In this document: positions 1-64,000 of the stretch, one piece after another | Numbering within the stretch: the first letter of the stretch is position 1 | Layout: each line of letters opens with the position of its first letter | Source of the DNA: Paenisporosarcina antarctica | GTDB lineage: Bacteria > Bacillota > Bacilli > Bacillales_A > Planococcaceae | NCBI RefSeq assembly: GCF_004367585.1 | Contig: NZ_CP038015.1 | Coordinates: 1,866,001 to 1,930,000 of the forward strand | Reading direction: 5' to 3' | Length of the DNA: 64,000 nt | Made by a program: the position numbers and the translations under genes | The notes under the pieces: model-generated | What the model was told of the DNA's origin: nothing | Databases searched by the model: none | The model's input: the letters and a program-made list of their open reading frames with translations, nothing else

Positions 1-109
1 TTTTATACAATCCAACTAACTTCTTTATAACAAGTGCAATGATATCGAACCTGTAATTCACCTTTTCTTCTCTTAATTTACGTTCATAATCGCCTTTTAA
101 TTTTAACAT
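1..109 (-). CDS. Partial hypothetical protein running off the left edge
   Basis: An ATG at 109 opens a frame that stays open for 36 codons to the window edge. It begins MLKLKGDYERKL and continues as a charged then more hydrophobic peptide. The ribosome binding site is weak (a GGAT a few bases upstream). No family is recognised. In B. subtilis dinG would be expected on this side of panD, but this N-terminus does not look like DinG. It could be a small real gene or a chance open frame. Confidence 0.35.
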   Translation of the reverse strand, partial: MLKLKGDYERKLREEKVNYRFDIIALVIKKLVGLYK

Positions 110-190
110 AAATATCCAATTAATATTTAACGAAATTTTTAATCAATTATAAAAATAAAAATCGAAACTCGTGATTCGTATAAAAAACAA

Positions 191-240
191 AATAACACCT
201 CAAATCGCAAGTAGCAACAGCGAATTGCGGTGTTATTTTA
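191..240. terminator. Imperfect hairpin, possible bidirectional terminator
   Basis: The left arm AATAACACC..CAAATCGC pairs with GCGAATTG..GGTGTTATT around an 11-base loop. The minus-strand 3' side runs into a T-rich stretch, and the plus side into TTTTA. It sits upstream of the left-edge partial ORF, so it may end a transcript from either direction. Confidence 0.45.
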
Positions 241-384
241 TGTTCTAAAACATGTACAATCACCAATAACCTATTAGATATCATAAAAACTAAAAGAAAA
301 ATACGCTATATTTATTATTAAAAATTGTTAATATTATCTAAAGACTTTTTTAAAAACATGCTATTTTAAAGAAGGATGTTATCA

Positions 385-546
385 TTGCATAAAAAACAAA
401 CATTTACATTTTCGCCTAGCAAGCCACAAGAGCGTGGAGAATGAGACCCACTAGTTTGTGGTTTTCATACTTGTTGGCTCATGCGGAAAGTGCGGCCAGC
501 ACAAATGAACGATAAACATCATAGTAATTTAACAGAGATAAAATAG
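385..546 (+). pseudogene. Small ORF interrupted by an in-frame TGA
   Basis: A TTG at 385 lies about seven bases after an AAGGA motif and starts a frame reading MHKKQTFTFSPSKPQERGE, which ends at TGA 442-444. Past the TGA the same frame stays open for 33 more codons to TAG at 544-546 and includes a CGFHTCW segment. A second ATG (441) overlaps the TGA as ATGA and opens another frame of 24 codons. I cannot assign a family. It could be a decayed small gene, a pair of coupled leader peptides, or chance. Confidence 0.3.
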
Positions 547-579
547 ATCTATAATTTTTTAAAAATAGAGGTGAGCTAT

Positions 580-1032
580 GTGAATGTTAATAATACACAA
601 AAGAATTTAGAATGTTTAGGATGTGCATTGGCGAATCAAGATTTATTCGTTCATGTGGTTTATGAAGATGAGTTTGTCTGTTGTATTCTAGACCATGATC
701 CTTTTAATGAGGGACACGGTTTAATATTACCTAAGAAACATTTTAGATATGTCGATGAATTTGATCCACAAACAGCCATTGCAATAATGAATGCATCTCA
801 ACTACTTTCAAAGGCTATAAAAAAGCTATATAATCCCGATGGTATAACGATTTGTCAAAATGGTGGAACAATTGATGAATTGTCTCATTACCATATGCAT
901 GTTGTGCCAAGATATGAAAATCAATCTTTTGCTCGTTTTTACACAGAAGAATCTTGGAGCAATGATGATCTTAAAAACAAGTTATTAACTACAAGGAATG
1001 AATTAACGAAAAAAATTGCTGAGGTATTATAG
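580..1032 (+). CDS. HIT family hydrolase
   Basis: Histidine-triad protein of about 150 residues, a nucleotide phosphohydrolase or transferase fold. The triad reads HYHMH at residues 103-107, preceded by the conserved ICQNGG strand. An N-terminal CLGC pair (residues 12-15), shared by many HIT proteins, may bind zinc together with histidines. The start is GTG 580: the strong GAGGTGA at 568-574 lies five bases upstream, whereas the GTG at 571 is inside that ribosome binding site. It is a plus-strand gene with its own terminator and stands alone where B. subtilis has dinG. The physiological substrate cannot be told from sequence. Confidence 0.85.
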   Translation: MNVNNTQKNLECLGCALANQDLFVHVVYEDEFVCCILDHDPFNEGHGLILPKKHFRYVDEFDPQTAIAIMNASQLLSKAIKKLYNPDGITICQNGGTIDELSHYHMHVVPRYENQSFARFYTEESWSNDDLKNKLLTTRNELTKKIAEVL

Positions 1033-1084
1033 TACATTTTCAAAAAAACAACTTTTAAAGCATGATCTAACGTTGTTAAAAAGA

Positions 1085-1117
1085 CCGCTAATTCAAATGC
1101 GAATTAGCGGTTTTTTT
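1085..1117 (+). terminator. Terminator of the HIT gene
   Basis: A ten-base stem, CCGCTAATTC with GAATTAGCGG, closes a short loop and is followed by seven T residues. It lies 50 bases after the HIT stop codon. Confidence 0.9.
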
Positions 1118-1231
1118 GATATATATTTTAAGGTTGGTATCAGAAAACTCGGAATAGAAAAAGTCACTTAAATGCTTCTCTTATTTGTTCATTACTTAAG
1201 TTGGAAACATGAAAAGAAGTTTTATTTATGA

Positions 1232-1615
1232 TTACATGACGGTTGCTTCTGGCTCGTGGCTGATGATTTCTCGAATTGAATTGTTTTCATTCATAATCGC
1301 GACAGTTGGTTTATGCTCTTTAGCCTCATCGTTCATCATATATACATACGATAAAATAATTACGATGTCCCCTTTTTGAACAAGACGAGCTGCTGCACCG
1401 TTTACACAAATAACTCCGCTTCCTCTTTCCCCTGCAATTATATAGGTTTCAAAACGCGCTCCGTTATTGTTATTTACAATATGCACTTTCTCATTTGGCA
1501 ACATACCTACAGCATCTAAAAGGTTTTGATCAATTGTAATACTTCCTACATAATTTAAATCCGCTTCTGTAACTACAGCACGGTGAAGTTTTGAATTTAA
1601 CATCATACGTAACAT
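1232..1615 (-). CDS. panD: Aspartate 1-decarboxylase (panD)
   Basis: Decarboxylates L-aspartate to beta-alanine for pantothenate synthesis. The 127-residue pro-enzyme has the Gly24-Ser25 self-cleavage pair that generates the pyruvoyl cofactor, and Tyr58 is in the expected place. The length matches the bacterial family. It is the last gene of panB-panC-panD, three bases after the panC stop, so it is translated from the same message. Nothing unusual is seen. Confidence 0.97.
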
Positions 1616-1618
1616 CGT

Positions 1619-2470
1619 TTACTCTCCTTTACGATCCAACAAAATATTGTCGATCAGACGCGCTTTTTCGAAAAAGACAGCTACCGCTAATATAACTGTC
1701 GTGTCATTTGATACGTCAGTTGTCAGGTTTGGATAGCTTAACAATTCAACATAATCAATTTTTCCTGAAATGGCATTTTCAATGTGTTGGGTGGTAACTT
1801 GTTTAGCTTGTTCTATATTTTGATTCAACTTATACTGTTCAATTCCAAGTTGAATTGCTTGATGGATAATTGGTGCATGTGCTCGCTCTGCTTTACTTAA
1901 GAAAACGTTTCGAGAACTTTTTGCTAGACCGTCTGGTTCCCGAACTGTGGCTCCCCTGCGAACTTTCAGTGGAAAATTATAATCTCGGACCATTGTCTCG
2001 ATAATCGCCAATTGTTGTGCATCTTTTTGACCAAAATAAACGGTCGTTGGTTCGACTAAATGAAAAAACTTCGTGACTACTTTTAATACACCATCAAAAT
2101 GTCCAGGTCTTGAAGCACCACATAGTACATTTGCTTGAGCTCCTGCATGTATCGAAATACCTCCATCTTGTGGATACATTTCATTAACTTGAGGGAAAAA
2201 CAATAAGTCTACACCAGCTTCTTCTGCCAATTTTGTATCTCGTTCTAAATCACGAGGATAGCTACCCAAATCTTCATTAGGTCCAAATTGTGCAGGATTA
2301 ACAAAGATACTCATGACTACATAGTCATTTTCTTCTCTAGCTTGTTTAACAAGGGATATATGCCCTTCATGTAAGTAGCCCATAGTAGGGACAAAACCGA
2401 TACTTTTGCCAGACACTCTTTGTGTCTTAATATATTCTTTTAGCTCTTTAATCAATTGCACTTGGATCAT
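1619..2470 (-). CDS. panC: Pantothenate synthetase (panC)
   Basis: Joins pantoate and beta-alanine using ATP. The nucleotidyltransferase signature PTMGYLHEGH is at residues 28-37, FGQKD lies near residue 146, and the KSSRN loop near residue 187. Its 283 residues are the usual length. The start codon overlaps the panB stop as TAATG, indicating translational coupling inside the panBCD operon. Confidence 0.97.
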   Translation of the reverse strand: MIQVQLIKELKEYIKTQRVSGKSIGFVPTMGYLHEGHISLVKQAREENDYVVMSIFVNPAQFGPNEDLGSYPRDLERDTKLAEEAGVDLLFFPQVNEMYPQDGGISIHAGAQANVLCGASRPGHFDGVLKVVTKFFHLVEPTTVYFGQKDAQQLAIIETMVRDYNFPLKVRRGATVREPDGLAKSSRNVFLSKAERAHAPIIHQAIQLGIEQYKLNQNIEQAKQVTTQHIENAISGKIDYVELLSYPNLTTDVSNDTTVILAVAVFFEKARLIDNILLDRKGE

Positions 2471-3303
2471 TATTTTCCTCCGTATAACTGCTGGTATTCG
2501 TCATCTTTCATTGTAAAACGATGTTCAACTGATGGAAATTCTCCTGTTTTAACTTCTTCTACATATTGGACCAAGCCAGCAGAAATTTCTTTCCCTGCTT
2601 GTGAGAAGGCTTTTACAAACTTCGGCATATGATGACTACCATACGTCACAGTGTCATGAAAAACTAGGACTTGACCGTCTGTTTCTGCTCCTGCACCAAT
2701 GCCAATTACTGGAATTGAAAGTGTTTCAGTTATCGTTTTGCCAAGTTGATAGGGAATACATTCTAGAACGACCATAAAAGCTCCTGCAGCTTCACATGCT
2801 AGTGCATCTTCAATTAATTTTTGTGCTGCTTGTGCGGTTTTCCCTTGAACCTTATAACCACCTGAAACACTTGCCGACTGTGGTAGGAGACCCAAATGAG
2901 CTACTACAGGTATACCTGTACGTGACAATAATCGAATGACATCGATGACTTCGTCTGCCCCTTCAATTTTTAAAGCTTGTGCATTCGTTTCTTGGAATAA
3001 ACGAATTGCGTTAGTGAGTGTTGTATCAAGTGAGCCATGGTAAGTACCAAAAGGCATATCGACAACTACAAAAGTATCAGGTGCCCCACGTCTCGTCGCT
3101 TTCCCGTGATGAATCATATCTTCAAGAGTTACTTGAACTGTTGAATCGTAACCAAGAACCACCATACCAAGAGAATCCCCAACGAGTAAAATCTCGACAC
3201 CTGCGTTTTCAGCAAGTTTTGCTGATGGATAGTCGTATGCAGTTAACATAATAATTTTATTGTTCTCTTTTTTCATCTTCATAAATTCAGTTGTCGTTTT
3301 CAT
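2470..3303 (-). CDS. panB: 3-methyl-2-oxobutanoate hydroxymethyltransferase (panB)
   Basis: Makes ketopantoate from alpha-ketoisovalerate and methylene-tetrahydrofolate, the first committed step to pantothenate. This TIM-barrel enzyme has 277 residues. The metal-site motif VGDSLGMV and the later [14 protein letters not shown] segment are clear. Start ATG 3303 follows AGGAG by seven bases. The leader between birA and this gene carries tandem pan-type RNA hairpins, a terminator hairpin and a small hairpin over the ribosome binding site, so expression is probably controlled in the leader. Confidence 0.97.
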
Positions 3304-3313
3304 TTCCTATCTC

Positions 3314-3327
3314 CTCTCTTTTGAGAG
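3314..3327 (-). promoter_or_regulatory. Small hairpin overlapping the panB ribosome binding site
   Basis: On the minus strand CTCTC pairs with GAGAG across an AAAA loop, and the GAGAG arm is the first part of the GAGAGGAG ribosome binding site. It is short, so only a mild effect on initiation is likely. Confidence 0.35.
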
Positions 3328-3330
3328 AAA

Positions 3331-3374
3331 ACCAAAATAAAAACCCTTCTGGCCAAAAAATGGACAGAAGGGTG
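3331..3374 (-). terminator. Attenuator or terminator in the panB leader
   Basis: A nine-base stem, ACCCTTCTG with CAGAAGGGT, is followed on the minus strand by TTTTATTTT. It lies between the pan-type hairpins and panB, about 30 bases before the start codon. That suits a conditional terminator of the pan leader; it could also simply end birA readthrough. Confidence 0.8.
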
Positions 3375-3399
3375 GTTTAGGTAAAAGAATTGGTTTCCT

Positions 3400-3490
3400 C
3401 CGTCCCTGTCGATTAAGATCAAGGCAGAAATTATTAAATTTTATAATAACAAGTTTGTTCATCAGGTGCAGTTCTACTCAGATACTGCCC
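3400..3490 (-). ncRNA. Tandem pan RNA motif in the panBCD leader
   Basis: Two consecutive hairpins share one design: outer helix, bulged A on the 3' side, five-base helix, bulged A on the 5' side, short inner helix and loop. Hairpin 1 (3490-3465 in the direction of transcription) reads GG-GCAGT-A-TCT, loop, AGA-ACTGC-A-CC. Hairpin 2 (3427-3400) reads CTG-CCTTG-A-TC, loop, GA-CAGGG-A-CGG. Two conserved bulged adenosines per stem, often in tandem and upstream of panB, is the published description of the pan RNA motif. I matched it from memory of that description, not with a covariance model. Confidence 0.8.
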
Positions 3491-3499
3491 TTCGCATTT

Positions 3500-3528
3500 A
3501 CTATAACAGAAATGAAATGCACATTCTA
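3500..3528 (-). promoter_or_regulatory. Probable panBCD promoter
   Basis: On the minus strand TAGAAT and TATAGT are separated by 17 bases, and the -10 is extended (TG one base before it). The expected transcription start falls just before the first pan hairpin, which fits the leader being transcribed from here. The -35 is weak. Confidence 0.5.
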
Positions 3529-3544
3529 TATTAATTCATTTTTG

Positions 3545-4528
3545 TTAATTTTGAATTTCAATATCCGCTGAATAAATTCCATGAATTTGTCCGTCGTCAG
3601 TTTTGACTTGTAAAACGCCTTCATTTGTTATGCCAAGCGCCATTCCTTCAATTGTTTGATGAATCATAATCGCTTTGATTCGTTTACCTAGTGTGCATGA
3701 ATAACTTTCCCAAAGGATTTTTAGTGGTTCAAAACCATGCTTGACGTATAAATCAGTATAAATTTCTAAATGATGCAATATACGAGCCACTAGCTGTGCA
3801 CGGTCTACAGGCTGTCCTGTGACCATTTGTATGGAAGTGGCAATGGATTGAATCTCTTGTGGAAAATCACTTAGATGTTGATTTGCATTAACACCAATAC
3901 CTAAAATGATTGCTTGTACACGATCAATGTCCGCTTGCAGCTCAGTTAAGATTCCTGTACATTTCTTTCCATTGATTAGTAAATCATTAGGCCATTTGAT
4001 TTCCGTTCTAACTTGACAGACTTCTTCAATTGCTCTAGTAACTGCAACAGCAGCAACTAAAGTAAATTGAGGTGCTTTGGTAGGAGGTATTTCTGGTCGA
4101 ATGATTACACTCATCCAAATTCCTTTCCCTTGAGTAGATGTCCAAGCACGTGCTAAACGTCCTCTTCCTGCAGTTTGCTCTTCACAAATAACAACAGACC
4201 CATCCGGCGCTCCCGCTTGCACAAGTTGATGGGCGATTGGTTGAGTGGATGGACATGTTACTTGATAATGAATGTTTCGACCAAAACGCTTTGTCGTTAA
4301 ATACTGATCTATTTTAGCAGCTTGCAATGAATCAGGTGATGACGTTAAGACATACCCTTTTTTCTTCACCGTATCTATCTCAAAACCTTCTGTTTCAAGT
4401 TCTTTTATGTGCTTCCAAATAGCTGTTCTTGACAATCCGAAGTCATCGGCCAATTGTTGACCAGAAATAGGTTGACCATTCGCAGCTAGTAAACGTTTTG
4501 TAATCTCATATTTAACTGTTGGATTCAT
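3545..4528 (-). CDS. birA: Bifunctional biotin ligase / biotin operon repressor (birA)
   Basis: Attaches biotin to carboxylases through biotinyl-AMP and, with its DNA-binding domain, represses biotin genes. An N-terminal winged helix covers residues 1-65. The biotin and ATP loop GRGRLARAW is at 121-129, KWPND at 178-182 and the catalytic lysine in NGKKCTG near 188. A C-terminal SH3-like domain follows. Its 327 residues match the two-domain Bacillus form. It overlaps the cca end by 17 bases, so the two are cotranscribed. Confidence 0.95.
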   Translation of the reverse strand: MNPTVKYEITKRLLAANGQPISGQQLADDFGLSRTAIWKHIKELETEGFEIDTVKKKGYVLTSSPDSLQAAKIDQYLTTKRFGRNIHYQVTCPSTQPIAHQLVQAGAPDGSVVICEEQTAGRGRLARAWTSTQGKGIWMSVIIRPEIPPTKAPQFTLVAAVAVTRAIEEVCQVRTEIKWPNDLLINGKKCTGILTELQADIDRVQAIILGIGVNANQHLSDFPQEIQSIATSIQMVTGQPVDRAQLVARILHHLEIYTDLYVKHGFEPLKILWESYSCTLGKRIKAIMIHQTIEGMALGITNEGVLQVKTDDGQIHGIYSADIEIQN

Positions 4529-5702
4529 TCAATATCCATTCCTTTATTTTGGTAGGATTGTTCACTACTTTTTGATGTAAAACAGCAAGTTCTATTTGAG
4601 TAAGTATTTCTTTAAGCCATGGTCCGCTCGGCTTGTTAAACCATTCCATCAAATCTTGTCCTGAAACTTCAAGATCTCTAATCGATTGAATAGGTAACGA
4701 TAGTTTACGTTTATCAATTTCTTCAATGGGCATTGGTTGAATGTCACTTTGAACAACTCTAGATAACAATTCTGCATGAATAAGTATGTTTTTATCAAAG
4801 TGATATATGTCGTCAATTGAAAATAATCGTTCATAGCGTATTTGCGTCGCTTTGATTAATTGGTTAATTTGTTGTTTTAGATCTTTTGATAATTTAAAAA
4901 TTCTAGCAAGTTCTGAACCATCAGGTGTTTCTTGAAGTAAACATAAAAACGTCCAACACATCAATACATTTTTAGGATTTCCTATTTGAGTCCATTTTTT
5001 ATGAGTGAAAGGAAAGTCTCCTGGAAGTTGCTTTGCCAAGTTGCTCTTAACAAGGTAAATCATTCCTTGATCTAGATTCGTACTCATCCACATTTTTTCG
5101 AGTTCGGCAGTTATTCTTTCTACCGACACATATGAAAGATCGCTTGCGCACGATTTAATCGCATTAAGAGTGTTCAATTCAATTGTAAAACCTAGCTGTG
5201 CTGTAAACCGTATCGCACGAAGCATGCGCAATGCATCTTCTTTAAATCGGTCTATTGGCTCTCCCACTGTACGAATCAATCCGTTTTTTAAATCACGCTG
5301 ACCTTCAAATAAATCGATGATTTCAAAACTCTCATTCATAGCAAGGGCGTTCATTGTAAAGTCTCTACGTTTTAAATCATCATCAAGAGAAAGTACGAAC
5401 TTTACATCAGTTGGTCTACGGTGATCAGTATATTCTCCGTCTGTACGAAACGTCGTCACTTCTATTGGAACACGATTTTCTATTACGACTACAGTCCCAT
5501 GTGCAAGACCCACATCTACAGTTCTCTTAAATATCGTTTTTACTTCGTCAGGTAAAGCACTTGTAGCAATATCAATATCATTGGCTTCTTTGTGACTAAC
5601 AAAATCGCGAACTGCCCCACCTACAAATACAGCTTCATATCCGAGTTTTTTTAGTGTTTCAATGATTCTTATACCAGCTTGCCATTGTTCAGTTGTGAAC
5701 AT
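4512..5702 (-). CDS. cca: CCA-adding tRNA nucleotidyltransferase (cca)
   Basis: Adds or repairs the CCA end of tRNAs. The class II nucleotidyltransferase head shows GGAVRD at residues 28-33 and the metal-binding DID at 42-44. [11 protein letters not shown] and the RRP..DV segment follow, and the RNA-binding tail completes the usual length of about 396 residues. It overlaps the bshA end by 14 bases and the birA start by 17, in the same order as B. subtilis. Confidence 0.95.
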
Positions 5703-6831
5703 GTTGAAGAACTACTTTCTCATAAAGTTTTTCATACTGGGACACAATTAATGATGAATGGAATTTATGAGAAACTGTTTTGATAGCATTCTCTCTCATA
5801 CGATTATGTAATTCTTCATTCGTTAATATTTTAATTGCATAACAAGCTACGGCTTCAGCATCATGTAAAGGAACGATATACCCATTATGACCGTGATTAA
5901 TTACTTCAGGTATTCCCCCTATATTCGAGCCAATACAAGGAACACCACATGCCATAGCCTCTAATAGTACTAAACCAAAAGCTTCTTTTTCGGACAGTAA
6001 CAGTTTTAAATCACTTATGGCATATAATTCAGAAACATTTTCTTGTTTCCCTAAAAATACAACATCCTTTTCCAAACCTAAAGAACTGACTTGTTTGATA
6101 ATGTTACTCATTTCAGGACCATCACCAACGAGTAGTAATTTAGCAGGCATTTCTTTTCGAATATAAGCAAAACTTGAGATCACATCGCCAACATGTTTTA
6201 CTTTGCGAAAGTTCGAAACATGAATGACCACTTTTTCATCCTCTTGTATGTTAAAGCAAGATTTTAAATTTGACGATTTATTTGGATAGTATTCACGTTC
6301 GTCCACAAAATTGTAGATGGTTTCTATCGTTTGGTCTGGTTGGATTAAATCATTGGTTTGATTTTTGAGAGAGTCTGAAACTGCGGTCACAACATCTGAT
6401 TTCTCTATACCATAACGAATGGCACCTGAAAGTGATGAATCGTAGCCTAAAACACTAATATCAGTACCATGGAGCGTCGTAACAATGCCAACACGTTGTC
6501 CTGCCATATCACGCGCTAAAACTGCGCAAACCGCATGCGGGATAGCGTAGTGGACGTGAAGGATATCTAAATTTTCCTTTTTTATGACTTCTGCCATTTT
6601 ACTGGCTAAGGCAATATCGTATGGTGCATATTGAAATACCGAATACTTATTTACTTCTACTTGATGAAAAAAAATATTTGGGACCACACGATTTAACCGA
6701 AATGGCATGCTTGAAGTGATGAAATGAATTTCATGGCCTCGCTCTGCAAGTAACTTTCCGAGTTCAGTTGCAATTACACCTGAGCCTCCTACTGTTGGAT
6801 AGCAAGTGATGCCAATTTTTAATTTCTTCAC
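5689..6831 (-). CDS. bshA: N-acetyl-alpha-D-glucosaminyl L-malate synthase (bshA)
   Basis: First enzyme of bacillithiol synthesis: a GT4 glycosyltransferase joining GlcNAc from UDP-GlcNAc to L-malate. CYPTVGGSG near the N-terminus and [14 protein letters not shown] near residue 280 mark the two Rossmann domains. I chose GTG 6831 because AAGGAAGGTGA lies just before it, giving 380 residues. The frame continues 16 codons upstream with no better signal. The deacetylase bshB1, which in B. subtilis lies between mgsA and bshA, is absent here. A ypdA gene for bacillithiol recycling is present at 41.5 kb. Confidence 0.93.
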
Positions 6832-6848
6832 GAAGTCACCTTCCTTTC

Positions 6849-7253
6849 TTATGAACGTCTTTCTTCTAGTAGTCGCCAATTAATAAATCCTTCTTGTAAA
6901 CCTTTTAATAATACTTCAGCAGTTCCCATATTTGTTGCTAATGGGATTTGGTATACATCACATAATCGTATTAGAGCCGTAACATCAGGTTCATGAGGCT
7001 GTGCTGTTAAAGGATCACGGAAGAAAATCACCATGTCCATCTCATTTTTTGCAACCATAGCACCAATTTGTTGATCCCCACCAAGTGGACCGGATTGAAA
7101 GAGAAATACTGGTAAACTCGTCTCATCAATAATTCGCTTTCCAGTTGTACCAGTAGCACATAAATCATGTTCAGACAATATGGACATATATGCTGTTACA
7201 AATTGAATTAAATCATCTTTTTTACGGTCATGTGCGATTAAAGCAATTCTCAT
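6849..7253 (-). CDS. mgsA: Methylglyoxal synthase (mgsA)
   Basis: Converts dihydroxyacetone phosphate to methylglyoxal, a bypass of lower glycolysis. The catalytic Asp60 sits in [11 protein letters not shown], and Asp80, His87 and Asp90 keep the spacing of E. coli Asp71, Asp91, His98 and Asp101. Its 134 residues are typical of Bacillus. It lies 20 bases after dapB and just before bshA, so it is likely transcribed with both. Confidence 0.95.
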
Positions 7254-7272
7254 AAAATTCCCATCCCATCAT

Positions 7273-8067
7273 TTATAAAATATTTTCTAGTCCGTAGACA
7301 AGTTCTTTTATCTCCATTACTTGATTAATTGAAAATGTAACACCCGACATAAAAGATTGTCGGTTATATGAATCATGACGAAGCGTAAACAGTTGTCCCT
7401 CTCCTCCAAATAAAATTTGTTGGTGAGCAATCAAGCCAGGTAAACGTACGCTATGTATTGGAATTCCATCATACGAAGCACCTCTAGCTCCCTCCAACGT
7501 CTCTTTTTCATTTGGATGGCCTTGTTTATGTGAAGGTCGTACTTCAGCAATCATTTGCGCGGTCTTATAAGCTGTTCCTGATGGGGCATCGAGTTTTTGA
7601 TCATGATGCATTTCAATAATTTCAACATCGGGAAAATAGGCAGCTGCTAACGATGCAAATTTCATCATCAATACTGCACCAATCGCAAAATTTGGAGCTA
7701 CAATACAGCCAAGTTTATTCACTTCTGCAAGTATAGTGCACTGTTGTAATTGCTCATCAGTAAAACCAGTTGTTCCAATGACTGGTCTTACATTATTTTG
7801 CAAACACAACATTGTATGTTCAAACACTTGATGTGGTGTTGTTAAATCCAGAAACACATCTGGTTTTATCGTGACAATCAAGCTTTCTAAGTTTAGGAAA
7901 ACAGGAACTTCATAACTTGCTGGGAAATTAGGCGACTCACTTAACAAATCACCTATATCTTTGTGATCTAAAACTGCGACTAGTTCCATATTCTCATTAT
8001 TCATTACAGTATGTACAGCTTCTTGACCCATTTTTCCACGTGGTCCACCAATCGCAACTCGAATCAT
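7273..8067 (-). CDS. dapB: 4-hydroxy-tetrahydrodipicolinate reductase (dapB)
   Basis: NAD(P)H-dependent reductase of the lysine and diaminopimelate pathway. The nucleotide-binding loop GGPRGKMG is at residues 7-14, and the catalytic MHHDQKLDAPSGTA lies near residue 155. ATG 8067 follows AGGAGGAACAGTC, giving 264 residues; the eight extra upstream codons would pass through that ribosome binding site. The start overlaps the ypjD stop by four bases (ATGA). It supplies peptidoglycan, lysine and spore dipicolinate precursors, and lysA lies at the other end of the window. Confidence 0.95.
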   Translation of the reverse strand: MIRVAIGGPRGKMGQEAVHTVMNNENMELVAVLDHKDIGDLLSESPNFPASYEVPVFLNLESLIVTIKPDVFLDLTTPHQVFEHTMLCLQNNVRPVIGTTGFTDEQLQQCTILAEVNKLGCIVAPNFAIGAVLMMKFASLAAAYFPDVEIIEMHHDQKLDAPSGTAYKTAQMIAEVRPSHKQGHPNEKETLEGARGASYDGIPIHSVRLPGLIAHQQILFGGEGQLFTLRHDSYNRQSFMSGVTFSINQVMEIKELVYGLENIL

Positions 8068-8402
8068 GACTGTTCCTCCTTCAACGTCCAACGGTTTTTA
8101 TCTCTAGAATTAAACTTGTCCATCACTCGATCATGTGCTCGTTGTATATCAATTTTCTCTGCATTTGCAAAACAAATGAGAACAAATAGTAAGTCTCCTA
8201 ATTCTTCTTCCAAGCTTTTTTGCGCTTCAGAAGATTTTTTCTTTTTAATGCCGTGCACATGCTGAACTTCTCTAGATAACTCACCAAGTTCTTCTGTCAT
8301 CCGAGCAAGCATTTCAAAAGGAGGAAAATAGCCTTCTTTAAATTGTCCTATATAGTCATCGACTTCTTTTTGTAATGTTTGAATCGTTTTTTCAGTTGTC
8401 AT
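8064..8402 (-). CDS. ypjD: MazG-like nucleotide pyrophosphohydrolase (ypjD)
   Basis: Small MazG-fold protein of about 112 residues. The EExxE metal-binding elements are visible as TEELGELSRE and EEELGDLLF. These enzymes hydrolyse nucleoside triphosphates to monophosphates and may clean up aberrant nucleotides; the true substrate is unknown. ATG 8402 lies about ten bases after AGGAG, whereas GTG 8411 is too close. First gene of the ypjD-dapB-mgsA-bshA-cca-birA run. Confidence 0.88.
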   Translation of the reverse strand: MTTEKTIQTLQKEVDDYIGQFKEGYFPPFEMLARMTEELGELSREVQHVHGIKKKKSSEAQKSLEEELGDLLFVLICFANAEKIDIQRAHDRVMDKFNSRDKNRWTLKEEQS

Positions 8403-8510
8403 ATGTTTCACACTCCTAACCCTATCCTAATAATAAGAAATAATGTTGTCAAAACACTTAGAATGAATGATAATAACGTAGTGTTCTTTTTAAGAAATTG
8501 AGGTGTTTGT

Positions 8511-9380
8511 ATGCTTAAAGGTATTAAATTTAAAAATATCTTTTTCATTTTGCTAGGTTCAGCCATTTTTAGTTTTGGTTTTGTCCATTTTAACATTCAA
8601 AACGAACTTGGTGAAGGCGGGTTTAGCGGGATTACATTAATATTGTTCTTCGTCTTTAAATTTGATCCAGCATTAATGAATTTATTATTAAATATACCAA
8701 TGTTTATTATTGGTTGGCGCCTACTTGGTCAAAAAGTATTTGTTTATACGATTATCGGAACTGTTTCTGTATCTATATTTATAAAGATATTCCAAATATA
8801 CGAAATCAATATTCAATTACAAGACGATTTATTTTTAGCATCGCTATTTGCAGGCGTTTTTGTTGGAATTGGACTTGGTATAATTTTTAGATATGGCGGA
8901 ACAACTGGTGGCGTAGATATTATTGCCCGACTCGCACATAAATATGTTGGATGGAGTATGGGGAAAACAATGTTTATCTTTGATGCAGCGGTAATTTTGC
9001 TTTCATGGTTAACATTTTTAGATCATCGCTCCATGATGTATACCTTGGTTGCCGTCTTTATCGGTTCTCGTGTCATTGACTTTGTTCAAGAAGCTGCATA
9101 CAAAGCTCGTGGTGCTTTTATTATTTCTGAATTTCAAAGTGAGATAGGTGATCGAATTGCCAGTGATATGGATCGCGGAGTAACCGTATTAAGAGGCTTT
9201 GGCCATTTCACAAAAGCTGATCGCGAAGTACTCTATTGCGTGGTTGGTCGCAATGAAATTGTGCGTTTAAAAAATATTATAACATCGATTGATCCACATG
9301 CCTTTGTGTCGGTAACAGAAGTTCACGATGTCATGGGTGAAGGGTTTACACTCGACGGGCAAAAACGTCCGATAGATTAA
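8511..9380 (+). CDS. ypjC: YitT family membrane protein (ypjC position)
   Basis: Integral membrane protein of 289 residues with about five hydrophobic helices in the first 190 and a soluble C-terminal DUF2179 domain. The GGTTGGVDIIARL motif near residue 130 is typical of the YitT family. The function is unknown. The start ATG follows GAGGTG by six bases. It occupies the place of B. subtilis ypjC next to ypjD, but here it is divergent from ypjD and ends at a bidirectional terminator shared with the protease gene that follows. Confidence 0.88.
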   Translation: MLKGIKFKNIFFILLGSAIFSFGFVHFNIQNELGEGGFSGITLILFFVFKFDPALMNLLLNIPMFIIGWRLLGQKVFVYTIIGTVSVSIFIKIFQIYEINIQLQDDLFLASLFAGVFVGIGLGIIFRYGGTTGGVDIIARLAHKYVGWSMGKTMFIFDAAVILLSWLTFLDHRSMMYTLVAVFIGSRVIDFVQEAAYKARGAFIISEFQSEIGDRIASDMDRGVTVLRGFGHFTKADREVLYCVVGRNEIVRLKNIITSIDPHAFVSVTEVHDVMGEGFTLDGQKRPID

Positions 9381-9435
9381 CATGATTGCGAAGCAAATCA
9401 TTTTAGATAAATTCTTTACTAACTAATAATACAAA

Positions 9436-9475
9436 AAAACTCACGAAGCATGATAATCATGCTTCGTGAGTTTTT
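9436..9475. terminator. Bidirectional terminator between convergent genes
   Basis: A near-perfect 16-base stem, ACTCACGAAGCATGAT with its complement, is flanked by an A run on the left and a T run on the right. It can stop both the YitT gene (plus) and the YugP-like gene (minus). Confidence 0.95.
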
Positions 9476-9479
9476 GGTT

Positions 9480-10166
9480 CTATTCTGAACGACTCATTCC
9501 TGTGTACATGAGTACTAAACGTACTAATTCAAGAACAGCAACTGCCGCAGCAGCTACATATGTCATTGCAGCAGCATTTAATACTTTTTTAGCATGTTTT
9601 TCTTCTTCGTTACGAATGACTCCATGAGATACAATTTCAGTCATCGCGCGACTAGAAGCATTGAACTCTACAGGTAAAGTAACAATTTGAAACACTACCC
9701 CTACAGCTAATAAAACGATACCTAATAGCAACATATTAGACATTCCTGCAAAAATACCAATCATTACGAAAATCCATGATGCATTTGACGAAATATTAGC
9801 AACAGGTACTAATTTATGACGCCATTGTAAAAACGTATATGCTTCTTTATGTTGAATAGCATGACCCACTTCGTGAGCAGCTATTGCTGTACCTGCTACA
9901 GATGCTTCATGGTAATTGTGAGAAGACAACGCAACAATTTTCGTCATTGGATTATAGTGATCACTTAGAAACCCTTGACTTTCTACAACTTTCACATCTT
10001 TCAAATCGTTTTGATCTAAAATTAAACGTGCTACTTGAGCACCTGTCATTCCAGAAGTTGAGCGTACTTTTGAGTACTTTTTATACGTGCGTTTGACTTT
10101 AAATTGCGCGTAAAGTGGTAACAATAGTAGTACGGCAAAGTAGAGCAAAAATCCCAAATCAACCAT
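9480..10166 (-). CDS. YugP-like neutral zinc metallopeptidase
   Basis: Membrane protein of 228 residues with HEVGH at 98-102, the zinc-binding HExxH motif of the YugP/DUF2227-type neutral metallopeptidases. There is a helix at residues 4-20, two further helices after the active site and one at the C-terminus. The conserved SGMTGAQVA and FLSDHYNP segments fit YugP. Its substrate is unknown. It sits where B. subtilis carries ypjB, so the locus has been rearranged. It ends at the shared bidirectional terminator. Confidence 0.87.
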   Translation of the reverse strand: MVDLGFLLYFAVLLLLPLYAQFKVKRTYKKYSKVRSTSGMTGAQVARLILDQNDLKDVKVVESQGFLSDHYNPMTKIVALSSHNYHEASVAGTAIAAHEVGHAIQHKEAYTFLQWRHKLVPVANISSNASWIFVMIGIFAGMSNMLLLGIVLLAVGVVFQIVTLPVEFNASSRAMTEIVSHGVIRNEEEKHAKKVLNAAAMTYVAAAAVAVLELVRLVLMYTGMSRSE

Positions 10167-10218
10167 CCTCCTATTTCTATCTACTTATTATTTTATATGC
10201 TGATTAGGAATTGAGCAA

Positions 10219-10818
10219 CTAATTCGTTTGCACATTCCGTGACGATTTGATGACCATGATTGCTAATAAAATACATGCAATTGACAACCAAAACGTAAAA
10301 TATCCAATCGTCTGGGTAAATTCACTTAAACTGCTATATATCGGCATTTGTCCAAAAACATAGTCAATTACGTCATTATGAAGTGTCCAAATAGCAGCAA
10401 TCAATAAATGGAACCAATTAAATTTATACATAGGAATATACAACACAGCTTGTAAAGCCATCGCAAAGTGACTAACAACAAGCATCCATCCTACGAAACC
10501 AATTGGTCCCGCTTCAAATTGCGTCCAAATATTCATAGCGACTGCCCAAAGACCATATTTTACTAAAGTAATCAACGCTAGTGCTTCTATTAGTTTAAAA
10601 TGTCGTCCAATTAACCAACCGAGTAAAGCAATTGAAAAAAATAAACTTGCAGTCGGACTATCTGGAACAAAAATCAGAAATATAGGTTCGGTTATTTCCA
10701 TCTGCCATCTATACCAATAGAAGCCGTAGACAGTACCTAGAATATTAATAATGAGCAATAACCACATGAATGGTTTATAAAATATTATGTATTTAATTTG
10801 AGTGAATAATGGATTCAC
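10219..10818 (-). CDS. ypjA: DUF1405 membrane protein (ypjA)
   Basis: Membrane protein of 199 residues with six or so hydrophobic helices, matching B. subtilis YpjA in length and in its position after qcrABC. The N-terminal helix plus WYRWQ, the FVPDSPTASLFF segment and the C-terminal TQTIGYFTFWLS helix are the recognisable parts. Function unknown. It may help membrane or respiratory functions given the neighbour, but that is inference only. Confidence 0.85.
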   Translation of the reverse strand: MNPLFTQIKYIIFYKPFMWLLLIINILGTVYGFYWYRWQMEITEPIFLIFVPDSPTASLFFSIALLGWLIGRHFKLIEALALITLVKYGLWAVAMNIWTQFEAGPIGFVGWMLVVSHFAMALQAVLYIPMYKFNWFHLLIAAIWTLHNDVIDYVFGQMPIYSSLSEFTQTIGYFTFWLSIACILLAIMVIKSSRNVQTN

Positions 10819-11072
10819 TTTTACACGACTCCTTTTTCTAGAAATAGTGTCACTCTAGTTAGACTCCCTCAATAATGATGGATCCCACTCATTCATAAAC
10901 GAGTTTCTTAGCTGGACACAATAACTACATGTAAAAAATGTTTTATTGATTAAACAGACTTTATGATAAAGATACTGAAAAGCTTAAAGCATCATCTAGT
11001 TTGACAGTATTGTTCAAAGACTGAATACAAAACATTATGTGTAGCCCGAAAATACTCATACTTTCTATCTAA
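10819..11072. other. Intergenic region upstream of ypjA
   Basis: About 250 bases between ypjA and the qcr terminator. AT-rich, no open frame with a ribosome binding site, no strong hairpin. It probably holds the ypjA promoter, but I cannot point to convincing boxes. Confidence 0.4.
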
Positions 11073-11102
11073 CAAAAAAAGAGCCAGTTTCCTGACTCTT
11101 TC
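11073..11102 (-). terminator. Terminator of the qcr operon
   Basis: AGAGTCAG and its partner CTGGCTCT form a hairpin with a GAAA-type loop, followed on the minus strand by seven T residues. It lies ten bases after the qcrC stop. Confidence 0.92.
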
Positions 11103-11111
11103 TCGGTTTTA

Positions 11112-11873
11112 TCATGGACTTAACTCATCAATAAATTTAGCTAATTCCTGTAACTCTTCATCAGTACCTTCCCAAAGGCCAGCAGCCATGGTACCTTGAC
11201 CATATACCGCGATATCAGCAATCTCTTCAGCTGTTTTATCGGTTGTTGCAAGGGACGGTCCTAAACCACCTTCAAATGCATTACCGTGACAACCTATACA
11301 AGAAGCTTGTGAGTATATCTTATACCCTTCTGCTTCTGTGTCGAATTGTGCTTCTTCACGAATTTCACCTTGAGCTTTTGCTGCTTCCCAATCATGGTTA
11401 ACAACTGATTCCCAAGTCAAGTAAATCATTGATGCGAGTGCAAGTAACATAAATGCCGTTGGTAACGGACGTTTAAATGCACGACGTTCTGGACCTTTGT
11501 CCATAAATGGCGCAAGTAATAGTGCACCAAATGCTAGTCCTGGAATTACAATTGCTCCGATTACATTAAATGGACCAGAAGCAAATTCATATTTTAGTAA
11601 TTGATATAAGAACAAGAAATACCAGTCCGGTAATGGAATATATCCTGTGTCTGTTGGATCCGCTTGACGTTCAAGTGGTGATGGATGTGCAACAGTTAAG
11701 ATTAAATAACCAACTAAGAAAACTGAACCAACCATCCATTCTTTCAATAAGAAGTTAGGCCAGAAAGCTTCTGTTTTGCCTGGATACTCGGAGTAGTCTT
11801 TTGGAATATTCGATTTGCGATCTGCAGGTATACGAGAATCCCCGACAAATTTCATTCCTTTTCCGCGATGCAT
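11112..11873 (-). CDS. qcrC: Menaquinol:cytochrome c reductase cytochrome b/c subunit (qcrC)
   Basis: Third subunit of the Bacillus-type bc complex: the C-terminal half of cytochrome b (three helices) fused to a cytochrome c domain. The haem-attachment motif CIGCH lies near residue 192, and a methionine ligand is expected in GTMAAG near the C-terminus. Its 253 residues are close to the B. subtilis length. The start follows AGGAGGGG. Cytochrome maturation would use the resABC system encoded at 54-58 kb. Confidence 0.96.
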   Translation of the reverse strand: MHRGKGMKFVGDSRIPADRKSNIPKDYSEYPGKTEAFWPNFLLKEWMVGSVFLVGYLILTVAHPSPLERQADPTDTGYIPLPDWYFLFLYQLLKYEFASGPFNVIGAIVIPGLAFGALLLAPFMDKGPERRAFKRPLPTAFMLLALASMIYLTWESVVNHDWEAAKAQGEIREEAQFDTEAEGYKIYSQASCIGCHGNAFEGGLGPSLATTDKTAEEIADIAVYGQGTMAAGLWEGTDEELQELAKFIDELSP

Positions 11874-11913
11874 AGTGTCCCCTCCTTTTAAAAATCATCA
11901 AAGACGCTGTAGC

Positions 11914-12588
11914 TTACAACGGTCCTGAAATACCTTGTTTACGAATCATGATAAAGTGTGCTGCAAGCAACCCAAGCAAAGCAGCTGGTAAGAAGAATAC
12001 ATGAATCGCAAAGAATCGTGTTAACGTTTGTGCACCGAGGATAGCTTCATCACCGGCTAACAAGGTTTTTATTGCGCCTCCAATAAACGGAACGGATGCG
12101 GCAATTTCAATACCTACTTTCGTTGCAAACAACGCTTTCATGTCCCAAGGAAGTAGATAACCTGTGAAACCTAAACCTAAAATAACGCCTAAAATTAACA
12201 CGCCGACTACCCAGTTTAGTTCACGAGGTTTTTTATAAGAACCTGTAAAGAATACACGTAATGTATGAAGGAATATCATCACGATTACGAGTGAAGATCC
12301 CCAGTGATGCATACCACGCACAATTTCACCGAATGCTACTTCATTTTGTAAGTAGTAAACTGATTTCCATGCATTTTCAATATCTGGCGTATAGTACATT
12401 GTTAAAAACATACCCGAAAGAATTTGAATTACTGTTATGAAGAAAGTTAATCCCCCGAAACAATAAACGAATGCAGAAAAATGATGTGCAGGGTTAACGT
12501 GCTCTGGAACTTCATGATCTGCAATATCACGCCAAATAGGAGTAATATCCAGACGTTCATCTACCCAATCGTAAATTTTATTTAGCAC
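11914..12588 (-). CDS. qcrB: Menaquinol:cytochrome c reductase cytochrome b subunit (qcrB)
   Basis: Cytochrome b6-type membrane subunit of 224 residues with four helices and the histidine pairs for the two b haems, for example in RGMHHWGSS and FFAIHVFFLP. GLGFTGYLLPWD marks the quinone site. It is the middle gene of qcrABC and passes electrons from menaquinol to the Rieske centre and the haems. Confidence 0.96.
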   Translation of the reverse strand: MLNKIYDWVDERLDITPIWRDIADHEVPEHVNPAHHFSAFVYCFGGLTFFITVIQILSGMFLTMYYTPDIENAWKSVYYLQNEVAFGEIVRGMHHWGSSLVIVMIFLHTLRVFFTGSYKKPRELNWVVGVLILGVILGLGFTGYLLPWDMKALFATKVGIEIAASVPFIGGAIKTLLAGDEAILGAQTLTRFFAIHVFFLPAALLGLLAAHFIMIRKQGISGPL

Positions 12589-12608
12589 TAACGTCGTACC
12601 CCCTTACT

Positions 12609-13112
12609 TTAAACTAATGTATTTGGTCGTGTTTTACCGATTTGTAACAGACCATCTTTTTCACGTGTTTCAAACTCATCCAAGGGACCAAGCGGTGGTG
12701 TACCTTTAATGTTTTCACCATTCTTTTTATATCGGCCAGCATGACATGGACAGAAGAATTGATCTTTATGATCTGGAGTTCCTGCCCAGCTTACCGTACA
12801 ACCTAAATGTTTACATACTGGTGATAATGCAATTAATTTGTCGCCTTCTTTGTAAACCCATACAAAGCTTGTTACATCAGATGTATACCATCCATCCACT
12901 TGTTCAAATGAAAAGTCTACTCTTACCGGAACTTCAGTAAGCTCTGCTACTTTTTTATCTGTCGGTATAAAGTCTCCACCTTCAGCTTTTTGCAATACTG
13001 GATCGATTGCAAAACGAACCATTGGCATTAACATACCTGCAGCCATAAACCCACCAACACCTGTTAATGTGTAGTTAAGGAATTGACGTCTTGATACTCG
13101 ATTATTACTCAT
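12609..13112 (-). CDS. qcrA: Menaquinol:cytochrome c reductase Rieske iron-sulfur subunit (qcrA)
   Basis: Rieske [2Fe-2S] protein of 167 residues. The cluster ligands are Cys100 and His102 in PVCKHLGC and Cys121 and His124 in CPCHAG; Cys105 and Cys123 form the disulfide. The N-terminus has SRRQF followed by a hydrophobic segment, a twin-arginine type signal anchor. First gene of the operon. The start follows the ribosome binding site GGGG. Confidence 0.96.
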   Translation of the reverse strand: MSNNRVSRRQFLNYTLTGVGGFMAAGMLMPMVRFAIDPVLQKAEGGDFIPTDKKVAELTEVPVRVDFSFEQVDGWYTSDVTSFVWVYKEGDKLIALSPVCKHLGCTVSWAGTPDHKDQFFCPCHAGRYKKNGENIKGTPPLGPLDEFETREKDGLLQIGKTRPNTLV

Positions 13113-13264
13113 CCTTTACCCCCCTCTAACTTTAAAGGTCAGTCCAACGGACATACTTATACAAAAAATAGTAAAACTAGGACAGTTCTATGATAGCTCA
13201 ATAAAAAACGAAGGTCAATATTCCATTAGATGTTAAAGTGTACTTTGTGAACATTTCTTGAAGC

Positions 13265-13729
13265 TTATGTCGAAGAATCAGCCCAACGTTTTGCAAATAC
13301 AGGAATTATTTGTCTTAATTGGTCTTCCAATACAGATTGACGCAATCTTTGATCCATATGTTCTAGTGGAATTGATGGCGTATAAATGACATTTAATGCG
13401 TTCGCTTCAGTTCCCCAACTCATGTCACTAGAAACAAAAAACAAATGCTTAAAACCCGCTTCTTTTAACATTTCAGACCACTCATTCCCTAATTGTTGCC
13501 TACTCGACTTAAGTGTATACGATACCGGAGGCAATAAAACTACTCTTCCTTTAAATTGATTTTCAATAAATACTGTAAGTGCCATTAAAAATTCGGCGCT
13601 TGAAGCATTTTGTTTAACTTGACTTGCTTGTCCATCAATTAATAATAATGGAATCACGGCAGTATCAATAAATTCCTTTTGATCTAAAAATACACTCACA
13701 TCTTTTGAATTCCAGTACATATTATTCAA
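13265..13729 (-). CDS. ypiF: DUF2487 protein (ypiF)
   Basis: Soluble protein of 154 residues that matches YpiF in position (between ypiB and qcrA) and in the opening MYWNSKDVSVFLDQKEFIDT-type sequence. It has no catalytic motif that I can name. Function unknown. The conserved order ypiA-ypiB-ypiF-qcrABC suggests a role linked to respiration or the cell cycle, which is inference. Confidence 0.85.
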   Translation of the reverse strand: MNNMYWNSKDVSVFLDQKEFIDTAVIPLLLIDGQASQVKQNASSAEFLMALTVFIENQFKGRVVLLPPVSYTLKSSRQQLGNEWSEMLKEAGFKHLFFVSSDMSWGTEANALNVIYTPSIPLEHMDQRLRQSVLEDQLRQIIPVFAKRWADSST

Positions 13730-13736
13730 TTCCTCT

Positions 13737-13765
13737 CAACAAAAAACTTCATCGTATATACGATG
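13737..13765 (-). terminator. Terminator after ypiB
   Basis: A perfect palindrome, ACTTCATCGTATATACGATGAAGT, is followed on the minus strand by TTTTTTG. It lies just after the ypiB stop and before ypiF. Confidence 0.88.
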
Positions 13766-13768
13766 AAG

Positions 13769-14323
13769 TTAGGATTTAGATGATTCTTTCATTCCCCGTA
13801 GCAACTTAGACAATTCAAGAAATCGTTCTTTATCATTCGCATCTAAAGCTTCATCAATTTGTTTTAATATATTTTCTTCTCTAAAAGAATTCATACTTAT
13901 TTTTAGTACTTCTTCTGCTATAAGACGATCTTTATCATTAATGTGCAAATATTTCGGCATAAATGGATTTTCTTCTAATACTGCTAAAAACTCTGAGCTT
14001 GGTGGGATGTTTGGGAAATTCAGTTGAATGAACATATCTTCGTTTGGATGTAAACGCAAGTCGTGAAATGATTTTTCAGCATCTGCAGTCATTAAGTTAC
14101 CTTTATAAAAGCGAAAAGGCACGCCACCAGATTCTGTAACAGACATGACCATGGCTCTCGGACAGTAATGAGCTTCTTCTACAAAATGTACTTTTTGTAG
14201 TAAGTCATCATGACTTAATAAATAATTGAGTATCCATACGCATTCTCTTCGTTTCATTTGATATCTTTTCAAAAACCAGCGCACAAATTCTTTCTTTTCA
14301 ATCACAGAAACAGAAGCGGTCAT
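13769..14323 (-). CDS. ypiB: UPF0302 protein with IDEAL domain (ypiB)
   Basis: Protein of 184 residues matching B. subtilis YpiB. The N-terminal UPF0302 domain includes FLKRYQMKRRECVWILNYL, and a short C-terminal IDEAL-type segment (IDEALDANDKERFLELSK) follows. The start ATG 14323 comes after GAAAGGAGGAGTAGT; the ten upstream codons read through that site. Role unknown. Coupled behind ypiA. Confidence 0.87.
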   Translation of the reverse strand: MTASVSVIEKKEFVRWFLKRYQMKRRECVWILNYLLSHDDLLQKVHFVEEAHYCPRAMVMSVTESGGVPFRFYKGNLMTADAEKSFHDLRLHPNEDMFIQLNFPNIPPSSEFLAVLEENPFMPKYLHINDKDRLIAEEVLKISMNSFREENILKQIDEALDANDKERFLELSKLLRGMKESSKS

Positions 14324-14336
14324 ACTACTCCTCCTT

Positions 14337-15590
14337 TCACGACAAGGATTCAATCAAGTCTTGCCATCTTTCTTCATTTGGTTCCAAATAAAGTAATTGT
14401 TTACCTATTTCTAGGGCTTCATCTCGTTTTCCTTCTTCTAGCAGAAAATAAACGAATTTCTCCATGAAAATTGTGTCTTCCTTATGATCAGTATATGCCA
14501 AAGAATAAAATGCGTATGCACGTTCAAAATTTTCTTCTTTCGCGTAAGCTTCAGCTGCAAATGGGTATAAAGCTGACCAGTCATCTTGATTGGATGAAAT
14601 CATTTCAACCAGTTCAATGACATCTTGATCTCTTTCTGCCGCATGTAAAAACGATACCAAGGACAATGTAGCTTCCATATATTCAGGGTCTAATACGATT
14701 GCCTGTCTTAAATGTTGTTCAGCATCCGTTGTTATGCCCATTTTTAAGGCCATTTTACCTGCGAATAAATAAAGTTCTTTATCATACTCATCACGAGTTA
14801 ATCCTTCTAATATCGCTTCGTATGCTTGCTCATGGTCATCTAACATGCTATAAGCTTGCGATAGTAATAAGTGAGCTGAGAAATAATCTGGGTCCAATGT
14901 TTTTACTTCATTCAGCTTTCGAACTGACAGGTCATACTCTTTTGCTTGAAAAGCAGCATATGCGAGCCCAAACAGCAAATCAGGTGTAACTTGATGAGTT
15001 AACGATTCTTCATAATAAGGAATTGCATGTTCATAAGCGGCTCCCGCACTATATACTTCAGCTAAGCGTTCTGATAAACGGACTCCTGCAATTTCTTCAG
15101 TATGTTCTTTTAAATTTTCATATAAACGAATAGCTTCTAGATATTTCCCCATTTCTAATAATAATTCTGCTTTGGCAAAAATTAATACTGATTCATCTGG
15201 CAATAGTATAAGTGCTTGATTAATTTTTTGTTCAGCAGCTTCGTATAATCCTTGCATCTGATAATAATCAGCTAAACTTAACAGTGCTTGAGGATATTCA
15301 TCTGTATGTTCTTCAATACTAGTAAGTAACAAGAGAGCCTCATCTTCTTCGTCTATTTCCATCAGAACTTGTGCACGATCAATTTTCAGCTGTGCTTCTT
15401 CAGGAAATAAAAACTGTAGATACTCTAGTACTTGTTCACCTTCTTTTAAATAACCAGCTTGAATTAGCATATTTGCAATCTCATATTGAGCTTCTGGTTC
15501 ACTTGAAAGTTGTAGTGTTTCAATTAAGGATTGGACAGTTTGTAAATCTCCAGCTTCAATAGCTTCAATAAATTTTTGACTAATTTCCAT
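14337..15590 (-). CDS. ypiA: TPR-repeat protein (ypiA)
   Basis: Acidic protein of about 417 residues built from tetratricopeptide repeats; recurring A..Y...G....A motifs run from residue 5 to the end. No signal peptide. It likely acts as a scaffold for protein contacts. Candidate starts are ATG 15593 and 15590 behind GGGTG; I give 15590. Position between aroA and ypiB as in B. subtilis. Confidence 0.87.
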   Translation of the reverse strand: MEISQKFIEAIEAGDLQTVQSLIETLQLSSEPEAQYEIANMLIQAGYLKEGEQVLEYLQFLFPEEAQLKIDRAQVLMEIDEEDEALLLLTSIEEHTDEYPQALLSLADYYQMQGLYEAAEQKINQALILLPDESVLIFAKAELLLEMGKYLEAIRLYENLKEHTEEIAGVRLSERLAEVYSAGAAYEHAIPYYEESLTHQVTPDLLFGLAYAAFQAKEYDLSVRKLNEVKTLDPDYFSAHLLLSQAYSMLDDHEQAYEAILEGLTRDEYDKELYLFAGKMALKMGITTDAEQHLRQAIVLDPEYMEATLSLVSFLHAAERDQDVIELVEMISSNQDDWSALYPFAAEAYAKEENFERAYAFYSLAYTDHKEDTIFMEKFVYFLLEEGKRDEALEIGKQLLYLEPNEERWQDLIESLS

Positions 15591-15653
15591 CATTATCACC
15601 CGTTTTCTTTCTTATTCATACCATATGCTACATCACGACTATCTCATTCACAA

Positions 15654-15686
15654 GAAAAAACTCCCCATTAGCGGAGAGTCTCAAAA
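15654..15686 (-). terminator. Terminator of the aromatic operon
   Basis: ACTCTCCGC and GGGGAGT form a hairpin followed by TTTTTTC on the minus strand. The left arm includes the last codons and stop of aroA. Confidence 0.85.
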
Positions 15687-16975
15687 GACGACACGATTCG
15701 TAAATGGTCAAAGAAGTTTGGATAAGATACGGAAATACACGAAGCGTGTTCAATTTCGATTGGTTGTGTTGAAATAACAGAAGCAATAGCACCCATCATG
15801 CCGATTCTGTGATCGCCATATGATTGTAATTTCCCTCCAGATAAAGTGACGGGGCCTTTAATAATCATACCGTCATCAGTTGCCTCAATATCAGCACCTA
15901 ATTTTTTTAATTCATGAACTACGGCTGCGATACGATCTGTCTCTTTTACTTTTAATTCCTCTGCATCTTTAATCACGGTCGTTCCATGTGCTTGGGTCGC
16001 AAGCAATGCAATGATAGGAATTTCATCAATTAATCGAGGAATTAGTTCACCACCGATTTCAATAGCATTTAATTTTGATGATTTAATCGTCAATGTACCA
16101 ATTGGTTCTTCACTTTCAGAGTCATTTACCTCTATTTCTAAATTTGCACCCATTTGCTGAAGAACATCTACTATTCCAGTACGAGTTGGATTTAAGCCGA
16201 CATGCTCTAAACGAATAGAACTTTCTGTAGCAATTGCCCCTGCCACTAAAAAGAAAGCTGCGGAAGAAATATCCCCTGGCACTTCTACGTGAGTTCCTGT
16301 AAGTTGTTGACCACCTTGCAACTTAATTACACCTTTTTCAGTAGTGATTTCTGCTCCAAACTGCCTTAACATACGCTCTGTATGGTCGCGAGACACTTCG
16401 GACTCACGAACAGTCGTTACTCCTTTTGCTCGGAGACCAGCAAGTAAGATAGCAGACTTTACTTGTGCGCTTGCAACAGGCATGGTGTAGTCGATTGCTG
16501 ATAATTGCGTTCCTTGCACAGCAAGTGGTGTGAATTGCCCATCACTTCTCCCTGAAATTAGAGCACCCATTTGTCTTAAAGGTTGGATGACTCGTTTCAT
16601 CGGTCTTTTCGCAATCGATTCATCACCAATTAGGACGCTATGCACCTTGGACCCCGCTAACATTCCAAGCATCAACCTTGTTGTTGTACCAGAGTTACCT
16701 GTGTCTAAAATATCAATTGGCTCTTTCCAATTTTCCATTCCATTGCTAGTGATGGTGACATTCGTACCACTTATTTGAATGTCTACCCCAAGCTTTTTAA
16801 AACACGAGATTGTACTTAAACAATCGTCACCGAGTAAAAATCCGTTAATTGTTGTAACCCCTTTTGCCATCGCCCCAAACATGATAGAACGATGTGAAAT
16901 CGACTTATCCCCAGGCACGCGAAGAGAACCTTGAAGAGGCGATTGGTTAGCTTGCAATTTGATGGAATCATTCAA
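15668..16975 (-). CDS. aroA: 5-enolpyruvylshikimate-3-phosphate synthase (aroA; aroE in B. subtilis)
   Basis: Adds enolpyruvyl to shikimate 3-phosphate. [14 protein letters not shown] near the N-terminus is the substrate-binding signature, and [12 protein letters not shown] and [12 protein letters not shown] follow. The open frame extends about 50 codons upstream, but that part has no family similarity. TTG 16975 (or GTG 16984) lies after AAGGAT and gives about 435 residues, the usual length. The exact start is uncertain. Last gene of the aro cluster. Confidence 0.93.
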
Positions 16976-17155
16976 TACACTCACATCCTTAATAATATAT
17001 AAGAAATAATTAAAGTTCTGGTAAATTTCGCGAGTAATACTTTGGCTTACACGAAGTGGGTCATAAAGGATTTGTGAAAATGCTTTGCTTTGCATTTTGT
17101 GACGAGTAACCGCAGAAAAATCACAATGTTTCAAATTAAGACTTGGTGTGTATTC

Positions 17156-18256
17156 TTATGAAATATACGTTTCATAAGTTGTTTCTTGTTGTATGCTAAT
17201 AGCTGCACGTTCGCGGTCTTCTGTCGTTTGAAAGCTAATCACTAAAATCCCAAACACGTCTTCACGTGTTTCAACAATACGTAAATTTGTAATACTGATT
17301 AAATGCTTCGCTAAAAGTCCCGTCACTTCTGAAATGACACCAGGGTAGTCAGGAACATCGATATGTAAATCAAATACAGAGTACATAGCACCTTGAGAAG
17401 TTATTGGCAATTCATCTCTTACGAATTTAGCTCTTGTAAAATAGTGTTCAATATTTTCGGATTTCGCTTCCATAAGCATCGTTTTAACTGTATCCATTTC
17501 ACTTTGCCAATTATCTAGTTGTTTGACTAATTCGAGACGATTTTGAATCGTAATATCTCTCCACATAATTGGGTTTGAAGAGGCAATTCTGGTGATATCT
17601 CTGAATCCTCCTGCAGCAAGTTGTCTAGTAAACGGATATTCCTCGTTTTCACTGGATAATTGATGAACTAGAGAAGCTGCAACAAGATGTGGAAAATGGC
17701 TTACTACAGCTGTCATATGATCATGCTCTCTTGCATTAATACGCAGTATCTTCCCTTTTGTTGGTTGCAAAATAGCTTCAAGTGTTCGTATTTGGATTTC
17801 ATCTTCATGCTCTACTGGCGTAATAATGTAGTAAGCATTTTCAAACAAATGCGCTTTCGCAGCTTCAATTCCACTTTTATGTGAACCAGCCATTGGATGT
17901 CCGCCAATAAAAGTGAGTCCAATCTCTTTCAGAGATTTTGCTTTTTCCATTATCATTTTTTTTGTACTGCCCGTGTCTGATAAGATAACACCTTTTTTGA
18001 GTTGCCAGTTTTGCACTTCATTCATCAATTGTATTGTGGCATTAACCGGTGTAGCAAAGATAATGACATCTGCCAATGCCGCGGATTCTTCTAGGTTGAA
18101 CGCCATATCATCAATGACACCTAACTTTTTTGCTTTTCGTACTGTATGTGAATCCGCGTCAAAACCAATCACGTTCACTTCAGGATTTTTTTGAATCGCT
18201 AAAGCAAGTGAACCGCCAATCAATCCCAATCCAACAATTAATACATGCGTTGTCAT
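17156..18256 (-). CDS. tyrA: Prephenate dehydrogenase with ACT domain (tyrA)
   Basis: Oxidatively decarboxylates prephenate to 4-hydroxyphenylpyruvate for tyrosine. The NAD-binding loop GLGLIGGSLA is at residues 8-17, GGHPMAGSHKSG near 133, and a C-terminal ACT domain (from about residue 296) probably senses tyrosine. Its 366 residues are typical of Bacillus TyrA. The start overlaps the hisC stop by four bases. A gap of about 180 bases follows before aroA. Confidence 0.95.
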   Translation of the reverse strand: MTTHVLIVGLGLIGGSLALAIQKNPEVNVIGFDADSHTVRKAKKLGVIDDMAFNLEESAALADVIIFATPVNATIQLMNEVQNWQLKKGVILSDTGSTKKMIMEKAKSLKEIGLTFIGGHPMAGSHKSGIEAAKAHLFENAYYIITPVEHEDEIQIRTLEAILQPTKGKILRINAREHDHMTAVVSHFPHLVAASLVHQLSSENEEYPFTRQLAAGGFRDITRIASSNPIMWRDITIQNRLELVKQLDNWQSEMDTVKTMLMEAKSENIEHYFTRAKFVRDELPITSQGAMYSVFDLHIDVPDYPGVISEVTGLLAKHLISITNLRIVETREDVFGILVISFQTTEDRERAAISIQQETTYETYIS

Positions 18257-19359
18257 GCAAGTACCTCAGCATCTTTTAATACATCTGCTAACTTCTGTAA
18301 GAATTCTTTATTTTGGTCATTTGTACCAATAGTTACTCGAATATATCCAGGTGTTCCAATCGCGTTTCCACTACGTATAATAAAGCCTTTTTTCAAAAGA
18401 CCTTCGAAAACTAAATCAGAATCAGCTTTCACTTCAAGAAGAACAAAGTTTCCTTGTGTTGGGTATATGTGTAGTTGATGCTCTTTTGCAAACTTCTCTA
18501 ATTGCTTTATGCCAGATTCATTTTGAATGCGACATGATTCAATAAATGATGAGTCTTGCAATGCCACAAGTGCTACACCTTGACTAATGGCTGCATTGTT
18601 AAATGGTTCGCGAACTGGATCTAATTTAGCAATCAATTCTTTTTGTGCCACCGCATAACCTACTCGAAAACCTGCTAGACCATAGGCTTTTGAAAACGTA
18701 CGTAAAATAATGACATTTTCATGGTCTTTTATTAATTCAATAGAGTTCTTATAAGTAGAATCTGTTATGTACTCAAAATATGCTTCGTCCAAAACTATGA
18801 GGACTTCTTTGGGAACTTTTTGAATGAATTCTTCCAACTCATGTTGTTCAATTAGCATACCTGTTGGATTATTTGGAGAACACAACCAAACTACGGCTGT
18901 AGATTCATCTATTTGAAGAGCCATTTCTTGTAAATCATGTGCACCTTTAATCAACGGGACTTCACGAACTTCTGCACCTTCAATAATAGCGTTATGACGA
19001 TATTGAGGGAAAGTAGGCGTGGCCATAACTGTATTGACTCCAGGTTGTAGTAACGCGCGAGAAATCATCATAATTATTTCATCTGAACCATTACCAAATA
19101 ACAGTTGGTCTTCTTCCACACCTACTACATTTGCTAAAGCGAGACGTAGAGCACTTGCATATCCATCAGGATAAATAGCGTGATTAATCGATAGATTCTC
19201 CATAAATTCACGGACCTTTGGTGAACATCCAAAAGGATTCTCGTTGGAGGCTAACTTGACGATTTCATCTAGGCCAAACATCTTTTTCACTTCATCAATG
19301 GAACGTCCTGGTTGATATGGTTTCATCCCTGTTAATTGATTTTTCCACTGCATCGTCAT
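18253..19359 (-). CDS. hisC: Histidinol-phosphate / aromatic aminotransferase (hisC)
   Basis: PLP-dependent aminotransferase of fold type I, 368 residues. The Schiff-base lysine is in TFSKAYGLAGFRVGY near residue 228, and CSPNNPTG is the cofactor loop. In B. subtilis the enzyme serves both histidine and the last step of phenylalanine and tyrosine synthesis, which suits its place between aroH and tyrA. ATG 19359 or 19353 could be used. Confidence 0.94.
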   Translation of the reverse strand: MTMQWKNQLTGMKPYQPGRSIDEVKKMFGLDEIVKLASNENPFGCSPKVREFMENLSINHAIYPDGYASALRLALANVVGVEEDQLLFGNGSDEIIMMISRALLQPGVNTVMATPTFPQYRHNAIIEGAEVREVPLIKGAHDLQEMALQIDESTAVVWLCSPNNPTGMLIEQHELEEFIQKVPKEVLIVLDEAYFEYITDSTYKNSIELIKDHENVIILRTFSKAYGLAGFRVGYAVAQKELIAKLDPVREPFNNAAISQGVALVALQDSSFIESCRIQNESGIKQLEKFAKEHQLHIYPTQGNFVLLEVKADSDLVFEGLLKKGFIIRSGNAIGTPGYIRVTIGTNDQNKEFLQKLADVLKDAEVLA

Positions 19360-19373
19360 TCGCCTCTACTTTC

Positions 19374-19745
19374 TCAAGTTATGCTTGTAATTAAATCAGG
19401 TCTAAGTTTCATTGCTTCATTCAAATATACATGATGAATGTCGCGTTGTGATTTTTCTGTATTGACGTGCATTAATATTCGAATACACTTCGTGATTGCG
19501 CCTGGTACATCCATTTCATGGGTACACATAACAGGTACATATGTCCATTCAGGGATACTTCGTACAGCTTTAGCTGGAAAAGTAGCAGCAATATCAGTCG
19601 TCGTAGAAACGACAACAGATGCTACATCTTCAGGTCTTATATTATTTTCTTTTGCCATCGCTAAAACTAGCTTTTCAGTTTCTGATAATATATGTGATGC
19701 CAAATCTTCTGGAATCGTTGTTGCTCCTCGAATGCCTCGTATCAT
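19374..19745 (-). CDS. aroH: Chorismate mutase, AroH class (aroH)
   Basis: Rearranges chorismate to prephenate. A monofunctional AroH-type enzyme of 123 residues with MIRGIRGATTI at the N-terminus (Arg7 region) and the CTHEMDVPGAI segment of the active site. ATG 19745 follows GGAGGTGCACAA and overlaps the aroB stop as ATGA. In B. subtilis the trp genes lie between this gene and hisC; here only 14 bases separate the two. Confidence 0.95.
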   Translation of the reverse strand: MIRGIRGATTIPEDLASHILSETEKLVLAMAKENNIRPEDVASVVVSTTTDIAATFPAKAVRSIPEWTYVPVMCTHEMDVPGAITKCIRILMHVNTEKSQRDIHHVYLNEAMKLRPDLITSIT

Positions 19746-20848
19746 TTGTGCACCTCCATACTCCATTTTCGTAATTGTTCATGTGCTAATAGTACTTCTT
19801 TAACTGACACGATTTCCATACAAGGTTGACCAATCTGTTCGAGTAATACGAAGTGAAGATCACCGAAAGATGATTTTTTATCTCGTTTCATATAACCAAT
19901 GAGTGTATCTATTTTATGCTCTAAAACGGGGTCAAAAGAATAACCGAATGCGCATAATGCATCAAATAATTTACGCGCTGTGCCTTTTTGTAGTGATTGT
20001 ACTTTTTCACTTAGAAGAAGTGAAATAACCAATCCAATTGCAACAGATTCCCCGTGCGTTATTTTCCCATACCCAGTTGAAGCTTCAATAGCATGGCCAT
20101 AAGTGTGACCTAAATTTAAATATTTCCTAACCGATTGTTCAAACTCATCAGCTTCAACTATCGCTGCTTTTACTTGTATGCCTTTCACTAAATAAGACAA
20201 ATACTGGTCATTCGAAATTTCATAAAAAGTTTGAAACGAAAATAACTCTTCTACCCAACGATGATCGGATATGAGTGCATGTTTAATTACTTCTGCCATA
20301 CCAGATAAGATTTCTTTAGGAGGCAATGTGCTTAATGTTGAGACATCGAATAACACAGCATCAGGCTGATAAAATGAGCCAATCATATTTTTGCCTTGTG
20401 GATGATTGATTGCCGTTTTCCCACCTACTGCACTATCATGGGCTAATATGGTCGTTGGACATTGAAAAAAAGGAATACCTCTCATAAATGTCGATGCAAC
20501 GAAGCCAACGACGTCTCCAGAAGCGCCTCCACCTAAAGCAAAGGCGATTGTTTTTCTTGTGCAGCCTACTTCAAGCAAAAATGAATGACATGCCATAAAC
20601 GTTTCTACAGCTTTACTTGATTCTCCCGCTGGTAATTTGAATACATGCACAGCTTTTTTACTAATTAATTCAAGAGGCCTTAGTAAATTTTCTAAATGAA
20701 GTTTCGCAACCACTTCGTCAACAAAAATAACTACATGGTCAGCTTTTTGTAATTGCTTTTCATAAAGAGTTAATACACTCTCGTAAATATGTGAACCCAC
20801 ATAAACGTTATAGTGCTTATTTTTCGTGTCGATTGAAATGGTCTGCAT
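19742..20848 (-). CDS. aroB: 3-dehydroquinate synthase (aroB)
   Basis: Second shikimate-pathway enzyme, NAD- and zinc-dependent cyclase. The nucleotide loop GGGASGDVVGF and the segment DSAVGGKTAINH are clear, and metal ligands sit in NLGHTYGHAIE and ITHGESVAIG. Its 368 residues are normal. It is three bases after aroC and overlaps aroH. Confidence 0.96.
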   Translation of the reverse strand: MQTISIDTKNKHYNVYVGSHIYESVLTLYEKQLQKADHVVIFVDEVVAKLHLENLLRPLELISKKAVHVFKLPAGESSKAVETFMACHSFLLEVGCTRKTIAFALGGGASGDVVGFVASTFMRGIPFFQCPTTILAHDSAVGGKTAINHPQGKNMIGSFYQPDAVLFDVSTLSTLPPKEILSGMAEVIKHALISDHRWVEELFSFQTFYEISNDQYLSYLVKGIQVKAAIVEADEFEQSVRKYLNLGHTYGHAIEASTGYGKITHGESVAIGLVISLLLSEKVQSLQKGTARKLFDALCAFGYSFDPVLEHKIDTLIGYMKRDKKSSFGDLHFVLLEQIGQPCMEIVSVKEVLLAHEQLRKWSMEVHK

Positions 20849-20851
20849 AAA

Positions 20852-22033
20852 TTAGAACTCCTTTGTATAAGCTCGGTGCTGATTAATCGAATCGACAAGT
20901 TGAGGCATTTGATCACTATGGAATTTTTCTAAAATCGCATTTGCAATTTCCCAAGCTACGACATGCTCAGCAACCACAGAAGCTGCAGGTACTGCACAAC
21001 TGTCTGAACGTTCAATACTTGCTTTAAATGGCTCTTTAGTTGAGATATCTACACTTTGTAGAGGTTTGTATAAAGTTGGAATAGGCTTCATCACACCACG
21101 AATCACAATTGGCATTCCTGTAGACATACCACCTTCAAGTCCACCTAAACGATTCGTTGTTCTTGTATAGCCTTGGTCTTGATCCCACACAATTTCATCA
21201 TGAACTTGACTTCCTGGCTTACGTGCCATTTCAAATCCCATGCCAACCTCAACACCTTTAAAGGCATTAATACTCATCACAGCCATTGCCAGTTTAGCAT
21301 CAAGTTTTCGGTCATAATGAACATAACTTCCGACTCCTGCTGGCATACCCTCGACTATTACTTCAACAACCCCGCCAATAGAGTCACCGTTTTCTTTTGC
21401 TTCGTCAATTGCTTTAACCATTAACTTTGAAGCTTCTTGGTCAACGCAATATACGGGATCGGCTTCAACAATTTCTCGTATTTGTGAAACAGATAAACTT
21501 TCACTTTTCTTTACATCTGCTTTAACTCCACCAATTTCAGTTACATGGGAGACAATACTGATACCAAGTTCAGACAACAGCTGTTTCGCTACTGCTCCTA
21601 CCGCAACTCGCACTGTTGTTTCACGTGCTGACGATCGTTCTAATACGTTGCGCAGATCTGTATGACCATATTTCATGCCACCTACTAAATCTGCGTGACC
21701 AGGCCGTGGACGTGTAATTTGACGCTTAACATCTTCTGGATTTAATCCTTCTACTAAAGGTTCAATGCCCATTACATGTGTCCAATGTTTCCAATCGTCA
21801 TTTGTTACAACTAGTGCAATAGGAGAACCTAATGTCTTCCCGTGACGCACACCTGACGTAATATCAACTGTGTCTGTCTCAATTTGCATACGTCGGCCTC
21901 GACCATGTCCTCCCTGTCTTCTTTTTAAATCTTTATTTATCATTTCTGCAGTAATATGTAATTGTGCAGGTAAACCTTCTATAATGGCGGTCAATTGTGG
22001 ACCGTGAGATTCTCCAGCCGTTAAATAACGCAT
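20852..22033 (-). CDS. aroC: Chorismate synthase (aroC; aroF in B. subtilis)
   Basis: FMN-dependent enzyme forming chorismate from [17 protein letters not shown] is the classic N-terminus, GRGRRMQIE and the RPGHAD segment follow. ATG 22033 comes after AAGGGGGAAAGCGTT and gives 393 residues; the upstream 25 codons are not family sequence. First gene of the aromatic cluster, preceded by its own promoter region and by the ndk terminator. Confidence 0.96.
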
Positions 22034-22211
22034 AACGCTTTCCCCCTTCAACTCGCTAAAGTGTTTTAAAACACTATAACACAAATTATTTTGAATTTCA
22101 TCGTTCATTTCTGCAAATAAATGTCCTAAATTTATCGTGAGTTAGATAGAAGGTTGATGTTCTATTAACAAAACCATAGGTTAAGGGTTTAATATTTGTT
22201 AAGTACTTCTA

Positions 22212-22240
22212 ATCATACACCTTCTGAACCGTTTATTGAA
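22212..22240 (-). promoter_or_regulatory. Candidate promoter of the aro cluster
   Basis: On the minus strand TTCAAT and TATGAT are 17 bases apart, about 180 bases before aroC. The region 22034-22320 otherwise shows no open frame. The -35 is poor, so this is only a candidate. Confidence 0.35.
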
Positions 22241-22320
22241 TTCTTGTTAATTCAACATAGACGTTTTTCCTTCTCTTTTTACATATATACATTATAGCGT
22301 CCAGATAATTGAGGAATTAG

Positions 22321-22359
22321 AAAAAGCAGTCAAATGAAAAATCATTTGACTGCTTTCTT
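22321..22359 (-). terminator. Terminator of ndk
   Basis: AAGCAGTCAAATGA pairs with TCATTTGACTGCTT over a four-base loop and is followed by T residues on the minus strand, a few bases after the ndk stop. Confidence 0.95.
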
Positions 22360-22362
22360 TTA

Positions 22363-22809
22363 TTAGTTAATCCAGTTGTTAGCATCTTTCGTGTAAGAAA
22401 CTAGCTCTTCTTCTTTAAAGAATAGACCGATTTCGCGAACAGCGCTATCTGCCGAGTCAGAACCATGAATAATGTTTTTGCCAACTGTTACAGCAAAGTC
22501 CCCACGGATTGTCCCTGGAGCAGATTCTTTAGGGTTTGTAGCTCCTGTCATCAAACGACCAACAGAAATTACATTTTCACCTTCCCAAACCATTGCGAAA
22601 ACTGGTCCAGATGTAATGAACTCAACTAGTTCGCCGAAGAAAGGACGTTCTTTATGTTCGCCGTAGTGTTCTGCAGCAAGTTCAGGTGTGATTTGCATTA
22701 ATTTAGATCCAACTAATTGGAAGCCTTTCTTTTCGAAACGACCTACGATTTCGCCGATCAAGTTACGTTGTACGCCATCAGGTTTTACCATTAAAAATGT
22801 TCTTTCCAT
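22363..22809 (-). CDS. ndk: Nucleoside diphosphate kinase (ndk)
   Basis: Balances nucleoside triphosphates by phosphate transfer through a histidine. [17 protein letters not shown] is the standard N-terminus, and the catalytic histidine is in NIIHGSDS near residue 115. ATG 22809 after GGAGTG gives 148 residues. It ends the folE-to-hepT gene run and has its own terminator. Confidence 0.97.
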
Positions 22810-22916
22810 AATAAACACTCCATTTCAATTGAATCTTAGTAGAATTATCCCCACTTTACAGAGAACTTTATTCACCCTAAAAAATATTACCATTGTCTAT
22901 ACATTTGTTCAACATT

Positions 22917-23882
22917 TTAAAATTCACGTTTGCCCATATAAAGCGCGATATCCCTTAATGATTTTTTGGCAGGGGATGAGGGTAGTGCATCAATTTCTTT
23001 TAATGCTTTTTGTAAATACCTATTGCTAATCGCTTTTGATTTAGGAATTGCGTCTGATTGTCGAATTCTTTTAACCAGAGCAAGTCGCTCGATTTCAGTC
23101 ATATTTCCAGAAATAGCATGTTCTAGAGCAGGTCTAAATTCGGGTGAATCCTTTAGAAAGAGAATCGGTAATGTAATATTGCCTTGAATTAAATCAGACC
23201 CAGCTGGCTTACCTAATTCTTTATCTGTTGAAGTAATATCCAAGATATCATCAATAATTTGGAATGACATTCCTACATAATAGCCGAATCGTTTTAAATG
23301 ATTGGCGGTTTTCTCATCAGCACCTGACACTACAGCACCGAGATGACAGCTCGATGCAATCAATAAAGCGGTTTTTCTTTTAATGCGCCTAAAATAATCT
23401 TGAAGTCGTTGATCTAATTTAAATTTATCTTCAATTTGAATGATTTCTCCTACACATATCTCTACCATTGTGTAAGAAAGTATACGATGCGCTAATGGGT
23501 TTTTAATATTTGTTATGTATTCAAGCGCACGGGCAAAAATAAAATCGCCAGTATACATGGCGACTCGATTATTCCATTGAGCTTTAACAGTTAACTTCCC
23601 ACGTCTCATTTGTGAATCATCAATCACATCATCATGTACTAGAGAAGCCATATGTATAAGTTCTAAAGGAACTGCGACATCTTTCATTTGTTGAATTTGA
23701 TAATGACCAAATTTAGCTGCTAGTAAAACAAAAACGGGTCGCATCCGTTTTCCACCCGCTTGTAATAAATGAAGAGAAGCTTCATTGAGTAAGTCTGAAG
23801 ACGAGTTTACCGCTTTTTCTAATTCTTTTTCAATGAGATCTAAGTCTGAACGCATTTCAGAATAGAGCATCTTCAACTTCAT
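22917..23882 (-). CDS. hepT: Heptaprenyl diphosphate synthase component II (hepT)
   Basis: Catalytic subunit of the two-part long-chain prenyl diphosphate synthase that makes the menaquinone-7 side chain. The first aspartate-rich motif is DDVIDDSQMRRG near residue 84, the second DDILD near residue 210. About 321 residues from ATG 23882, which follows GGTGG; GTG 23891 is the alternative. HepS and MenG are encoded just upstream. Confidence 0.95.
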   Translation of the reverse strand: MKLKMLYSEMRSDLDLIEKELEKAVNSSSDLLNEASLHLLQAGGKRMRPVFVLLAAKFGHYQIQQMKDVAVPLELIHMASLVHDDVIDDSQMRRGKLTVKAQWNNRVAMYTGDFIFARALEYITNIKNPLAHRILSYTMVEICVGEIIQIEDKFKLDQRLQDYFRRIKRKTALLIASSCHLGAVVSGADEKTANHLKRFGYYVGMSFQIIDDILDITSTDKELGKPAGSDLIQGNITLPILFLKDSPEFRPALEHAISGNMTEIERLALVKRIRQSDAIPKSKAISNRYLQKALKEIDALPSSPAKKSLRDIALYMGKREF

Positions 23883-23914
23883 CTTTTCCACCGCAACTAA
23901 CCTTCTCCCAATAA

Positions 23915-24616
23915 TTAAACTTTTTTAATACCAATGTGTCTTGCGGCAGCTCCACCGCTATATGGCTTATATTCTACCTGAACAAATCCAGCTTGTTCGA
24001 GCATTTTTGCAAGTGCTTTCATCCCTGGGAAATCTTTAGCAGATTCTTGTAACCAAGAATATTCTTTGTAGCTCTTCGCAAAAAACTTACCAAAGACTGG
24101 CATCACATATTTAAAATAAAAACGAAACAGTTGCTTAAATACTGGCACATCAGATTGAGATGTTTCTAAACAAACAAACATACCGCCTGGTTTGAGAACG
24201 CGATGAATTTCTTTTAATACTTGCATATAATCCGGAACATTACGCAAGCCAAAACCAATCGTGACATAGTCAAACGTTGAATCAAGAAAAGGTAATTCCA
24301 TTGCATTGCCATGGAGTAACTCAATTTGCGGAAAAGCTTTCACTTTCTCATAGCCAACATTCAACATATTTTGGCTGAAATCTAACCCAATTGCTTTTCC
24401 TTCTGGCCCAACCGCTTGTCCCATAGAAATAGTCCAATCAGCAGTTCCGCAACAAACATCGAGCGTTGTGCTCCCTTGCTCAACATTTATACGAGACATA
24501 GTGTCTTCACGCCATTTTTTATGTTGTTGAAAGCTTATGACTGAATTCATTTTATCGTAATTACCAGAAATCTTTTCAAATACTTCATGTACGCGTTGCT
24601 CTTTTGTTTTGGTCAA
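23915..24616 (-). CDS. menG: Demethylmenaquinone methyltransferase (menG/ubiE)
   Basis: SAM-dependent methyltransferase that finishes menaquinone. [11 protein letters not shown] is the SAM-binding loop near residue 52, GFGLRNVPD and [10 protein letters not shown] follow. Its 233 residues match the family. It lies between hepS and hepT, the conserved Bacillales arrangement, seven bases after hepS. Confidence 0.96.
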
Positions 24617-24623
24617 GACAATG

Positions 24624-25412
24624 TCACCTTTCTCTCATAACTGACACTTGCTCATTTAATCGTAGTCCATACAAATTCACTAAGAATTGTTGAACAGAAT
24701 CGCTGAGTAGGCGAGATTGTAATAGTTCTTCCATCATTTCATTTTTTTGTGTTGCTAGTTCCTGATTCAATAATACAAGCCAAGTTTGAGAAAAACCAAA
24801 TTCAAATTCACTTTGGGCTAAGGATTCTTGGAAACGAGATGCTTTTCCTTGTTTTACAAGTTCTAACTCATATGCAATACGATGAATTAGTAAACCGCGG
24901 CGAGCAAAAGGTTTATACATAGAAAAATCAAAATGATCATAAAACTGTTCCATGGATAGACTTTCTATCGTTTGGATAGTCTCCATCCACTTTTCAAAGG
25001 ATTGCTTTACATCATCGTAAACAGATGCTTTTTTCTCACTAATATCAATAATTCCATTTGATAATGATCGAATTAATTCAATATTAGATAGCTTTGCTAA
25101 CATTTGATAGTAAAGGCCACTATAATAATCCCCTGCTAAAACTGTTAATTGCTGACTTTTAGAAGATGCATTTAATTCTTTTATTTGATCATGTGCCGAT
25201 AGAGCACTATAAATAACTGCTACTGAAATAGCAGACTTTTCATGTTCATCATTCCACCGATTCCCGTTTAGTAAAGGAAGCAGCAAAAAATATAAGCGGT
25301 CTTCGCGAAGATCCGGATCTCCCGCATGTTTACGAAGAGTCCGATGACGAACCTGTTCTAATATTTTTGTTTTCAATTGTAGGATTGTATGTTGAATGAT
25401 TTGTTCGGTCAT
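24624..25412 (-). CDS. hepS: Heptaprenyl diphosphate synthase component I (hepS)
   Basis: Non-catalytic partner of HepT that sets product length. All-helical, 262 residues, poorly conserved in sequence. The [13 protein letters not shown] motif near residue 94 and the gene order with menG and hepT identify it. Nothing unusual seen. Confidence 0.9.
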
Positions 25413-25496
25413 CGTACATGCTCCATTTCGCTATATTGCCGGTGTCGTATTTTGTCATTATAGCACAGCATGCCTAGTCATTCACTTAGACATAAC

Positions 25497-25718
25497 CTAT
25501 TTTTTAGTTTCACTAAAAATCGTGCCATGTGTTGTTTGTATTTCTGCTTTACCACGGATTTTCATTGCTGAAGTATGCTCAGTGAATTGTGCAACCATAA
25601 CTTCACCACAATCTAATTTCTCAGAGTGATGAAACTTGGTGTCTGTCCCTCTTGTCAGACCAATTACGTTAACACCATCTTCTTCTGCACGAATTACAAT
25701 GTATTCTGTTTGCGCCAT
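25497..25718 (-). CDS. mtrB: Tryptophan RNA-binding attenuation protein TRAP (mtrB)
   Basis: Subunit of the 11-mer TRAP ring that binds GAG/UAG-repeat RNA when loaded with tryptophan. The 73-residue protein keeps the core [17 protein letters not shown], the His-Ser-Glu-Lys turn and [18 protein letters not shown] 25718 follows AAAGGAGAG. It is directly downstream of folE, as in B. subtilis mtrAB. The usual target, the trp operon, is not in the neighbouring aro cluster here. Confidence 0.96.
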
Positions 25719-25793
25719 TATACACTCTCCTTTATGAACCAAATTGTCTATATAATATATCATAGCATATCATATTTCCCGAAGTTTACATGC

Positions 25794-26363
25794 TCATTTC
25801 ATTTGTATGAATGACAATATCTCACTACGTTTAACATGATCTTGTTCATAGATTCCACGCGCGACGGCAGTTACAGTTTTTGCTCCAGGTTTTTTTATTC
25901 CTCGCATGGTCATACACATATGCTCTGCTTCGATTACAACATAAACACCATAAGGTTTAAGCATCTCCATGATAGAATCTGCAATTGTGGAAGTAATTCG
26001 TTCTTGTAGTTGTGGACGTCTAGCAGTTGTTTCAACAGCTCGTGCTAATTTACTAAGACCCGTAACGACTCCACCTCTTGGAATATAGGCAATGTGCGCT
26101 TTACCGTAAAATGGAACTAAGTGATGTTCACACATCGAATGAAAAGGAATATCTTTAACCAATACTAATTCTTCATGTTCTTCGTGAAAGACTGTTTTAA
26201 AATATTCTTTTGGATCTTCATTCAATCCTGAAAACATTTCAGCATACATTTTCGCAACACGTTTTGGTGTTTCGATTAAACCTTCACGTTGTGGATCTTC
26301 GCCAACTGCTTCAAGAATCATTTTTACTGCTTCTTCTATTTTTTGTAAATTTACTGTTGACAC
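25794..26363 (-). CDS. folE: GTP cyclohydrolase I (folE, mtrA)
   Basis: Opens GTP to dihydroneopterin triphosphate for folate. The zinc ligands lie in [18 protein letters not shown] and MCMTMRG, and [10 protein letters not shown] is typical. GTG 26363 is preferred: AGGAGG lies eight bases before it, while GTG 26372 overlaps the ribosome binding site. This gives 189 residues. First gene before mtrB. Confidence 0.96.
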
Positions 26364-26702
26364 GACGGACACCTCCTAATAGTTAAAACACACCTTAAAG
26401 CGCGCTAATTATGGCGCTTAGTATTCTTGAGTAAAGTAGTGGACACAAAGTGAACTCTTAATTCGCATCGTGTACTAACGGGGTTATGAAAGACATCTTA
26501 TTACCTTTTATATATAAGTGAATCGTAGCACACCATTAAATGTTACGCAAAATCGTTTGATTCGTCTATATTTTTTTCGAAAAAATAACTTACAGCCAAA
26601 ATAGTATAAGCTGAATTTTTCTAATACTGATATTTTTAAATTTTTTTTCAAAGTCTATTAAGAAATCGAAAAGCGTTCTTAAAAGTCTGAAAGCATAAAA
26701 TT
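26364..26702. other. Intergenic region between hup and folE
   Basis: About 340 AT-rich bases. Apart from the folE ribosome binding site it has an inverted repeat AAGCGC..GCGCTT at 26398-26419 in the folE leader, and a palindrome TTTTTTCGAAAAAA near 26570. No ORF with a start signal. The inverted repeat could be an operator or leader hairpin. Confidence 0.4.
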
Positions 26703-26703
26703 A

Positions 26704-26748
26704 AAAAAAGAACGGCTTTTGTGAAAAATTCACAAAAGCCGTTCTTAT
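26704..26748 (-). terminator. Terminator of hup
   Basis: AAGAACGGCTTTTGTGAA pairs with its complement over a five-base loop, followed on the minus strand by seven T residues. It is about 20 bases after the hup stop. Confidence 0.95.
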
Positions 26749-26765
26749 GTACGTGCAAACACGAT

Positions 26766-27038
26766 TTACTTAACCGCGTCCTTAAGAGCTTTACCTGGTT
26801 TAAAAGCAGGTACTTTGCTTGCAGCAATGTCAATCTCCATACCTGTTTGTGGGTTACGACCCTTACGAGCAGCACGTTCACGAACTTCAAAGTTACCAAA
26901 TCCAATAAGTTGGATTTTTTCACCTTTTGCAAGAGCATCTTGTATTGTATCAAATACAGCATCAACTGCTTTAGAAGAATCTTTTTTAGACATATCCGCC
27001 GCTTCAGCTACAGAGTTTACTAATTCAGTTTTATTCAC
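26766..27038 (-). CDS. hup: HU-type DNA-binding protein (hup/hbs)
   Basis: Histone-like protein of 90 residues that bends DNA and compacts the nucleoid. [14 protein letters not shown] at the start, [21 protein letters not shown] in the DNA-binding arm and [15 protein letters not shown] at the end are diagnostic. GTG 27038 is five bases past AGGAGGTGA, whereas ATG 27047 abuts it. Monocistronic with a strong terminator. Confidence 0.97.
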
Positions 27039-27159
27039 ACCATTCACCTCCTCTCAAAGGGGATGGAATCTCAATCATGTAAAAAGAGTATCATAACCAA
27101 AAAGGCTACGCAACAATATTCCTGCGACAATTGCCAAGTTAATGCAGAAAAACCATAAA

Positions 27160-27203
27160 AAAAAGGAGAAAAGGACTTTTCGCATAGGTAAATGCGAGGT
27201 CCT
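27160..27203 (-). terminator. Terminator of spoIVA
   Basis: GGACCTCGCAT and ATGCG..GTCC form a stem just after the spoIVA stop; the minus strand then runs into CTTTTCTCCTTTTTTTT. Confidence 0.8.
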
Positions 27204-27211
27204 CTGCTCTT

Positions 27212-28690
27212 TTACAGGATAAATGTAACCATTCCACGATCGCCTTCATTTACCATACGTTCTATCGTTTCACGCATACGTTTCTTCGCATGTGTAGGAA
27301 CAGCTTCTGTTTTAAAACGCATACTTTCTTTTAACATTTCGTGTAAGGGAGTTCCGAATAATGAAGTCTCCCATAACGCTTCACGATTATGATAATATGC
27401 CTCTTTTAAATCTTTCAATAGCTGTTGACTATGAAATTCAGAGCCAATTAAAGGTGAGAATTCAGCATCCATATCAACACGGATGATGTGCAGTGAAGGT
27501 GCTTTCGCTTTCATTCTTACACCGAAGAAATCATTTTGTTTAATTAATTCTGGAGCAGATGGTTGGAAATCTTGAACCGATGGTAATGAAACACCATAGC
27601 CACTTTCTTTGGCCATTTCAATGGCTTCGTGAAATCGAAGATAAGATTTTTTTGCATATGATGATTCTTTTACATATAAAAGCCAGTCTTTTTTCGTTAC
27701 AATTGGTTCTTCCAAAAAGTCAAGATAGGCTGATTGAAATGCTTCATTAGTTAAATCAACTTGAATTGAAGCACTACCTTTCCCTGCATCTACTTCAATT
27801 ACCTCGGCATGTTCAACATAAGGCTCTTTTGCTAAAAATGATGCTAAATCCTTAACATCACGTATTTTCGCAACTTGTTTAGACCATGACTCTAATGAAT
27901 TTTGAAGAGATTGAGTTAAAGGATGATCACTTTCTAGAACATCCATCCATTCAGGTTTTAATAGTTCAAATGTGGTCACAGGAAATTCATAAAGCGCTTC
28001 TTTTAAGACGTGTTGAATTTCCTGGACAGTCATTTTATCAACCGCTGCTGCAATGACCGGCACGTTGTATTTGTCTTGTAACTCCGAGCGTAATTTACCT
28101 GTTTGTTCATAAGCTGGAAATTTACTATTTAACAATACTACAAATGGTTTGCCAATTTCTTTTAATTGACCAATAATTTCCTCTTCCACTTGCTCTAGAG
28201 CTGCTCTAGAAATATCATTTACAGAACCATCCGTTGTCATTACAATCCCAATGGTGGAGTGATCTCTAATTACTTTATCTGTACCAATTCGTGCAGCTTC
28301 TTGAAACGGAATTGGTTCGTGATGCCACGGTGTGTGAACCAACTTAGGACCGTTTTCATCTTCATAACCTTTTGCACCATCAATAATATAACCTACACAA
28401 TCCGCCAGGCGAATATTAAAGCGGAATGCGTCATCGCCGACTTGAATACTAGTACCATGAGCTGGTACAAATTTCGGTTCGGCCGTCATAATTACTGGAC
28501 CAGGAGAGCTCTGAGGTAGTTCATCTTGGGCACGAAGTCTGTCCACTTCATCCGTCATATTCGGGATTACTAAACTTTCCATTACTCGTCTGACAAAAGT
28601 TGATTTCCCAACTCGTACTGGTCCAACAACACCGATATATACATCTCCATTTGTCCGTTCGGCTATTTGCTGATATAGCTCTTCAGTCAT
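27212..28690 (-). CDS. spoIVA: Stage IV sporulation protein A (spoIVA)
   Basis: ATPase that polymerises on the forespore surface and is the base of the spore coat. Walker A reads GPVRVGKST near residue 22. ATG 28690 after GGAAAGGGGACAATGAT gives 492 residues, the usual length. The upstream 18 codons are not conserved. It shows that the organism forms endospores. It sits between hup and yphF, as in B. subtilis. Confidence 0.97.
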   Translation of the reverse strand: MTEELYQQIAERTNGDVYIGVVGPVRVGKSTFVRRVMESLVIPNMTDEVDRLRAQDELPQSSPGPVIMTAEPKFVPAHGTSIQVGDDAFRFNIRLADCVGYIIDGAKGYEDENGPKLVHTPWHHEPIPFQEAARIGTDKVIRDHSTIGIVMTTDGSVNDISRAALEQVEEEIIGQLKEIGKPFVVLLNSKFPAYEQTGKLRSELQDKYNVPVIAAAVDKMTVQEIQHVLKEALYEFPVTTFELLKPEWMDVLESDHPLTQSLQNSLESWSKQVAKIRDVKDLASFLAKEPYVEHAEVIEVDAGKGSASIQVDLTNEAFQSAYLDFLEEPIVTKKDWLLYVKESSYAKKSYLRFHEAIEMAKESGYGVSLPSVQDFQPSAPELIKQNDFFGVRMKAKAPSLHIIRVDMDAEFSPLIGSEFHSQQLLKDLKEAYYHNREALWETSLFGTPLHEMLKESMRFKTEAVPTHAKKRMRETIERMVNEGDRGMVTFIL

Positions 28691-28717
28691 ATCATTGTCC
28701 CCTTTCCTACGCACTTT

Positions 28718-28725
28718 ATCGTATG
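28718..28725 (-). promoter_or_regulatory. Possible sigma-E -10 element of spoIVA
   Basis: CATACGAT on the minus strand, 28 bases before the spoIVA start, resembles the sigma-E -10 consensus. I could not find a convincing -35, because the expected place is the yphF terminator T-tract. Confidence 0.3.
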
Positions 28726-28729
28726 CACA

Positions 28730-28762
28730 AAAAAAACGTTTCATGCATATGCATGAAACGTT
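28730..28762 (-). terminator. Terminator of yphF
   Basis: Palindrome AAACGTTTCATGCATATGCATGAAACGTTT followed by T residues on the minus strand, directly after yphF. Confidence 0.92.
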
Positions 28763-28767
28763 TGTCT

Positions 28768-29475
28768 TTATTTCTCTAATAAAAATTCTGGTTCATTATT
28801 TTCATTAACCGTATATGGAAGTGAATAGGCTGGAACAACAGGGTACTTATCAACAAGAAGATAGCGAATATCTTCTCCAGGTTTGACATCCGGATTATCT
28901 TGTTGAAGAATCCGGTTTAACTCAATCGAATAATCGATGTAAATGGTTCCATTTCCAATGGCAACTAATGGGAGATTCACATCTGAATATGGGCTAGGAA
29001 CAGTTTGTTCATCTTCATAACCCATAATTTGATAATCTAATTTGTAAACATTTTCAGCTACTTTTCCAGCAATCGGACCGTAACCATTAACTTTAATTTG
29101 AACATTTAATTCTCTAATTTTTGTTGCAGAACGTAAGTCGACTAATTTGACCGTCGGGTTTTCTTCAACGTTCATAATTACATATTGAAATAAACCACCC
29201 TTTTCGTAGGCATTTGGTGGTATTTCACTTAAATATGTAGGTACAATTTTTTGGAAGTCGATTGGGTATTTAATGTATTGGTCAACTTCTTGTTCTCTCG
29301 TTTTTATAGGTAATAAACCACCTGAAGATTCTTGATATTTCTCAACAGCTGCTTGAACAGATGCCAATTGATCTTCATAAGGTCTTTGGCTCTCAACACT
29401 TATAGATTCAGGCAACATGCATCCCGACAACATCATTGTGCTAATAATACATACATAAACAAGTATTTTCTTCAT
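28768..29475 (-). CDS. yphF: Lipoprotein YphF
   Basis: Predicted lipoprotein of 235 residues. A hydrophobic signal is followed by the lipobox LSGC with Cys19 as the modified residue. The rest is a soluble extracellular domain. Position between spoIVA and yphE and the length match B. subtilis YphF. Function unknown. Confidence 0.86.
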   Translation of the reverse strand: MKKILVYVCIISTMMLSGCMLPESISVESQRPYEDQLASVQAAVEKYQESSGGLLPIKTREQEVDQYIKYPIDFQKIVPTYLSEIPPNAYEKGGLFQYVIMNVEENPTVKLVDLRSATKIRELNVQIKVNGYGPIAGKVAENVYKLDYQIMGYEDEQTVPSPYSDVNLPLVAIGNGTIYIDYSIELNRILQQDNPDVKPGEDIRYLLVDKYPVVPAYSLPYTVNENNEPEFLLEK

Positions 29476-29484
29476 TGCGCCACC

Positions 29485-29688
29485 TTACGACCTTCCAGTA
29501 GGACCGCTAAATACAATATAAATCATACTTAAAAATCCACTTATTAGAAGTACATACGCTACAAGTGCAAAAATAAACTTAATCAATCGATTATTTATTT
29601 TGTGTCTACTAATATAAATTAACCCCATAGAGATCATCATAAATCCCATAGATGCAAAAGAAACCCACATTTTATCTAATGATGACAT
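29485..29688 (-). CDS. yphE: Small membrane protein YphE (DUF2768)
   Basis: Two-helix membrane protein of 67 residues (helices about 10-28 and 37-60). ATG 29688 lies eight bases after AAGGGTGG. The conserved place between gpsA and yphF identifies it. Function unknown. Confidence 0.85.
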   Translation of the reverse strand: MSSLDKMWVSFASMGFMMISMGLIYISRHKINNRLIKFIFALVAYVLLISGFLSMIYIVFSGPTGRS

Positions 29689-29732
29689 AAATTTAACCAC
29701 CCTTCACTGTCTCTCGACCCGTAATTATAGCA

Positions 29733-29770
29733 CGAAAAAACAAGAGGTGCAGACCTGCTACCTCTTGCTT
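29733..29770 (-). terminator. Terminator of gpsA
   Basis: GCAAGAGGTAGCAGG pairs with its near complement, CCTCTTG, and the minus strand continues with TTTTTTCG. It lies between gpsA and yphE. Confidence 0.88.
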
Positions 29771-29779
29771 TGTGACGAT

Positions 29780-30802
29780 TTAAAGATATTCAAATAAGTC
29801 TTCCATTTCATGCTTTTTGACGCGATCCATTAATTGATCAACCGCTTGTTTGGGATCGACTTTTTCAAATAACACAGCATAAAGAGCACTTGTTATTGGC
29901 ATGGGTACCTTATGAAGTTTAGACAACTGGTATGCAGCTTTCGTGGTTCGAACACCTTCGACAACCATACCCATTTGTTCTAATACTTCATCTAACTGCA
30001 TGCCTTTACCTAACATGTTTCCTGCACGCCAGTTCCTTGAATGGACACTTGTACATGTCACAATTAGGTCACCGATTCCTGTTAAACCTGAAAACGTTAA
30101 GGGGTTTGCTCCCATTTTAGTTCCAAGACGAGAAATTTCAGCAATACCTCTAGTAATTAAAGCAGCCTTAGCATTATCACCGTATCCTAAGCCATCTGAT
30201 ATCCCGGCAGCTAATGCAATAATATTTTTTAGCGCACCACCAATTTCAACTCCAATGACGTCTGAATTGGTATAAACACGGAAATAACTCTGCATAAATA
30301 AATCTTGTATTTTTTCAGCGCTCTGAATATCTTCACAAGCAGCTGTTACTGTAGTCGGGTGTTTTAAGACCACTTCTTCAGCGTGGCTTGGGCCTGATAG
30401 GACTACAATTTCTTGAATCAGATCAGAGGGCAATTCCTCTCGCATCACTTCAGATATTCGTTTTAAGGAATCAGGTTCTATCCCTTTAGAAACATGGACA
30501 AAAAGAATGGGCTCTTGAATCCATTCTTTGATATTACGACACACTTCACGTATACCTTTTGTAGGAACAGCCATCACTATTATTTTTCCATGTGTGGCTG
30601 CTTTTTTTAAAGATGAAGTTGCTTTCACTGTATTTGGTAATACTGTGTCAGGCAAATATTTTTTATTTGAATGGTGATTATTAATTTCATTTGCTTGGTC
30701 TTCACGATGTGACCATAACAAACAATTGTGACCATTTTGCGAAAGGACAATACTTAGAGCTGTCCCCCAACTACCGGCACCTAAAACAACTACATTTTGC
30801 AT
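29780..30802 (-). CDS. gpsA: Glycerol-3-phosphate dehydrogenase [NAD(P)+] (gpsA)
   Basis: Makes sn-glycerol 3-phosphate for phospholipids. The nucleotide loop GAGSWGTAL is at residues 8-16, the catalytic lysine lies in [13 protein letters not shown] near 190, and [11 protein letters not shown] is typical. Its 340 residues are normal. It is 27 bases after der and likely shares its transcript. Confidence 0.96.
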
Positions 30803-30829
30803 GTTAGTAACTCCTTTACTGAAAACAGC

Positions 30830-32140
30830 TTATGTTCTAGCACGAATTATAAGTCGAATTGGTGTCCCTTCGAAATCGAATGCTTCGCGAATTCGATTTT
30901 CAAGGAATCGTTCATATGAGAAATGCATAATTTCTGGTTCATTTACAAACACGACAAATGTTGGTGGTTTGATAGCAACTTGTGTAGCGTAGTATATACG
31001 CAGACGACGACCTTTGTCTGAAGGGGCAGGGTTTCTCGCTACTGCGTCTTCAATTACCTCGTTTAAGATACTTGATGTCACACGCATTGCATGGTTTTCA
31101 CTGACACGGTTTATAACTGGTAAAACTGAATGTACCCGCTGTTTTGTGACCGCTGAAACAAAAATAATTGGCGCATAGTCTAAGAATAAGAAATGATCAC
31201 GAATCAATTTGGTTGTTTTATTCATCGTTTTCTCATCTTTTACAACTTTATCCCATTTATTCACAACGATAATGATAGCTTTACCAGCTTCGTGAGCGTA
31301 TCCAGCAATTTTTTTATCTTGTTCTTGAATTCCTTCTTCTCCGTTTAATACGACTAATACAACGTCAGAACGTTCAATTGCTTTTAATGCACGAAGTACA
31401 CTATATTTTTCAGTGCTTTCATAAACTTTACCCTTTTTACGCATCCCAGCTGTATCAATGATGACATAAGGTTGATCTTCATATTCATATTGAGTGTCAA
31501 TTGCATCTCGAGTAGTACCCGCAACATCACTAACAATTACACGGTCATCTCCTAAGAAACTATTCACTAAAGAAGACTTCCCTACATTTGGACGTCCAAT
31601 TAATGAAAACTTAATGACGTTTTCAGGATATTCTTCTTCATCTTCTTCTGGGAAACTTTTTGCTACTGCATCTAATAAATCACCAAGACCTAGTCCGTGA
31701 GAACCTGAAATTGGGAATGGTTCACCGAATCCTAAAGAATAGAAATCGTAAATCATCGGGCGCATATCAGGGTTATCAATTTTATTAATTGCTAACACGA
31801 CAGGCTTTTTTGTTTTATACAACATTTTCGCTACTTGCTCATCTGCAGCTGTAACTCCTTCTCGACCATTGGTCAAGAAAATAATAACGTCTGATTCCTG
31901 GATGGCAATTTCAGCTTGTGCACGAATTTGATCTAAATAGGGCTCGTCCCCAATATCAATTCCACCTGTATCAATAATATTAAATTCATGAGTTAACCAA
32001 TCAGCCGCGCTGTATATACGGTCACGTGTTACACCTGGAATATCTTCCACGATGGAAACGCGCTCCCCAACAATTCGATTAAAGATTGTTGATTTTCCTA
32101 CATTCGGGCGACCGACGATTGCTACTACCGGTTTGGGCAT
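30830..32140 (-). CDS. der: Ribosome-associated GTPase Der (EngA)
   Basis: Double-GTPase needed for 50S assembly. Two G domains each show GRPNVGKS (near residues 9 and 182), DTGG or DTAGMRKKG switches, and NKID or NKWDK. The C-terminal KH-like domain ends the 436-residue protein. In B. subtilis yphA and seaA lie upstream; they are missing here. Confidence 0.97.
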
Positions 32141-32377
32141 ATCTATTACATCCTTCCAAATTCATCTCTAAAGTATTATACATAAGAATAGAGCAAAACG
32201 CTATGAAAGCTCGACATCTTGAAATGTGAAGCAGGGAAAATTATCTACGGAGATGACCATTGAATACATTACTGTGAGTATAACTCATACTTTAAGCAGG
32301 AAATTACGAATGATTTGATTATCGCTGGAAAGCTTAGAAGTGCATAATGACAACAACATATACATTCTTTTACACAA
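32141..32377. other. Intergenic region upstream of der
   Basis: About 240 bases with no supported ORF. A TATAAT element on the minus strand near 32178 may be part of the der promoter, but I found no good -35. Nothing else is seen. Confidence 0.35.
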
Positions 32378-32417
32378 AAAAGACCTGATTCGTTTTTTAG
32401 GCGAGTCAGGTCTTTAG
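32378..32417 (-). terminator. Terminator downstream of fni
   Basis: AAAGACCTGACTCGCC and GGCGA..CAGGTCTTT style arms form a strong hairpin followed by TTTTTT on the minus strand. It lies 155 bases after fni, the only minus-strand gene upstream. Its arms resemble those of the ribU terminator at 49009-49055. Confidence 0.9.
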
Positions 32418-32571
32418 TTATTATTCACTTAATAATACCCAACTAAGTATTATATGAAGCAACATAGAAACAATCTTATCTTTTTAGTGAAAGCCATTAA
32501 GGTTTAACTTAACTTCATGTCTGATAAATTGTAATAATAGAGCCCAGTATAAATATGTCTATATCTCTCTA
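32418..32571. other. Short spacer between fni and its terminator
   Basis: About 150 AT-rich bases between the fni stop and the terminator at 32378-32417. No ORF and no hairpin are seen. The distance is longer than usual and may mark the remains of a lost gene (yphA or seaA region). Confidence 0.3.
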
Positions 32572-33624
32572 TTATTTACGATTTGCATATGTATGTGTAT
32601 CAATGCCTCGTTGCGATAAATAATGGTGCAAGTCACCTGAAATAATTAATGGAGATTGTTGTAACTCTTGAATTGAGTTTGCGCCAAGTGACACCATTAA
32701 CATCGTCAAGTCTTCATTTATTTGCTTGATTTCTTCAATTGTCGCTAGTTCGCCATCATCAACTAATGTCTTTAATATCACTCCTGCTAACCCAACGGCA
32801 GAAGCACCGATTGATAAGCATTTCACAATATCAAGTGCATGTTGAATACCCCCAGAGGCTATCAAAGGAATAGTTGAATTGATGGTGGTTGTTTCTATAA
32901 GAGATGCCGCTGTCGGGATACCCCAGTCATTAAAATAGGTGAGTTTTCTTTGTCGCCGTTCATTTTCAATTGCAGCAAAGTTTGTTCCACCAAAACCACC
33001 AACATCGATGGCAGCGACATTCATTTCCATGAGTTTAATCGCAGCTTCACGTGAAATTCCAAAACCTGTTTCTTTTACAATTACAGGAACAGTTAATTCA
33101 TTTACTAGTTGTTCAATTCTAGAAAGTGCTCCTTGAAAATCTCGATCCCCTTCAGGCATCGTCAATTCCTGGATGACATTCAAGTGGATTTGAATAGCAT
33201 TTGCTTCCAACATATCTACTGCGCGTTTCGCTTGATCCACTGTGGCTTCACTACCTAAATTAGCAATAATCATTCCATTTGGATTTTCTTTTCGTACGGT
33301 CGCATAAGACTGGATTTCTTCTGAATTCTTGATCGCGGCCATTTGAGATCCTACAGCCATAGGTATATTCATTTCACGAGAAATACGAGCTAATTGACTA
33401 TTTAACTCAGTCGTTTTAGCTCCTCCCCCACCAGTCATTGCATTAATGAAAATAGGCGAACCAAAAACGAGTTCGCCTATTTGAGTTTGCAAGGATACGC
33501 TGTCCCAACTGCTGTTGGGAAGAGCTTGATGGACAAAACGTATATCATCTAACCAAGTCGCTCTAGATTGCCCTGTCGACAAAGCATGTTTTATATGGTC
33601 TAATTTTCGTTCAGCTCTAGTCAT
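32572..33624 (-). CDS. fni: Type 2 isopentenyl-diphosphate delta-isomerase (fni)
   Basis: FMN- and NADPH-dependent isomerase interconverting IPP and DMAPP. MTGGGGAKT near residue 64, QMAAIKN near 94, and the FMN-phosphate loops IDVGGFGGTNFA and ASGGI near 190-260 mark the family. Its 350 residues match. It feeds the prenyl units used by HepST. Located before ypfD as in B. subtilis. Confidence 0.94.
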   Translation of the reverse strand: MTRAERKLDHIKHALSTGQSRATWLDDIRFVHQALPNSSWDSVSLQTQIGELVFGSPIFINAMTGGGGAKTTELNSQLARISREMNIPMAVGSQMAAIKNSEEIQSYATVRKENPNGMIIANLGSEATVDQAKRAVDMLEANAIQIHLNVIQELTMPEGDRDFQGALSRIEQLVNELTVPVIVKETGFGISREAAIKLMEMNVAAIDVGGFGGTNFAAIENERRQRKLTYFNDWGIPTAASLIETTTINSTIPLIASGGIQHALDIVKCLSIGASAVGLAGVILKTLVDDGELATIEEIKQINEDLTMLMVSLGANSIQELQQSPLIISGDLHHYLSQRGIDTHTYANRK

Positions 33625-33636
33625 TACAATACTCCA

Positions 33637-34776
33637 TTATTTAAAATCTTTTAATTTATCACCAATAACATCACTAATTGAAAAACCTTTTGTTTCTTCA
33701 GGCATTTGGTAATCAGATCCTGAATATTCATTTTCTTTTTCTAGTAAATCTTTTATACTTAGTGACAATCGTTTATCTTGTTTGTTGACCTCTAATACTT
33801 TCACTTGTACTTCTTGCCCTTCTTTTAATACTTCGTGTGGCGTACCAATGTGAGAATGGGCAATCTGTGAGATGTGAACAAGCCCTTCAATTCCAGGGAA
33901 TACTTCAACAAATGCACCGTAAGACACTAGACGTTTTATTGTACCTGTTTGAACAGAACCACGTGGTGCTTTATCTTCTATTCCTTCCCAAGGTCCAGGA
34001 AGTGTATCTTTAATTGATAAAGAAATGCGTTCGCTGTCACGGTCGACAGACAACACCTTCACTTTGATTTGTTGCCCTTCTTGAATAACGTCTGAAACCT
34101 GTTCTACATGCTCATGTGATAATTGAGATATATGAACAAGTCCATCCACCCCACCAAGATCTACAAAAGCACCGAAAGAAGCAATTCGTTGAACAGTGCC
34201 TGTTAGCTCATCTCCAGCATGAATGTGGTCAAGAACATTTTTCTTGTTTGACTCTTTCTGTGCTTCCACAACTGCACGATGGGATAAGATTAAACGGTTT
34301 TTCTCTTTTTCCATTTCAACAATTAGAAAAGTTAAAACTTTTCCTTTATAATCATCGAATGATTCTACAAAGTGATCTTCTACTAATGAAGCTGGAACAA
34401 ATCCACGCAAACCAAGGTCAACAACAAGTCCACCTTTAACAACGTCTTTAACTTCCGCTTCAATAATTTCACCACTTTTAAATTTTTGCTCTAATGAATC
34501 CCAAGCTTCTGCAGCGTCTACTTTGCGTTTTGATAACACAAAATTGTCGTCTTCAACTTTTGTAATAATTAAATTTAATTCGTCACCGATGGAAACGGCG
34601 TCAGAAGCTTTTTCAATGTGTAAGCTTGACAGTTCACTAATTGGAATTATTCCATCAAAAGGTGCACCCTCAATTGTGACAGTAACTGCCTTTTCCTCAA
34701 CTTGGGCAACCGTACCTTTTACAAGATTTCCTTCACGAAATTCTTGATTTTCCTGCAAGTTCATTTCCTCAGACAT
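33637..34776 (-). CDS. ypfD: S1-domain RNA-binding protein, ribosomal protein S1 homologue (ypfD)
   Basis: Four S1 repeats fill residues 15-350; the third and fourth show [19 protein letters not shown] and [21 protein letters not shown] 34776 follows GAAGGAGGATGCTAT and gives 379 residues, shorter than enteric S1 because it has four rather than six repeats. It probably assists translation of some mRNAs or binds RNA generally. Confidence 0.94.
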
Positions 34777-34870
34777 ATAGCATCCTCCTTCACAACGTTC
34801 CACTCTTTATATTATGCGAATTCTTTAATAAAAACAAAAATTTGAACTTTTTAAAACAAAACAACATATT

Positions 34871-35455
34871 TCAAGATTTATTCTCATTTAATAACATTTG
34901 AATTTGGTTCATGATTACTAATGTTACTTCCTCAGCAGATGCCTTACGATCGCGATATGGTTGCATGATGATTGGAGCTCCATAAACTACTTTTAAACGC
35001 TTAAAGGCCTTATAAGGTCCTATAATGGCACAAGGAACAACGTCCGCTTCACCTCTAAGCGCAAAAAAACCAGCTCCAGAGAAACCTTTTCCGAGTTCCC
35101 CATTTTCACTTCTAGTTCCTTCAGGAAAAAGACCCATCACTTCACCGCCTTTTAAAATGGTGATTGCTCTTCTCAATGCTTCGCGGTCACTTAATCCTCG
35201 CTTTACTGGAAAAGCATTTAATTTCGGTAAAAGTGGCTTTAATATGGGTGCATTAAACAACTCTTCTTTTGCCATAAAATAAACCGGACGCGGTGCAGTT
35301 ATTCCAACTACTGGTGGATCAAGAGCATTAATATGGTTCGAACAAATTAATACTCCCCCTGTTTCAGGAAAATGCTCTAACCCTTTAACATCAAAACGAT
35401 AAATCGGATTTAAAATGGTCCTTACTAAAGATCTCGTAAAATGGTATAAGTTCAC
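34871..35455 (-). CDS. plsC: 1-acyl-sn-glycerol-3-phosphate acyltransferase (plsC)
   Basis: Acylates lysophosphatidic acid to phosphatidic acid. The HxxxxD motif is NHINALD with His41 and Asp46, and the acceptor motif FPEGTRS is near residue 115. Its 194 residues fit the short bacterial form. It begins directly after the cmk stop. B. subtilis has its plsC elsewhere, but many Bacillales keep it after cmk. Confidence 0.92.
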   Translation of the reverse strand: MNLYHFTRSLVRTILNPIYRFDVKGLEHFPETGGVLICSNHINALDPPVVGITAPRPVYFMAKEELFNAPILKPLLPKLNAFPVKRGLSDREALRRAITILKGGEVMGLFPEGTRSENGELGKGFSGAGFFALRGEADVVPCAIIGPYKAFKRLKVVYGAPIIMQPYRDRKASAEEVTLVIMNQIQMLLNENKS

Positions 35456-36130
35456 TTAGCTCATCCTCTCTTTTGCTAACTGAATAATGTATTTGGCAGC
35501 TTCTTGAATTGTTAAATTCGTAGTGTCCAAATAAATTGCATCTTTTGCTTGAACTAGAGGGGAAGCATGTCGTTCAGTGTCCATTTTATCGCGTTCTACG
35601 ATTTCTTTTTTAAGCTGATCTACATGTGAGTCAATTCCACGACGTTCGTTATCTAACTGACGGCGTTTCGCTCGTTCATCGACAGATGCAGACATGAAAA
35701 CTTTTAATTCCGCATCAACCAGAACATGAGTCCCGATGTCTCGGCCATCCATCACTACACCACCACTTTTAGCCATTATTAGTTGGCGATTAACCATTTC
35801 CTCTCTTAGTCCTGCATGTGAGGCAACAATGGAAACGGAAGATGTCACAATATTAGAGCGAATCTCATCTGAAACATCCTCGTCATCTAAGATGACAAGT
35901 TGTCCATCACTTGACGGTTTCAACTCAATTGTTGTTTCAAAAAGCAGTTGTGTAAGAGCCTCTTCATTTTCTAAATCTATGTGACGTTTGAGTACTTTAT
36001 ACGTAATTGCACGGTACATAGCACCTGTATCAATATATGTATAACCAAGATCTTCAGCCGCTAGTTTCGCTATTGTACTTTTGCCCGCAGCAGCAGGTCC
36101 ATCAATTGCTATTTGTATATTTTTTTTCAT
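35456..36130 (-). CDS. cmk: Cytidylate kinase (cmk)
   Basis: Phosphorylates CMP and dCMP. The P-loop GPAAAGKST is at residues 11-19, DTGAMYRA near 35, and the DGRDIGT segment near 125. The 224 residues are typical. Upstream lies a terminator and a long gene-free region, so this begins a transcript. Confidence 0.96.
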   Translation of the reverse strand: MKKNIQIAIDGPAAAGKSTIAKLAAEDLGYTYIDTGAMYRAITYKVLKRHIDLENEEALTQLLFETTIELKPSSDGQLVILDDEDVSDEIRSNIVTSSVSIVASHAGLREEMVNRQLIMAKSGGVVMDGRDIGTHVLVDAELKVFMSASVDERAKRRQLDNERRGIDSHVDQLKKEIVERDKMDTERHASPLVQAKDAIYLDTTNLTIQEAAKYIIQLAKERMS

Positions 36131-36177
36131 TTGACCAACTCCTAAACTTTCTCACATATATTGTACCATAGGAAAAC

Positions 36178-36204
36178 AGAAAAAAGCCCACTCACGTGAG
36201 CTTT
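36178..36204 (-). terminator. Terminator upstream of cmk
   Basis: AAAGCTCAC pairs with GTGGGCTTT (one G-T) over a four-base loop, followed by TTTTTTC on the minus strand. It would stop a minus-strand transcript that enters from the 36.2-37.5 kb region. Confidence 0.8.
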
Positions 36205-36290
36205 CGTTTTGATGATTATTAAAATTCAGATGACTTAAATCGTGGCCACTTAAAAAGTTAATTTATTATTTCTTAGCATGGACTAGTATA

Positions 36291-36418
36291 GGTGATTTCC
36301 GTTCCAAGCGGATGCTTTCCGCGGGCGAGCACCAAGCCTCCTCGTCCGCTTACGCTCCCTGCGGGGTCTCGTCTGTCTAGCTTTTCCCGCCGGAGCCGCC
36401 GCCTCCCACTTTAATCAC
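36291..36418. repeat. GC-rich intergenic repeat of Bacillales type
   Basis: About 128 bases, far richer in GC than the surroundings. It starts GGTGATTTCCGTTCC, has GGATGCTTTCCGCGGGCGAG, CCTCCTCGTCCGC and TGCGGGGTCTCGTC in the middle, and ends CTTTAATCACTT. The ends GTGATT and AATCAC are inverted. I recall similar elements scattered between genes in many Bacillus and Planococcaceae genomes; the function is unknown to me. Seen directly: composition and end repeats. Recalled: the family. Confidence 0.7.
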
Positions 36419-36485
36419 TTGTACACATACTTTCTTTCATCTAAAAAAAGTACCATAAATCGGATACTATATCGGGTACCGGTGC

Positions 36486-36519
36486 GAAAAAAATTCTTCA
36501 TGCAATTGCATGAAGAATT
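36486..36519 (-). terminator. Palindromic hairpin, minus-strand terminator-like
   Basis: A perfect 28-base palindrome centred on GCAATTGC is followed on the minus strand by a T run. No gene is evident immediately upstream on that strand before ypeB, so it may end the sleB-ypeB transcript or an RNA from this block. Confidence 0.75.
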
Positions 36520-37177
36520 CTATAAAAGCTGTAGGTAATGGGTTTCTAAAAGTAATTTTGAATAAATAATCAATCTTGTAAATAGTCATAGTTTAAGTGG
36601 TTCCACCCATGACAATAAATTGAGAAATTTTGATAAAGAATTTGAAGTGTATCATTTATTTGATAAATATAACCCGATACAATCATGAATAGTATCTAAA
36701 TTTACAATGGGTGAGCACCTTTAGATGCTGAGCTGAATATATGCTGTTCGAGACTTATAGGTAATCCAAGACCAGCATAAATTAAGTCTTATATAAGATA
36801 TGCGTCAAATAATTTTTCATATGATGCAACACTCGCTATCCTCGTTAAAGAAAGTTCAAAACCGAAGTGATAAATAGGTGGAACGGCTAGACGATTTGCC
36901 ACCTTTTTTTCGAGTCGTTCGCTTCAAGCAAGGATTTTGCATACCTGTGTAAGTCACAAATCGAGGGAGATTGGTGTCTTTCACAGGTACGGGAATGTGT
37001 GTGAAACCTTTCATTTAAAGACCGTGGAGTGATTCTTTAAAGTTAGCTAGCATCTTCAGCGATACTTATTATAGAGTGTGGTACCAATCTAGTCACCCAA
37101 AATCAATGACCTGTGCACGTGAAGGTTGAAGGCGATTGACGGACGCACACCCGCCGCAATATTGCCTATCAGAAAGA
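36520..37177. other. Unassigned structured region
   Basis: No supported protein gene. On the plus strand there is a long hairpin at about 36951-36999 (ATACCTGTG with CACAGGTA, with an inner AATC/GATT pairing), TTTAAAG..CTTTAAA at about 37015-37047, and a GGC.ATTG..CAAT..GCC hairpin with a CGG/CCG core at about 37131-37167. With the two plus-strand terminators listed separately this suggests one or two small RNAs, but I do not recognise a family. Confidence 0.4.
36876..36910 (+). terminator. Plus-strand terminator-like hairpin
   Basis: AGGTGG and CCACCT close a hairpin that is followed by seven T residues on the plus strand. No plus-strand gene precedes it, so it would end an unannotated transcript. 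Confidence 0.6.
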
Positions 37178-37216
37178 AGAATCGTGATGTGACAAGGTCA
37201 CAACACGATTCTTTTT
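37178..37216 (+). terminator. Strong terminator hairpin in the gene-free block
   Basis: AGAATCGTGATGTGAC pairs with GTCACAACACGATTCT over a three-base loop (one A-A mismatch) followed by TTTTT on the plus strand. The minus strand also runs into T-rich sequence, so either direction is possible. Confidence 0.8.
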
Positions 37217-37226
37217 GCACTCTAGG

Positions 37227-37334
37227 TTATGAAGCAGTGGGTTTGCCGTTCATAGCGAGCCGGATAGCATAGTCGATGCTTACTTCGTAACTCTCACTGC
37301 GCTCGTTTTCAAGTCTATATTCGAAGTAAACCAA
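37227..37334 (-). CDS. Small ORF, possible gene remnant
   Basis: Frame of 35 codons starting at a TTG, with a stop codon directly upstream. The peptide looks protein-like (YEVSIDYAIRLAMNGKPTAS at its end) and has higher GC than the flanks. No ribosome binding site is seen. It could be the preserved end of a lost gene or part of a dispersed intergenic element. Confidence 0.25.
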   Translation of the reverse strand: MVYFEYRLENERSESYEVSIDYAIRLAMNGKPTAS

Positions 37335-37463
37335 TTAAGCAAAGTAAGTACTACGAAAGAAAAAGGCAACGTTTCGTTCAAAATCGGCAAATTTTATAAA
37401 CGTAGGTTTTCTCCTTAAATCATTGTTTTCTTTTCTCACATCTACCCAATTTTCCAACACATA

Positions 37464-38753
37464 TTAAGTCAACAATTCAGATTTCAAAACTTCTCTAGTT
37501 TCAGTATCCACTAATATGCGGAATGTGTGACTTTGATCATCAGTTTGTTTCAATACTAAAAGTTCATAACAAAGTCTTTGTTGCAATTGTTTATTTTCAG
37601 TATAAGCAAGTCTTTCCTGTTCTACTTTTGCTTCAGATGTAAAAAATGTATTCCAATCGATAGCTACTATTTTTTGGTCAGGTAATTTTTCTTTTTGAAT
37701 ATATTCCATCGTATTAACACCTAAAATTTCACCATCATCCTTAGCTAATTTTAACTGAACCGCATCTGAATAAACGCGCGCATCGTTAACGGGATCTAAT
37801 CTGACGAAAACTACATGCCATACAAGATGATTTTCTCTTGTTTCAACAAGCTCTAAATCATCAAAACCAAAAGACTTTACCGCTTCAATTGCTTTCTTTT
37901 TCATTTGTTCTTGCGAAATTCGATCTTCCCCAATAGGGCGTTCCACTAACAATGATAATAAATGACCACCTTTTTTGGTGAAATCTGCATAACCGGTTCG
38001 AATACCTTCATGAAATTGAATGTGATAGAAAGGATATGGAGCTTCAGATTTACTAGTAGACGTTACTATTTTTGCTTTAGTAAATTTAGGGAACATTTCT
38101 TTCATGTTGCTTACAACTTCTTGTTCAGTTTTTGGTTTTTCATCTATTGCTTGTAAGTCTTTTTTCTTTTGATCATCTGACTCACTTGCTGTCAATGGAA
38201 AATCAGCTTCCGAATACCCTTTTACCTGTTTTGTCATTCCACTCCATTGTTTTGAGGGCTGTGCAGTTTTTACCTCTTTTTGCCACTTAGAAAAAGATTG
38301 TTGTTTTGCTAATAATTCAGTCGTTGCATTTTGCCATTCATATGAAAACTCATCTAAATTTGCTGCTACATTTGTTGTAACTACTAGCCATTTATCATCT
38401 GCAACTTTTTCCTGACCCTTTAATTTCGCATACTCTCCTAGTCGCCCAAGATAATTCATCCATTCATTTGAAAATTCTCTCTGGAGAGGCAGTGAAGCGA
38501 TATCACTTCTTATTTCAGAAGTAAGTCTCCAAATATCTTCCAGTGGTTGTGCTTGAGCAGCTTTGTCCTTAAAGACTGTCGAACTTTGCACGGCTTTTTG
38601 CAACTCACTTAGTTTTTCAGATGAATCGCTCAATCGATTTGTGTACTGAGCTCGCAAGTCAAGTGCTAAATCTTTTTCATTTTGTTTTGATGTATATAAA
38701 AATACGCCCATTATTATTAAGACAATTGTTAATACGCTTGATAAAATTTTCAT
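37464..38753 (-). CDS. ypeB: Spore germination protein YpeB
   Basis: Partner that SleB needs for assembly and stability in the spore. N-terminal membrane anchor at about residues 4-22, then a coiled region, and PepSY-like repeats in the C-terminal half (YADFTKKGGHLLSLL region). Its 429 residues are slightly shorter than the B. subtilis 450. It lies 12 bases after sleB, forming the sleB-ypeB operon. Confidence 0.93.
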   Translation of the reverse strand: MKILSSVLTIVLIIMGVFLYTSKQNEKDLALDLRAQYTNRLSDSSEKLSELQKAVQSSTVFKDKAAQAQPLEDIWRLTSEIRSDIASLPLQREFSNEWMNYLGRLGEYAKLKGQEKVADDKWLVVTTNVAANLDEFSYEWQNATTELLAKQQSFSKWQKEVKTAQPSKQWSGMTKQVKGYSEADFPLTASESDDQKKKDLQAIDEKPKTEQEVVSNMKEMFPKFTKAKIVTSTSKSEAPYPFYHIQFHEGIRTGYADFTKKGGHLLSLLVERPIGEDRISQEQMKKKAIEAVKSFGFDDLELVETRENHLVWHVVFVRLDPVNDARVYSDAVQLKLAKDDGEILGVNTMEYIQKEKLPDQKIVAIDWNTFFTSEAKVEQERLAYTENKQLQQRLCYELLVLKQTDDQSHTFRILVDTETREVLKSELLT

Positions 38754-38765
38754 GTCATTTCCTCC

Positions 38766-39566
38766 TCACATACAGAAAATATGTTTCCCTATTTTTTTAA
38801 TTTGAGGTCTTGTCCAAATCCAATCACTAGTTGCAGTGTCAGGATTAAAATAATAAAGCGCATTTTCTGTAGGGTCCCAACCATTTAACGCATCAAGTAC
38901 GGCTTCTTTTGCACGCTCGTTTGGTGTTAACCATATTTGACCATCAGCAACTGCTGTAAAGGCTAATGGTTGGAAAATAACTGCACTTATCGTGTTTGGA
39001 AACTCAGCATCTTCCAGTCGATTTATTATTACAGCTGCAACAGCAACTTGTCCTTCATACGATTCACCTCGCGCTTCGCCGTAAACCGCATTGGCCATAA
39101 GTTGTAAATCCTGATCGGAATATTTAGATGGTAATTGCGTTTGAACTGATTGTTTTGTTCCTCCTTGATTTGTACCTTTTTTCACTTGTTGCTCCAATGG
39201 AACATTTCCATAATGCGTGAATTGGTTACCTTGATTCAGTTGTTTTCGCACAAATTCTTTATGATAGGTCGACGAATTGACAAGTTTCGTTTTTGTATTC
39301 TGTCCCGCAACTCCATCTATTGGTAAACCGTATTGATCTTGGAAATTACGTAAAGCCCAGTAAGTCCCATATCCAAATTTACCATCTATCTTATTTTTGT
39401 ATAAACCGATATATTGTAATCGAGATTGTAGTTCAATTACATCTTCGCCATACGCACCTAGTTCAATGACTTGACCAGAAAATGCTTCAGATCGATCAGG
39501 AGCGCTAAGTGATAATGTCATCAAACAAATTATGACAAGCCAGATAAACCCTTTATTTTTTCGCAT
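38766..39566 (-). CDS. sleB: Spore cortex-lytic enzyme (sleB)
   Basis: Lytic transglycosylase that degrades spore cortex at germination. A signal peptide (about residues 1-28) is followed by a peptidoglycan-binding domain (LGAYGEDVIELQSRLQYIG). A linker leads to the hydrolase-2 domain with NAVYGEARGESYEGQ, where the glutamate is catalytic, and INRLED. ATG 39566 follows AAAGGAGA, giving 266 residues, shorter than the B. subtilis 305 mainly in the linker. Confidence 0.95.
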   Translation of the reverse strand: MRKNKGFIWLVIICLMTLSLSAPDRSEAFSGQVIELGAYGEDVIELQSRLQYIGLYKNKIDGKFGYGTYWALRNFQDQYGLPIDGVAGQNTKTKLVNSSTYHKEFVRKQLNQGNQFTHYGNVPLEQQVKKGTNQGGTKQSVQTQLPSKYSDQDLQLMANAVYGEARGESYEGQVAVAAVIINRLEDAEFPNTISAVIFQPLAFTAVADGQIWLTPNERAKEAVLDALNGWDPTENALYYFNPDTATSDWIWTRPQIKKIGKHIFCM

Positions 39567-39584
39567 ACACACTCTCCTTTTTAT

Positions 39585-39613
39585 TAGGATGGGAAATCAT
39601 GCGATTTTTATAC
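39585..39613 (-). promoter_or_regulatory. Probable sigma-G promoter of sleB-ypeB
   Basis: On the minus strand GTATA and CATCCTA are 17 bases apart, with the -10 about 20 bases before the sleB start. This resembles the forespore sigma-G consensus, and sleB is a sigma-G gene in B. subtilis. Confidence 0.5.
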
Positions 39614-39645
39614 AAAAAAAAGAAACCAATTTAAAATTGATTTCA
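39612..39645 (-). terminator. Terminator of prsW
   Basis: GAAATCAATTT pairs with AAATTGGTTTC and is followed by eight T residues on the minus strand. It begins at the prsW stop codon and overlaps the sleB -35 region. Confidence 0.85.
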
Positions 39646-40329
39646 CAAAATTTCTCTTATAGTATTACTTTTATTAAAATATTGCAGCGTCAATAAATGT
39701 GCTTGTTTTACTTTCGTTAAACCTAACCACCATAAGAACAACATAAATGGAATCATAAAATATAATGAAATCTTCTCAATTGCTAAGATCCCATTATATA
39801 TCATATGTAAGCCTAGTGGTACAAGTAAGGCGACAAACAGGATTGGTTTTGATGAGCGGCTTACTGCAAATTTTGCACGTCCAAGATAATAACCCATTAC
39901 AACGCCAAAAATGGCATGACTCGAAACAGGCAATAGAGCACGTAAGAATGCCGTATTTAGTCCATATGTAAATAAATATAAAATATTTTCAACCGTTGCA
40001 AATCCCAGAGATACACTTGCCCCATATAGAATTCCATCATAAGGGTTATCAAATTCAACATGTTTATAAATAAGCATAACTAAAATGAGCCACTTAAAAA
40101 ACTCTTCAAGTACACTTGTAAATAGCACATTCCGCAAAAACAATGATTGAATTATATTCTCAAATTCAAACACATGTTGAATAAAGAGGATTGGAAACGT
40201 TAAAATAGCACCATATAGAAATGTGTGAAACAATGTTTTAGATGGCTCTGAAGAAATCTGATTACGCAAATAAAAATAACTAAATAATGCAAGTCCTGGA
40301 GCGATTGCGACAGATAATAATATAATCAT
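39643..40329 (-). CDS. prsW: Membrane protease PrsW (ypdC)
   Basis: Polytopic membrane protease that in B. subtilis makes the first cut in anti-sigma factor RsiW. About six to seven helices in 228 residues. The glutamate-rich motif EEFFKW near residue 71 and the later SHAIFGVVMGYYLG histidine segment match the family. Here the target is not known. It lies next to sleB-ypeB as in B. subtilis. Confidence 0.92.
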   Translation of the reverse strand: MIILLSVAIAPGLALFSYFYLRNQISSEPSKTLFHTFLYGAILTFPILFIQHVFEFENIIQSLFLRNVLFTSVLEEFFKWLILVMLIYKHVEFDNPYDGILYGASVSLGFATVENILYLFTYGLNTAFLRALLPVSSHAIFGVVMGYYLGRAKFAVSRSSKPILFVALLVPLGLHMIYNGILAIEKISLYFMIPFMLFLWWLGLTKVKQAHLLTLQYFNKSNTIREIL

Positions 40330-40405
40330 GTTGCGCTCGCCTCCTTTTTGTAGTTTAATTATATCATTTTCAAGCTAGCTATTGGACATTAGGAGGAACA
40401 TTGAA

Positions 40406-41377
40406 ATGAAAAAAGTTATAGTAATTCATACAGGTGGAACTATTTCGATGCATGTTAACTTTGAGTCAGGAGCGGTCGTACCAGGAGATTCAAATCCCTT
40501 AACTTCAGAAATCGATAAATTGATGGAGTATGCTGATATACATGAAATTGAAGCGTTTAATTATCCTTCCCCTCATATGACACCGACGGAAATGTTAACA
40601 CTGAAAAATATAATCGAACAACAGTTAGCAGAAAAAGAAGTGGCTGGATTTGTGATTACACACGGAACAGATACTTTAGAAGAAACAGCCTACTTCCTTG
40701 ATTTAACAATAAAAAGCAATGTACCCATTATCTTAACTGGTGCCATGCGTTCTTCAAATGAAATTGGAGCAGATGGTGTTTATAATTTGTTATCTGCGGT
40801 TCGTGTAGCAAATTCTCAACATGCAATTGGTAAAGGCGTACTTGTTGTAATGAACGATGAAATACATACAGCACAAAATGTAACGAAAACTTCAACCAGT
40901 AATGTCTCTACATTTCAAAGTCCTCAGTATGGACCTATAGGATTGATTACTAAAACGGCCATTCATTTTCATCATTCACCCATTCGTCATGAAACCTATG
41001 ATGTGAAAGACATTAAAAAGCGAGTGGCATTACTTAAAGTATATGCTGGAATGGATGTAGACTTACTAATGCATGTTGCGAACAATAAATATGATGGGGT
41101 AGTATTGGAAGGATTAGGACAAGGTAATGTTCCGCCGGCTATTGTGCCGGGAATTCAGCAGTTAATGAATCAACATATACCAATTGTATTAGTATCCAGA
41201 TGCTACAACGGCATTGCTCAGCCTGTTTATGGCTATGAAGGCGGAGGGAAAATGTTAGAAGATATGGGTGTTTTATTTGCCCATGGACTTAGTGGTCAAA
41301 AAGCACGTTTAAAATTATTAATTGGTCTATCTGATTCTCGCATGACACATACTCCATCAGCAATATTCGAACATTAG
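40406..41377 (+). CDS. Type I asparaginase
   Basis: Hydrolyses L-asparagine to aspartate and ammonia in the cytoplasm. The first catalytic threonine is in HTGGTISM near residue 12, and the second is in THGTDTLEETAY near residue 85. GAMRSSNEIGADG follows. ATG 40406 lies nine bases after AGGAGG, giving 323 residues. It is a plus-strand gene between prsW and ypdA and shares a terminator with ypdA. It is not at this place in B. subtilis. Confidence 0.93.
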   Translation: MKKVIVIHTGGTISMHVNFESGAVVPGDSNPLTSEIDKLMEYADIHEIEAFNYPSPHMTPTEMLTLKNIIEQQLAEKEVAGFVITHGTDTLEETAYFLDLTIKSNVPIILTGAMRSSNEIGADGVYNLLSAVRVANSQHAIGKGVLVVMNDEIHTAQNVTKTSTSNVSTFQSPQYGPIGLITKTAIHFHHSPIRHETYDVKDIKKRVALLKVYAGMDVDLLMHVANNKYDGVVLEGLGQGNVPPAIVPGIQQLMNQHIPIVLVSRCYNGIAQPVYGYEGGGKMLEDMGVLFAHGLSGQKARLKLLIGLSDSRMTHTPSAIFEH

Positions 41378-41508
41378 AATTGATGTCGGTTTTTTGGATA
41401 GATTGAGAAGGAGGAGTGATTGGCGAACAATTCAAAGTGCGTCTGCATTGTCTTTGATTGCGTCAACCATGTCCTCTTTCGTCACCTTAAAATGTTTTCA
41501 TTATTATA

Positions 41509-41542
41509 GAAAAGCTGTCCCTATTTCACAGCTTTTCTTTTT
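41509..41542. terminator. Bidirectional terminator overlapping the ypdA stop
   Basis: GAAAAGCTGT and ACAGCTTTTC pair over a nine-base loop. Plus side: TTTTT. Minus side: T-poor but with AATAATG. The ypdA stop codon lies in the loop, so the last ypdA codons form one arm. Confidence 0.8.
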
Positions 41543-42494
41543 GTGTAATTGCATTTGCAATTACCTCTCCATGAAATCGACCATTTTCAATAAAGATTTC
41601 ATTTGCATTATTGCCCGCCGCTAGAACACCGGCAATATATAAGTTTTCAACATTGGACTCCATTGTAAGTTCATTTAATAAAGGTCTACCTGAGACGTCA
41701 TCAATTTGAACACCAGTTGTTTTTAAAAAATCATGATCTGGATGATAACCAATCATTGCAAACACAAAATCGTTTTTTAGGGTAGTCACTTCACCATGTT
41801 TGTAAATTCTTACTTCCTCTTGCATTATTTCTTCAACCTGTGATTCAAACATCATAGTAATTTCACCACTTCGAACTAATCCTTCAAATTCAGGTAATAT
41901 CCAAGGTTTTATACTACTTGAATAGCTACTTCCTCTATAAACAACTGTCACTCGTGCACGAGCTTTATGTAATTCTAGAGCCGCATCGATACTAGAGTTT
42001 TTTCCGCCTATTACTACTACATCTGTGTCAAAGTATGGATGACCTTCTTTAAAGTAGTGACTGACTTTCGGTAATTCTTCCCCCGGTATCCCTAATAAAT
42101 TAGGATGATCATAATATCCTGTTGCAATAATAACAATTCTTGCTATATATGTAGTTTTTGAAGTATGAATTTCAAACATATCTTGTTTTTTCTCAACTCG
42201 TTCTACCGTTTCAAATCGGTGAAGTTGTAAATTTTTTATTTTTACAACTTCACGATAATAAACAAGTGCTTGATTACGCTTAGGTTTACGTCCTTCGATA
42301 ATAAAAGGAACTTCCCCGATTGATAGTTTTTCACTTGTACTAAAAAACGTTTGGTGCGTTGGGTAATTGTAAATAGCTTCCACGACGTTACCTTTTTCTA
42401 TAATAATGGGTGAAAGCCCTATATTTTGTAATGATATTGCCGCTGCTAGCCCACAAGGACCTCCACCTACAATAATTGCATCTACTTTTTCCAC
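41526..42494 (-). CDS. ypdA: YpdA family bacillithiol disulfide reductase (bdr)
   Basis: FAD- and NADPH-dependent oxidoreductase that recycles bacillithiol disulfide. GGGPCGLAAA near residue 10 binds FAD, GGKNSSIDAALELH near 163 binds NADPH, and GVLAAGNNANEIFIENGRFHG is the typical C-terminus. 322 residues. With bshA at 6 kb this shows a bacillithiol-based redox buffer. Confidence 0.93.
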   Translation of the reverse strand: MEKVDAIIVGGGPCGLAAAISLQNIGLSPIIIEKGNVVEAIYNYPTHQTFFSTSEKLSIGEVPFIIEGRKPKRNQALVYYREVVKIKNLQLHRFETVERVEKKQDMFEIHTSKTTYIARIVIIATGYYDHPNLLGIPGEELPKVSHYFKEGHPYFDTDVVVIGGKNSSIDAALELHKARARVTVVYRGSSYSSSIKPWILPEFEGLVRSGEITMMFESQVEEIMQEEVRIYKHGEVTTLKNDFVFAMIGYHPDHDFLKTTGVQIDDVSGRPLLNELTMESNVENLYIAGVLAAGNNANEIFIENGRFHGEVIANAITQKEKL

Positions 42495-42514
42495 CAGTTT
42501 ACACTTCCTCTATT

Positions 42515-42543
42515 AAAAAAATCTCCTATCTTAGGATAGGAGA
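42515..42543 (-). terminator. Terminator of the MerR-type gene
   Basis: TCTCCTATC and GATAGGAGA pair over a four-base loop, followed by TTTTTTTA on the minus strand, about 20 bases after the stop. Confidence 0.92.
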
Positions 42544-42561
42544 ACGAAACGACTTATACAA

Positions 42562-43482
42562 CTAATTAGCATATGTTTTTTCTTCTATCCACTTATCCCA
42601 TTCGTTCATGTTAGGACCAATTATGTTTTGTTGATAAATTTTCTTTTTTTCAATTGTCATTGAATCAATAGCAAATCCACCAAGCCCTACCACTAAATTA
42701 GGAAAATCTATCTCTAAGGATTTTGATAATTCGAGAGTTTGTGAAAGATTACTTAACATTGTGCATGACATAAATAAAAATCGAGGTTTTACAGTTTGGA
42801 TTACCACTGATATATCATCATCCTTAATACTGCTTCCCAAATAAATGACTTCATAACCTTTACGTCTCATATACAAAGTGAAGATTAATAAACCTAATTC
42901 ATGCCATTCTCCAGGTCCGCATACAGCAATGACTTTCGGTAAAATCCCATTATGAGGGTAAGCATGCATAACTGCTCCAATTCGAGAACGTAAAATAGAT
43001 GTGGCAAAATGCTCGTGCGCTGTAGTAATTTTTCCATCTTCCCACAATAAACCTACTTGGACTAGTAATGGAGCTAAAATATCAATTAACACTTTATCCA
43101 TCGTAAATATGGTAAAAGACTCATCCATAAAATTTTGAGCGGAACGTTCATCAAAACGAAGAAATGCTTGTAATGTATCTTGTTGAAGTTGAGTAACCCT
43201 ATTATCTTCTTGATGCGATAGCGGATGAGACTCATCTTTATTATCTTGTTCTAATAAGGATACCGCTTGACTAATTGTAAATCCGTCATTTACTTTTTGT
43301 GCCAACCATTTTAGTTTTCGCACATGGTTATCTGAATATAACCGATGCCCTACTTCATTTCGAATTGGCGCAATCATTTGATAACGTCTTTCCCAGGCAC
43401 GAATCGTGCCTGGCAAAATGCCTACCATAGTTGAAACTGCCTTCATGTTATATTTCCCTTTATTATCTATGTTGTTTTGCAT
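42562..43482 (-). CDS. MerR-family regulator with cobalamin-binding domain (CarH/LitR-like)
   Basis: Transcription factor of 306 residues. Residues 13-80 form a MerR winged helix (PGTIRAWERRYQMIAPIRNE). The rest is a helical bundle plus Rossmann B12-binding fold. Trp147 followed nine residues later by Glu157-His158 matches the Wx9EH adenosylcobalamin pocket of CarH. EWHELG at 192-197 is the DxHxxG axial-histidine motif with Glu for Asp and His194 as ligand. Such proteins release DNA in light. The start ATG follows GGAGGT. It stands between ypdA and a phosphoesterase, with no carotenoid genes in the window, so the target is unknown. Confidence 0.88.
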   Translation of the reverse strand: MQNNIDNKGKYNMKAVSTMVGILPGTIRAWERRYQMIAPIRNEVGHRLYSDNHVRKLKWLAQKVNDGFTISQAVSLLEQDNKDESHPLSHQEDNRVTQLQQDTLQAFLRFDERSAQNFMDESFTIFTMDKVLIDILAPLLVQVGLLWEDGKITTAHEHFATSILRSRIGAVMHAYPHNGILPKVIAVCGPGEWHELGLLIFTLYMRRKGYEVIYLGSSIKDDDISVVIQTVKPRFLFMSCTMLSNLSQTLELSKSLEIDFPNLVVGLGGFAIDSMTIEKKKIYQQNIIGPNMNEWDKWIEEKTYAN

Positions 43483-43563
43483 GACTAAACCTCCAAGAAT
43501 TTCACATCTGCTGTGGTATCAGTATAGGAAATTTAGTGAAGATTGTATACGTTTGTGTATGTT

Positions 43564-44340
43564 TTAATGAACATTTGTAGAACTTTTATGTTTAATCGAC
43601 AAGATATGACACTCTGCAGGAGCGCCATATCTTAAGGGGATTAAAGATGTTCCGAATCCATTACTTATAAGCGTGGCTTTATCTAGGTCCTTTATTAAGG
43701 AACCTTTTTGATAAAATCCCCATTTACCTAATCGGATCTGACCACCATGCGTATGTCCAGCCAACAACACATTTAATTTATACTTTTCTTTTACATTACT
43801 GAAGACAAAAGGGGTGTGGGAGACGAAAATTTTCATGTCTTCTTTGGGAACATTATTTAAACTTTTTTCAATATCTGCTAGTCCTGCAGATACATCGTCA
43901 ATTCCAACAATCCACACTCGTTGTTTTTGATTTATTATGCAAATAGCTTGGTTTTCTAATATTGTTCCACCAACATTTTGAATATATTTACGGATATGTT
44001 GTTCTCCAACTTCTCGATCATTGTTGCCCCATACGTAATAGAGAGGTCCAATTTTAGCGAGACGTGTAATATTTTCTTGTATCCGTTTCAAAGGAACTCC
44101 TCTTTCAGCTAAGTCTCCACCAATAATTACTGCATCAATTTCGGAATCGATTTGTCTCATTAATCGATTTGGTATTGTTCGACGATGTATATCGGAAATG
44201 AAAAAGATACGAAAAGGATTTTGGTCAGAAAAATTAGTTAACTGGATGTCTTGACGACGTATATTTATCTCAAATGCTTTCTTTAACATGAAGAGGGACA
44301 TGCTTAAAACTACACCTAAAATGGTTGCTAAATAGCGCAT
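43564..44340 (-). CDS. ypbG: Metallophosphoesterase (ypbG-like)
   Basis: Calcineurin-like phosphoesterase of 258 residues with an N-terminal membrane segment (about 1-18). The metal-binding motifs are in order: DIH near residue 50, GGDLAERG near 75, GNNDRE near 102, SHTPF near 168 and AGHTHGGQ near 188. The closest named relatives are YpbG and YkuE. Substrate unknown; UDP-sugar lipids or cell-wall precursors have been suggested for the family. Confidence 0.85.
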   Translation of the reverse strand: MRYLATILGVVLSMSLFMLKKAFEINIRRQDIQLTNFSDQNPFRIFFISDIHRRTIPNRLMRQIDSEIDAVIIGGDLAERGVPLKRIQENITRLAKIGPLYYVWGNNDREVGEQHIRKYIQNVGGTILENQAICIINQKQRVWIVGIDDVSAGLADIEKSLNNVPKEDMKIFVSHTPFVFSNVKEKYKLNVLLAGHTHGGQIRLGKWGFYQKGSLIKDLDKATLISNGFGTSLIPLRYGAPAECHILSIKHKSSTNVH

Positions 44341-44362
44341 TTCTACACCTCTTTACTAAAAT

Positions 44363-44394
44363 TAAAAAGAGGAGGGTTGCCCCATCCCCTTTTC
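44363..44394 (-). terminator. Terminator of the CBS-ACT gene
   Basis: AAAAGGGGATGGGG pairs with CCCTCCTCTTTT, followed on the minus strand by TTAATTTT. It is just after the CBS-domain gene stop. Confidence 0.75.
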
Positions 44395-44407
44395 TTTTTA
44401 TTTTGAA

Positions 44408-45037
44408 TTAATCTTCTTTTATGTGAAGTACCCGAAATCCAGACCGATCAAGTTCCTTTAGGAATTTTTGAACGTTATCACGTTTCTCGATTTTTAAAAC
44501 GATACGTCGCAGTAACTTGTCTGATTCGTCGAATGTAACCAGTGAAATAACCGATTCATGAAACTTTTGAATAATGTCTCCCACACGAGCAATACGACCT
44601 TCTATTTCTATAGACGTAAACGTAATTCGGACACCAGGTTTATCCATTCCAAAAGCACTTCTAAATTGATTCATGGTGTCGTAGCGAGTCACTAAACCTA
44701 AAAATTGATTTTCTTCTACTACAGCAATAATCGGGAAGTCATTAAGTTGAATTAAGGAATTTTCAAAAACATCTTCAATTGATAAATAAATATCTGCACG
44801 CGTTACTATGTCCATTAAAGAAGCTTTTTTTAAAAAGTCCTCTTTTGTTAATCCGCTATCATAATATGCCTGGTACGCAAGATAGCGATTTAAAATTCCT
44901 TTATACAAGCCGTCTTCTAAAACAGGCAGTGCGTCAATTTGATTTTTCTCTAATAACGCTAGTGCGTCTTGTAAAGACTCTGATGATTGGATCGAAAAAC
45001 ACTTTTCTTTAGATATCATTACACTTTTTGCAAACAT
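44408..45037 (-). CDS. CBS-ACT domain protein (AcuB-like)
   Basis: Soluble protein of 209 residues. A tandem CBS pair covers about residues 10-130 (LLEKNQIDALPVLED and ENQFLGLVTRYDTM), followed by an ACT-like domain from about 140. The CBS-plus-ACT architecture and length match B. subtilis AcuB. CBS pairs bind adenine nucleotides, some c-di-AMP. The ligand and partner are unknown. ATG 45037 follows GGAGTGACAGT. It is not in the acu operon here. Confidence 0.8.
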   Translation of the reverse strand: MFAKSVMISKEKCFSIQSSESLQDALALLEKNQIDALPVLEDGLYKGILNRYLAYQAYYDSGLTKEDFLKKASLMDIVTRADIYLSIEDVFENSLIQLNDFPIIAVVEENQFLGLVTRYDTMNQFRSAFGMDKPGVRITFTSIEIEGRIARVGDIIQKFHESVISLVTFDESDKLLRRIVLKIEKRDNVQKFLKELDRSGFRVLHIKED

Positions 45038-45144
45038 ACTGTCACTCCATTCTATCTTGAATATTACCCTATTGTACAAAAATTCCTTGTATCTTCTTTA
45101 TAGTACCTCATTCTACAAATTTCACTAGTATTATTTCATTAAAT

Positions 45145-45768
45145 TTAAGGAAGGACCAATGCTTGACCAGTAGAAATCGAATTTGAAGTGAGCCCATTTG
45201 CGGATTTAATTTTCTCGACAGCATCAGCTGAATTGTAATAATTCATAGCAATACGATATAGTGTCTCACCAGGTTGCACCACATGCGTTTTTGCAATTTG
45301 AGGTGTCTCTTCTTTAGGCTGTTCTACTGCCGGTGTATCTTCTTTAGGTTGTTCTTCGGATAGCTTTTCTTCTTTAGGTTCTGCTACTTTAGAAGTGTCT
45401 TCTACTACTGGCTCTTCTTCTTTAGGTTCAGTAGTTTCTTCTTGATTTTGTGTATCTTTGTTTTCAGAAGTCGAATCCGACTCAGTGTCTTCTTTGTTTT
45501 GTTCAAATTTAAATTGGCTATTTTCTAAAACAGTTGTTTCATTTGAGTTTGGCTCATAAAAAGCAAAAACATATATTAAAATTGAAACAGGAATTAAAAT
45601 AAAGAAAAAGAACAAAATTGGTAACATTAAATTTGTTTTTTGTTTTGTTTTCTTCGGAGCCACATTATTCGAACGTCTTGAAGTTCGTGTATTTGGCTTT
45701 TCCTCATCATTTATTTGAATTGGTTTTCGATGCTCGTCAATTTTATTTTGATAATCATTTTTATTCAT
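45145..45768 (-). CDS. ypbE: LysM-domain membrane-anchored protein (ypbE)
   Basis: Protein of 207 residues. A cytoplasmic N-terminus is followed by a membrane segment at about 48-70. A low-complexity linker rich in Glu, Pro, Lys and Thr follows, and a C-terminal LysM peptidoglycan-binding domain (HVVQPGETLYRIAMNYY). It presumably anchors to the wall. Position upstream of recQ as in B. subtilis. Confidence 0.87.
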   Translation of the reverse strand: MNKNDYQNKIDEHRKPIQINDEEKPNTRTSRRSNNVAPKKTKQKTNLMLPILFFFFILIPVSILIYVFAFYEPNSNETTVLENSQFKFEQNKEDTESDSTSENKDTQNQEETTEPKEEEPVVEDTSKVAEPKEEKLSEEQPKEDTPAVEQPKEETPQIAKTHVVQPGETLYRIAMNYYNSADAVEKIKSANGLTSNSISTGQALVLP

Positions 45769-45841
45769 TGATATAAACTCCTATTCTACGTATCGTCTTT
45801 ATTTATTATGACGAAATTTGTAGAAAAAGTAAAATAAACTT

Positions 45842-47293
45842 CTATTCAATTCCTTTGAATAATAACGATATTCTTTTTTCCCATGATTGTAACTTCAATT
45901 CGCGTACGTGTTCCTTTGAAGAATCTATTAACTCTTCTATATTCAGTCCACATTTTGAACAACAATTTAGTGGCTTTGAATTCAATTTCTGACCAAAGAA
46001 TTCAACAATTTGTTGTCTGATACAAAGCGAATTCCATAAAATATCTTTCATTTGAAATATTTGTTCCACTTTTTGCTGTTTTAATTGCTGTAAAATCTCA
46101 ATTGTTTCGTTAATTTTTTTTCGAGCCAGCCAAAAAGTTAATATTCGTACATGTGTTTCTGTTAGCAAGCCTTGTGATATTAGTTGGTTGGGGTTTAATC
46201 CTTTTTTTATAGACTCATCAAAAAGTCTAATATGGGATTCATCAGGAAAATCGTTAGTTGTAATGAAAATTGAAAGATCCTCATCATCCTTGGTATAAAA
46301 TAAAATTGCTAGTGAATCTGAACCGTCTCTTCCTGCTCTCCCAACTTCCTGTGCATAATTGGCAACTGATGATGGAATATGATCATGGATGACTTGACGG
46401 ATATCATCTTTATGGACACCCATTCCAAATGCATTTGTTGCACATACCCAATCAATCTCATTGTTCAAAAATTGTTGTTGGACGAACATACGATCAATTT
46501 GATCCATTCCTGCATGATAAGAGGCAATCCTGAATCCTTTGTCACTTAATTTTTGTGCATACACATCTGCTTTTCTTCTAGATTGAGTGTAAATAATCCC
46601 AGGTCCTGAAAAACTTTCAATTTGCTTTAATATTCTCTCGAATTTATTTTCTTGAGAATCTATTTCCACAGCAGCATAGTGAATATTTGGTCTATCTAGT
46701 GATTGTATATGAAGGGTAGGTTGTTGCATGGTCAAGTGAGTACTTATGTCTTCTATTACATGTTTTGTGGCTGTAGCAGTTAAAGCTAAAATTGGTGGTC
46801 GACTAATGTGACTTAACCACTCACCTAAACGTAAATAATCCGGTCTAAAATCATAGCCCCATTGTGAAATACAGTGAGCTTCATCGGCAACAATTAGTGA
46901 AATTGGCATGCTTTGAAGTTTGATTTTCACTTGCTCTTGCATTAACATTTCAGGAGATAAAAAAATGAATTTATACCTTTCTAATTGCTGTAAAAGCGTC
47001 TGTTTTTCATTTGGTGTCAAAAAAGAATTAAAAGCAACTACTCGTTTTTCTCCTAATTTTTTTAATTGTTCCACTTGATCTTGCATCAGAGATAGTAATG
47101 GGGAAATAATGATTACGCAAGATGGCAGTATATATCCTGGCAGTTGATAGCAAAGTGACTTCCCCATTCCTGTAGGTAAGATTGCCACAACGTCTTCTTT
47201 GTTAAGAATACTTTCTATGATTTCTTGTTGTCCTGCTCTAAATGAAGCATAGCCAAATTTCTCAAATAATACTTTATGAAGATTCAATGTCAA
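45842..47293 (-). CDS. recQ: RecQ-family ATP-dependent DNA helicase (recS type)
   Basis: DNA helicase of 483 residues. Walker A is LPTGMGKSLCYQLPG near residue 39, the DEAH box is VADEAHCISQWG near 134, and motif VI reads QEVGRAGRDG near 318. The zinc-binding region is represented by CCSKCG near residue 445. No HRDC domain, as in B. subtilis RecS (ypbC). It overlaps the ypbB end by 20 bases. Involved in DNA repair. Confidence 0.92.
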   Translation of the reverse strand: MTLNLHKVLFEKFGYASFRAGQQEIIESILNKEDVVAILPTGMGKSLCYQLPGYILPSCVIIISPLLSLMQDQVEQLKKLGEKRVVAFNSFLTPNEKQTLLQQLERYKFIFLSPEMLMQEQVKIKLQSMPISLIVADEAHCISQWGYDFRPDYLRLGEWLSHISRPPILALTATATKHVIEDISTHLTMQQPTLHIQSLDRPNIHYAAVEIDSQENKFERILKQIESFSGPGIIYTQSRRKADVYAQKLSDKGFRIASYHAGMDQIDRMFVQQQFLNNEIDWVCATNAFGMGVHKDDIRQVIHDHIPSSVANYAQEVGRAGRDGSDSLAILFYTKDDEDLSIFITTNDFPDESHIRLFDESIKKGLNPNQLISQGLLTETHVRILTFWLARKKINETIEILQQLKQQKVEQIFQMKDILWNSLCIRQQIVEFFGQKLNSKPLNCCSKCGLNIEELIDSSKEHVRELKLQSWEKRISLLFKGIE

Positions 47294-48326
47294 TTAATTC
47301 ACCTCTACCGGCTAATAATAGCCTTAACTGAAAGTACGAAAAGTTTGGAAAAACTTCCTTTAATGTTCTTAATTTATTTGTTGATTGATTTTTAACTTCT
47401 TGAATTAGCATTAAAATATCCTCGTTTTCAAAAAATAATTGAATCGAAAATAAAGGATCATTCATCGCCATTTCCACGAAATGATCTTCTATTGTACTTT
47501 TTTTCAAATGCCGTAGTGAAATGATCTGATCAAAAGAATAGCCTTGTTGATGAAGGTCAGCTGTTCTTTTAGCTGATTCTGTTAATGGTGTCGTCGGCTT
47601 AATTCCTTCACTCATCTTAGACAACAGTACCAACATGTTATTTGTTGAAATTTCATCCAGTAAGATATGTAAGCTTTCATTTAATAAGATTTGGAGGTCA
47701 ACTTGTTCTTCCTTCAATTCTTGAGATAATTGTTGCCATGTAACACCACTAACTCGATACCCAGATAATCGATGACTTAAAATTGTCACATGTATATTTG
47801 ATAGATTATCAGAATGGAAAACTGTCTTTAACTCTTGATAATAGCTTCTGATAAACTCATCAGATTTGTAGGGAAAACTATGTAAATATTGTCGCACCCA
47901 AGAGTGAATCTTTTCATCTTTTTGTACAGGGACGAATGATAAATTTTCTGCATTTACATGTGACAATGTTTGTGTCACAAGTGATAAACGTTGAAGAAAA
48001 ATTCGTTCATTACCTCTAAATAACCAACCATTTAACTTAAGTGATGGCATTTCGTATAGTTTCTGTTTCCCTACCTCTGTAATTTGAGGAACAGACATTT
48101 CATTTACAGTTATCCATCCTATTTGAATCATCTGTTGAATAACTTGATCGTAAGATTGTTTCGTTAGTTTAGGAAACAATGAAAAATATTTTGTAAGATT
48201 ATAGACCTTAACATCTTGGATTGTTTGACCCGAACGTTTTCCTCTAATCATATGAAAAGGGGCTGCAATTGTCCTCTCTTTGTTAAATCGATCGACCATA
48301 TGTAGGATTATTTGTTTAAATAGCAT
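47274..48326 (-). CDS. ypbB: Helix-turn-helix domain protein (ypbB)
   Basis: Protein of 350 residues, mostly helical, with a C-terminal HTH (HTH_40-like) domain: DLHQQGYSFDQIISLRHLKKSTIEDHF. It matches YpbB in its place upstream of recQ, and the 20-base overlap implies coupling. The role is unknown; perhaps it cooperates with RecQ. Confidence 0.85.
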   Translation of the reverse strand: MLFKQIILHMVDRFNKERTIAAPFHMIRGKRSGQTIQDVKVYNLTKYFSLFPKLTKQSYDQVIQQMIQIGWITVNEMSVPQITEVGKQKLYEMPSLKLNGWLFRGNERIFLQRLSLVTQTLSHVNAENLSFVPVQKDEKIHSWVRQYLHSFPYKSDEFIRSYYQELKTVFHSDNLSNIHVTILSHRLSGYRVSGVTWQQLSQELKEEQVDLQILLNESLHILLDEISTNNMLVLLSKMSEGIKPTTPLTESAKRTADLHQQGYSFDQIISLRHLKKSTIEDHFVEMAMNDPLFSIQLFFENEDILMLIQEVKNQSTNKLRTLKEVFPNFSYFQLRLLLAGRGELIDIESS

Positions 48327-48356
48327 AGGACATCCTCCAATTTATGAGTATTTAGG

Positions 48357-48385
48357 TTGAAAATTGAGGCGAAAATGATTAGAAT
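48357..48385 (+). promoter_or_regulatory. Promoter of ferredoxin gene
   Basis: TTGAAA and TAGAAT on the plus strand are exactly 17 bases apart, about 48 bases before the ferredoxin start. A good sigma-A type match. Confidence 0.6.
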
Positions 48386-48393
48386 AGGAATGA

Positions 48394-48681
<288 letters not shown>

Positions 48682-48683
48682 AA

Positions 48684-48738
48684 ATGTGGGCTGTCTAAAA
48701 GTCATTTAAAATGACTTTTAAACAGCCCTCTTTTTATA
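48684..48738 (+). terminator. Terminator of ferredoxin gene
   Basis: GGGCTGTCTAAAAGTCATTT pairs with its near complement and is followed by CTTTTTATATTT on the plus strand. Confidence 0.93.
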
Positions 48739-48739
48739 T

Positions 48740-48844
48740 TTAAAATGGCTCAGTTAAACAACTCTGTTTATTTCCGTTAGAGGTCTCTAAACCTTCTCGA
48801 CGCAAGAATACCTTTGGTCCTGTTTCTGTTTCTGCATAGCACAT
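48740..48844 (-). CDS. Small ORF without ribosome binding site
   Basis: ATG to TAA of 34 codons, starting MCYAETETGPKVFLRREG and ending SCLTEPF. The peptide looks protein-like, but no ribosome binding site is seen and the stop is only a few bases from the ferredoxin terminator. It could be a remnant or part of a dispersed element. The rest of 48845-49008 shows no ORF or hairpin I can support. Confidence 0.25.
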   Translation of the reverse strand: MCYAETETGPKVFLRREGLETSNGNKQSCLTEPF

Positions 48845-49008
48845 ATAAATGACTATTGAATTGTATTTTTATTCAGTAGTTATTTTGTGTCACGCTCACC
48901 ATAACATCCTACTCCTACATTTCGGGTTATTTTCGCAACTTACTTAATAGCGCTGCAACTATCCAATTTCCCCCTAATTAAAGTGTGAATTTTACCAATA
49001 AACTACAA

Positions 49009-49057
49009 AATAAAGACCTGATTCACATTTTTCGCGAACCAGGTCTTTATTAAACTA
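49009..49057 (-). terminator. Terminator of ribU
   Basis: AATAAAGACCTG and CAGGTCTTTATT form a long stem, with GGTTCGCG and its partner making a second helix. It lies about 10 bases after the ribU stop. T-rich on both sides, so possibly bidirectional. The arms are almost the same as at 32378-32417. Confidence 0.88.
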
Positions 49058-49067
49058 TGATTCTATT

Positions 49068-49646
49068 TTAAGAGAATATCGCTCGTTGGTTATCCAACCA
49101 CGTTTTCATTGTTTTGAATAATAAGATGACCACAGCAGATAGTAATAGACCTTTAATTAAATTAAATGGCAATATACCTAGTAAGATTGTATTGCTTAAT
49201 GCAGTTCCAGTCATTGCAGGCATGTTTAAGAAATATGTGTACATCGGTAAAAATAATGCGTAATTTAGAACGCTCATTCCGATAGCCATTGCGAAAATTC
49301 CTGCAATTAATCCAATCGTTAAGCCTTTTGTAGTTGATATTTTACGATAAACCAAATAAACAGGTAGCATAAATAATATGCTTGTAGCAAAATTAGCCAT
49401 TTCTCCTACCGGCACGCCTGTTGGGCTTCCACTGAACATCCAGTACAAGACATTTTTAAATAACGCGACTAAAATCCCAGCTACAGGACCCATTGTTATA
49501 GCAGCAATTAGTGCAGGCACATCGCTAAAGTCGACTTTCAAAAAGGCTGGTAACGCTGGTAATGGAAAATTAAATAGCATTAAAACAAATGAAATACTAC
49601 TCAACATCGCAACTGCAATCATAATACGCAATCTGTTGTTCTTCAT
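49068..49646 (-). CDS. ribU: Riboflavin ECF transporter substrate-binding protein (ribU)
   Basis: S component of an ECF transporter for riboflavin (YpaA/FmnP family). Five to six membrane helices in 192 residues; FPLPALPAFLKVDFSDVP near residue 29 and VALFKNVLYWMFSGSPTG are signature segments. ATG 49646 follows AAGGGAGAGAGTCAT. The FMN riboswitch and terminator upstream make regulation by FMN very likely. No ribDEAH genes are seen in this window. Confidence 0.94.
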   Translation of the reverse strand: MKNNRLRIMIAVAMLSSISFVLMLFNFPLPALPAFLKVDFSDVPALIAAITMGPVAGILVALFKNVLYWMFSGSPTGVPVGEMANFATSILFMLPVYLVYRKISTTKGLTIGLIAGIFAMAIGMSVLNYALFLPMYTYFLNMPAMTGTALSNTILLGILPFNLIKGLLLSAVVILLFKTMKTWLDNQRAIFS

Positions 49647-49708
49647 ATGACTCTCTCCCTTTGTCGATTCACTCCACAAGAAGAAAAGTTTGTTCGTTCA
49701 AGTCCCAT

Positions 49709-49740
49709 CAAAAAAACCCATAAGCCGTTATCGCTTAGGG
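49709..49740 (-). terminator. Riboswitch-linked terminator before ribU
   Basis: CCCTAAGC pairs with GCTTATGGG over a six-base loop, followed by seven T residues on the minus strand. It lies between the FMN aptamer and ribU, about 63 bases before the start, as expected for the expression platform. Confidence 0.9.
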
Positions 49741-49799
49741 GAGTAGAAAGGCGCACTAAAATAGGCGTCTCGTTAAATGACAGAACGAAAAACGACCGC

Positions 49800-49931
49800 A
49801 CCTTCACCTTCTCCCATCCAGACTATACTGTCGGCTTTGGAATCACACCAAATCCTACCTTACGGCTCGCGGGCTATGAAGAATTTCTTCAATTACCGCC
49901 GATCGGGAATTTCACCCTGCCCCGAAGATGA
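49800..49931 (-). ncRNA. FMN riboswitch (RFN element)
   Basis: On the minus strand the segment runs from ATCTTCGGGGCAGGGTGAAA, through CCCGATCGGCGGT, the AGCCCGCGAGC arm and ATTTGGTGTGATTCCAAAGC, to GACAGTATAGTCTGGATGGG near 49810. These are the conserved helices of the FMN aptamer in order. A terminator follows before ribU. Confidence 0.97.
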
Positions 49932-49954
49932 ATCATTATTAAGTTACATTCTAT

Positions 49955-49983
49955 ACTATAAGAAAAAAAGATTCATTTGTAAA
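49955..49983 (-). promoter_or_regulatory. Promoter of ribU within the rsiX terminator
   Basis: TTTACA and TATAGT on the minus strand are exactly 17 bases apart. The expected transcription start lies about 15-25 bases before the aptamer. The -35 is part of the right arm of the rsiX terminator and the spacer holds its T run. Confidence 0.6.
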
Positions 49984-50007
49984 CTACTTGAGCCTACAAA
50001 TGAATCT
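49962..50007 (-). terminator. Terminator of sigX-rsiX
   Basis: AGATTCATTTGTA pairs with TACAAATGAATCT, followed on the minus strand by TTTTTTTCTT. It starts a few bases after the rsiX stop. Confidence 0.93.
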
Positions 50008-50012
50008 TCTTA

Positions 50013-51272
50013 TTACCAACTATATTTATTTAGTCCTACTGGTTGTTCCAGTGGTTGAGTAAAATTAATACCGATCCATTGTTCCTCAATAACATTATCT
50101 AATTGAATTTGAACATCAAAGGTAGCTCCAGTTAAAACGAAACTTTCGATCATTTGAGCTGTTTGCTCTTGTGATAAAGAATTTAACTCAAGAGGTTTAC
50201 TGAACTTAATATGAAAAACCCCTTGAATTTCTTCAACTGTATAAGTAACTGACATTGGAACCACGTTCGCAAAGAAATCATTTGGAGGCGTTTTTAAGGC
50301 AACCAGTGCGTCCAATGCATTGTTGTATGGTTCACTTAGACTCGGCACCATATAGACCTGACCTGACGGATCTGTGTAAGGGTAAACCGCCGTTTTGTAG
50401 AGGCCATTAGTAAGAACCGTAGGTGTTTTCTGACCTACTTGATCAAATTCAGCTTGACTGCCATCTTCATTTTGATGGTTAATTTGGGTAAAACCTTCAA
50501 AAGTGAATTGAAGTGATAAATCATAGGAATAAAGAGCTGCACTTGCAAGGTCATAATCATGTTCTTTAGGTAATCGGTGAACAAGTTGATCTTGGTCAAT
50601 TTCAAACGTTCCCTTATATGGGTGATAGTCAGTAAAACCAAGGTCTTCTTCATTGATGTCAGCTGCATATTTCTCATATAATTGCAGCGTATTTGGCGTT
50701 TCGTTCCCAAAATCTTGTTGAATTTGATCATTTGGAATTAAGAAACTGACGGGAACTACCAGTGCATCTTGAGAAACTAAACCAATTTTAAAAACTGTAT
50801 GATTTTCTACATCACTTGAATAAGCAGAAGTTAATAATGATTCAACTGGTGCTTCTGCAGATTTAGCCATCTCAGTTTCAGAAGTTTCTTTATCTGACGT
50901 ACTATTAATAGTAGCGGACCCTTCCGCTGACTCATCAGTAGCTTTTTCTGGTATGGACATTTTGCTTTCTTCACTTGTTACACGATCCATGTCAGCAGAA
51001 CTTTCGCTCTCTGCACTACTGTCAAATGCATTTTGAAGTTCGCTGTTTGGCTGGTTAAGAAGCGTTGCACCTAATAAGGTCAACGTAATTAAGGCAGCAA
51101 CTGCCACAGCTGGTGGTAGCCAGATTTTACGTTTCTTTAGCTTACCTTCCGCTAATCGCGAATCTTGTTGTAATCGTTTTAACACTTCGGCTTTCGAACG
51201 TGTGTCTTGTTGCTTAGGCACTTGGCTGAGTAACTGGTCAATCTTTTGTTCACTCCATTTATTGTTGCTCAT
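50013..51272 (-). CDS. rsiX: Anti-sigma-X factor (rsiX)
   Basis: Membrane anti-sigma factor of 419 residues. The N-terminal cytoplasmic part (1-47) faces sigma X, a single helix lies at about 49-68, and a long extracellular domain follows. It begins with a Ser/Glu-rich stretch at about 75-140. Somewhat longer than the B. subtilis RsiX. It overlaps the sigX end by 14 bases, so the pair is translationally coupled. Confidence 0.88.
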   Translation of the reverse strand: MSNNKWSEQKIDQLLSQVPKQQDTRSKAEVLKRLQQDSRLAEGKLKKRKIWLPPAVAVAALITLTLLGATLLNQPNSELQNAFDSSAESESSADMDRVTSEESKMSIPEKATDESAEGSATINSTSDKETSETEMAKSAEAPVESLLTSAYSSDVENHTVFKIGLVSQDALVVPVSFLIPNDQIQQDFGNETPNTLQLYEKYAADINEEDLGFTDYHPYKGTFEIDQDQLVHRLPKEHDYDLASAALYSYDLSLQFTFEGFTQINHQNEDGSQAEFDQVGQKTPTVLTNGLYKTAVYPYTDPSGQVYMVPSLSEPYNNALDALVALKTPPNDFFANVVPMSVTYTVEEIQGVFHIKFSKPLELNSLSQEQTAQMIESFVLTGATFDVQIQLDNVIEEQWIGINFTQPLEQPVGLNKYSW

Positions 51273-51801
51273 CGTGAACTTGCCTCCTATCCGAATGCCC
51301 AGATAAGCGATCTCGAAGTTTATGAATCGCTCGATGTTGAGTGGTCTTTACTTTACCTTCCGTCCATCCGAGCACTTTTGATGTTTCTGCTATGGATAGA
51401 TCTTGGAAGTACCTCATAATGATGACCATTTTTTGATCGCCTGTACATTCATCTAACGCGTCTAATAATTGTTTCATTTCATCATTCAATTCAGCTAGTT
51501 CTTCAGGGAGAGCATCACTTGATTTCAGCTCTTGTTTTTCCCAATCAAAAAAGTCAAGAGCATGTCGCTTACGAACGGACGACTTTCGAAAGTGATCAAT
51601 TGCTACATTTTTTGCAATTGAAAATAACCAAGTTTTCTCTGTACTTTTACCTTCAAAACGGCTAAATGCTTTTAAAACACGTACATATACTTCATGCATT
51701 AAATCTTCGGCAGTCTGTCTATTTTTCACCATATACAATAAGAATTGAAAAACATCTTGATGGTACTGGTCATAAAGCCTGTGAAAAACGGAGTCATTCA
51801 T
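51259..51801 (-). CDS. sigX: ECF sigma factor (sigX)
   Basis: Group 4 sigma factor of 180 residues. Region 2 shows LMHEVYVRVLKAFSRFEGKSTEKTWLF-type sequence at about 35-60. Region 4 shows DLSIAETSKVLGWTEGKVKTTQHRAIHKLR near 130-160. Position next to resE and before rsiX as in B. subtilis, where SigX controls cell-envelope and antimicrobial-peptide responses. Its own promoter is not obvious. Confidence 0.92.
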   Translation of the reverse strand: MNDSVFHRLYDQYHQDVFQFLLYMVKNRQTAEDLMHEVYVRVLKAFSRFEGKSTEKTWLFSIAKNVAIDHFRKSSVRKRHALDFFDWEKQELKSSDALPEELAELNDEMKQLLDALDECTGDQKMVIIMRYFQDLSIAETSKVLGWTEGKVKTTQHRAIHKLRDRLSGHSDRRQVHDEQQ

Positions 51802-51848
51802 ATACTCCCCCCCGTTCTATTAATTTGTCGTTTCAGCCAGCAAAAAAG

Positions 51849-53630
51849 TTACAAGTGTTTGATTGGTAACATAAAGGTAAATATAGTTCCAACATTTTCT
51901 TCACTTTTTACAGTAATTTCGCCATCATGTGCTTCTACCATATTCTTAGCAATTGCAAGACCTAAGCCTGTCCCACTCTTACCTCTTGTTCTTGATTTAT
52001 CAGCTTTATAAAAACGCTCAAATACATAAGGTAAATCTTCCTTAAGAATACCTGACCCTGTATCTTCTACACTAATTTTAACGAATCCATTAAGTTGTTC
52101 TACAAGGACTGACACTTTTCCTTCATTAGGAGTATGGCGAATGGCGTTATCAAGTAAATTGGTTAATACTTGTTCAATCCGGTCTTCATCCATATCAGCT
52201 GTTAATAGAGGAGAAACGGTAGTTTTAATAGTTAAATCAATAGAAGATTCTTTCGCTACTTGAGTAAATTTCTGAGTAATTCGTTCTATTATTGGAGTAA
52301 CAGCTACGTTTACTTTATAAAGCCGCATTCGACCTGATTCCATTCGTGCTATATCTAGCAAATCTGTAACTAGTCTACCCATACGTTGAGATTCTTCATA
52401 AATAATTTTCATCATTTCATCTCGTTCATCTTCCGTAGCCACCACGTTATCTAGTATTGCTTCACTATAGCCTTGTAGCATAGCAATTGGGGTTCTGAGT
52501 TCATGGGAAACATTTGCGATGAAATCAGAACGTAATCGATCCAGACGATGCTGTTCTGTCATATCTCTTAGTACTGCAACCGCTCCACGTATTGAATCTC
52601 CGCTATATAAAGGATTTATTGAAATGGCATAATAACTACCTTCCATTTCAAGTTCTTCGTTAATTTCTTCTTCTAAATGAAGAACATGATCAAGCATATG
52701 ATCCATTTCAATTGGAATTGGTTGACCTTTGTCTGTATCCATACGGAAAAACCACTTTTGTAACAATTTTTCAGCTTGTGGATTGCTGAGTAAAATGGTG
52801 TGATCTCTATTAAAAGTAATGACGGCATCAGTCATCGATGTTAAGATGCTTGATAATTGCTCTTTTTCTTGATTAATAACTTCTAAATGATGTTTTAATT
52901 GACGCCCCATTTGGTTGAATGCCACAGCCAACTGACCAATTTCATCATTTTGAAGAGACGGTAATTTTGTGTCAAAGTTTCCTTTTGACAATTCAAAAGC
53001 AGCTTCACGCATTTTACGTAGTGGAGAAGTAATTCGTGTTGATAGGAAAAAGGCAAAAAAGGTAGTTAGTATAAAGGCAATGAATGCTGATAAAAAAACG
53101 ATTTTCGTCGTTTCTTTTGTTGTTTTATGAATGACGTCTAAGCTTTGATAAATAAAGACAGCACCATGTACTTGATTTTCTACATTTAATGGAGAAGCTA
53201 AAACGATAAATGATTCCATTTGATTTTTATTCTCTAAGGACGGTAATATCATTTCCTTTATTATAGGTTGTGATGACTTAAAGACATTACCTAGTGTTTT
53301 ATCATTAATAATTTGTTGTTTAATTTTTTCTTCATTTTCACCCTCATGCAATGTCAACGTTGCTTCGCGAGGTTCTTTAGCAATAATTGCATTTGTTTCT
53401 GGGCCAAGTATGCCAGAAATTATATAGAGAGATGTATCAACATCTTCGTGATCATCAACAATTCTAGCAATTGTATTTGCTTCCTGACGCAATGAAGCTT
53501 CGGCTTGTTGACTATGATAGTTTCCTAAAAACTCAAGCATCAATATAGTAATGATAAACAACACAAACGAAACGAGAAGCAAAATGGTTACCCAAAGCTT
53601 CCCGACAACGCTGTTCCATATTCTATTCAT
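51849..53630 (-). CDS. resE: Sensor histidine kinase ResE
   Basis: Membrane kinase that phosphorylates ResD under oxygen limitation. Two helices at about 12-32 and 175-195 flank an extracellular domain. HAMP, PAS and HisKA (FIANVSHELRTPIAML, phosphorylated histidine near 375) follow, then the ATPase domain with N, G1 and G2 boxes (DNAIRHTP, VEDTGSGI, GKSGTGLGLAI). 593 residues from ATG 53630 after GAGGT. It overlaps the resD end by eight bases. Confidence 0.95.
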   Translation of the reverse strand: MNRIWNSVVGKLWVTILLLVSFVLFIITILMLEFLGNYHSQQAEASLRQEANTIARIVDDHEDVDTSLYIISGILGPETNAIIAKEPREATLTLHEGENEEKIKQQIINDKTLGNVFKSSQPIIKEMILPSLENKNQMESFIVLASPLNVENQVHGAVFIYQSLDVIHKTTKETTKIVFLSAFIAFILTTFFAFFLSTRITSPLRKMREAAFELSKGNFDTKLPSLQNDEIGQLAVAFNQMGRQLKHHLEVINQEKEQLSSILTSMTDAVITFNRDHTILLSNPQAEKLLQKWFFRMDTDKGQPIPIEMDHMLDHVLHLEEEINEELEMEGSYYAISINPLYSGDSIRGAVAVLRDMTEQHRLDRLRSDFIANVSHELRTPIAMLQGYSEAILDNVVATEDERDEMMKIIYEESQRMGRLVTDLLDIARMESGRMRLYKVNVAVTPIIERITQKFTQVAKESSIDLTIKTTVSPLLTADMDEDRIEQVLTNLLDNAIRHTPNEGKVSVLVEQLNGFVKISVEDTGSGILKEDLPYVFERFYKADKSRTRGKSGTGLGLAIAKNMVEAHDGEITVKSEENVGTIFTFMLPIKHL

Positions 53631-54339
53631 TACCAACCTCGAATTTGTATCCTACGCCCCATACTGTAACAATCATTTTTGCAGATTTTTCAGATACACG
53701 ATTTAATTTCTCGCGTAATCGTTTGACATGCGTATCGACTGTACGTAAATCTCCAAAGAAATCATAATGCCATACTTCTTTTAGTAATTGTTCTCGATCA
53801 AATACTTTATCTGGTGTTTTTGCTAGAAAATACAGGAGTTCATATTCTTTAGGTGTTAAATTTACTTCTGTTCCATCTGCAGTCACTCGATGTGCGTCAT
53901 GATCAATCGTTAAATGTGGGAATACTACTAAGTCTTTTGAAGTTGTTGACGTTGAAATTGACGAAATTGTCACTGAGCGTCGTAAAACCGCTTTCACTCT
54001 AAGTACTACTTCACGTGGGCTAAATGGTTTGACGATGTAGTCATCCGCGCCTAATTCAAATCCATCAATTCGGTCCGCTTCCTCTCCTTTAGCAGTTAAT
54101 AGTAGGATAGGTGTCGTTTTTTGTTCACGCAGTTCAGCAATGACTTCTAAACCATCTTTTTCAGGCATCATCACATCTAGTAATATACAGTGATAATCTT
54201 TTTCCAATGCCATTTCTAATGCCACTGCTCCATTTTCTGCCTCATCTACTTCATATCCTTCACGCTCTAAATACATTTTTAATAAACGACGAATACGGTC
54301 TTCATCATCTACTACTAAAATTGCAATATGTTCTGACAT
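53623..54339 (-). CDS. resD: Response regulator ResD
   Basis: OmpR-type regulator of respiration genes, including resABC, ctaA and qcr in B. subtilis. The receiver domain has the phospho-accepting Asp near residue 56 in LLDVMMPEKDG and KPFSPREV near 105. The C-terminal winged helix holds EYELLYFLAKTPDKVFDREQLL. ATG 54339 after GGAAGGGGTAACCAAC gives 238 residues. Confidence 0.96.
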   Translation of the reverse strand: MSEHIAILVVDDEDRIRRLLKMYLEREGYEVDEAENGAVALEMALEKDYHCILLDVMMPEKDGLEVIAELREQKTTPILLLTAKGEEADRIDGFELGADDYIVKPFSPREVVLRVKAVLRRSVTISSISTSTTSKDLVVFPHLTIDHDAHRVTADGTEVNLTPKEYELLYFLAKTPDKVFDREQLLKEVWHYDFFGDLRTVDTHVKRLREKLNRVSEKSAKMIVTVWGVGYKFEVGNE

Positions 54340-54502
54340 GTTGGTTACCCCTTCCGTCTTATCTTTACTAATTATTGTACAATTACATGTTCTATAAGGA
54401 AAGCGGAGAAGCCCACTCAAACTCGATGCTGGTGATGGATATTAGTATTAGAAAAAACATTTTCTATACTAAAATTATACTTAATTATCATTAAATGAAA
54501 GA

Positions 54503-54533
54503 AAAGCCCTTCCCTAAAAGGAAAAGGCTTGTC
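54503..54533 (-). terminator. Terminator of resABC
   Basis: AAGCCTTTTCC pairs with GGAAGGGCTT over a short loop, followed by TTTTCTTTC on the minus strand. It lies just past the resC stop; resD then starts 165 bases further on. Confidence 0.85.
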
Positions 54534-54535
54534 TA

Positions 54536-55723
54536 TTATGCGTAAGAATGCAAACCAGCAATTATTAAGTTAACTGCAATTAAGTTAAACATAATAATAA
54601 TAAATCCGATAACCGCTAGCCACGCAGATTTTTCACCTTGCCAACCTCTAGAAAACCGAAGATGCATGAAAGCTGCATAAAACAACCAAGTAATGAGTGC
54701 CCATACTTCTTTTGGATCCCATCCCCAGAACCTAGACCATGCTTCTTGAGCCCAAATCATCGCGAAAATAAGCGCTCCAAGCGTGAACACTGGAAATCCA
54801 ATAGATACAGCACGATACCCGATTTCATCCATTAATTGAGAATTAGCTTTTTGAGCAAATGGTTGTAAAACTGCTGAAATAGGTTTACGAATGATTAAAC
54901 GAATTAACCCATATAGCACTGTACCAAACAGCAAAGCCCAAGTCACAGTAGTTAATTTTTTCGCATTAACAATTGGAGGCATTTCTGCAAGCGGCGTCAT
55001 CGCAGCAGGGGTCAGTGATTCATACTCATTCATACCAAAAATCGGTGGAGCATTATAAGTCATTTCACTCGGTTTTTGTTCCTTATCCACATAAGTAAAT
55101 GATGCTTCGTAATCCATTAAAGTAAATGTTGTTGTGGAAGCAACGAATCCTAACGTTAAAATTACTGTGAACATTACAGCTTCGAGCCAAAAACTTTTTT
55201 TAGATTTTTTTGTGATATCTACATTTTTCAAAAGGTAAATTAAACCAGCGACTGCACTTATTGCTAAAATCGCCTCACCCATTGCCGCGGTTATTACGTG
55301 TATCGTTAGCCAATAGCTTTTTAAAGCTGGAATTAATGGATTGATATCACGAGGAAACATACTTGCATACGCAATAATGATAATCGCAATTGGAAGTGCA
55401 AATAATCCAAGGATAGGCGTTTTATAGATGAAATAAATTAAGATAAACGCCCCTACAATCATCATGCCAAATGCTGTTGTAAATTCAAATAAGTTACTTA
55501 CAGGAGCATGTCCTGCAGCAATCCATCGCGTAATGAAGTAAGCCAAGTTAGAAATAAATCCGACAATCGTAATTGTAATCCCAATACGTCCCCATCGTTT
55601 ATCAGAAATTGACGCTTCTGATTTTATTCCTTTTACTGCACCACCGAAAAAAAATGTTGCGATTAAATAGCAAACAAATGCAAAAAACAATAAATTCCCA
55701 CTAATCGAGACGAGTTGTGTCAT
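54536..55723 (-). CDS. resC: Cytochrome c biogenesis protein ResC (CcsA/CcsB family)
   Basis: Haem-handling membrane subunit of the system II cytochrome c synthase. About eight helices in 395 residues. The haem-binding tryptophan-rich motif [23 protein letters not shown] is near residue 330. It overlaps resB by four bases (ATGA) and works with ResB and ResA. Confidence 0.95.
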
Positions 55724-57378
55724 GACGATTTCTCACCATCCTTTTTAAGCTCTTGTGCTTCTATGTCTTGTTGATCAATGTATTGAGGAAGTTGCGCAAC
55801 TTCAGTTACCTGATCTAACTCTTTTTTAACGCCAAACCAATTTTTGTTTGTATGAGCAGCAACAAATAAGTGCCCATCTTTACTTTCAAGAATCCATATT
55901 CGACGGTGATTGAAGTAAGAACCCTGTGCTACTCCAATCATGAATATTAATCCACCAAGAGCTAATATCCATAATGTTTTATCCTTACGAATCGTTAATC
56001 CTGAAATATCACGTGTATCTACATTTTGAAATTCAAGTTTATATTCATTGTCACCAAGTGGTTCCACTGTTTGTTTAATCGCAACAAAACTGGTTTCTCC
56101 TTCAGGTGTTTCAGGAGTGGTCATTTCCACTAAAAATGCTGGATTGTTTGGAACTGGAGATTTTGTTTGGGGCTCTCCATTCTCAAACCCGGAAAAATCA
56201 GGATAGTACCCTCGTAGTTCTACTGTTGTACCATTACCTAAATCGTATTTGGTTTTCGGGTCAACAAGGTCAACAGATAGATCACCCAGAGATTCGCCAC
56301 TAGATTTATTTACTAAATTAAAGTGCATAGTGCGTAGTTCATCTAAACGAAAATCCATTTGATAAACTGCAAATCCTTCAAACTTCAATGGCTTATTTAC
56401 TTGTATGGAACCTTTTTTTACTTCTTCTAAATTATCAGTTTCACCTGGTAATGAACCTTCTGGGTTTTTAAATAACACAACATCAGTTTGATAGTTGGAT
56501 GCAATCGTTCCTACTCGATCAATCGCATCACCAAACACTTCTTTAGTTTGATCTTTGTCATATGTTTCTAAGATAAATTCTTTACTTTCTAGGTAATAAC
56601 CAGGAGCTTCAGGGATGGCGCGTGTTTCACCCTCTCTGAGCCACATCGTTTCATCAACATAAAATCCAGGTAAGGCACGTAGCATTACAGCAAACAGGAA
56701 AATAATTAGTCCTACGTGATTCACATAAGGACCCCATCTAGCAAATCTTCCCTTTTCGGCTAATAATGCACCATCTTCACGCTTGACTTTATAGCGGAGT
56801 TCTATTAACTTTTCTTCGCTCTTTGTTAATGTTTCGTCACCCAAAATATTGTCACCATGAGCAAAAAGTCGTTGACGTTTCATAAAGCTTTCATGTCTGG
56901 TCGTACGTTGTTTCTTTAATGATTTATACAAAGGAATGACACGGTCTAAACTTGCAACAATGAGCGATATACCAAGCATACCTATTAACGTTTGGAACCA
57001 CCAAGAGCCATATAAATCTGATAAACCTAACTTATTATAGATAGTTCCGAAAGTGCCGTATACGCGCTCATAATAGGCTGCTATATCTGCAGATCCTGTC
57101 GCTGGGACGTACAATACTTGAGGCAATATTGTCCCAATTGCAGCTGCCACTAAAATTAGAATAATTAGAGAAATGCCGATTTTCACACTCGAAAAGAAAT
57201 TCCAAATTTTATCTATAATTGTTTTATTATAAGTTTGAGATCGACGAGCAGATCCTTCATATCGCATGTCTGCTAATTTTTGATTCTTTGCTTCAATGGT
57301 GAGTGCCCGACCACAGTTCCCACATAACACTGTTCCTTCTGGATTTTCATGCCCACAAGCACACATGATGTTGTTCAT
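55720..57378 (-). CDS. resB: Cytochrome c biogenesis protein ResB
   Basis: Partner of ResC in haem ligation, 552 residues. It begins with a CxC..CxxC zinc ribbon ([18 protein letters not shown]), as in B. subtilis ResB. Four helices follow (about 66-88, 125-145, 215-235 and 485-502). A large extracellular domain lies between the last two. ATG 57378 follows AAGGAG. Confidence 0.94.
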
Positions 57379-57390
57379 ATGATTGACTCC

Positions 57391-57927
57391 TTACTTCGGA
57401 CTGATCTGCTCCATAAAATTAGCAATGTCCTGTTCTGTCATTTCTCCACGTAAGATTTGCTCTATTTTCCCATCAGGGTTGATTAACAATGTTGTCGGAA
57501 GAGGGTTAATGTTATAAGCTTCCATTACACTTTTCGTTTTATCAATGACTATTGGGAAATTTAAACTGTACTGATCAGCAAACCGTTGTACCTCGAAGTC
57601 AGACTGTGCAATATTAACCGCCAAAATTTGAACACCTTTATCTTTATAAACTTCATATTGGCGATCCATCGCAGGCATTTCTTTCACACAAGGTTTGCAC
57701 CATGTCCCCCAGAAATTCAAAAAGACACCTTGTCCTTTATAATCTGACAAGCGATGTACTTCTCCATTTAAATCAACCAAAGTAAAGTCTGGTGCATCGT
57801 CACCAATGCCAAGTACTTCAACTTTTTCTTTGGTAGCATTAGTGTATATGGTGTATACAATTGCGACTACAAGAACTGATAATATAACTGTTCGTAAAAT
57901 AAATCTTTTTTGTTTCGTCTGAGCCAT
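57391..57927 (-). CDS. resA: Thiol-disulfide oxidoreductase ResA
   Basis: Membrane-tethered thioredoxin-fold protein that reduces apocytochrome c CxxCH cysteines before haem attachment. Membrane anchor at about 10-28. The active site is WGTWCKPCVKEMP with CxxC near residue 74. Length 178. First gene of resABCDE. Confidence 0.96.
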   Translation of the reverse strand: MAQTKQKRFILRTVILSVLVVAIVYTIYTNATKEKVEVLGIGDDAPDFTLVDLNGEVHRLSDYKGQGVFLNFWGTWCKPCVKEMPAMDRQYEVYKDKGVQILAVNIAQSDFEVQRFADQYSLNFPIVIDKTKSVMEAYNINPLPTTLLINPDGKIEQILRGEMTEQDIANFMEQISPK

Positions 57928-58032
57928 AATCTTGTACCTCCTACACGACGAAATAATAATTTTAGTATAACAAAGAAAACCGACTGACTGGACGCCACAT
58001 TTGAAGGGTTTGTGAACGTTTTACGATCCAGA

Positions 58033-58770
58033 TTATGACCCAATTTTACCTGTATCTGCCATTACGCGTAATAATTTTACTTCATGAGATGTTAATTCGC
58101 GTGATTCACCTGCGTTTAAACCGTGAAGTCCTAGGAAAGCAAATCGTTCACGTTTCAACTTTTGCACTGGGAAACCAATCGCATCAAACATGCGTCGTAC
58201 TTGACGATTTTTTCCTTCATGGATTGTGATTTCAATAATAGCTTTGCCGCCTTGTTTTGGATCAGCAGATAGTAACTTCACACGTGCAGGGGCTGTTTTA
58301 CCATCTTCTAAATCAACACCGCGCTCAAGTATACGCAGTTGTTCTTTACCCGGTATTCCTTTAACTCGTGCTACATATGTTTTATCAATTTTGAATTTAG
58401 GATGCGTTAACGTAAATGATAAATCCCCATCGTTCGTCATGATCAAAAGGCCAGATGTTTCATAATCTAAACGTCCAACAGGAAATAATCGTTCTTGAAT
58501 ATGTGGAAATAAATCCGCAACCGTTTTACGTCCTTTATCATCAGTTACTGCCGAAATAATACCCCTTGGTTTATATAATAAATGATAAACTTTTTGTTCT
58601 TTCTCTAGCTTTACTCCATCTACTTCAACTGTATCTGTAGACGATACTTTCGTTCCTAGTTCTTTGACAACTTTTCCATTTACTTTTACTTTACCATCTA
58701 AAATTAGCTGCTCTGATTTTCTTCGTGACGCAACCCCAGCATGTGCTAACATTTTCTGTAATCTTTCCAT
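58033..58770 (-). CDS. rluB: 23S rRNA pseudouridine synthase RluB
   Basis: RsuA-type pseudouridine synthase of 245 residues. An S4 domain is at 1-60 (MLAHAGVASRRKSEQLI). The catalytic aspartate lies in VGRLDYETSGLLI near residue 101, and KNRQVRRMF is a conserved downstream motif. ATG 58770 follows AAGAGGTG. Between resA and dacB; spmAB of B. subtilis are absent. Confidence 0.95.
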   Translation of the reverse strand: MERLQKMLAHAGVASRRKSEQLILDGKVKVNGKVVKELGTKVSSTDTVEVDGVKLEKEQKVYHLLYKPRGIISAVTDDKGRKTVADLFPHIQERLFPVGRLDYETSGLLIMTNDGDLSFTLTHPKFKIDKTYVARVKGIPGKEQLRILERGVDLEDGKTAPARVKLLSADPKQGGKAIIEITIHEGKNRQVRRMFDAIGFPVQKLKRERFAFLGLHGLNAGESRELTSHEVKLLRVMADTGKIGS

Positions 58771-58833
58771 ACTTTTCACCTCTTAGATTTATTCCTATAC
58801 TCTGTGAAAATTATGTCACACTTTCACTCAAAA

Positions 58834-58868
58834 CAAAAGAAGACCGCTTAGTCTATAAGCAGTCTTCT
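58834..58868 (-). terminator. Terminator of dacB
   Basis: AAGAAGACTGCTTA pairs with TAAGCGGTCTTCTT over a short loop, followed by TTGTTTTG on the minus strand, at the dacB stop codon. Confidence 0.85.
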
Positions 58869-59861
58869 TCATTCATTCCGCTCAATATGTACATTTTGTG
58901 TGAGTATGGTTTTTCCGTTTAATTGTACTTCCCATCTTGCATTTTTTTGTAAAGCTTTTGTTCGGTTTAAAAATACTAGATGAGATACTTGTTCATTCTT
59001 CTTTTTTAAAATATATGCTGGTTGATTTGTTTTAATAATCAACCCTCCAGGTAAATCATAAGAACCTTTTTGAATGACTTGCACTCTATCATATTGTGTA
59101 AAGACATTCTGTGCAAGTTGCTTATGCATTTGCCAATCGTTTGATTGATTTAATGTGACCACAATGACTTCTTTTTCTCCATCTTTAAAATAGGTTGCTA
59201 GCGTTCTACCTGCCGCTTTCGTATATCCTGTTTTCCCGGCAATTGCAGTAGATTCTAAGCGAACAAGTTTATGTTTATTTTCCCAATAAATCCCATTTTG
59301 TTTATAGTTAGTAGTGGATAATATCGTTTTCAACTCTTTGTTTTCCATCGCAATCTTTAACATAAGAGCTGTATCATACGCTGAAGAAAACTGTTCTTCA
59401 TGGTGAAGTCCAGAAGGATTTTGAAACTTGGTATCTTTCATTCCCATTAGAATTGCTTTTTCATTCATTAATTTCACGAATCCGTCTACTGATCCGCCAA
59501 CATGTTCCGCTAGAGCTACAGAGGCATCGTTACCAGACCTTAACATTAATCCGTATAACAGCACATCTACAGGTGTATCCACACCCGCTTTCAAGTATAT
59601 TGACGACCCCTCTTGCGAGGATGCTTTAGTAGAAATTTCTGCATCTTCTTTTATATTGACTTCGTCTGTCACAATAACTGCTGTCCACATCTTCGTTAAA
59701 CTGGCAATTGGTAATCGTTGGTGTTCTCCACTTCCAGCAAGTAAGCGTCCTGTCTTCGCATCAATCACAGCATATGAGGACCCTCCTTGGGCTTGCGTAA
59801 ACTGAGGGTAAATTGCACCTAATAAGATTAACACTACCAATAAAATTACTTGTTTTCGCAA
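58869..59861 (-). CDS. dacB: D-alanyl-D-alanine carboxypeptidase (DacB position)
   Basis: Penicillin-binding protein trimming peptidoglycan peptides. Signal peptide about residues 1-24. Active site SLTK with Ser54 and Lys57, then SGND near 113 and KTGYTKAAGRT near 212. About 330 residues, shorter than B. subtilis DacB (382) and DacF, so the C-terminal domain is reduced. The position beside rluB suggests the sporulation enzyme DacB, but spmAB are missing, so the assignment to a spore role is not certain. Confidence 0.85.
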   Translation of the reverse strand: MRKQVILLVVLILLGAIYPQFTQAQGGSSYAVIDAKTGRLLAGSGEHQRLPIASLTKMWTAVIVTDEVNIKEDAEISTKASSQEGSSIYLKAGVDTPVDVLLYGLMLRSGNDASVALAEHVGGSVDGFVKLMNEKAILMGMKDTKFQNPSGLHHEEQFSSAYDTALMLKIAMENKELKTILSTTNYKQNGIYWENKHKLVRLESTAIAGKTGYTKAAGRTLATYFKDGEKEVIVVTLNQSNDWQMHKQLAQNVFTQYDRVQVIQKGSYDLPGGLIIKTNQPAYILKKKNEQVSHLVFLNRTKALQKNARWEVQLNGKTILTQNVHIERNE

Positions 59862-59881
59862 ATAGTAGCACCTTTCAATTG

Positions 59882-60457
59882 TTATTCTTTTTGTTCTCCA
59901 AAAGCTTCTTGAAACTTCGTCATAAACAAATCTGTTTGGTTATCTTCTTCGGTAACTTGCGACTCAGGTAATGGTGGTAATTCATTTATATCATTTAGAC
60001 CAAAAACATTCAAAAACTCTTTCGTTGTCCCGTAAAGAATAGCTCTGCCTGTTCCTTCTGCTCTACCCACTTCTTGAATTAAACCCTTTAAACTTAATGT
60101 ATATAAAGGTCTTTCACTTTTAACTCCTCGCAAATCTTCAATTTCAATACGTGTAATCGGCTGTTTGTAGGCGACTATTGCTAATACTTCTAAAGAGGCT
60201 TGGGAAAGTGGTTGACTAGTTGGATTTTCAATTAAGCGTTGTATCGTACTAGAATTTTGTTTTTTTGAAATTAGTTGATATGTACCCGCTAATTCTTTTA
60301 ATTCAATTCCTCGATATTCAGATTTCACATAGTCTTCTTGTAATTTTGTTAATGCTTCTTTTACGTCTATAGATGTAGCGTCTGTTAAACTCTCAATTTG
60401 TTTACTTGATAGCCCCTCGTCTCCCGTGACAAAGAGTAGACTCTCTATTTTACTCAT
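59882..60457 (-). CDS. scpB: Segregation and condensation protein B (scpB)
   Basis: Winged-helix partner of SMC and ScpA in chromosome segregation. The ATG at 60457 overlaps the scpA stop region, so the two are coupled, giving 191 residues. The IESLLFVTGDEGLS start, LSQASLEVLAIVAYKQPITR and RAILYGTTKEFLNVFGL are diagnostic. Confidence 0.95.
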   Translation of the reverse strand: MSKIESLLFVTGDEGLSSKQIESLTDATSIDVKEALTKLQEDYVKSEYRGIELKELAGTYQLISKKQNSSTIQRLIENPTSQPLSQASLEVLAIVAYKQPITRIEIEDLRGVKSERPLYTLSLKGLIQEVGRAEGTGRAILYGTTKEFLNVFGLNDINELPPLPESQVTEEDNQTDLFMTKFQEAFGEQKE

Positions 60458-61229
60458 CAATAGGCTCAAATGATTCTTCCTCCCATCGATCATGTAATAG
60501 TTTAATATTTAAATCATCAAAATTTTGATGTTGTTCAACTCGCACCATTTGTCTTTTCATAAGCTCAAGTATAGTTAAAAATGTTACAACCAACGTGGTT
60601 TTGTCTTCTGAAGGAAACAACTCAGAAAACGAACAGCTGCCTCCTTGGGACTTCAATGTATCAAAAACACTTTTCATTTGGTCCTTTATGGAGAGTTCAT
60701 GTCTAGTAATTTTGGTAGCTAAAGGTGCTCTTAATATTTTTCTTCGCATCATTTTTTGAAAAGCACCTAACATATCAAATACATTTAATGGTTCGTCAAA
60801 TGCAGCCAGTTGTTTTGTTGTCTGATAGTCCGTTAAATCACTAGGTGCTCTTGTAAACACTTGAGCACGGTGTTCCTCTAATTGTTGTAACTTTTCTGCT
60901 GCTTCTTTATACTTTCTGTATTCGATGAGTCTATTCACTAATTCTTCACGTGGGTCATTCATATCAAGAACTAATTCATCATCATCAATATCCCCTTCGT
61001 GAATTGGAAGAAGCAATTTACTCTTTATAACAAGTAACGAAGCCGCCATGACTAAAAATTCACTTGCTTTATTTAACTCAAGCACTTGCATGGCTCGAAT
61101 ATGTTCCATGTACTGTAAGGTTAAGTCAGCCATTGGAATATCATAAATATCAATTTCCAAACGATTGATTAAGTGCAATAATAAGTCGAGAGGACCCTCA
61201 AAAGCGTCCAATTTCACTTCATAAGACAT
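60450..61229 (-). CDS. scpA: Segregation and condensation protein A (scpA)
   Basis: Kleisin subunit of the bacterial condensin. The N-terminal FEGPLDLLLHLI near residue 9 binds the SMC neck, and the C-terminal winged helix ends the 259 residues. Overlaps scpB by eight bases. Coupled as scpA-scpB. Confidence 0.95.
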   Translation of the reverse strand: MSYEVKLDAFEGPLDLLLHLINRLEIDIYDIPMADLTLQYMEHIRAMQVLELNKASEFLVMAASLLVIKSKLLLPIHEGDIDDDELVLDMNDPREELVNRLIEYRKYKEAAEKLQQLEEHRAQVFTRAPSDLTDYQTTKQLAAFDEPLNVFDMLGAFQKMMRRKILRAPLATKITRHELSIKDQMKSVFDTLKSQGGSCSFSELFPSEDKTTLVVTFLTILELMKRQMVRVEQHQNFDDLNIKLLHDRWEEESFEPIDE

Positions 61230-61278
61230 GTTTTAGGTCACCCATTCATTTAGATTCAAATTTTAGTATAGAGGAAGT

Positions 61279-61785
61279 GTGAGAAGAATGCATCCGTTGT
61301 TTCACCCACTTTTTACGCAGTTTATCACGTATTTTAATGCGCATGAAGATTATTTTGAATGTCACGAAGTATTAGAAGAATATTGGAAAGAAATTGCACC
61401 TAGTGATAAAACGCATCCACTTACTGCATTGATATTGCTAGCAACAGGTATGTATCACTGGCGAAGAGATAATTTCATCGGTGCCCAAAAATCACTTAAG
61501 AAGGCCCTTGAACGTATTCAAGCGAATGCTTCAAATGCTTTTTATGATGGCATTCATCTTACACAAGTGGTGGATGATCTTCATGAGTCGATTGAATTAG
61601 TACAGCAAAAAAAATCATTTCGGGCATTTAAAATCCTGATTATTTCTCCTGAATTAATTGAAGCTGTCGACAAACAACCATCATTAGTTCCCCTGGTGGG
61701 TGATAATCTCATACACAAGCATATGCTTCGAGATCGATCTGAAGTACTTAAAGCCCGTGAAGAAAAAAGAAGGAACAGACATTAA
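61279..61785 (+). CDS. ypuF: DUF309 protein (ypuF)
   Basis: Helical protein of about 165-168 residues. The conserved HEDYFECHEVLEEYWKE motif lies near residue 25, and ATGMYHWRRDN follows. Function unknown. GTG 61279 or ATG 61288 could start it; both are within range of AGAGGAAG. It is convergent with ribT, and the stop codons overlap inside one hairpin. Confidence 0.88.
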   Translation: MRRMHPLFHPLFTQFITYFNAHEDYFECHEVLEEYWKEIAPSDKTHPLTALILLATGMYHWRRDNFIGAQKSLKKALERIQANASNAFYDGIHLTQVVDDLHESIELVQQKKSFRAFKILIISPELIEAVDKQPSLVPLVGDNLIHKHMLRDRSEVLKAREEKRRNRH

Positions 61786-61806
61786 GCGTCTGTTCCTTCT
61801 TTCTTT
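61766..61806. terminator. Bidirectional terminator covering both stop codons
   Basis: AAAGAAGGAACAGAC pairs with GTCTGTTCCTTCTTT over a short loop, flanked by A-rich and T-rich ends. It contains the last codons of ypuF (plus) and ribT (minus), whose ends overlap by four bases. Confidence 0.93.
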
Positions 61807-62147
61807 GTTAGGCACTTATCTAAAAATGGTTTTGTTGATTGTGCTGCAACTATTTCTGTACAAGGGAGAAAATGTTGCACTTTTGACACCATTTGTTTCC
61901 CGATACCATCACCACGATGCGAAGGATTAACAGTAATATGTTGCACTAAACATACTTCATTAGAAGTCTCGACACCTATTAAGCCAACGAAGTCCTCTTC
62001 TTTTTTCCACAAAAACAAATGCCAGTTTGAATTGATTTCATAAGTAAGAATAGTTTCTCGTAGTTTTTTAATATCTTTTTCTTGAGGCATAAAAGACAAT
62101 AAACCCATGGCAATTTTTTCACTATTTTTTTTATAACGTACTAACAT
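61782..62147 (-). CDS. ribT: GNAT acetyltransferase RibT
   Basis: Acetyltransferase-fold protein of 121 residues. HHITVNPSHRGDGIGKQMV-type motif A lies near residue 68 and the acetyl-CoA loop is HRGDGIGK. ATG 62147 is eight bases after GAGGG. It is the ribT that in B. subtilis ends ribDEAHT, but the rib genes are absent here. Substrate unknown. Confidence 0.88.
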   Translation of the reverse strand: MLVRYKKNSEKIAMGLLSFMPQEKDIKKLRETILTYEINSNWHLFLWKKEEDFVGLIGVETSNEVCLVQHITVNPSHRGDGIGKQMVSKVQHFLPCTEIVAAQSTKPFLDKCLTKKEGTDA

Positions 62148-62242
62148 AATTAAATCCCTCATTTTTGATTCCGTTTCAACACCATTGACTATGCTACATC
62201 ATTTGTTAAAAAAATTCAACTAGAAATCCATTTTTTAACATT

Positions 62243-62338
62243 TTATAGGTCTGGTGCTAAAAACACCCAATACAGTGCTCCCCATACAATGCCCATGACT
62301 AGTATAAGAATAAATAGTTTGGAGTTGTTGCTTTTCAT
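62243..62338 (-). CDS. Small membrane protein coupled to lysA
   Basis: ORF of 31 codons whose ATG overlaps the lysA stop as ATGA. After MKSNNSK it is one hydrophobic helix (LFILILVMGIVWGALYWVFL) and ends APDL. The ribosome binding site is only a weak GGG upstream, so coupling to lysA would be needed. A single-helix protein of unknown role, too short for ordinary gene calling. Moderately likely real. Confidence 0.55.
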   Translation of the reverse strand: MKSNNSKLFILILVMGIVWGALYWVFLAPDL

Positions 62339-63663
62339 GATTGCATACCCATATTCTCGCCTTGTAAAGAACAGTCTAATCTTACCAGATCTTCGTAAGT
62401 TTCACGTTTAATTACTATACGATGTTGTCCTTGCTCAACGAAAATAACAGCTGGTCGTGGGAGTCGATTGTAGTTACTAGCCATCGAATACCCATATGCG
62501 CCTGTACAGAAAATAGCTAGCGTATCTCCCGCTTCAACTTTAGGTAAAGAAATTTTTTCAATCAACTTGTCACCAGATTCACAACATTTTCCGGCAACCG
62601 TATATGTTGTTGTTGAATCAAAATTCATTTTATTTGCAACCGCTGCGTCATATTTCGCTTGATATAAAGCTGGACGAATGTTGTCAGACATTCCACCATC
62701 AACGGCGAGATAATTTGTTAATCCTGGAACTTCTTTTTGAGAACCAATTTTATACAAAGTTATACCTGCGTCTCCAACTAGGGAACGACCAGGTTCAATC
62801 CAAATTTCGGGCATTGGGTAATTTTCCTGACCAATTTCTAATTGAATAGACTTGATCATATCTTCAACATAAATTTCAGGTTTAAGTGGTTTGTCTTCTT
62901 CAGTGTAGCGAATACCAAAACCGCCACCTAAATTTAGGACTGAACAAATAAAACCGGATTTTGTTTTCCAGTCAAGCATTTTAACAATTAATTTTTTGGC
63001 CGCCAATGAAAAGGCCGCAGTATCAAAAATTTGGGACCCAATATGACAATGCATACCTAGCAAACTGATGTATGAATCATCTTTAACTGATTGGAACGCT
63101 TGATCCGCTTGCCCATTGTGCAAGTCAAATCCGAATTTCGAATCAGCTTGTCCAGTTGTAATATAGTCATGCGTATGAGCTTCAATACCAGGAGTTACGC
63201 GTAGTAATATATTAATATTTACTTTTTTATACTTTGTCAATCTCTTTAGCTGTTCAATTTCGTGAAAATTATCGACAACAATACAGCCAATTGCTGAATC
63301 GAGTGCGAAAATTAACTCCTCGTCACTTTTATTATTGCCATGAAAATGAATACGTTCAACGGGATAACCTGCACGAATAGCCGTAAATAATTCTCCTCCA
63401 GAAACTACATCTAAAGATAGACCTTCATCAGCAGCAAGTTGATACATTGCGATACTTGAAAAAGCTTTACTTGCATACGCTACCTGAGCTTGAACACCAG
63501 CTCGCTCAAATGTTTGAACGAATGCTCTCGCTCGTTCTTTTATTAACGCTGTATCGTAAACAAATAAAGGCGTTCCATACGTTTTTGCTAATGTCACTGC
63601 GGACGTTCCGCCAATTGTTAGTTGTCCATGTTCGTCCACAGACTGTGTTCCATATAAGTGCAT
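62335..63663 (-). CDS. lysA: Diaminopimelate decarboxylase (lysA)
   Basis: PLP enzyme making L-lysine from meso-DAP. AYASKAFSS near residue 65 carries the Schiff-base lysine, HCHIGSQI near 205, LNLGGGFGIRY near 245, and the cysteine-containing CCESGD near 353. The third of three ATGs (63663) is best placed after GGGAGAG, giving 442 residues. It sits next to spoVAF as in B. subtilis. Confidence 0.96.
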   Translation of the reverse strand: MHLYGTQSVDEHGQLTIGGTSAVTLAKTYGTPLFVYDTALIKERARAFVQTFERAGVQAQVAYASKAFSSIAMYQLAADEGLSLDVVSGGELFTAIRAGYPVERIHFHGNNKSDEELIFALDSAIGCIVVDNFHEIEQLKRLTKYKKVNINILLRVTPGIEAHTHDYITTGQADSKFGFDLHNGQADQAFQSVKDDSYISLLGMHCHIGSQIFDTAAFSLAAKKLIVKMLDWKTKSGFICSVLNLGGGFGIRYTEEDKPLKPEIYVEDMIKSIQLEIGQENYPMPEIWIEPGRSLVGDAGITLYKIGSQKEVPGLTNYLAVDGGMSDNIRPALYQAKYDAAVANKMNFDSTTTYTVAGKCCESGDKLIEKISLPKVEAGDTLAIFCTGAYGYSMASNYNRLPRPAVIFVEQGQHRIVIKRETYEDLVRLDCSLQGENMGMQS

Positions 63664-63734
63664 CATCATCTCTCCCAGTAGTTTTTCAATATATGAACTT
63701 TACCATAGGAAAAGACTCTGATGCAATGGAGGGA

Positions 63735-64000
63735 TTATGAACGTTTGCGATTAGGTGAATGTGTAACGAAAGGTCTAAGTGCTCCATTAGAAGAAGGGAA
63801 GCGAATCATAATTCGAGCTAACGCTTTAGGGAAGAACGGTACCAGCGGCCATAAGTAAGGTACCCCCATTGGTTTAATTGAGACTAAATACATAAATATT
63901 AATAAAATTCCTATGAAAAAGCCATTGGTCCCAAATGTTGCTGTAGCAATCAGAAGCATATTCATAAATATTTTAATAGCCACTCCTAATTCATAAGATG
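63735..64000 (-). CDS. spoVAF: Stage V sporulation protein AF, C-terminal part (spoVAF)
   Basis: C-terminal 88 codons of a GerA-type membrane protein running off the right edge. Two helices (FMNMLLIATATFGTNGFF and GILLIFMYLVSI) are followed by KPMGVPYLWPL, the family-typical cytoplasmic tail. The frame is open past the GTG at 63983, so the protein continues to the right. It follows the B. subtilis order spoVA-lysA. Confidence 0.85.
   Translation of the reverse strand, partial: SYELGVAIKIFMNMLLIATATFGTNGFFIGILLIFMYLVSIKPMGVPYLWPLVPFFPKALARIMIRFPSSNGALRPFVTHSPNRKRS

Follow-up and report, generated by a model that had tools for sequence, protein, structure and literature searches.

The pan motif was described in 2010 as two hairpins in tandem in which bulged A residues are conserved, situated upstream of panB, panC and the aspartate decarboxylase gene, and the accessible portion of that report places it in three phyla (PMC2864571). 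Our literature searches, which left most subscription papers out of reach, found no functional study of pan since then, and the papers mentioning the corresponding Rfam family, RF01749, report no functional test of it as far as their text is accessible. An earlier reading of the present locus from its sequence alone (hereafter the sequence-only reading), which called the motif still unexplained, agrees with this literature.

The terminating riboswitches of vitamin operons in Bacillota resemble pan in combining a conserved RNA near the transcript start, a mutually exclusive antiterminator and terminator, and pathway and transporter genes downstream. Unlike them, pan has no demonstrated ligand, and in place of a multi-helix junction it has a pair of small hairpins whose loops vary. 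Attenuators of the PyrR/TRAP type are similar in that a binding-site hairpin excludes the antiterminator and lets the terminator form, but we know of no RNA-binding protein for pan.

Here we analyzed the leader of panBCD in a stretch of 64,000 nucleotides (the window). Its pan copy has the same tandem bulged-A hairpins and the same genes downstream as the motif of 2010, and is an ordinary member of the family without any departure from it. On the other hand, an antiterminator, a pairing of the pan tail with a segment near the ribosome site, and operons for kinase and transporter do not figure in the accessible account of the motif (PMC2864571). What is out of the ordinary for this orphan family is the switch anatomy, the tail pairing and the kinase and transporter regulon, not the window copy. 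We propose, with a probability of roughly three in four, that the leader is a cis-acting OFF switch of panBCD built on pan, the signal being pantothenate or a compound made from it, with CoA or a close derivative as the first choice; no expression, probing or binding data are available for it.

The pan leader of panBCD in the window

The sequence-only reading had recognized tandem pan hairpins between an extended -10 promoter and an intrinsic terminator, followed by a hairpin over the panB ribosome binding site, and each of these parts was recovered in the present analysis (Table 1). The covariance-model search (Infernal, Rfam 15) gave an RF01749 match of 63.5 bits against a gathering cut-off of 36.2 (E 8.7e-9), which spans the whole model (1-92) and is the sole match in the genome at E 0.001. 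A strict pattern of a 5-bp helix with a bulged A on each side matched 13 times over both strands of the window, in tandem solely at the two pan hairpins, and 20 single-base shuffles (one strand each) yielded a mean of 3.5 single matches per 64 kb and no tandem pair. The extended -10 element lies immediately 5' of pan, and the transcript is thus expected to start at about the first base of pan. Sites resembling TGnTATAAT (at least 7/8) recur within 45 nt upstream of pan at 114 of 160 non-redundant loci, compared to 7.5% of shuffles. Neither the extended -10 element nor the terminator of the window leader was found by a simple promoter and terminator scan, while custom scripts found both.

The window leader folds better than 200 of 200 shuffles (z -4.8), and the gap between pan and the ATG of panB amounts to 92 nt. 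We take the third gene of the operon to be panD, a name without support from a family library; its homologues come after panC in relatives. The connection of the parts was missed in the sequence-only reading: the 3' strand of pan is common to hairpin 2, an antiterminator and, in Bacilli, a helix with the segment preceding the ribosome site. Apart from pan, the window contains an FMN riboswitch (49933-49802, minus strand; 120 bits against a cut-off of 66.2).

Table 1. Elements of the panBCD leader and operon, in order of transcription (window positions)
Feature	Position	Strand	Basis
Extended -10 promoter element, TGTTATAGT	3500..3508	-	read from sequence; position conserved in relatives
pan element	3396..3491	-	RF01749 covariance-model match
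pan hairpin 1, bulged A on each side of a 5-bp helix	3464..3491	-	RF01749 match, covariation, pattern scan
pan hairpin 2, bulged A on each side of a 5-bp helix; proposed switching hairpin	3400..3427	-	RF01749 match, covariation, pattern scan, folding
Antiterminator 5' strand, GGACGGAGG (3' arm of hairpin 2 plus tail)	3397..3405	-	pairing statistics, folding
pan tail, GGAGGAAACCAA, can pair with the segment preceding the ribosome site	3390..3401	-	swap test, folding
Intrinsic terminator, hairpin 3373-3343 followed by a U-rich tract	3334..3373	-	terminator-calling scripts, -18.3 kcal/mol
Antiterminator 3' strand, CUUCUGUCC, within the terminator 5' arm	3362..3370	-	pairing statistics, folding
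Segment P after the terminator, UUGGUUUUCUCU, pairs with the pan tail	3324..3335	-	swap test, folding
Hairpin CUCUC-AAAA-GAGAG covering the start of the panB ribosome binding site	3314..3327	-	sequence, folding
GGAG of the panB ribosome binding site	3314-3311	-	read from sequence
panB, ketopantoate hydroxymethyltransferase	2470..3303 (ATG at 3303)	-	ORF; single PF02548 match of the genome
panC, pantothenate synthetase	1619..2470	-	ORF; single PF02569 match of the genome
panD, presumably aspartate 1-decarboxylase	1232..1615	-	ORF; name without support from a family library

Conservation and covariation of the two hairpins

Covariation was assessed in a hand-picked alignment of 52 sequences. Over both hairpins, 93.8% of the cells were paired compared to 82.2% after shuffling, and two-sided changes were found in 15 of the 21 pairs. 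None of 500 shuffles reached the observed value on any of five covariation measures, and structures slid along the alignment were at most 43% paired. The bulged A is invariant at positions 9, 73 and 89 of the window copy and kept in at least 90% of the sequences at position 25. The loops are variable, and conservation is concentrated in the stems and bulges. Altogether, compensatory changes keep the two hairpins in the leaders of relatives, which bears out the sequence-only reading.

A strand shared by hairpin 2 and a predicted antiterminator

The conserved 3' end of pan, to which the Rfam model assigns no partner, complements the 5' arm of the terminator. Judging by sequence and folding energy only, the antiterminator formed in this way and hairpin 2 are mutually exclusive, as both use the same 3' strand. 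Terminators were called behind the 160 non-redundant loci, 142 of which had one that begins 3 nt or more beyond pan; the same caller found none at the remaining 18, nor at 13 of 68 loci in a second set. (A first caller, positive at 128 of 129 loci with over-extended stems, was dropped for this stricter one.) The pairing of a 15-nt strand from the 3' end of pan with the 5' half of its own terminator was then ranked against 700 background terminators drawn from the pan loci and the window.

The own pairing fell into the best 5% at 84 of the 142 loci (7.1 expected) and into the best 1% at 35. Loci in the best 5% comprised 61 of 70 in the class of the window (Bacilli) and 23 of 72 elsewhere. Among the controls at the 5% level (7 expected), the 5' arm of hairpin 2 gave 1 of 142, a segment of hairpin 1 gave 2, upstream DNA 10 and the reversed letters 21, the last of which implies that the purine-rich composition explains part of the pairing signal. 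The motif CCTT[CT] was present in the terminator 5' half at 114 of the 142 pan loci and in 41 of the 700 background terminators. When terminators were swapped between loci, 0 of 5000 swaps were as good as the own pairs for all 142 loci, and the same was true of the 72 loci outside Bacilli; within Bacilli, 1997 of 5000 swaps were as good (2147 before the locus L119 was moved into the class), as the sequences there are too alike. The second set, which covers many phyla, had 19 of 55 loci at 5% (2.75 expected) and 12 at 1%. The signal was weak and noisy when pan was paired with all of the downstream 130 nt (the 5% level was reached at 37 of 160 loci), and a 23-nt pan strand performed less well than 15 nt (60 vs. 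84 of 142).

Before the 3' arm of the window terminator is made, the antiterminator is predicted at -28.8 kcal/mol and hairpin 2 at -27.5, a difference of 1.3. With the terminator complete, hairpin 2 plus the terminator reaches -44.4 kcal/mol compared to -32.7 for the antiterminator. Across 127 loci with a terminator within 60 nt of pan, the antiterminator is the more stable of the two at 78 while the terminator 3' arm is still lacking, and hairpin 2 is the more stable at 117 once this arm has been made. These energies fit a kinetic switch, and the gap between the folds is so small that a bound signal stabilizing hairpin 2 modestly would force termination.

Pairing of the pan tail with the ribosome site region in Bacilli

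The tail of pan can also pair with segment P, which in the window overlaps the strand covering the panB ribosome site. At 54 loci of Bacilli, the own pairs of tail and P averaged -14.0 kcal/mol compared to -10.5 for swapped pairs (sd 0.38), and 0 of 5000 swaps were as good; the result was likewise 0 of 5000 in the family of the window (28 loci) and in the other Bacilli (26 loci) analyzed individually. The effect was small at 54 loci outside Bacilli (-8.5 vs. -7.5, with 1 of 5000 as good), and shuffling placed the pairing at the 5% level in 33 of the 54 Bacilli loci as opposed to 9 of the 54 others. In the window, the fold with the tail-P helix (-53.7 kcal/mol) is 9.7 kcal/mol less stable than that with the ribosome-site hairpin (-63.4 kcal/mol). 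We regard the tail-P pairing in Bacilli as a probable second control, on translation, of which the role is inferred and the direction unresolved. The pairing would free the ribosome site when the tail is available, and cannot be fitted in a simple way to an OFF switch.

Distribution of pan

At E 0.001, all 9 genomes of the genus matched pan, as did 190 of the 200 sampled from the family. For the class the count was 222 out of 398 genomes, and for the phylum 152 out of 398; the scans of family, class and phylum used stricter filters, by which weak matches were lost. Ten genomes of the family sample were without pan, and PanB was present in five of them and absent in the other five. No pan was recognized by eye, without a model run, in the panB leaders of the five with PanB, which belong to one genus of the family (G017, G051, G074, G083 and G091), suggesting that pan can be lost. 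In three of these five, a divergent gene other than birA seems, again by eye, to precede panB. Bacillus subtilis possesses pan.

When a library with a single genome for each species was searched with a hairpin 2 pattern, at least 119 stretches were detected. Among the 80 matches listed, many are metagenome-assembled, and the titles include Bacillota, Deltaproteobacteria, Chloroflexi, Acidobacteria, Nitrospinota and Nitrospirae, as well as Binatia, Dadabacteria, Methylomirabilis, Armatimonadetes and Myxococcales. In 74 of these 80 listed matches, panB, panC, panD or a DUF2520 gene was found within 3.6 kb, and four of the six without any had less than 250 nt of downstream sequence.

Genes and operons behind pan

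In a set of 189 loci enriched in second pan copies, 188 had at least one of panB, panC, panD, DUF2520, pantothenate kinase or a linked transporter within 3.6 kb of pan. Pantothenate kinase was found behind pan at 11 of the 189 loci, 9 of which had no panB, panC or panD in the 3.6 kb; the kinases were of types III and II, coaA (type I) being outside the check. At L184, where the kinase is separated from pan by roughly 3.1 kb that include an amidohydrolase, a birA-like gene and an ECF gene, the link is less sure. A PanS-like transporter preceded panC at 3 of the 189 loci, and no kinase was found in the second set (80 loci).

The genes behind pan at individual loci were assigned by family models. 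L094 has matches to the BioY family (1.6e-33) and to an ECF substrate component (3e-25) as well as a type III kinase (7.3e-82; NCBIfam equivalog, 415 vs. 381 bits), L107 an OPT transporter (5.8e-54) and a type II kinase (271 vs. 234 bits), and L108 a member of the bile-acid symporter family (8.7e-48) that scores 298 bits with the PanS model, under its cut-off of 400. L098 has a DUF2520 gene (1e-33; a Rossmann-like protein, PF10728). Two copies of pan were found in 15 genomes, and both places were read in 13: the pathway is split into two units, each with its own pan, in 8, one pan precedes transporter and kinase genes in 4, and the remaining genome is G560 (see below).

Outside Bacilli, many pan operons (L098, L104, L109 and others) begin with a gene for a DUF2520 Rossmann-like protein, which is a candidate for a ketopantoate reductase of another type, a function that is inferred. 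Behind pan in L107, L112 and L188, the genes for an OPT-family transporter and a type II pantothenate kinase form an apparent operon, and one of these genomes (G860) has no detectable PanB and PanC. From this it is inferred that the OPT transporter at these loci may carry pantothenate.

What is sensed

Four genomes (G893, G591, G873 and G860; 95-100% complete) matched neither PF02548 (PanB) nor PF02569 (PanC) at E 0.001 and possess one pan each, before uptake and kinase genes. All four are drafts of 30 to 300 contigs, and a missing piece is possible for any one of them; out of 14 control genomes, the PanB model matched in 11 and the PanC model in 9. In two further genomes (G637 and G632), no PanC was detected, but each had two PF02548 matches. 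The wider regulon shortens the list of ligands, as pan is kept only before uptake and kinase genes in the genomes without detectable PanB and PanC; an intermediate confined to the de novo route is thus unlikely to be the signal.

The control of a kinase by pan points past pantothenate, albeit it is also compatible with pantothenate as the signal. As far as the accessible text goes, among pantothenate kinases, feedback by CoA is reported for type I but for neither type II nor type III (PMC12570885), and the kinases found behind pan belong to the latter two types. We favor CoA as the signal by argument, without proof or ligand data. In its full form, namely that pan is a natural RNA sensor of coenzyme A (or phosphopantetheine or acyl-CoA), a terminating riboswitch that turns off biosynthesis and uptake together with the CoA-insensitive type II/III kinases at sufficient CoA, this idea is tentative, and we would sooner expect it to fail than to hold. 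If experiments proved CoA to be the ligand, a long-noted gap would be filled: the accessible parts of two riboswitch reviews, to which it is a 'blind spot', count CoA among the cofactors for which no riboswitch is known (PMC9971707, PMC10043782).

Proposed mechanism and alternatives

In the OFF switch proposed here, transcription would begin at pan. In the absence of the signal, the 3' strand of hairpin 2 would pair with the terminator 5' arm, leaving the terminator blocked and the polymerase free to continue into panB. A signal bound by the two bulged-A hairpins, directly or via a protein, would hold hairpin 2 shut, so that the terminator forms and transcription stops. In Bacilli, the segment after the terminator is predicted to pair either with the pan tail or with the ribosome site, adding probable control of translation. 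Sequence statistics show the two hairpins of pan, the strand common to the alternative folds, the terminator, the pairing of tail and P and the wider regulon, while it is inferred which way the switch acts, what kind of signal it answers to and what the tail-P pairing does; whether the RNA itself or a bound protein is the sensor remains open. The exclusive folds give the orphan pan family a testable mechanism, for which termination in vitro is a defined assay, and mutants of the CoA pathway exist in B. subtilis, according to the accessible part of a recent study (PMC11487621).

The same switch of hairpin 2 and antiterminator could be operated by a dimeric RNA-binding protein, perhaps responsive to CoA or pantothenate, that holds both bulged-A hairpins, so that the RNA would not be the sensor. 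The discoverers of pan suggested a protein from the simple, dimeric form of the RNA, as stated in the accessible portion of their paper (PMC2864571), and the restriction of conservation to the stems and bulges, with unconserved loops, favors it as well. Nevertheless, a dedicated protein would need to span all phyla with pan matches, and the leaders of L198 and L260, in which we see by eye only a hairpin-2-type element, offer a dimer no second hairpin; we consider such a protein possible but doubtful. Pantothenate itself may also be the ligand of the same switch, given that biosynthesis genes predominate behind pan and that pan is retained solely in front of uptake and kinase genes in the four genomes where PanB and PanC went undetected. 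However, to shut off the kinase amid plentiful substrate would be poor economy, and on this argument, which is no more than that, pantothenate appears to be an unlikely ligand.

Only the two exclusive folds are established, not which of them the signal favors, and the leader could therefore be an ON switch in which the bound state favors the antiterminator. We regard this as improbable, since the conserved and covarying bulged-A hairpin 2 is the likely binding form and excludes the antiterminator, and since OFF control by the product is the usual mode in vitamin pathways. At the far end, there may be no switch at all, pan being an RNA stability element combined with constitutive attenuation. 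We found no regulation data for pan in the literature, and the word 'riboswitch' does not occur in the accessible main text of the 2024 paper on CoA in B. subtilis (PMC11487621), both of which are consistent with a lack of regulation. Yet neither the conservation of the exclusive pairing across classes nor the extension of pan to operons for kinases and transporters is easy to explain without regulation, and we give the absence of a switch hardly any credence.

Variant and additional copies of pan

Several loci deviated from the arrangement in Table 1. In L103, the second pan of G560, a terminator lies behind the motif, but no gene of at least 80 codons on the same strand follows for more than 1 kb; this copy is possibly free-standing or a relict. 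The leaders of L198 (Delta-proteobacterium) and L260 (Syntrophus) appear by eye to consist of promoter-like sequence, the hairpin-2-type element alone, a terminator with CCUUCUG and then panB. Finally, in L222 (a Dadabacteria record) and L231 (bacterium HR37), a hairpin resembling part of pan hairpin 1 was seen by eye after hairpin 2, not before it, and a reversed order of the hairpins is possible in these two loci.
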